DNA of 22,648 bases, taken from a virus. A program made the position numbers and the translations under genes. Shown piece after piece: positions 1-22,648 of this stretch. The notes beneath the pieces were generated by a model. That model was not told where the DNA came from. It saw only the letters and a program-made list of their open reading frames with translations, and made no database searches. Position 1 is the stretch's first letter; the number at the start of each line of letters is the position of its first letter. The DNA lies in the IMG/VR virus record IMGVR_UViG_3300049255_000101, positions 1 through 22,648 of that record, one strand, 5' to 3'.

Positions 1-394
1 AGGCGTAGGTGGCGGAGGAGGTGGCGGCATCGGCGACGTAGGCGGCGGAGTCGGCGGAGGCGGCGGCGTAGGCGGCGGAGGCGTAGGTGGCGGAGGAGGT
101 GGCGGCGGGTACGGCGGCGGCGGCGGCGTAGGCGGCGGAGGTGGCGGCGGAGGCGGCGGCGGCGGAGGAGGCGGCGACGGCATTAAAAGCACAGTCTATA
201 GCAAATACTTCCACGAGGAACCGAGGCATTACTCTCACTACCACCCAAATCTTATCAGTATAGGAGATATTGGGTAAGTCAAGGAATTCCACCAAATCCC
301 CCTCAAAGGCCTTATAGTGTACCAGCCAATTATCTAATCTATCCTTACATGGATTTAAGCTTTTAATAATATCAGTGTTAATCTTGATTTTCAT
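1..394 (-). CDS. Alanine-rich Imm-5-like protein, partial (cut by left edge)
   Basis: This is a leftward gene whose 3' end lies outside the window; 131 codons are visible. The start is ATG at 394-392, with an AGGTG/AAGG purine run just upstream, 27 nt after the DUF932 stop. The N-terminal ~70 residues (MKIKINTDIIKSLNPCKD..., a DKIWVVVRVMPRF core, then FAIDCA) are nearly identical to the protein encoded at 2283-2762. The rest is a low-complexity A-A-X repeat with X = Ser, Thr, Tyr or Asp and almost all Ala codons GCC. The W...RVMP...VEVFAIDCA pattern followed by alanine repeats resembles the phage and bacterial 'putative immunity protein' (Imm-5-like) family, as I remember it. The biochemical role is unknown. 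Family assignment is fairly confident; function is not. Confidence 0.7.
   Translation of the reverse strand, partial: MKIKINTDIIKSLNPCKDRLDNWLVHYKAFEGDLVEFLDLPNISYTDKIWVVVRVMPRFLVEVFAIDCAFNAVAASSAAAASAATSAAYAAAAAVPAATSSATYASAAYAAASADSAAYVADAATSSATYA
188..394. repeat. 207-nt direct repeat, copy 1
   Basis: This segment aligns without gaps to 2556-2762, at a constant offset of 2368. I count roughly 22 mismatches by eye, most of them in the half farther from the start codon. It covers the N-terminal coding part of two alanine-rich paralogues and ends exactly at their start codons. This indicates a fairly recent duplication within the leftward operon. Confidence 0.85.
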
Positions 395-421
395 CCTTAC
401 ACCTATTCAAACTAGTTAAGA

Positions 422-1255
422 TTAAGCAGCCTTAAGAGTGGGCTTGACTAAACCAGCCACCTGCATTGCAGCATCCCAGGCCGTTCGATTGAGTCTAATC
501 TGCCCCTGCAAACTCGATAGCCGGCGAGTGTTGGTGCTAACAATGCTTGTGTTCACAATATTGCCCTTCTCGTCTTTGCGGTCTAGAGTATGCGTATAAC
601 TAATCCCGCCCCGCACAAGATATTCTTGAATGCGGTTGAGGACGGTGAACCCATCCAAATTAACATCCTCCATTCGTTGGGCCGGCAATCGATAGCTCAC
701 TTGAACCACTTTGTTAACATTCTCCAAACGGGCATCCACAAGGCGTTTAGTAAGCTCTGCAATCATCTCTGGAGTGAAGTTAACCGATTGCAGGGCCTGT
801 ACTTGAGAGAACAGCTCGCTCATGTTGTTGGACAGGAAGTCAATACCTTCGGATAGGCGGCTAAGCACGTTCTTACTGTGAACTGCCTTAAAGTCTCTTA
901 AACTGGTGCCCGAGACCAATCCATTCATACAGGCAAACCGAAGCAGCCCAATGAATAAACGGAATGCCGTTGTTCCATCATGGCTGTTAAGTAAGCATAA
1001 CTGAGGACGAGCAGCATTCTCATTAGTCAGTCCAGGGATTACTGGGAACTGACTGGGGTTCTCAAGGATAAGCAAGTGACGTTGAAATCCTTGCCGCTTA
1101 ACTGTACGAGTTGGGGCAATGGAAGTCTTAGCAATCTGCCATCCCCTACCCTCGAACACCTTAAGCACCTTGCTTGTCTCAATGAAGCCATAAGTGTCTT
1201 TAAGCCCTTCCATCGGGCGCCATTGGTCAACCGGACTACTGATAAGTTTAAACAT
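422..1255 (-). CDS. DUF932 family protein (phage/plasmid-like, TIGR03299 type)
   Basis: This 277-aa protein is a DUF932-type phage/plasmid protein of unknown biochemical function; relatives are common in phage accessory and early regions. The signature part is around residues 90-120 (NSHDGTTAFRLF, then LRFACMNGLVSG). A helical middle follows (about 145-185), then a basic C-terminal stretch with RLNRTAWDAAMQVAGL. Two in-frame ATGs lie close together. I chose the second, at 1255, because AGGAAGG sits 6 nt before it; the same purine run directly abuts the first ATG at 1261. A gap of about 170 nt separates it from the upstream gene, so it may have its own promoter. The alanine-rich paralogue follows downstream. 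Confidence 0.85.
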   Translation of the reverse strand: MFKLISSPVDQWRPMEGLKDTYGFIETSKVLKVFEGRGWQIAKTSIAPTRTVKRQGFQRHLLILENPSQFPVIPGLTNENAARPQLCLLNSHDGTTAFRLFIGLLRFACMNGLVSGTSLRDFKAVHSKNVLSRLSEGIDFLSNNMSELFSQVQALQSVNFTPEMIAELTKRLVDARLENVNKVVQVSYRLPAQRMEDVNLDGFTVLNRIQEYLVRGGISYTHTLDRKDEKGNIVNTSIVSTNTRRLSSLQGQIRLNRTAWDAAMQVAGLVKPTLKAA

Positions 1256-1318
1256 GTGCATCCTTCCTAAAGAAGAATGTATCAGTCAATTGTGAAGACT
1301 TTTTGAAGGAATTATGTG

Positions 1319-1324
1319 ATTATA
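1319..1324 (-). promoter_or_regulatory. Possible -10 box for the DUF932 gene
   Basis: The minus strand reads TATAAT at 1324-1319, about 64 nt upstream of the chosen DUF932 start, in the only sizeable gap of the leftward operon. No good -35 hexamer is visible at the right spacing, so this is a weak candidate for an internal promoter. Confidence 0.3.
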
Positions 1325-1344
1325 AGAGCAATTCGGGTTATTAA

Positions 1345-1398
1345 GGGACAGGAAGGGGGAGGAGCTGAAGGAGGGGAGGAGCTGGAGGAGGGGGGGAG
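1345..1398. other. G-rich tract with two tandem 17-nt units
   Basis: The plus strand is almost pure purine here with many runs of 3-7 Gs. It contains two copies of a unit with the core GGGGAGGAGCTG followed by A/G-AGGA. It lies in the 170-nt gap between the 1425-2042 gene and the DUF932 gene, so leftward transcripts would be C/U-rich. It could fold as a G-quadruplex on the plus strand or mark a transcription pause. No classical terminator with a U-run is seen. Confidence 0.5.
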
Positions 1399-1424
1399 GG
1401 GTGGTGTCAAATCACCCCCCTTGT

Positions 1425-2042
1425 TTATTTTACCTTTTCTCCCTCTTTGATAAGCTCGTCTATCTCATCAAAGTTTTTAATAGTATCTTTGGCTAAACGA
1501 GCCTCTACACTCTTAGTAAGCTCTTGAAAGGCCGCTTTAGTGCGCTCATCTTTAATTCCACTTGGTTGGCTTTGTTTTGGAGCTATGTACCGCTTAGACA
1601 CGTACTTATTCCCCTCCCCGGAGCCACCCATTATACCCTTAATCTTGTCATCAACCTCTCTGCGCTTAGCCAACCATTCATTGATCTTCAGGGCCTTAAG
1701 CTGCTCGGGTGTCATCATCATAATGTCAATGGCACGTTCTCTAGCCTTAGCCCATTTTTCCTCTCGCTTACGGTCCACTGCCGCAATGGCAGCCAACATG
1801 CTCGCTTTGTCCTTATGTACGGTTACAATTGCCTGTCCTACCCGATAGGACTCTCCCGGACGAAAGTCGGTATGCTTATCCAACTGATACTGAGCCTTAA
1901 TCTCTACATTCCCAACCTTATCGCCTATCTTAACTTTAGGCTGAGATCGGGGCAGCCCATCTGGGCTCAGGGGAACGGAAGGAGGGGAAGGGCGGGGCTT
2001 AACGAAAAACCCCTTTAGCTTATTAAGCCATTTTTTTAACAT
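1425..2042 (-). CDS. Hypothetical basic, helix-rich phage protein
   Basis: A 205-aa protein of unknown function. It starts with a basic amphipathic stretch (MLKKWLNKLKGFFVKPRP), then a proline-rich linker, a short predicted beta-rich part (about 36-75, PKVKIGDKVGNVEIKAQYQL), and a long charged helical segment (about 78-130, rich in K/R/E). The C terminus is lysine-rich. The start is ATG at 2042 with AAAGGG about 7 nt upstream; a longer frame would begin with TTG at 2087 and lacks a ribosome site. It overlaps the upstream 86-aa gene by 20 nt, so translation is probably coupled. The amphipathic N terminus could bind membrane or nucleic acid, but this is inference. Confidence 0.7.
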   Translation of the reverse strand: MLKKWLNKLKGFFVKPRPSPPSVPLSPDGLPRSQPKVKIGDKVGNVEIKAQYQLDKHTDFRPGESYRVGQAIVTVHKDKASMLAAIAAVDRKREEKWAKARERAIDIMMMTPEQLKALKINEWLAKRREVDDKIKGIMGGSGEGNKYVSKRYIAPKQSQPSGIKDERTKAAFQELTKSVEARLAKDTIKNFDEIDELIKEGEKVK

Positions 2043-2283
2043 TGGTTTCACCCTTTGCTGGATCGGAAGTGATAGAGCTAACGACAATGACTTCAGTCAT
2101 GTCAAGAGGTACAATAAAAGAGGTACCTCGGTACTTCACCAACACTCCATGGCTGTGAAGTTCCATTTGAATGCCTTTATGGAAGGCATCACTTAACTCA
2201 CTGCCTCTGGCGGTGCAGATTTCCCCAATACCTGGGACAAATAGACTTTTCTTCAATTTGAGATTGGTAACTTTCATTTTCAT
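2023..2283 (-). CDS. Hypothetical small beta-rich protein (86 aa)
   Basis: An 86-aa protein with alternating hydrophobic residues and glycines, suggesting a small beta-barrel (SLFVPGIGEICTARGSEL, HGVLVKYRGTSFIVPLDM, EVIVV). No family is recognised. The ATG at 2283 shares one base with the TAA of the upstream alanine-rich gene (TAATG). The ribosome site GGAG sits 7 nt before it, inside that gene's last codons, so the two are translationally coupled. Its end overlaps the 1425-2042 gene. Confidence 0.7.
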   Translation of the reverse strand: MKMKVTNLKLKKSLFVPGIGEICTARGSELSDAFHKGIQMELHSHGVLVKYRGTSFIVPLDMTEVIVVSSITSDPAKGETNVKKMA

Positions 2284-2762
2284 TATTCAGCTCCTTGGAT
2301 TAAATAGATTATAGATTCAATTTGACGTTTGCGTTCCTCATCATGGAAGGCGACTATGGAGTCGGCGTCGTAGGAAGAGGAAGGGGGAAGGGGAGGGTTG
2401 TAGTAGTAAGAAAAAGCGATGTAGGCGGCGGCGTAGGCGGAGGATTCGGAGTAAAGGAAGAAACCATCATCACTATCGGCATCGATGGCGTCTTCGGTGT
2501 AATCAGAAACGCGGGCGGCGTATGCTTTGGCGAGGGAGCGTTTGGTGGCTAAGATAGCGCAATCTATGGAGAATACCTCTACCAAGAACCGGGGCATTAC
2601 TCTTATTGCTACCCAAATCTTATCCGAATAAGAGATATTGGGTAAGTCAAGGAATTCCACCAAATCCCCCTCAAAGGCCTTATAGTGTAATAACCAATTA
2701 TCTAATCCATTCTTACATGGATTTAAGCTTTTAATAATATCAGTGTTAATCTTGATTTTCAT
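2283..2762 (-). CDS. Imm-5-like protein with degenerate alanine-rich segment
   Basis: A 159-aa complete paralogue of the gene cut by the left edge. Residues 1-70 carry the shared MKIKINTDIIKSLNPCKN start and the core DKIWVAIRVMPRF then VEVFSIDCA. The middle (about 75-130) is only moderately alanine-rich and contains Tyr, Asp, Ser and Pro rather than pure A-A-X repeats. The C-terminal tail EERKRQIESIIYLIQGAE matches the tail of the 8330-9235 product. This order (helical core, Ala-rich linker, short helical tail) fits phage 'putative immunity protein' relatives known to me; no activity can be assigned. It overlaps the upstream GNAT-like gene by 17 nt. GAGGAG lies about 10 nt before its ATG. Confidence 0.75.
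   Translation of the reverse strand: MKIKINTDIIKSLNPCKNGLDNWLLHYKAFEGDLVEFLDLPNISYSDKIWVAIRVMPRFLVEVFSIDCAILATKRSLAKAYAARVSDYTEDAIDADSDDGFFLYSESSAYAAAYIAFSYYYNPPLPPSSSYDADSIVAFHDEERKRQIESIIYLIQGAE
2556..2762. repeat. 207-nt direct repeat, copy 2
   Basis: Partner of 188-394, same orientation, with no gaps in the alignment. Similarity stops at the start codon on one side and at the beginning of the low-complexity coding part on the other. It therefore looks like duplication of a domain-coding unit rather than of a mobile element. Confidence 0.85.
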
Positions 2763-3072
2763 GCTTGCTAAGCTCCTCTAATAACCTATCCTTAACTATC
2801 AACCCTTCTGACCTCCAAGCAAGCTTAACATAACAATAAGGTTTACTACCATTGGAGAATGAATACCCTAATATGGTATCTGGACTTTCATCCAAACAAG
2901 CTATTAATACTAAACCTTTAAGAATCTCTTCCAACTTCTTATGGTGAAGGGCAGACCAAGTAGCCCGCTTAAGGGTAGTAGCATTGCTTTTATTGAACCA
3001 TTCATTTCGAAGATAGGTGGCATAGATAAAGTTATGGTCCGAGGAAACGGCAGGGCGAATCTTAATCTTCAC
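2746..3072 (-). CDS. Small GNAT-like phage protein
   Basis: A 108-aa protein resembling short phage GNAT-fold proteins. It begins IRPAVSSDHNFIYATYLRNEWF, typical of GNAT beta1-alpha1. It continues with LIACLDESPDTILGYSFSNG (beta strands 2-3) and CYVKLAWRSEGLIVKDRLLEEL, the strand-4/helix-3 region that contacts acyl-CoA in true enzymes. The canonical R/Q-x-x-G-x-G/A loop is poor (RSEGLI), and the protein is shorter than typical acetyltransferases, so catalysis is uncertain. The start is GTG at 3072, overlapping the upstream stop as GTGA, with GGAAGG upstream. It sits between the HTH-like gene and an Imm-5-like gene. Confidence 0.65.
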   Translation of the reverse strand: MKIKIRPAVSSDHNFIYATYLRNEWFNKSNATTLKRATWSALHHKKLEEILKGLVLIACLDESPDTILGYSFSNGSKPYCYVKLAWRSEGLIVKDRLLEELSKHENQD

Positions 3073-3479
3073 AATCCAAATACCTTCCGCATATTATCAA
3101 TTCTAGCTTTTACTTGGTTTATCGTAAGCTGGTACTTCTTTCTATTTCCTCTATTATATCGCCTAAGCCTTTTCACTATCTCGCTGGGAACCATTCCATT
3201 GCAATGCATCTCCCACATAGCCTTAGCTCTTGTGTTAGGGAACCTTTCAGTATGCAGTTTATGGGAAGCCAGCCTGTAATATTCAGCCCTGCTTTCTTTA
3301 TATAACTTACTCTCATACCCTTTTATAGAGGTAAGTTGGTTCTCCATGTCAGTATTTAAGGGGCTCCCGCTCCACTTCCTCAATAGTCCGGTGGAGCGGT
3401 CTTCTATATCCCTAAACCCGGACTTAGCAAGTACCCGGTCCCACTTGGCTACTAACTGCTTTAGATTCTTTTCGTTCAC
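3069..3479 (-). CDS. HTH-like DNA-binding phage protein
   Basis: A 136-aa protein. The N-terminal part (LKQLVAKWDRVLAKSGFRDIED) resembles a phage family that precedes an HTH. The C-terminal half (about 90-136, RAKAMWEMHCNGMVPSEIV, then QLTINQVKARIDNMRKVFGL) looks like a sigma-region-4-type helix-turn-helix: a helix ending at HCNG, a turn, and two further helices. It is basic overall. I chose the GTG at 3479 because AAGGAAAAGG is positioned 6 nt before it; an ATG at 3500 has only a weak site and gives a 77-nt overlap. Even from 3479 it overlaps the upstream gene by 56 nt. Its role may be regulation of early genes (inference). Confidence 0.65.
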   Translation of the reverse strand: MNEKNLKQLVAKWDRVLAKSGFRDIEDRSTGLLRKWSGSPLNTDMENQLTSIKGYESKLYKESRAEYYRLASHKLHTERFPNTRAKAMWEMHCNGMVPSEIVKRLRRYNRGNRKKYQLTINQVKARIDNMRKVFGL

Positions 3480-3750
3480 TTTCTGCCTTTTCCTTTGCAT
3501 CCAACAAAACCTGCTGAGCTACCTGGTTGGCTGCTGCCTTGATGAGCATGTTTGCTATCTTTCTGACCGGAAACCGGGCCATTGTTGGAGGCAATTGGAA
3601 TATAAAACCTGCTGCTGCATTACGGACAGTATCGTTGTCTGGAAGACCAGATAACACTATAATATCTGATACCCAAGCATTAAAGCTTGTCATCCCTGTA
3701 GGCAATTTCCTAGGGAAGAAACTAGTTAGCCTTAGCAACAATTTCTTCAT
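3424..3750 (-). CDS. Hypothetical phage protein (108 aa)
   Basis: A 108-aa protein of unknown function. It has a basic N terminus, the segment LPTGMTSFNAWVSDIIVLSG, then DNDTVRNAAAGFIFQLPPT, and a helical region with ANQVAQQVLLDAKEKAESER. It resembles a ~90-aa phage family I recall as a frequent neighbour of the HTH-like and helix-rich genes found here, but no function is established. The ATG at 3750 has AGGG 6 nt upstream and lies inside the end of the upstream gene (29-nt overlap). The unusual C terminus (QVGPGTC) overlaps the next gene. Confidence 0.65.
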   Translation of the reverse strand: MKKLLLRLTSFFPRKLPTGMTSFNAWVSDIIVLSGLPDNDTVRNAAAGFIFQLPPTMARFPVRKIANMLIKAAANQVAQQVLLDAKEKAESERKESKAVSSQVGPGTC

Positions 3751-4033
3751 GGTTTCCCTCAGACTTTTGAGATTGCTCGCCTTTCTTAATAGTATTAGCT
3801 AATTCTTTTTGGGCGCGTTGGCGAAGGACTTGGTCCTGCTTGCCAAGAGTATCTGCCCGCTGGAACAGAGTGTTAAGTTGTCCATCTAATCCTTTAACCT
3901 CATGTTGCATAATGTGCCGGCGATAAGCAATTTGACCCATTTGAAAGATAACTCCATTGAATTCTTGTTGGAGTTGTTGAATGGTTTCTGGCTTGGAGGA
4001 CTTGCCCCCGAAGAACTTCTTAAATTTAGACAT
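3722..4033 (-). CDS. Hypothetical helix-rich / coiled-coil protein
   Basis: A 103-aa, mostly helical protein. Its basic start (MSKFKKFFGGKSSKPE) is followed by heptad-like segments from about residue 17 to 85 (ETIQQLQQEFNGVIFQMGQI, then GQLNTLFQRADTLGKQDQVL), consistent with a coiled coil. The C terminus is charged and probably disordered. No enzymatic motif is seen. The ATG at 4033 shares one base with the upstream TAA (TAATG), with GAGGAAG 4 nt before the start, so translation is coupled to the first gene of the operon. Confidence 0.65.
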   Translation of the reverse strand: MSKFKKFFGGKSSKPETIQQLQQEFNGVIFQMGQIAYRRHIMQHEVKGLDGQLNTLFQRADTLGKQDQVLRQRAQKELANTIKKGEQSQKSEGNHEEIVAKAN

Positions 4034-4278
4034 TAATCTTCCTCATTGTTCTTGGTTTTGGTCTTTCGGTTAGGGGATGAAGGAACATTACGGGTATCAT
4101 AAAACTCTAAAGCTGATTGAACATGAATGGCTTTATCCTTTTTGAAACGAATGGCTATAGTTTCTTCATGACTTAGTATTAGGCCTGTCTCAATAAGGTC
4201 TTTAAGAACCTCGGGGTAAGATAACCCCACTGTTGCTATCAACTTTGCCTTAGATATATGAAAAACAGTTTCATCCAT
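4033..4278 (-). CDS. Hypothetical first gene of the leftward operon
   Basis: An 81-aa protein starting MDETVFHISKAKLIATVGLS. Residues 8-45 could form a short helical DNA-binding-like fold (KAKLIATVGLSYPEVLKDLI followed by a beta-like ETIAIRF), and the C terminus is a basic, disordered KTKTKNNEED tail. No family is recognised. A longer frame starts with TTG at 4296, but I prefer the ATG at 4278. Neither has a Shine-Dalgarno site, unlike the rest of the operon. As the promoter-proximal gene next to the divergent control region it could be an early regulator; this is inference from position only. Confidence 0.55.
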   Translation of the reverse strand: MDETVFHISKAKLIATVGLSYPEVLKDLIETGLILSHEETIAIRFKKDKAIHVQSALEFYDTRNVPSSPNRKTKTKNNEED

Positions 4279-4317
4279 ATCTATATAGTAGAACAAATTG
4301 ATATGGGTGTAAAGAGA

Positions 4318-4323
4318 ATTATA
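4318..4323 (-). promoter_or_regulatory. Possible -10 box of the leftward operon
   Basis: The minus strand reads TATAAT at 4323-4318 within an AT-rich stretch, giving a leader of about 30 nt before the ATG at 4278. The expected -35 position falls in the C/G-rich arm of the compound hairpin and has no TTGACA-like match, so activation through that element is possible. Confidence 0.35.
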
Positions 4324-4333
4324 TAGAGATATA

Positions 4334-4387
4334 TACCACTACCCCCGCGTAAAAGAACCCTTCGCGGGGGATATGGGTGTAGTGGTA
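4334..4387. repeat. Compound inverted repeat in the divergent control region
   Basis: The inner stem CCCCCGCG (4342-4349) pairs perfectly with CGCGGGGG (4363-4370) across a 13-nt loop. An outer stem TACCACTA (4334-4341) pairs with TAGTGGTA (4380-4387), leaving a 9-nt bulge on one side (4371-4379). It lies between the leftward and rightward promoters and has no U-run on either strand. It looks more like a protein-binding or cruciform regulatory site than an intrinsic terminator. ATATGGGTGTA is repeated at 4301-4311 and 4371-4381. Confidence 0.75.
4353..4370 (-). promoter_or_regulatory. Shared 18-nt element, copy upstream of leftward operon
   Basis: Read leftward, this is CCCCCGCGAAGGGTTCTT, identical to 13523-13540 on the plus strand. 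It sits about 75 nt upstream of the first leftward gene and includes the loop and one arm of the compound hairpin. A shared factor or phage-specific promoter signal is a reasonable inference. Confidence 0.6.
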
Positions 4388-4403
4388 GTAAAGAGTTGTT
4401 TCT

Positions 4404-4428
4404 TGTCTAGCCGGCCTAATGTCTAGCC
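4404..4428 (+). promoter_or_regulatory. Two direct repeats TGTCTAGCC, possible operator
   Basis: TGTCTAGCC occurs at 4404-4412 and 4420-4428, 16 nt apart start to start. They lie just upstream of the sigma-70-like promoter at 4460-4488. The spacing and location suit a regulator-binding site for the rightward transcript, but no regulator is identified. Confidence 0.4.
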
Positions 4429-4459
4429 TATCATGTATAGTCAAGTATGCCACCTAATC

Positions 4460-4488
4460 TTGACATTTGCAATGATTTTCTTTATAGT
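4460..4488 (+). promoter_or_regulatory. Near-consensus sigma-70 promoter for the rightward block
   Basis: TTGACA at 4460-4465 is followed by a 17-nt spacer and TATAGT at 4483-4488. Initiation would fall near 4495, just before the GGAGG ribosome site and the ATG at 4511. This argues that the host holoenzyme transcribes this block early. It also rules out the longer reading frame starting at 4433, which would begin upstream of the promoter. Confidence 0.8.
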
Positions 4489-4510
4489 AATTTGTAGGGA
4501 GGATAAATAC

Positions 4511-4684
4511 ATGATATTAAAGAAATGTTTATGGTGCAAGAAACTTAAGAATGTGAATGATTATATTAGGAAAACAGCAATGTGGTGTAAAGAATGTACT
4601 GCGAAAGAAAGAAAAGGAAGAACCCCCCAAGGAGATCGTTATTTCCAAAAAATGGTGAATTGGTCTAAAGGATATATGAGATGA
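4511..4684 (+). CDS. Small zinc-ribbon-like protein (57 aa)
   Basis: A 57-aa basic protein with two CxxC knuckles: C6-x2-C9 and C26-x2-C29, separated by 16 residues, consistent with one bound zinc. Between and after them it is rich in Lys/Arg. It resembles small phage zinc-ribbon or recombination-endonuclease-VII-like N-terminal fragments but has no visible nuclease motif. The ATG at 4511 has GGAGG 8 nt upstream and is the first gene after the promoter. Its stop overlaps the next start (ATGA). DNA or RNA binding is likely but inferred only from composition. Confidence 0.7.
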   Translation: MILKKCLWCKKLKNVNDYIRKTAMWCKECTAKERKGRTPQGDRYFQKMVNWSKGYMR

Positions 4685-4860
4685 GTAGGAGTGTACAAAT
4701 AGCATACCTACTCTACCGGCTCAGGAATCACAAGTTTCCTCATCCAAAATGGGTAGCATCCATGGAACGTGAACTTTTATATGAGGACTTGACGGGCTAT
4801 CTAATAAATGGGAAGATTATACTAAATGAAGGAGCCAATGGGAAGAATAGAACGTTATAG
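4681..4860 (+). CDS. Hypothetical 59-aa protein
   Basis: A 59-aa product starting MSRSVQIAYLLYRLRNHKFP. Its ATG overlaps the preceding stop by ATGA. The sequence is amphipathic (HPKWVASMERELLYEDLTGY, then LINGKIIL), with no family recognised. A purine-rich site is weak, but coupling to the upstream gene could supply ribosomes. Its last 23 nt overlap the following membrane microprotein frame. The tight four-gene chain and lack of any other explanation for this 150-nt stretch support it being real. Confidence 0.55.
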   Translation: MSRSVQIAYLLYRLRNHKFPHPKWVASMERELLYEDLTGYLINGKIILNEGANGKNRTL

Positions 4861-4927
4861 TTGGAATTGGTGCTTAGTAATTTATACTATTTGCTTAGGA
4901 CTTTTGCTTCTTTCGGTGTTCTTATGA
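4838..4927 (+). CDS. 29-aa single-pass membrane microprotein (candidate)
   Basis: A 29-codon frame starting at ATG 4838 with AAGGAG 3 nt upstream. The N terminus is positively charged (MGRIERYSWNW) and residues 12-29 are almost entirely hydrophobic (CLVIYTICLGLLLLSVFL), giving one predicted membrane span to the end. Its TGA overlaps the ATG of the nuclease gene (ATGA at 4924-4927), and its start lies inside the preceding 59-aa gene. It fills the gap that otherwise leaves the nuclease without a ribosome site. Function is unknown; a small inner-membrane protein is the most that can be said. Confidence 0.5.
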   Translation: MGRIERYSWNWCLVIYTICLGLLLLSVFL

Positions 4928-5850
4928 GACTTAAGCTTACCAATAAATTAGGCCTACCAGAGCCAGTTGTGGAGGCCATACGAAATGACCCTTACAACTC
5001 AGGGGATTCTGACTATACGCCCAGTAGTTTGGTAGAACCTCCAAGAGCTGCTGAACTGGGCCGACTTCATGAGATTGTACAGGACGCATCGGAGCTTTTG
5101 GCCTCTTTAGACGGACAAATAGCCCATCTTATCCTGGAAAGAGCGGCAAAAACCCTTGAAGAGCAGGGATATGTGGTTGAAAAACGATTTAAAGGCACCT
5201 ACGGCCTCGCCGACAAGATCTTTAAGGTATCAGCCCAGGTGGATCTATTCGACCCCGTCCGGGGCCTTATAAGCGATTATAAGCGGGTTAGGGTAAGCAG
5301 TCTAAAGCATGGACTCAAATGGGAGCATAAGTTTCAGCTTAATATGCAGGCTGAGCTTGTAAGACGTGCAGGATTTCAAGTAGATAAGCTCGAATTGGTA
5401 CTTATGTTGAAGGATTGGAGTGCTGAGATTGAGTATCAAGGCTACCCGACCAGCTCAATGATTAAGCAGGCTGTGCCATTGATGACATCTGAGGAGATAA
5501 ACAAGTGGGTGGTTGAGAGGATTGTGTTGCATGAGGCGGCTAGGCTGGCTTTGCCGTTGTGTACTCAGGAAGAGCGGTGGGAACGTCCAACATATGCAGT
5601 TATGAAGTACCCAGCAGCTCAAAGAGATAAGGCCAAAAGAGTTTTTGATACCAAAGAGGCTGCACAAGCCTGGATCGACATCCAACCTTTTCATCAAGGT
5701 TTGGACGATCCTTATCTTCAAATTGTTGAGCGCCCAGGAAAAAGTATTAGGTGTTTGAGGTATTGTCCGGTAAGATCAGTTTGTGAACAGGGAAAGACTT
5801 TCCAACCAAAATCCGAAGTGGATAAGGATGGATTCACCAAAATAACTTAG
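4924..5850 (+). CDS. Cas4/RecB-like PD-(D/E)XK nuclease with Fe-S cysteines
   Basis: A 308-aa phage nuclease of the RecB/Cas4-like PD-(D/E)XK superfamily. Visible motifs: motif I GxxxHxxxE at 64-72 (G64, H68, E72); motif II D107 in QVDLFD; motif III D118-Y-K120 in SDYK. Four cysteines, C213 and then C277, C281 and C287, match the pattern that holds a 4Fe-4S cluster in Cas4 and AddB-type nucleases. Likely activity is exonuclease or end processing in phage DNA replication or recombination. The start MRLKLTNKLGLPEPVVEAIR matches the family as I know it. The ATG at 4924 has no strong ribosome site but overlaps the microprotein stop. A longer TTG-initiated frame from 4861 is unlikely. Confidence 0.85.
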   Translation: MRLKLTNKLGLPEPVVEAIRNDPYNSGDSDYTPSSLVEPPRAAELGRLHEIVQDASELLASLDGQIAHLILERAAKTLEEQGYVVEKRFKGTYGLADKIFKVSAQVDLFDPVRGLISDYKRVRVSSLKHGLKWEHKFQLNMQAELVRRAGFQVDKLELVLMLKDWSAEIEYQGYPTSSMIKQAVPLMTSEEINKWVVERIVLHEAARLALPLCTQEERWERPTYAVMKYPAAQRDKAKRVFDTKEAAQAWIDIQPFHQGLDDPYLQIVERPGKSIRCLRYCPVRSVCEQGKTFQPKSEVDKDGFTKIT

Positions 5851-5858
5851 GAGAATAA

Positions 5859-6344
5859 ATGTCTAAAACTAATACAAACAAAACCTTTGCGGAACAAGGA
5901 TTGGAAGAAGTTCAAGCAATTGCCACAACCCCCGAGGAATATATTAATACCTCTAGTCCCACCGGATATGGAGAAGAGGAAGAGCCCATGACTCAAGTTG
6001 GTGGTCTTGAGCCAGTGGCGTTTTTTTACCGAACCAGTGCTCCTAAGAAACCCACCAATTCTCCATATAAAGTCTTGGAAGTTGGTCAAACCATCTTGGG
6101 TCGGTATGAGCGGTCCTTTATTTCTGGTAAGTTCAAAAATCCCACCTACCTTGTCCGCGATGAGGGAGGGCAATTGATTGGTCTTCCAGGTGCCGGGTCT
6201 TTGCATAAAGCCATGGCTAAACTTGCGGAGGGGTCTAAAGTGAAGATTACTTATAACGGGATGCAGCCCATTAAAGGAGGAGAATGGGAAGGAACTGAGG
6301 CCCATTTGTTTACGGTGTTTGGTAGCAAGTTGAAGAATAGCTAA
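5859..6344 (+). CDS. OB-fold-like putative ssDNA-binding protein
   Basis: A 161-aa protein with an acidic, disordered N terminus (1-50, including GYGEEEEPM) and a compact C-terminal domain (about 67-155). The C-terminal part carries YKVLEVGQTILGRYERSF, NPTYLVRDEGGQLIGLPG, and KVKITYNGMQPIKGGEWEGT then AHLFTV, a strand pattern like an OB fold. Similar phage proteins sit beside Cas4-like nucleases and Pol A, so a single-stranded DNA binding or replication accessory role is plausible. The acidic tail of known phage SSBs is C-terminal; here the acidic part is N-terminal. The ATG at 5859 has AGGAG 6 nt upstream, 8 nt after the nuclease stop. Confidence 0.6.
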   Translation: MSKTNTNKTFAEQGLEEVQAIATTPEEYINTSSPTGYGEEEEPMTQVGGLEPVAFFYRTSAPKKPTNSPYKVLEVGQTILGRYERSFISGKFKNPTYLVRDEGGQLIGLPGAGSLHKAMAKLAEGSKVKITYNGMQPIKGGEWEGTEAHLFTVFGSKLKNS

Positions 6345-6376
6345 GCAATACTTACTATGTGCCTATAGCAGTCGTG

Positions 6377-6396
6377 GCCCCGGACCTATACGGGGC
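6377..6396 (+). promoter_or_regulatory. Hairpin before the DNA polymerase gene
   Basis: GCCCCG (6377-6382) pairs with CGGGGC (6391-6396) over an 8-nt loop, 9 nt before the GGAGG of the polymerase gene. No U-run follows. It may modulate translation of the TTG-initiated polymerase or act as a weak attenuator. Confidence 0.4.
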
Positions 6397-6413
6397 ATCT
6401 CTTTGGAGGATTC

Positions 6414-8333
6414 TTGAGATACTTAGTGGCAGATGTTGAGACCTTCGGGCTTGATCCAAAGAATGGGAAGTTGCTTGGAGTTTCTATTTGTCCTGTAGAT
6501 GATACAAGCTTAGCACAGTATATCTTCCTCCAATGGTATGATTTTAAGACATCTTCTTGGGTTAAGCACCCTGACTTTGACAAACAACTTAATAGACTAA
6601 GAGGGGCCTTAACTTCTTGGGACGGTCTAATAGGACATAACTATTCATATGACAAGTTGTGGTTAGACCATGTATTAGGTATACATACCAAATGGCATGC
6701 TTGCACACGACTTATGTGGCATATGGCTTCAGCCCCAATGGGACCTAAGCCATACGGCCTGAAGGATGCTCAGGTTGAGTTACTTGGATGGGACAAACGT
6801 GGTGATACAGAACTGTCTGCTCAGGTGGAGGCCCGAGGAGGCAAACTCAAGGAGGGCGGACACTACTTAGCCGATAAGGAGCTTTTGGCCAAGTATGCTT
6901 GTTTGGATGCCTCTTCTACAGCTCAGGTGTACAATAAGCTTAAACCATTCTTTGATGAGCATGACTATTGGTGGATGCTTGACAAGATGGTAGAGTATTC
7001 CTGGTTGCTTCAGGAATGCACCCTGGCCGGAATTAGGGTGGATGTACCGGCACTAGATGCGTGTGTGGAGGCGCTGTCCAATACCAAAGAAGCCTACGCG
7101 AGTAGGTTTTTGGAGATTACAAAGCCCTATATAGAGCGTCTAGAGAGGCTCTGGCGCGAGGACAGGGCGGCTAAGTATGTATCTGCAGATGCAAGACAAA
7201 GGTTTTTAGCTACTTGGGATCTCCAAAAGAAGTTTAATCTATCTTCGGATAAGGATAAGAGAGAGTTATTCTATAGTTCAATGAACCTACCTATTGTTAT
7301 TGAGACAGAAGGTGGCAAGCCATCAACGTCACTCGAGGCTATTAAGATTGTTTTAAAAGACAAAGAACTTTTGGAGGCATATGAGAACACTGAATCTGCG
7401 GAAACTCTTCTCAATAGCTTCGCTAAACCTTGGCAAGGAGTTGTTGAGTCGGAACGCCTACATCCTAGATTCAATTCGTGCGGTACTGTGTCATACCGCC
7501 TTTCTGGCTTCAAGCCCTATCTTCTTAATGCCCCGTTTGACGAAAAAGAATTGATGAGTTGCCTTAAGTGTGACGAGGGCTGGGAAGGCGTACATGCTGA
7601 CTTTGTTAGCGTGGAGCCGGCTGTAACTGCCCATTACAGCCAAGACCCAAGTCTACTTAAGGTATTTCGGGACGGTCTGGGGGATGTGTATCTTGACTTG
7701 GCTCTAACGTTGTTTCCCGATGACAAGGAGCTAAAGGCCGGATACAGCCCCCAGATGCCGGTAACATCAGTAGTTAAAGAGAAGTTTAAGAGACAACGTA
7801 AGGTGGCTAAGATTATACAACTTGCTGTTCAGTACACGGGGACTTGGAGAACTGTACAAAGAAATCTTAACTTAGAAGGATTTCCTACAACTCCGGTGGA
7901 GGCATCTGAGCTTGTTCAAGCCTATTGGAAGCACTTCTACCGCGTAGCCTCTATGAATGAGGCATTATTCCTTAAGAATATTAGAGATGGCTATTTACGT
8001 AATGTAGTTGGGAGGATTATCCGTGTACCTTATCCACGTTATAAAGACTTACCTAATCGTTTCATTCAGTCTAGTGCTCATGATCTTCTTTCTTTTTGGG
8101 TCATTATTATTAATCGAATGGTTAGAGAAAAAGGTCTTCGAGCCAAAACCGTTATCATCGACTGCCATGACTCAACAAGTTGGCAAGCCCCGAAAGAAGA
8201 GGTACAAGAGTTGGAGACATGTTTCAAAGAAGCTTTGACAGAGCTTAACGGGTTAGTTAGGATGAGTGTACCGATTAAAGCGGACTTCAAAAGATTTATT
8301 ACTTTAGCAGGTTTAAAAGGACAGGAAATATGA
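6414..8333 (+). CDS. Family A DNA polymerase with 3'-5' exonuclease domain
   Basis: A 639-aa replicative polymerase. The exonuclease domain (1-175) has Exo I D7-x-E9 (ADVETFGLD), Exo II GHNYSYDKLW (N76, D80) and Exo III Y161ACLD165. The polymerase domain has motif A D396...E401 (HADFVSVEP), motif B R462KVAK466IIQL470AVQY474 and motif C H585-D586-S587 (CHDSTSW). The residue equivalent to E. coli Pol I Phe762 is Leu470, and the usual motif C HDE is HDS. The start is TTG at 6414 with GGAGG 4 nt upstream, and Exo I begins at residue 6, leaving no room for a later start. There is no 5'-nuclease domain, as is normal for phage Pol A. The stop overlaps the next ATG. Confidence 0.95.
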   Translation: MRYLVADVETFGLDPKNGKLLGVSICPVDDTSLAQYIFLQWYDFKTSSWVKHPDFDKQLNRLRGALTSWDGLIGHNYSYDKLWLDHVLGIHTKWHACTRLMWHMASAPMGPKPYGLKDAQVELLGWDKRGDTELSAQVEARGGKLKEGGHYLADKELLAKYACLDASSTAQVYNKLKPFFDEHDYWWMLDKMVEYSWLLQECTLAGIRVDVPALDACVEALSNTKEAYASRFLEITKPYIERLERLWREDRAAKYVSADARQRFLATWDLQKKFNLSSDKDKRELFYSSMNLPIVIETEGGKPSTSLEAIKIVLKDKELLEAYENTESAETLLNSFAKPWQGVVESERLHPRFNSCGTVSYRLSGFKPYLLNAPFDEKELMSCLKCDEGWEGVHADFVSVEPAVTAHYSQDPSLLKVFRDGLGDVYLDLALTLFPDDKELKAGYSPQMPVTSVVKEKFKRQRKVAKIIQLAVQYTGTWRTVQRNLNLEGFPTTPVEASELVQAYWKHFYRVASMNEALFLKNIRDGYLRNVVGRIIRVPYPRYKDLPNRFIQSSAHDLLSFWVIIINRMVREKGLRAKTVIIDCHDSTSWQAPKEEVQELETCFKEALTELNGLVRMSVPIKADFKRFITLAGLKGQEI

Positions 8334-9235
8334 GCGATGAAAAGCTTTCTATTATTGGATTAGATGGTATCGAGCTAGGTAGGGGTTCCCATATTGAACG
8401 GGAGAACGGAGTGTGCGCCATGGAGGCGGTTGCTTGGTTGGCCGGGGAATCTCATTCAGCTTTCCCTCTATGTGCATGCCCAGTGATATCTAGATATGTT
8501 ATAATTCTTAATGACAGGTTAGGTTCTGATGAACGGCAGCTCCTCAAACCCTACTTGACTAGAATTATTGGAACTAGGGACGGCAATTTGTTTAGGAGAG
8601 TCAGTATTTTGACTCGGATTGCAGGTACAATTTTTGCCCCAATTGCTGCGGAAATTGTTGGACGAAGAGACCTTGCAGACGAAATGCGAGCTGTACCGAA
8701 AGGCAACTTCTTGGAACAAAAGAATGTGTGCAATAAGGTCTCCAAAAAGTTGCATGACTACGCCGCCTCCACCTACCCCGCCGCCTCCGCCGACGCCTCC
8801 GCCGCCGATGCCGTCGCCTACGCCGCCGCCTCCGCCGCCTACGCCGCCGCCGCCGCCGCCGATGCCGCCACCTACGCCGCCGACTACTCCGCCACCTCCG
8901 CCGCCTCCGCCGCCGATGCCGCCACCTACGCCGCCGCCTACGCCGCCGATGCCGCCGCCTACGCCGCCGCCGCCGCCGCCTCCTCCGCCTCCGCCGACGC
9001 CGCCGCCGCCGCCGACGCCGCCTCCTCCGCCGCCGCCGACTACTCCGCCGCCTACGCCGACGACGCCGCCGCCGCCTACGCCGCCGCCTCCGCCGCCTAC
9101 GCCGCCGCCTCCGCCGCCTACGCCGCCTACGCCGACGACGCCGCCGCCGCCTACGCCTCCGGAGCAGCTTTCGCCGACTGGAGAAAACAACGACAAATAG
9201 AATCCCTTATCTATCTTATTCAAGGAGCTAAGTAA
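8330..9235 (+). CDS. Long alanine-repeat protein with MEAVAWLAGE domain
   Basis: A 301-aa protein in three parts. Residues 1-85 carry a phage/actinobacterial-type domain (CAMEAVAWLAGESHSAFPLC, CPVISRYVIILNDRL, LLKPYLTRIIGTRDG) that usually accompanies alanine-repeat proteins; function unknown. Residues 145 to about 280 are A-A-X repeats with X = Tyr, Asp, Ser, Thr, nearly all Ala codons GCC. Residues 283-301 (DWRKQRQIESLIYLIQGAK) match the tail of the 2283-2762 product, so this is a domain-shuffled relative of the leftward Imm-5-like pair. The ATG at 8330 overlaps the polymerase stop, and AGGA lies just before. Its last codons hold the AAGGAG ribosome site for the next gene (TAATG overlap). 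Confidence 0.8.
   Translation: MSDEKLSIIGLDGIELGRGSHIERENGVCAMEAVAWLAGESHSAFPLCACPVISRYVIILNDRLGSDERQLLKPYLTRIIGTRDGNLFRRVSILTRIAGTIFAPIAAEIVGRRDLADEMRAVPKGNFLEQKNVCNKVSKKLHDYAASTYPAASADASAADAVAYAAASAAYAAAAAADAATYAADYSATSAASAADAATYAAAYAADAAAYAAAAAASSASADAAAAADAASSAAADYSAAYADDAAAAYAAASAAYAAASAAYAAYADDAAAAYASGAAFADWRKQRQIESLIYLIQGAK
8762..9170 (+). repeat. GCC-rich triplet tract (A-A-X codon repeat)
   Basis: About 410 nt composed almost entirely of GCC with interspersed TAC, GAC, TCC, ACC and GAT codons. Base composition is very different from the rest of the gene and the window. A similar tract on the opposite strand lies at 1-180. All six frames stay largely open, which creates spurious proline- and glycine-rich frames. 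The pattern suggests repeat-unit expansion by slippage or unequal recombination. Confidence 0.9.
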
Positions 9236-9900
9236 TGGCTAAACATTATAACTGGCTTACCCAAAATTCTAAGATAGCTAAGATGACTGGAATAAAGACC
9301 TATAATTGGGGCATTCCTGCTTATCAGTCTGCTTCAGGGCTTAAGACTTGTCCCAATGCTGCAGCATGCGCTAAAGGGTGTTATGCCACAATGGGGGCCT
9401 ATCTATTCTCAAATGTGGCTAAAGTATTCGAGGCAAGGCTTAAGCTGTCCCAGTCCCCCGAATTCGTGAATACAATTTGTTCTGAGCTCAAGAGACGCAA
9501 CGTACTTAGGCTGAGAATTCACGATAGCGGTGACTTTTATTCCAAAGGATACTTGCATGACTGGCTGTCTATAATGCATGCCAACCCTCGAGTGGAGTTC
9601 TATGCTTATACTAAGATGTACAGCCTGCTTAAATCAATTAATCTGCCTCTTAACTTTACAGTGATATACAGTTATGGGGGGAAAGAGGATAAGCTGATTA
9701 ATTCATCTAAAGACCGGCATTCCCGAGTATTTACAAGTTTGGCTGAATTGCAGGCTGAAGGGTATGCTGATGCCTCTAAAGACGACAGTGTTGCATTAGG
9801 CGACAATCACCGTATAGGCCTGATATACCATGGGAATAAGAGCATTGAGAATACTGATTGGCTGAAAGTTAAGCATGATAAGGGTAAGAAGGCAGCCTAA
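9235..9900 (+). CDS. Phage gene product 88 (GP88) family protein
   Basis: A 221-aa member of the GP88 family (Pfam 'Gene product 88'), widespread in phages and mobile elements, of unknown function. Its signature cysteines are C39, C45 and C49 in CPNAAACAKGCY, which could ligate a metal or Fe-S cluster. Further family blocks are RIHDSGDFYS (94-103), FYAYTK (122-127), YSYGGKED (145-152) and DRHSRVF (160-166). The blocks are all present and the length is normal, so it looks intact. The ATG at 9235 overlaps the upstream TAA (TAATG) with AGGAG well placed. It begins a stretch of accessory genes between polymerase and terminase. Confidence 0.85.
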   Translation: MAKHYNWLTQNSKIAKMTGIKTYNWGIPAYQSASGLKTCPNAAACAKGCYATMGAYLFSNVAKVFEARLKLSQSPEFVNTICSELKRRNVLRLRIHDSGDFYSKGYLHDWLSIMHANPRVEFYAYTKMYSLLKSINLPLNFTVIYSYGGKEDKLINSSKDRHSRVFTSLAELQAEGYADASKDDSVALGDNHRIGLIYHGNKSIENTDWLKVKHDKGKKAA

Positions 9901-9947
9901 TATTACTTGGCACGATGCTAGCAATGAAGGAATGGTAGGAGGATACG

Positions 9948-10142
9948 ATGCCTAAAGAACTTAAAGTTACTTGTGAAGGTGGGAATGAGGTTATGGAAGA
10001 GGGAGACTACTGCGAGCATTCCGAGTGTCAGGAATGCTGTCCGCATGATGAGAGAGACCATGGTATATGTTTAGACTGCGGGCATGAAGAGGACCCGGGT
10101 GAAGCAATTGATAGGGCCATGGATTATTTGGAAGACAGATAA
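9948..10142 (+). CDS. Small acidic zinc-finger-like protein
   Basis: A 64-aa acidic protein rich in possible metal ligands: C9, C22, H24, C27, C30, C31, H33, H38, C41, C44 and H46. The C22...C44 part ends in CLDCG, a typical zinc knuckle, followed by an acidic helix (DPGEAIDRAMDYLEDR). No family is recognised. The ATG at 9948 has AGGAGG 7 nt upstream, a strong site, and stands 47 nt after the GP88 gene. Acidity argues against simple DNA binding; a protein-protein role is possible. Confidence 0.75.
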   Translation: MPKELKVTCEGGNEVMEEGDYCEHSECQECCPHDERDHGICLDCGHEEDPGEAIDRAMDYLEDR

Positions 10143-10167
10143 ACCTATTCAATCGGAGGAGCATAAA

Positions 10168-10635
10168 ATGGGATACACACACTACTGGCAGTTTAATAAG
10201 GTTAAGGGCATCACGGCAACTGAGCTTGAAAAACGGTATCAACAGGCTATGCGGGACTGCCACCGCGTTATTAAGGCCTATCAATCTTATGCAATCGGAT
10301 GTGATAGACTTAGCGGCTATAGCGCACACACTAGTGTGGGTCAATATGGCGGCATATATATCAATGGCAAGCAAGATAATGCCCATGAGCCATTCGTTAT
10401 GCGTGAACACTTCAATCAGAATGAGTCTGGTGGGTTCTGCAAGACTGCCAGGAAGCCTTATGATTTAGTGGTGGTGGCTTGCTTATCAATCCTTAAATAC
10501 CGCTTGGGCGATGCAATTAAGATTGGCTCGGACGGAGGTATGATGGATTGGGCTGAGGGAGCCTTGTGGGCCCGATGCGTGCTTAAGCGGTCTATTCTCA
10601 ATCCAATGAAGAGTAAGAAAGAAGAGGCAGCATGA
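10168..10635 (+). CDS. MGYTHYW family phage protein of unknown function
   Basis: A 155-aa protein beginning MGYTHYWQF, the hallmark of a broadly distributed phage family, with the conserved block GGFCKTARKPYDLVVVA near residues 92-107 and a C-terminal GSDGGMMDWAEG. The family's activity is unknown. The ATG at 10168 has GGAGG 8 nt upstream; a longer frame from 10084 overlaps the zinc-finger gene and lacks support. Its stop overlaps the next start (ATGA), coupling it to the beta-helix gene. Confidence 0.8.
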   Translation: MGYTHYWQFNKVKGITATELEKRYQQAMRDCHRVIKAYQSYAIGCDRLSGYSAHTSVGQYGGIYINGKQDNAHEPFVMREHFNQNESGGFCKTARKPYDLVVVACLSILKYRLGDAIKIGSDGGMMDWAEGALWARCVLKRSILNPMKSKKEEAA

Positions 10636-11435
10636 TTAAATATACATTCACTGGGCTAACAAAGGATGGCTTAAAACAAATTAAGCGTATATCCGATGGT
10701 ATGATAGGTGGATATATTGAAAATGAGAAGAATCTATCCCATGAAGACAATGCTTGGGTTGACTGCAATGCCCAAGTCTATGGCAATGCCCAAGTCTATG
10801 GCAATGCCAAAGTATATGGCAATTCCGTGGTATATGGCAATGCCGTGGTCTTTGGCAATGCCCAAGTCTATGGCAATGCCCAAGTCTATGGAAATGCCGT
10901 GGTATATGGCAATGCCGTGGTCTATGGCAATGCCCAAGTCTATGGCAATGCCCAAGTCTATGTCGATGCCATGGTCTTTGGCAATGCCAAAGTATATGGC
11001 AATTCCGTGGTCTCTGGATGCACCATGGTCTATGGCGATGCCATGGTCTCTGGATGCGCCCTGGTCTATGGCAATGCCGTGGTCTCTGGATGCACCATGG
11101 TCTATGGCGATGCCGTGGTCTCTGAACACACCAGGGTCTATGGCAATGCCCAAGTCTATGGCAATGCCAAAGTCTCTGGCAATGCCCAAGTCTATGGCAA
11201 TGCCAAAGTCTCTGGATACGCCAAAGTTTTAAGGTGCAGTGATATAGTGCTATGGCAGGGCAGTCCTCACTCAGTCACTATTACCCCCCAAAATATAGCT
11301 ATTGGATGCCAGGTCCGCCCTAGGTTCGGCAAAGGACAATGGAGCTCAAAAGATAAGGATGCAACTCCAGAATTAATTAAACACTATAAACCAATCTTAA
11401 AACTCCTCAAAAGCCAAGTGAAAAGGTCCAAGTAA
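10632..11435 (+). CDS. Hexapeptide-repeat (left-handed beta-helix) protein
   Basis: A 267-aa protein. Residues 1-39 form a small N-terminal domain ending GGYIENEKNLSHEDN. Residues 40 to about 201 are roughly 27 consecutive hexapeptides of the form N-A-x-V-Y/S-G, the signature of a left-handed parallel beta-helix with Val and Ala stacked inside. The C-terminal ~65 residues (SDIVLWQGSPHSVTITPQNI, IGCQVRPRFGKG) form a capping domain similar to those on related phage and clostridial repeat proteins. No acyltransferase active-site histidine loop is seen, so a structural role is more likely than catalysis. The start overlaps the upstream stop. Confidence 0.8.
   Translation: MIKYTFTGLTKDGLKQIKRISDGMIGGYIENEKNLSHEDNAWVDCNAQVYGNAQVYGNAKVYGNSVVYGNAVVFGNAQVYGNAQVYGNAVVYGNAVVYGNAQVYGNAQVYVDAMVFGNAKVYGNSVVSGCTMVYGDAMVSGCALVYGNAVVSGCTMVYGDAVVSEHTRVYGNAQVYGNAKVSGNAQVYGNAKVSGYAKVLRCSDIVLWQGSPHSVTITPQNIAIGCQVRPRFGKGQWSSKDKDATPELIKHYKPILKLLKSQVKRSK
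10749..11235 (+). repeat. 18-nt tandem repeats encoding the beta-helix
   Basis: About 27 copies of an 18-nt unit such as GTCTATGGCAATGCCCAA, each encoding one hexapeptide turn unit. Many neighbouring copies are identical at the DNA level, including synonymous positions. Because the unit is a multiple of three, other frames also stay open and give spurious repeat frames on both strands. Confidence 0.9.
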
Positions 11436-11449
11436 ACCCCCCTAAACAA

Positions 11450-11499
11450 GGGTATGTGGGGCAAAATGCCCCAATAGGCCCAAAATGCCCCACATACCC
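11450..11499. repeat. Perfect 14-bp inverted repeat with alternative inner hairpin
   Basis: GGGTATGTGGGGCA (11450-11463) is perfectly complementary to TGCCCCACATACCC (11486-11499) over a 22-nt loop. A shorter competing hairpin GGGGCA-AAA-TGCCCC occupies 11458-11472, and AAAATGCCCC occurs twice (11463-11472 and 11482-11491). No U-run follows. It begins 15 nt after the beta-helix gene and lies before the terminase genes. It may be a termination/antitermination switch, a regulator site or a packaging-recognition site. Confidence 0.75.
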
Positions 11500-11551
11500 A
11501 AGCCCCATCCCCAACAATTTCCCCAACCTAACCAATCGGCTACCCCTTCCC

Positions 11552-11821
11552 ATGGCATTTGACCCCATAACAGACCTATACAAGGATACATTAGAAATTC
11601 TTAAACGAGAGGTGAAGCATCTGCGTAACCTATCGATAGGGGCCAAGCTTCCGGCCAGCCAGGCTCGGGATCTTGTGAGCTATGTGAAGCTCTTGTCGGA
11701 TATGAAGGATGCCCAGGCTCGCATAAAGAAAGAGCAGGCAGAGGCAGCCGCAAAACCCACAGTGAACCAAACGGATGCTACCCTCGCCGCCATTGTCCAA
11801 TCTGTCAAGTCTATCCCCTGA
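11552..11821 (+). CDS. Small protein before terminase, possible small terminase subunit
   Basis: An 89-aa, mainly helical protein (DLYKDTLEILKREVKHLRNL, LPASQARDLVSYVKLLSDMK, then a lysine-rich helix with AQARIKKEQAEAAAK). The segment KLPASQARDLVSYVKLL could form a helix-turn-helix. Its place directly before the large terminase suggests a small terminase subunit or packaging regulator, but no decisive motif is visible. I chose the ATG at 11552; the open frame extends to a GTG at 11456, inside the inverted repeat. No ribosome site is evident at either. Its end overlaps the terminase frame by 47 nt. Confidence 0.5.
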   Translation: MAFDPITDLYKDTLEILKREVKHLRNLSIGAKLPASQARDLVSYVKLLSDMKDAQARIKKEQAEAAAKPTVNQTDATLAAIVQSVKSIP

Positions 11822-13340
11822 ACAAAGGGCTGCGGCTCTTGAGCTTGCCTATCGCCGTGGCTTGCTGGCCAGGCCAGGCTCGTTCCTGCTTAAGGACTAT
11901 TTGTTCGATAAGCAATTAGCCTTTGTGCAAGACCCAGCGCCTTTTAAGCTGGGGGTGACAACTAGACGAGCCGGCAAGACCATTTCCTGTGCTGCAGACC
12001 TCACCCACACAGCCGTTGAACATTCAAACGTTATAATGCTATATATCACTCTTAGCCGGAAGAATGCTAAGAGGCTGGTGTGGCCTGAGTTTAAGAAGCT
12101 TAACGTCAAGTTTAGCTTGGGCGGGGTGGTCAATGAGTCGGACTTAAGCATCACCTATCCTAACGGTTCCGTCCTATACGTGCTTGGGGCGTCCGACCGT
12201 ACCAGCATTGAGGACTTCCGAGGACTCCCAATCAAGAAAGTGTATCTAGACGAATCCCAATCCTTTCCTAGCTATATAGAGCAGTTGGTAGACGACGTTA
12301 TAGGACCAGCCCTGCTCGACCACGACGGCCAGCTCATCCTAATCGGCACACCCGGCCCCATCCCCAATGGTTACTTCTTTGACCTAACCAAGAATGCCTC
12401 TTGGTCTCATCATTCTTGGAGTTTTTTCGATAACCATAGACTGCCGTTCCTGGCCAAAGGGCTCACTCACCAGGACATGCTTAATCGAGAGCTCAAGCGT
12501 CGTGGTGTGTCCAAGGATGACCCAAGCATTCAAAGGGAGTGGTATGGTCGTTGGGTTATAGACGAGAGCAGCCTTGTATACCACTATTCGGCCGCTAAGA
12601 ATGACTATGACATCCTGCCTGAGGGGGATTGGACGTACCTGTTAGGCGTTGACCTTGGGTATGACGATGCAGATGCATTGGCTGTTGTGGCCTATTCGGA
12701 GCAACACCCCTGTACCTATGTGTTAGACCAGATTACCGCGCGGAAGCAGGACCTCACTAGTCTATGCCAACAGATTGATAAGATTAGGGACAAATACCCC
12801 ATTACTAAGATTATAGTGGACACCGGGGGATTGGGAAAGAAGATTACTGAAGAGATATCAAAGCGTTATGAGATTCCCATGGTAGCCGCCGAGAAGGTAC
12901 GTAAGGTGGAATATATAGAGCTAATGAACGATGCCCTGCGCACTGGTAGCCTTAGGATTAAATCTGAGAGCCAATTCGCCCACGACGCTATGAAGGTTGA
13001 GTGGGACCACGACAAGTCTACCCCAGACAAGAAGGTTATATCTGCCCGATTCCATTCAGATATATGTGAGGCCGTGCTTTACGTCTGGCGGGAGAGCTAT
13101 GCCTATACGTATAAGAAGCAACAGGTAGAGCCTGAGTATGGCACCAAGCTCTGGTCGGACAGGCAGTCGGAGCTAATGTTTCAGGATGCCCTGGATAAGG
13201 CCACTGAAAGACAGGAATTAGAGAAGGATGTTTTAGAGGAAATGAGAGAAAATGTTCAGATTGATATGGACTTGCATCAGAGATTAGACAGGCCCCCCAC
13301 AAGATATGCCAGTAAATTCAATAGGAAGCGTGGTCCATAA
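11775..13340 (+). CDS. terL: Terminase large subunit
   Basis: A 521-aa DNA-packaging motor. The ATPase domain has Walker A TTRRAGKT (62-69, K68), Walker B VYLDE (156-160, D159/E160) and the coupling motif LILIGTPG (187-194). The nuclease domain has acidic residues in GVDLGYDDADA (D293), IIVDTGG (D349) and HSDICEA (D429), the usual RNase H-like arrangement. Length is normal. The start at ATG 11775 overlaps the small upstream gene by 47 nt and has no clear ribosome site. A TTG six codons further is an alternative, and coupling to the upstream gene is likely. It is the first large gene of the late block and acts at the portal vertex during genome packaging. Confidence 0.93.
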   Translation: MLPSPPLSNLSSLSPEQRAAALELAYRRGLLARPGSFLLKDYLFDKQLAFVQDPAPFKLGVTTRRAGKTISCAADLTHTAVEHSNVIMLYITLSRKNAKRLVWPEFKKLNVKFSLGGVVNESDLSITYPNGSVLYVLGASDRTSIEDFRGLPIKKVYLDESQSFPSYIEQLVDDVIGPALLDHDGQLILIGTPGPIPNGYFFDLTKNASWSHHSWSFFDNHRLPFLAKGLTHQDMLNRELKRRGVSKDDPSIQREWYGRWVIDESSLVYHYSAAKNDYDILPEGDWTYLLGVDLGYDDADALAVVAYSEQHPCTYVLDQITARKQDLTSLCQQIDKIRDKYPITKIIVDTGGLGKKITEEISKRYEIPMVAAEKVRKVEYIELMNDALRTGSLRIKSESQFAHDAMKVEWDHDKSTPDKKVISARFHSDICEAVLYVWRESYAYTYKKQQVEPEYGTKLWSDRQSELMFQDALDKATERQELEKDVLEEMRENVQIDMDLHQRLDRPPTRYASKFNRKRGP

Positions 13341-13522
13341 AATAATTGAAAATAGTTGTTGCATTGTGTATTGCAATGTGGGATACTTGACTTAACATGA
13401 TAGCCTGGACAACTAGGCAGCCGGACTTAGAGATAGTAACTACCACTTAGGCTTTATAGGACAATAAGAACTGGAAAGTTGGTTCAACCACTTACAGTCA
13501 GTCAGTGCCTAATATACTATAC

Positions 13523-13540
13523 CCCCCGCGAAGGGTTCTT
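13523..13540 (+). promoter_or_regulatory. Shared 18-nt element, copy before head genes
   Basis: CCCCCGCGAAGGGTTCTT, identical to the leftward copy at 4370-4353 and in the same orientation relative to downstream genes. Here the second hairpin arm is missing. It lies 126 nt before the start at 13666. Both copies are preceded by an AT-rich TATA-like stretch. Confidence 0.6.
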
Positions 13541-13588
13541 AGTAACAAGTCGGGTTCTATGGATAGGCGGATAGTGTGCCCACTGCTT

Positions 13589-13606
13589 CCCATCCTCCCA
13601 TACAAT
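13589..13606 (+). promoter_or_regulatory. 18-nt repeat CCCATCCTCCCATACAAT, copy 1
   Basis: Exactly repeated at 19240-19257. It ends in TACAAT, which could serve as a -10 hexamer, 60 nt before the first head gene. A possible phage late-promoter core; the -35 region is not conserved. Confidence 0.5.
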
Positions 13607-13665
13607 CTTATACACCCCCTAAAATCGTCCAGGTTGCCCCAGGATGATAAGTTTGACATAACCCC

Positions 13666-14391
13666 ATGCCTCTGATCAAATCTGGCTCTAAGAAGGCATT
13701 CTCAACCAACGTAGGCGAAATGACTAAATCCGGACATCCCAAAGGCCAAGCTCTAGCAGCAGCCTATTCTGTTAAGCGTAAAGCCCAACATAAAGCCCGT
13801 GGTGGCGAAATGGAAGCCCCCCATGGTTCGGTTGAGTCTTACGAGGATTGCACCCAGTGCGGCATGCCCATGAGTAAGAGTGGAAAGCATATGTGCTCCG
13901 GAGGGGAGATGTATGCGGAAGGCGGTAAAGTAGATGACCAACGTTCCCTCCACACGAGTTCAGATAGTGAAAACCCAGAACTTGAAGAAACGACGGCTGC
14001 CCCTCCGGAAGCTGGCGAGGGTGAGATGGTTGATTACGACCTGCCTAGTGAGGCGGGCTCGTCTATGGATGAGATGGACCTTCCAAAGGTTTCTGAGGCT
14101 TTGTCCCTGGCTGCCGAAATTATGAAGGATCGCAAACGACGTAGCTATGCGATGGGGGGAAAGATTGATTCTGATTCTGGCAGTTTACAGGAGGCTCTCG
14201 ATGCCCCCAATGATTCATATTTGGATAAAGAATCTGAGGAGATGGATGCCCCCAAAGAAGATGGGCGTTGGCAACGAGGTTTGAATGCGGGGCAGGTACA
14301 TACGATGGAAGACGAAGAGCATGATACGAGTGACTCCTCGCTTGTGGCTGAGATCCTTCGAGACCGGAAGAAACGAAGATTTGGGATGTAA
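13666..14391 (+). CDS. Hypothetical structural-module protein
   Basis: A 241-aa acidic protein. The N terminus (MPLIKSGSKKAFSTNVGEM, then KSGHPKGQALAAAYSVKRKA) is a motif I recall from proteins encoded next to phage portal genes. A short cysteine cluster (CTQCGMPMSKSGKHMC, about 62-77) may bind zinc. The rest is largely disordered and Asp/Glu/Ser-rich. Two internal repeats, EIMKDRKRRSYAMGG and EILRDRKKRRFGM, punctuate it. It is likely a head-assembly or virion-associated accessory protein, by position; function unknown. The ATG at 13666 has no strong ribosome site. Confidence 0.65.
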   Translation: MPLIKSGSKKAFSTNVGEMTKSGHPKGQALAAAYSVKRKAQHKARGGEMEAPHGSVESYEDCTQCGMPMSKSGKHMCSGGEMYAEGGKVDDQRSLHTSSDSENPELEETTAAPPEAGEGEMVDYDLPSEAGSSMDEMDLPKVSEALSLAAEIMKDRKRRSYAMGGKIDSDSGSLQEALDAPNDSYLDKESEEMDAPKEDGRWQRGLNAGQVHTMEDEEHDTSDSSLVAEILRDRKKRRFGM

Positions 14392-14452
14392 TCCCACCGT
14401 AGACAGCCATCCCTAAGATGTTCACTGTGGCCCCCGCATAAAGGAGAGAATT

Positions 14453-14692
14453 GTGGATATTCCAGATAGTAAAGCCCTTAAACAACTTCTTAAGATTCTT
14501 CGGGAAAATGGGGTACTTCAATATAACTCTACTGATCTTCAATTAGTCCTATCTGAGGCCCCTGCCACCCAGACACGGATAAAGTCTCTTGCTGAAGAAA
14601 CCATGGAAGATATTGAAGAAGAGTTGTCCCCCGAACAAGAGATTGAGAAGCTTATCCAATACAATGACATCCACCCTAAGCTGGATGAATAG
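14453..14692 (+). CDS. Hypothetical small acidic protein before the portal
   Basis: A 79-aa acidic protein beginning with a short fold (DSKALKQLLKILRENGVLQY, TDLQLVLSE) like small phage proteins commonly found before portal genes. A highly acidic helix follows (EETMEDIEEELSPEQEIEKL). The start is GTG at 14453 with AGGAG 7 nt upstream. It ends 5 nt before the portal start, so the two are co-translated. Function unknown. Confidence 0.7.
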   Translation: MDIPDSKALKQLLKILRENGVLQYNSTDLQLVLSEAPATQTRIKSLAEETMEDIEEELSPEQEIEKLIQYNDIHPKLDE

Positions 14693-14697
14693 AACCG

Positions 14698-16632
14698 ATG
14701 GCCCTGAAAACCACTCCCAAAAGCAAACCCGACCGGGTTACCCACGTCTTTAGGACATCCACCACCAACTCGATTGAGTCTATGACTCAGGCTGGGTATA
14801 AATGGTGGGAAGTGTCTGATAAAGATAAGGATAAACGTGCTAGTCAACTATGCGCTACCTTAGCCTTTCTGAAACAGTCCCAAACCACCCGCCTCCGCCA
14901 ACTTGCCATATACGCTCGCCTCTTCACCGGCCAACCCCTCTTCAGTTTCATCGGTTCTAATCTGTCCATGGCCGACCAATCGGCCTCTTTGGCTCCCAAC
15001 AGGGCTGTCTACAACGCCATTGCCTCCATTGTTGAGACTTTGGTGTCCAGAATCACCCAGAATCGACCATCTCCGGTGTTTCTTACTGATAATGGGGACT
15101 ATAAGCAACGTAATTTAGCCAAAAAGCTTAATAGTTTCATCTTAGGAGAGTTTTACCGCACCAAAGCCTACGAAGTGGGAGAATACATTCTCACTGATGC
15201 CCTAGGGTGGTCTGGGACGGGGGCACTTAAGGTATACAAAACTCCTGATCGCAAGGTGGGCATCGAACGTAAGCTTTTAAGTAGCATTTTCGTAGATATG
15301 CAGGAATCCGCCCACGGAGACCCGCGAAGAATATATGAAACTGCCCTTTACGATAGAGAAGTTCTGCTGTCCATGTTTCCTGGCAAGGAAGATATCATAC
15401 TGAAGGCTGAGAAGGCTACGGTAGATAAGTCTTCCCAGGCGTCCAAGACAGTGTCAGATCTTGTTATGGTGGTAGAAGGGTTCTCCTTGCCCTCTATCAA
15501 AGGGGCCGGGGATGGACTTCATACTATAGCGGTGTCTTCTGGGGAACTGTTCACCGAAGAATGGAAACGTATGAGTTTCCCTTACATCTTCCTTAACCAC
15601 ACCAAACGTACCCTGGGCTTCTGGGCAATGAGTGTGGCTGAAAAGCAGATGGGATCCCAACTAGAGCTTAATAGCATGCTGGATACCATTTCCAAATCTA
15701 TTAAACTGACGGGCGTGCCCAGGGTATTCTATGAGATGGGCTCCAAGGTTAACAAAGCCTCGTTCTCTAATAAAATAGGTATTTTAGTTCCATATCAGGG
15801 AACCAAACCTACTGTGGAAGTCAGCCAATGCGTTCCGCAGGAGATGTATGCCGAACGGGATAGCTTGATTCAACGTATGTATAATTCCGAAGGAGCCAGC
15901 CAACTCGCTGCAACTTCTCAAAAACCGGAAGGGTTGGATTCTGGAGAAGCCCAGAGGGTTTATCAAGATATAAATGCTGAGCGCTTTGCTGCTCTTGAGA
16001 AAAGATATTCCAACTTCTACGTAGACCTGGCTTATCAGTTTATGGAGAATGTTAAGGAAATCATTGAAGAAGATGGCAGTTATAACACGGTGTTCGTTGA
16101 TCGCCGTAAGGGCCGTAAAGAAATCTCTTTGGATAGTGTAGAACTCCTGGACGATACTTACGTAGTTCAATGCTACACTGAATCCTCCCTCCCCAAAGAC
16201 CCGGCAGGACGCCTAGCCCAGCTTGCTGAATGGCTCCAAGGAGGAATAATTGACATCCAGACTTACCGTCGGATGGTTGACTTCCCGGACATTGGTCAAA
16301 TGGAGACCTTGGCCAATGCAGCCGAGGAACGGATTTATATGTATCTAGACGATATCGTGGAAAAAGGCAAGTACGAGCCTCCAGATCAGTTCATGCCAAT
16401 TCCCAAGTGTGAGCAAATTGTGGTGCAGTATATCAACCTATATGCCACCTGCAAACTTGAGGAGAGAAAGATGCAGATGCTCCGTGATTGGTTTGCAGAG
16501 GTTCAAGTATTAAAACAGGCAGCTATGCCTCCTCCGGTTCCCCAGCCCGTGCCTCAAGGAGCCCCACAGCCCACCCCAACTTCTCCCCTGGTGCCTAACG
16601 GCGCCAATCCGCCGCCCCAAATGGCAGCGTAA
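14698..16632 (+). CDS. Portal protein
   Basis: A 644-aa portal (head-tail connector) protein of a podovirus-like type. It would form the dodecameric ring through which terminase packages DNA. Support comes from its position between terminase and scaffold, its size, and portal-like segments such as PNRAVYNAIASIVETLVSRI, DALGWSGTGALKVY (wing/stem region), EKQMGSQLELNSMLDTISKS and DSGEAQRVYQDINAERFAAL. The C terminus (about 610-644) is a proline/glutamine-rich tail (PPPVPQPVPQGAPQPTPTSP), probably disordered. The ATG at 14698 has a weak ribosome site and likely relies on coupling. No frameshift is seen. Confidence 0.88.
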   Translation: MALKTTPKSKPDRVTHVFRTSTTNSIESMTQAGYKWWEVSDKDKDKRASQLCATLAFLKQSQTTRLRQLAIYARLFTGQPLFSFIGSNLSMADQSASLAPNRAVYNAIASIVETLVSRITQNRPSPVFLTDNGDYKQRNLAKKLNSFILGEFYRTKAYEVGEYILTDALGWSGTGALKVYKTPDRKVGIERKLLSSIFVDMQESAHGDPRRIYETALYDREVLLSMFPGKEDIILKAEKATVDKSSQASKTVSDLVMVVEGFSLPSIKGAGDGLHTIAVSSGELFTEEWKRMSFPYIFLNHTKRTLGFWAMSVAEKQMGSQLELNSMLDTISKSIKLTGVPRVFYEMGSKVNKASFSNKIGILVPYQGTKPTVEVSQCVPQEMYAERDSLIQRMYNSEGASQLAATSQKPEGLDSGEAQRVYQDINAERFAALEKRYSNFYVDLAYQFMENVKEIIEEDGSYNTVFVDRRKGRKEISLDSVELLDDTYVVQCYTESSLPKDPAGRLAQLAEWLQGGIIDIQTYRRMVDFPDIGQMETLANAAEERIYMYLDDIVEKGKYEPPDQFMPIPKCEQIVVQYINLYATCKLEERKMQMLRDWFAEVQVLKQAAMPPPVPQPVPQGAPQPTPTSPLVPNGANPPPQMAA

Positions 16633-16682
16633 ACCCCAGCGAAGCAACGCTTATGCCGTAGCAAGAGGCAAGGAAAGATAAC

Positions 16683-17804
16683 ATGCCCCTAAATACCGTT
16701 CCCAAAGGCCAATCGGCCAACTCTAATACCCCTTCTAAGGTGGTATCTAAGCCCTCTGTTCAATTGACCCACCAGAAAGCCTCCTCGGCTCGGGTAGATG
16801 CCCTGAAGGCACGACTAGCACAGCAGCCGCAGGCCCCGGTGGCACAGCCAATTGCTAGACGACCGGCAGCCACCTCCGCACGCCGGGAAGAGATATCCAA
16901 GCTTCAGAGGTTTGCGTCTCCGCCTCCACAATCCCCCCCGCGACAAGCAGCCCCGCAAAGATTACAAGATATTGAGCCTCCTCCTAGTGGCCTTGCCCAA
17001 GGTGCCGCAGTTCCCCCGGTAGACAATAATATTGAGGCCCCCCAGACTTCCACTGCAGCCATCAGTGAGTCTTTGAGTCCTCAAGCTGAAGCCTTGGCCC
17101 GCAAGGAGATTCAGTTACGGAAAGCCCAGCTACGATTCAAAGCGGAACAGGATGCCTGGAAGCAAGAACAGGCTAAGTATCTCCCCAAAGAACGCCTATC
17201 CACCGACACGCTGAAAGTTCTAGCTGAAGCCGGCATCACCCCCGACAAACTGGTTGAGCTACAAGTCAACCAGGCCGCCTCCCAAGACCCCAACCAAGTT
17301 CTCCTAAATCGTATTGCAGAACTGGAAGGCCAAATTAAAGGGATCATTGATCCTGAGACTGGCACTCTAGCCCAACGTGACAAGGCAGCCTATGACCAGG
17401 TTATTAAGCAGATCGGGTCGGATGCGAAGCTTTTGGTCGATTCCGACCCACGCTTTGGCACCATTAAATCTGAGGGTCAGACTTCAGAGATAGTGAAGCT
17501 TATCAATTTAGTCTTTGATGAAGAAGGCACGGTTCTTGATGTAGAAGAAGCGGCTGAAATCATTGAAGCCAAGTTGGTTGATCGCTTGACCAAGCAATAT
17601 GAACGTATCAGCAAGCTGGACAAGTTTAAAGCTAAGTTTGGGCAGCCGGCAGAGAATCCGGCAGAAGTAGTTCCGGCGCAGCGACAGCCTGCTCTTAGAC
17701 AACATACGACTTTGACAAATCAGGGGGCTTCCCAGAAGCCCCTTTCACCACGCGACCGAGCCGTCCTGGCAGTTCAGGCAGCCCGTGGAGCAACTATAAG
17801 GTAA
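16683..17804 (+). CDS. Capsid scaffolding protein
   Basis: A 373-aa protein between the portal and major capsid genes, the standard scaffold position. The N-terminal third (1-125) is Pro/Ala/Gln-rich and disordered. The middle has a charged helical segment (about 134-170, EALARKEIQLRKAQLRFKAE) and further coiled stretches. The C terminus is basic (RDRAVLAVQAARGATIR), as expected for the part that contacts the coat. No protease motif is visible. The ATG at 16683 has AAGGA about 8 nt upstream. It is separated from the capsid gene by only 6 nt. Confidence 0.8.
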   Translation: MPLNTVPKGQSANSNTPSKVVSKPSVQLTHQKASSARVDALKARLAQQPQAPVAQPIARRPAATSARREEISKLQRFASPPPQSPPRQAAPQRLQDIEPPPSGLAQGAAVPPVDNNIEAPQTSTAAISESLSPQAEALARKEIQLRKAQLRFKAEQDAWKQEQAKYLPKERLSTDTLKVLAEAGITPDKLVELQVNQAASQDPNQVLLNRIAELEGQIKGIIDPETGTLAQRDKAAYDQVIKQIGSDAKLLVDSDPRFGTIKSEGQTSEIVKLINLVFDEEGTVLDVEEAAEIIEAKLVDRLTKQYERISKLDKFKAKFGQPAENPAEVVPAQRQPALRQHTTLTNQGASQKPLSPRDRAVLAVQAARGATIR

Positions 17805-17810
17805 TAAATA

Positions 17811-19130
17811 ATGTCCCTTTACGCAACATCGACATCGGCAACGCCGGTCTTGAAAGAACTGTATATTGATGACAGTTCCTTTATGAAGGACTTGGTATAT
17901 AACAAGAACCCGAGCTTCGCACTCATTCCAAAGGATGAATCCGTTGATGGCTTGGCTGGTAAGTATATCCCCTGTCCAATCCAGTTCGGCGACCCGCAAG
18001 GCCGTTCGCACACTTTTGCGAATGCCCAGAGCAATCAAACTCCTAACCAGTACGACTCATTCTTTGTCTACATTGTTCAGGATTACCAGTTGGTTACTAT
18101 CACCAACCTTCTGATTGAACAGACCCGCAGCAATGCGGGCTCGTTTGTGGATGAAATGAAGCGGGAAATGGACGGGGGCATCAAAAACCTGTCCAACAAC
18201 ATGGCTTTCGAGCAGTTTGGCTCAGGTACGGCCACTCGTGGTTTCATGACGGCTGCACCGGTTGCACAGGGCGGCGGAGTCTACCTAATTCAGTTGACCA
18301 ACCCTCAGCAGATTGTTAACTTTGAAAATGGAATGACTATTCAGGCAGCGGCTACGGATGGTGGAGCTCCCGTTCCGACTGGAACTCCCGCCATTCCCGA
18401 CCTGGGTACTATTACCACTGTCCAACGTGACACTGGGGTAATTCTTTTTACTGTCGCGCAGGGTGCTCCTCAAACAGACTGGGCAGCTAACTATGCTATT
18501 ACGGTTCAGGGTGATATCCCTACCGCTGGTGGGTCGGGCTTTGGTCCTATTGGCCAAACTGGCTCGTTTTTGGCTCCGTCGGGGTATCTAGCATGGATTC
18601 CTTTGGCTGACCCCGGCCCGTCGGACAACTATTGGGGCGTAAACCGCTCGGTAGACCCGACCCGTCTTGGTGGATTGCGCCAAAATGTTAGTAATTACAC
18701 TATTGAAGAAGGTGTGATTGTTGGCCTTGGCTTTGCAAACCGAGAAGGCGCGGACCCGGATGCAATGGTCCTTAACTTCAACAGCTATACGGCCCTTGAG
18801 AACGCTTTGGGCGCCAAGGTTCAGTATGTTGACATTAAGCATGAAGAAGCGGATGTTTCCTTCGAGGGTATCCGGTTCCACAGTGCGTATGGTTACCTGA
18901 CGGTCTATGCAGACCGTAACCAAACTGCTCAGCAGGGTCTCTGTCTCACGATTGATACCTTTAAACTTCGCAGCCTGGACAAGGCCCCACACATCCTGAC
19001 CTATGGTTTGGAAGGTTTGGAAGGCCTCCGGGTAGGCAACAGTGACGCCCTGGAAGTCCGCGTCGGGGCCTACTATAACTATACCTGTAATGCTCCAGGC
19101 TGGTCTTTGCGCTTGACTCTGTCAGCGTAA
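17811..19130 (+). CDS. Major capsid protein
   Basis: A 439-aa coat protein, inferred HK97-fold. Features are an N-terminal arm (LKELYIDDSSFMKDLVYNKN), an extended-loop-like segment and a long spine-helix candidate around 110-137 (SFVDEMKREMDGGIKNLSNN). A glycine- and threonine-rich beta insertion lies at about 155-240, suggesting an accessory surface domain. A C-terminal A-domain-like part follows (DPDAMVLNFNSYTALENALG, then FEGIRFHSAYGYLTVYAD). No N-terminal cleavage site is obvious. It follows the scaffold, and two hairpins plus an intrinsic terminator lie directly after it, as expected for a very highly expressed gene. Confidence 0.9.
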   Translation: MSLYATSTSATPVLKELYIDDSSFMKDLVYNKNPSFALIPKDESVDGLAGKYIPCPIQFGDPQGRSHTFANAQSNQTPNQYDSFFVYIVQDYQLVTITNLLIEQTRSNAGSFVDEMKREMDGGIKNLSNNMAFEQFGSGTATRGFMTAAPVAQGGGVYLIQLTNPQQIVNFENGMTIQAAATDGGAPVPTGTPAIPDLGTITTVQRDTGVILFTVAQGAPQTDWAANYAITVQGDIPTAGGSGFGPIGQTGSFLAPSGYLAWIPLADPGPSDNYWGVNRSVDPTRLGGLRQNVSNYTIEEGVIVGLGFANREGADPDAMVLNFNSYTALENALGAKVQYVDIKHEEADVSFEGIRFHSAYGYLTVYADRNQTAQQGLCLTIDTFKLRSLDKAPHILTYGLEGLEGLRVGNSDALEVRVGAYYNYTCNAPGWSLRLTLSA

Positions 19131-19150
19131 CCCAGTAATGTAAGAAATGA

Positions 19151-19180
19151 GCCTGTTGGGGGTGCGGATCTCCAATAGGC
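19151..19180 (+). terminator. Stable hairpin after the capsid gene
   Basis: GCCTGTTGG (19151-19159) pairs with CCAATAGGC (19172-19180), 9 bp with one G-U, over a 12-nt loop. It lies between the capsid stop and the intrinsic terminator. It may protect the capsid mRNA 3' end or assist termination. Confidence 0.55.
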
Positions 19181-19190
19181 TAAAAGCTCT

Positions 19191-19236
19191 AAAAAGCCCC
19201 TCCAGCCCTTAGCCGGGTAGGGGGGGCTTTTTAGTT
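19191..19236 (+). terminator. Rho-independent terminator after the major capsid gene
   Basis: AAAAAGCCCC (19191-19200) is perfectly complementary to GGGGCTTTTT (19223-19232), with additional inner CCC/GGG pairing, and the T-run continues into TTAGTTTT. The A-run/T-run symmetry could allow function on the opposite strand too. Confidence 0.9.
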
Positions 19237-19239
19237 TTA

Positions 19240-19257
19240 CCCATCCTCCCATACAAT
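19240..19257 (+). promoter_or_regulatory. 18-nt repeat CCCATCCTCCCATACAAT, copy 2
   Basis: Identical to 13589-13606. It begins 4 nt after the capsid terminator and lies 92 nt before the next gene. A position right after a terminator fits a restart promoter; TACAAT could be its -10. Confidence 0.5.
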
Positions 19258-19348
19258 ATTAGGACCGTCCTTGCGGCCCTTCTCGCCAGGTTTGCCCGTT
19301 TAGCCTGTTGCTGGGTATCAAAAAACGGGTGTACCCAAGGACCCACAC

Positions 19349-20065
19349 ATGGCCCTCCCCCAAACAGTCCCCTTCCAGCCCCAGTTTAACTACCCGAATA
19401 ACAAGCTTTATCAATATGAAGCTTACCCCATTCTTTTGAGCTGTAACTTCGTTGTTGATAGCACTAATGGAAATGGTCTTGGAATTCGTAACCTTAAAGG
19501 CACCGGTATTGCTAATGTCTTCATGAATACCTCTGCCACGGCAGCGGCCGGTAATTATGGAGTGTTGAACCCGAACCCACAAGCCGGTATGGTTCTGGTA
19601 CAGTTTCAGAATCAATTTAATCGATATCTGTCCGGATTCTATGGTTTTGCCTCCCCACTTAGCGGAACTTCTCTCACTTCTGTCACCCAGCACAACGCCT
19701 ATACCATTGTTAGCCTTGGAACCGCCAGCTTGGCACAATGGCAGGCCAAAGGGTTCCCAGTTGGCATGGTTCCGGCAGTTGGGGCTAGTTTTATCGCCAC
19801 GGCCACTGGTACTATCGGTGGCAGCGCAACAGTGGAAGTTCCCAGTGTTTCTGGTATATCCTCCATTGAAGTGGTCGGTGACCCCAATCAAACCCTTCAA
19901 AACTCCAACATATATCAATATGGTGGGGCACAAATGGTTATGCAGTGTCTTGGCCCAACCAGCTCCGGTGTAACTACTCAAGTTCCTACCGCCCCTGCAA
20001 ATGGTACCGTCATCGGTTTGAACTTCTACTTGTCTAATAGTTCGATCGCTGTAAACGGTCAGTAA
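19349..20065 (+). CDS. Putative capsid decoration / virion surface protein
   Basis: A 238-aa beta-rich protein (many G, T, S, N). It has the N-terminal FNYPNNKLYQYEAYPILLSC, then a strand-rich domain (about 30-100). A second domain includes VSLGTASLAQWQAKGFPVG, VGASFIATATGTIGG and VVGDPNQTL, then ANGTVIGLNFYLSNSS. Similar proteins, as I recall them, follow capsid genes in podovirus-like phages; a decoration or head-fibre role is inferred. The ATG at 19349 has AAGGA 7 nt upstream. The gene is isolated between two terminators, so its expression may be set separately from the capsid gene. Confidence 0.6.
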   Translation: MALPQTVPFQPQFNYPNNKLYQYEAYPILLSCNFVVDSTNGNGLGIRNLKGTGIANVFMNTSATAAAGNYGVLNPNPQAGMVLVQFQNQFNRYLSGFYGFASPLSGTSLTSVTQHNAYTIVSLGTASLAQWQAKGFPVGMVPAVGASFIATATGTIGGSATVEVPSVSGISSIEVVGDPNQTLQNSNIYQYGGAQMVMQCLGPTSSGVTTQVPTAPANGTVIGLNFYLSNSSIAVNGQ

Positions 20066-20109
20066 GTAAGTTCCTCCTTGGTGGGCGCCTCTCCTCGCTC
20101 ATCAGCCCG

Positions 20110-20150
20110 GGCCCGGCAAGGGGTAAAAATCCTTGTCGGGCCTTCTTTTT
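20110..20150 (+). terminator. Rho-independent terminator
   Basis: GGCCCGGCAAGG (20110-20121) pairs with CCTTGTCGGGCC (20131-20142), 12 bp with one G-U, over a 9-nt loop, followed by TTCTTTTT. It closes the transcription unit of the preceding gene. Confidence 0.9.
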
Positions 20151-20162
20151 AAGTGGTGATAG

Positions 20163-20555
20163 GTGACTAATAACTTTACCCAATCCTCCCCGACCCTAGA
20201 GCCTTCAGTTATCCCCCTATTCCTACAGTTTACCGTTCAAAGTGATGGATCTTGTACTATAACCAGAGGACTTGGGTTTACTTCTGTGGTGGCCGACCCC
20301 GTCACTACAGGGGTATACGACATAACACTTTCTGACTCTTATTCTTCTTTCTTGGGTCTGTCTATGATCCAAAAGTTTAATGTTACTACTGGAAATACTG
20401 CAGTACTGGCATACCTATATGGTGGTACCAATAATACCGTACAACTATACTTCACCAACACATCTGGGGCTGCTAGAACCATTGCCCCGGGAGTTGAGGT
20501 GTTTGTAACATTGTATGCTGGCGGGTGCACTACAAGAATTTTTGAGGCAGGCTGA
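20163..20555 (+). CDS. Hypothetical beta-rich virion protein
   Basis: A 130-aa protein, almost entirely predicted beta strands (IPLFLQFTVQSDGSCTITRG, then GVYDITLSDSYSSFLGLS, TVQLYFTNTSG, VFVTLYAGG). The pattern of 'GSCTITRGLGF...GVYDITLSD.Y' resembles the first domain of the preceding gene product and a common phage surface domain. A decoration or appendage role is inferred. The start is GTG at 20163 with a weak AAGTGG site, just after the terminator. The stop overlaps the next start (TGATG). Confidence 0.6.
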   Translation: MTNNFTQSSPTLEPSVIPLFLQFTVQSDGSCTITRGLGFTSVVADPVTTGVYDITLSDSYSSFLGLSMIQKFNVTTGNTAVLAYLYGGTNNTVQLYFTNTSGAARTIAPGVEVFVTLYAGGCTTRIFEAG

Positions 20556-21619
20556 TGATTCCCATGGTCCCAGGAAACTTCTATGTTCAGATGGGGAATG
20601 CACAGATTCTCCTATCCTGGGCTCTTGTGCCCGGCGCCACTAGCTATTCCATACAACGTTCTACGGATGGTGTTACCTTCCCCGTCCAATTTACTACAAC
20701 CGGTAACACCTATCTTGATACTTCTGTAGTTGTAGGAACTGGCTATTTTTATCAAGTGGCCGCTACGAACGGCAGTGGAACATCCAATTACAACCCAACT
20801 CAAGCCAATGGCCTCCTAGCTTACCAGGTTCCGGCTGTGTCGGGCCAACTGTCGCTGTATGCTATTCGTCTTTTGGCCCAACAGATGGCCGATCGGGTAA
20901 ATAGTAATTTTGTATCCATGCCTGAATGGAACGCTTTCATTAATCTAGCCGCAGACGAATTGTATGATATTATTACAACTGTCTACGAAGATTATCAAAT
21001 GTACCAACCGGTGTACTTCACCACCAACGGCAACCAGTCCACTTACAACATGCCAGATGGGGTAACCCAGTTCCAAACCTTTACCGGACAGACCATCACC
21101 CCTCCGCCTATCTATAAACTATCTGGTATTGACCTAGGGTTGAACAATGCCCCAAATGGATTTGTTACAGTCTCCAAGTACAACTTTATCGATAGAAACC
21201 GGTATGTGTTCCCAAATACTGCGTCAACTATTTATGGAGTATTCGGCCTTCAGTATAGATTTCTTGGGAATCAAATTAGATTTATACCACAACCCTCTGC
21301 TGCACAGCCCATCGGTATTTGGTATATCCCGCGTAGGACTCAACTTCTCCAAGATACGGATATTTCCGAAGGTTACAATGGCTGGATACGGTATGTTATC
21401 GTAAGGGCAGCCAAATACGCCCTAGACAAGGAGGAGGGAACTGATACCAGCAAGTTTGATTCTGAACTCTTATATCTGAAGCAACGGATCGAGGGAGCAG
21501 CCCCGAATAGGGATGAAGGGCAGGCAGATACTATTAGCGATGCTAGGAGCGCACAGGGGTACGGTCCGGACGGGTCTAGTGGTGGCGGGTGGGGTGGGCC
21601 CCAAGGATATGGTTGGTAG
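20555..21619 (+). CDS. Fibronectin type III domain fused to head-tail adaptor
   Basis: A 354-aa two-part protein. Residues 1-93 form a fibronectin type III domain (LSWALVPGATSYSIQRSTDG, TTTGNTYLDTSVVVGTGYFY, VAATNGSG). Residues about 97-310 resemble a podovirus head-tail connector/adaptor (LYAIRLLAQQMADRVNSNFV, then MPEWNAFINLAADELYDIIT, with helices near YVIVRAAKYALDKEE). A glycine-rich tail ends the protein (GYGPDGSSGGGWGGPQGYGW). The adaptor would sit under the portal ring; the Ig-like domain may be exposed on the virion. The ATG at 20555 overlaps the upstream stop, with GAGG 7 nt before it. Confidence 0.75.
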   Translation: MIPMVPGNFYVQMGNAQILLSWALVPGATSYSIQRSTDGVTFPVQFTTTGNTYLDTSVVVGTGYFYQVAATNGSGTSNYNPTQANGLLAYQVPAVSGQLSLYAIRLLAQQMADRVNSNFVSMPEWNAFINLAADELYDIITTVYEDYQMYQPVYFTTNGNQSTYNMPDGVTQFQTFTGQTITPPPIYKLSGIDLGLNNAPNGFVTVSKYNFIDRNRYVFPNTASTIYGVFGLQYRFLGNQIRFIPQPSAAQPIGIWYIPRRTQLLQDTDISEGYNGWIRYVIVRAAKYALDKEEGTDTSKFDSELLYLKQRIEGAAPNRDEGQADTISDARSAQGYGPDGSSGGGWGGPQGYGW

Positions 21620-21916
21620 ATGGCAGGCCTCCCACTAAACCTCCCCCATTCCCAGCAGTCCACTAAGTGGAAGTCCCAACTTGATCCAGTAATCTCCAAT
21701 GCCCTGCTGCAGGGACAGTTGCTCCCGGGAATCCCCCTCGGGGATGGTACAACTGTAATAAACCATGGGCTGGGCAGGAAACTTGTGGGGTGGTTTATAG
21801 TGGGAGTTGATGGACCCGCCACTATTTATGATAAACAAGCCTCCAACCAAACTCCCCAATTAACCCTAGTGTTGGCATCTAATGCCGCTGTAACTTGCAA
21901 TTTATGGGTATTTTAG
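21620..21916 (+). CDS. Small virion-associated beta protein
   Basis: A 98-aa protein resembling small structural proteins of podovirus-like phages. It has a short helical start and then a compact beta domain with VINHGLGRKLVGWFIVGVDG, ATIYDKQASN and a final LTLVLASNAAVTCNLWVF. The HGLGR...GW motif recurs in phage appendage and fibre-linked proteins; the exact role is unknown. Its ATG directly follows the upstream TAG, so translation is probably by reinitiation. It leads into a fibre-type gene 3 nt after its stop. Confidence 0.65.
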   Translation: MAGLPLNLPHSQQSTKWKSQLDPVISNALLQGQLLPGIPLGDGTTVINHGLGRKLVGWFIVGVDGPATIYDKQASNQTPQLTLVLASNAAVTCNLWVF

Positions 21917-21919
21917 TTT

Positions 21920-22648
21920 ATGTCTAGTCCTTATATAACCCCAAATATGTTTCTAACCGAGCCAGCCGTAGGGGCCACCCTCAGCCCCTCGTGGGCTCTT
22001 CTGCTCAATACCGATCTGGGCATCATAGACCAGCATAATCATACTCCAGGTTACGGGGTTCAAATCCCTCCAAGCGGTTTAGACATTAATGCCGACCTCA
22101 CCTTTCAAGACCACAACCTCCTAGACCTATCCTCCCTTGTATTTGGCACAGAGCCAGGCTCCCCCGCGAATCTCAGCCTATACAGCAACGGAACAGACCT
22201 CTTCTACGTAGATAGTACCGGGCATGCCATACAACTAACTCTCAACCACCAGCCCAATACCTCCACCGGGAACATCCAAGGCCTTCCCAGCTCTCCCGTG
22301 GGGGATGCTGGAATCTCATGGGTCAATGCTCAAAGTACGTTCCAGTTTCTACAAGATTCTGGGTCAGTCGGAGCGAATATTGATGTGGGCACGCTGGTGT
22401 TACGGTATCCCGGTAGCCACCCCACTCCAAGTGGGAACTACATAGCATTAGAAGCTCCCAGTAGCCTTGCTACAGGGTATGCTTTTACCCTCCCTAGTAC
22501 TCTACCCCCAATTAATAATTCCTTTCTATCCTCTTCTACAGCCGGAACCTTATCTTATATACAAGCCGACGGAACTATACTTGAAGTGTCCGGAGGAATC
22601 TTACAGATTGCTAATGGGTCCATACCAAATAGTAAACTAGCAACCCCC
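21920..22648 (+). CDS. Tail-fibre-like structural protein, partial (cut by right edge)
   Basis: Open from the ATG at 21920 to the end of the window (243 codons, no stop). The N-terminal part contains LGIIDQHNHTPGYGVQIPPS followed by GLDINADLTFQDHNLLDLSS and SNGTDLFYVDSTGHAIQLTL, a pattern typical of phage fibre or appendage proteins that anchor to the virion by their N terminus. The rest is rich in S, T, N and G, with beta character. The receptor-binding end is outside the window. There is no clear ribosome site; translation likely depends on the gene just upstream. It is too short for the background frame list because it is truncated, but it is unambiguously open. Confidence 0.75.
   Translation, partial: MSSPYITPNMFLTEPAVGATLSPSWALLLNTDLGIIDQHNHTPGYGVQIPPSGLDINADLTFQDHNLLDLSSLVFGTEPGSPANLSLYSNGTDLFYVDSTGHAIQLTLNHQPNTSTGNIQGLPSSPVGDAGISWVNAQSTFQFLQDSGSVGANIDVGTLVLRYPGSHPTPSGNYIALEAPSSLATGYAFTLPSTLPPINNSFLSSSTAGTLSYIQADGTILEVSGGILQIANGSIPNSKLATP

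Follow-up and report, generated by a model that had tools for sequence, protein, structure and literature searches.

Organization of the locus

The window analysed here is the whole linear virus record IMGVR_UViG_3300049255_000101 (22.6 kb; 22,648 nt), which contains three genes for alanine-rich proteins, termed here a, b and c, among the features collected in Table 1. The first-pass annotation had described genes b and c and suggested that three alanine-rich copies with exchanged parts may form a modular system, possibly related to immunity or counter-defence. Our analysis agrees with it on the positions, strands and composition of the b and c reading frames, and the third copy does exist in the form of gene a, which is truncated by the contig end. 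The A-A-X tract is rich in Ala as claimed, but it is not strictly periodic: Ala dominates all three phases.

Table 1. Genes and other features of the window discussed in the text.
Feature	Position	Strand	Remarks
Gene a	2-394	minus	SDKIWV-type head (191-394), GCC-rich A-A-X tract (2-190); truncated by contig end, tail absent
Gene b	2283-2762	minus	159 aa; SDKIWV-type head (2559-2762), degenerate middle, tail (2283-2351)
Gene c	8330-9235	plus	301 aa; MEAVAW-type head (8330-8758), tract (8762-9166), SDKIWV-family tail (9167-9235)
DUF932 protein	422-1261	minus	Pfam and relatives
Early-gene module (p1425, p2023, p2746, p3069, p3424, p3722, p4033)	1425-4296	minus	gene b sits between p2746 and p2023
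DNA polymerase A	6414-8333	plus	Pfam and relatives
GP88-domain protein (PF17338)	9235-9900	plus	adjoins gene c, downstream
Small protein	9948-10142	plus	homologue known in relative G048
Terminase large subunit (terL)	11775-13340	plus	used as orientation reference
Long inverted repeat, left arm (tract of a)	2-181		pairs with 8945-9124 at 77%
Long inverted repeat, right arm (tract of c)	8945-9124		pairs with 2-181
AAGGAG ribosome site of GP88	9222-9227	plus	within tail codons of gene c
AAGGAG ribosome site of 2023-2283 gene	2291-2296	minus	within tail codons of gene b

Elsewhere in the window, positions 10632-11435 encode a 267-aa protein with NA.VYG repeats that match the YdcK beta-solenoid repeats (PF18836, E-value 3.8e-25); homologous repeats run across the contig ends of the relative G052. 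A 10-kb contig from another sample (L212) represents a near-identical phage, with late genes 97-100% identical to those of the window and a terminase fragment at 89% identity; its sequence begins only within terL.

Exchange of head and tail in gene c

The tails of b (RKRQIESIIYLIQGAE) and c (KQRQIESLIYLIQGAK) agree in 12 of 16 residues, while the runner-up in a six-frame search of the window reached 6 of 16. Over 22 codons and the stop, 9 codons are identical, 7 differ synonymously and 7 change the amino acid. The ribosome site of the next gene lies inside the tail in both loci, as had been noted, with AAGGAG placed 7 nt before the ATG, in the last codons. The best family tail for c scores 52, whereas 100 shuffled queries peaked at 33 against all 97 tails, hence the likeness is not due to chance. 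The scores of the c tail against 13 tails of short-head SDKIWV members have a median of 35 and a maximum of 52, those against 16 MEAVAW tails a median of 13.5 and a maximum of 24. The tail follows the pattern RQI[ED].[LI]IYLI of the short-head SDKIWV family and departs from the MEAVAW-family pattern [DE]L[LVF].RM, as c ends with RQIESLIYLIQGAK. A search of viral contigs with the exact-tail pattern, which was too strict, gave no matches. The tails of b and c are homologous, so the finding that would have refuted the first-pass annotation, a non-homologous tail or unrelated families, does not apply. The exchange of parts is real as well: c pairs a MEAVAW head with the RQIE.LIYLI tail that characterises proteins with an SDKIWV head. 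Judged by these tail scores and patterns, gene c bears the wrong tail for its head.

Alanine-tract proteins in other phages

A tblastn search revealed the MEAVAW head in 18 viral loci, 15 of them with a readable Ala-rich tract behind the head (one has no tract, one is cut and one is unreadable in frame). The head of c is homologous to its relatives over its length, with 37-48% identity to 11 of 16 and 30-36% to the remainder. Most readable tails of the MEAVAW proteins of other phages end with L..RM, and none of the 16 such proteins carries the tail of c; the tail count leaves out L006, whose frame breaks where the match begins, L012, L013 and L016, which reach a contig end, L019, which lacks a tract, and L023, which duplicates L018. 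The scan with the SDKIWV head yielded 32 viral loci and one metagenome-assembled genome, and its short-head members mostly have tails that read RQI[ED].[LI]IYLI or a near variant. Single-sequence scans for either head gave no confirmed match, and no examined contig other than the window has both heads (0/24 and 0/24). Among 27 terminase-relative records, SDKIWV heads are present in three, GP88 and MEAVAW heads in none. Tail class mostly tracks head class: for 58 of 83 tails the nearest one comes from the same class of head, several exceptions being headless fragments. For this comparison tails shorter than 10 residues were dropped. The near-duplicates L151 and L173 were set aside, and the "other" tails leave out L033, L044, L064, L080, L081 and L092 as well as the antisense frames of L058 and L072.

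A scan with the tract pattern found at least 120 stretches, with 80 loci listed. The heads among the matches listed divide among two large groups, the MEAVAW group and one singleton (one head analysis took 56 of 64 heads plus the window), and 57 scanned tract-bearing heads from the same matches include 19 that match PF21805 Imm5_like, 3 that match DUF7666 and 2 that match Imm5. As several unrelated head types are found on similar tracts, such combinations are common across phages. Tracts of this kind also follow at least three other head families among the matches listed (L039, L085 and others), with a YWENGKGCAVGCT type and a HAYE/DUF7666-like type among these families. In L168 (3271-4549) tandem Ala-tract genes lie directly behind the DNA polymerase, one with a SNPC-type head (AAWSAARS-type tract) and one of the SDKIWV type. 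In the relative G048 the region between early module and terS holds two genes that bear an A-A-T repeat tract (L282 928-1428; 1-447 minus), one of which runs off the contig end.

Protein families and predicted structures

Direct scans of a, b and c against Pfam, PHROG, NCBIfam and PADLOC returned nothing useful, and gene b matches no Pfam family at E-values up to 1. The immunity claim is supported only indirectly: of 19 heads of the SDKIWV family, 8 match PF21805 Imm5_like (best E-value 3.4e-9), whose name comes from predicted families, and 5 match PF14423 Imm5, but the window's own heads match neither. In a profile alignment the SDKIWV heads align with the Imm5_like heads of the RGDW type (hhalign probability 96.5%, E-value 8.3e-10). 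By this family-level homology, genes a and b have heads distantly related to Imm5_like. PMC3482391 presents Imm5 as a mostly helical predicted family, proposed to provide immunity in toxin systems and paired with deaminase toxins. Our literature search found no paper naming DUF7666, PF21805, Imm-5-like or Imm5_like.

Of the 16 proteins in the MEAVAW alignment, 12 match phrog_13065 (unknown function), with c below the threshold; c has the head of these proteins and their usual Ala-rich tract, but an SDKIWV-family tail instead of the usual L..RM. Profile comparison of the MEAVAW heads revealed no match of known function.

The first-pass annotation had called for structure prediction. The AlphaFold2 model of c has a mean pLDDT of 62.9, with a helical head and most of the tract below 50; that of b has a mean of 73.8, with the small head above 90, the tail helix at 87-88 and an uncertain middle. 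Foldseek found nothing in the PDB at E-values up to 0.001 for either model, nor in BFVD for c, and the best VIA-align Z-scores (6.6 and 5.7) do not rise above the noise level given for helical proteins. Searching solved structures with a profile yielded only matches to pantothenate synthetase at an E-value of 0.03, which we rejected as chance. In a plausible, hypothetical picture the head sits on a stalk of alanine helix, which the tail helix closes.

Alanine tracts as repeat DNA

In the tract of c 83 of 85 Ala codons are GCC, compared to 37% GCC in 17 other genes of the window, and the GC content is 0.83 in the tract of c and 0.79 in that of a, versus 0.48 in the whole window. In 40 tracts with at least 20 Ala codons (L007-L176) the commonest wobble base occupies a median of 92% of these codons, compared with 34% for neighbouring genes. 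Which base dominates in those 40 tracts (T, C, A or G) varies between phages, and the preference extends to non-Ala positions (median 94%). The window's only long inverted repeats are the tracts of a and c: each of the 25 longest among 30 pairs connects these tracts, and the best arms span 180 nt at 77%. Exact matches between the tracts, that of a being visible only in part, reach 32 nt at most, and the first 28 nt of the contig recur at position 79, inside the tract of a. Among the 51 loci fetched by their heads (33 SDKIWV, 18 MEAVAW), a contig end likewise cuts the gene short in seven, and in five of these the cut falls in Ala-rich sequence.

Gene order in related phages

Relatives of the terminase were fetched, and the genes of the window were mapped on 47 of 67 loci. 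The early module lies on the strand of terL in all 33 loci that hold terL and at least one module gene, whereas in the window it is opposite to terL. The DNA polymerase of the window is on the same strand as terL, unlike that of four close relatives, whose polymerases are at least 48% identical to it and lie opposite to terL (L209 65%, L211 50%, L213 48%, G048 68%; the early region of G048 was fetched separately from its terL, which is on the other strand, L208). In 16 further loci with a polymerase match the gene is on terL's strand, but these are distant (23-26%), so that only the close polymerases are informative. The G048 homologue of the 9948-10142 protein lies downstream of p1425 on the same strand, while the window pair is on opposite strands. 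Independent evidence came from a joined query with DUF932, GP88 and the polymerase, which gave 12 loci. In all four that hold both DUF932 and GP88 (L289-L292), the two belong to one co-directional cassette with a homologue of p10084, spaced by 55-66 nt in L289 and L291; the remaining GP88 loci (L293-L299) have no DUF932 match. In the window DUF932 and GP88 lie on opposite strands, 8 kb apart.

Turning the segment of ~1-9.1 kb that the a and c tracts enclose restores the arrangement of the module, the polymerase and DUF932/GP88 seen in the relatives. The order after the flip is DUF932, gene a, tail, GP88, and the tail-less gene a gains a tail of the SDKIWV type. As far as gene order tells, this segment is inverted relative to every related phage examined, with its ends in the tracts of a and c; a reversed segment that ends in inverted repeats is also what an assembly inversion leaves behind. 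By the gene order of the relatives, the tail and GP88 belong after gene a, and so it is an inversion or false join between the a and c tracts, not a modular system, that accounts for the exchange. The first-pass annotation was thus right about the exchange of heads and tails, but probably not about its modular cause.

Origin of gene c

We consider it probable that gene c combines a MEAVAW head with the tail of a, the likeliest cause being an assembly mis-join between the two tracts. The MEAVAW head that follows the polymerase would have been joined, inside the GCC-rich alanine tract, to the tail belonging to gene a; short-read assembly may have failed at this repetitive tract of 79-83% GC and attached the real end of a to c. 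The stop of the contig in the tract of a, the similar stops in other loci and a benchmark of virome assemblers in which genomic repeats lowered contig accuracy across assemblers (PMC6350398) make a mis-join the most economical explanation. Against it, the 32-nt exact match between a and c is shorter than the final k-mers of many assemblers, the contig ends at a 28-nt repeat internal to the tract of a and not at an a-c repeat, and no contig that runs from a through the tract and tail to GP88 was found. Assembly inversions at inverted repeats (relocation/inversion misassemblies) resemble the window in the reversed segment bounded by inverted repeats, the contig end in a repeat and the reversed synteny; at the level of contig sequence a real inversion looks the same. 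The shared tail, the mixed head and tail, the reversed order and the matching inverted repeats are directly observed, and the join in c is probably an artefact rather than a real inversion. Gene b is intact, gene a and the head of c are real, and all are ordinary members of phage Ala-tract families.

A mis-join also requires a separate event of head copying or conversion to account for the divergence of a and b. Their heads are 84% identical, with 22 differing positions in the first 204 bp; the likeness begins at the ATG and stops at the tract, and the 60 nt upstream are identical at 11 positions, no better than chance (random mean 15). If the tail of c is that of a, the tails of a and b, with 23 of 69 nt different, are more diverged than the heads, which makes recent copying of the head alone likely. 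The a/b head is likely a modest true case of module copying.

A real inversion, in which the inverted a and c tracts recombined, turning over ~8.8 kb and swapping the 3' ends of two genes, perhaps reversibly, seems to us unlikely. With respect to the late genes, the early and replication genes would then be reversed. Near-uniform tract codons do give inverted repeats of 180 nt at 77%, and the flipped segment has divergent operons of its own and could work in either orientation. However, none of 33 relative loci has the orientation of the window, no recombinase family was detected by Pfam among 18 window proteins scanned, and exact matches between the tracts do not exceed 32 nt, a length that argues somewhat against both a mis-join and a real inversion. 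In invertible phage segments such as the Mu G segment or shufflons, a dedicated recombinase acts on short fixed sites. Gene ends would be exchanged in the window too if a segment flanked by inverted repeats turned round, but here the repeats are coding tracts, and the proteins scanned include no recombinase. That the Ala tracts are working recombination sites, inverted copies of which flip the 8.8-kb segment without a dedicated recombinase, is a still more doubtful suggestion; if true, two Imm5-like/MEAVAW genes would trade ends through the flip, which would also switch the early operon that runs into GP88 and the late genes.

Gene c is rather improbable as an old, real chimera, in which a polymerase-adjacent gene of the SDKIWV family received a MEAVAW head via the tract and the genome was rearranged separately. 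The Ala-tract genes of L168 behind its polymerase and the sharing of such tracts by several unrelated head types would fit this origin, but it requires two independent events at one breakpoint, leaves the split of DUF932 and GP88 unexplained, and has to contend with a tail found in no other MEAVAW protein (n=16) and with two heads that share no other examined contig. Least credible is that a, b and c form a functional mix-and-match immunity or counter-defence set, since despite the Imm5_like homology of the SDKIWV heads the sole PADLOC match among the window proteins has an E-value of 0.05 (p2746), with nothing convincing for the other heads, no toxin family, and hence no partner of the kind with which Imm5 systems pair, was recognised among the window proteins scanned, and the MEAVAW heads show no relation to Imm5_like or SDKIWV heads in profile comparison.

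Implications

Several unrelated phage head families, Imm5_like included, have Ala-rich tracts, a group without known function. For metagenomic phages in general, our analysis carries a warning: alanine tracts with near-uniform codons act as repeat DNA, cut contigs and can yield chimeric proteins that are false yet convincing. If the inversion were real, such tracts would offer a phage a simple means to exchange protein ends and re-wire its operons.
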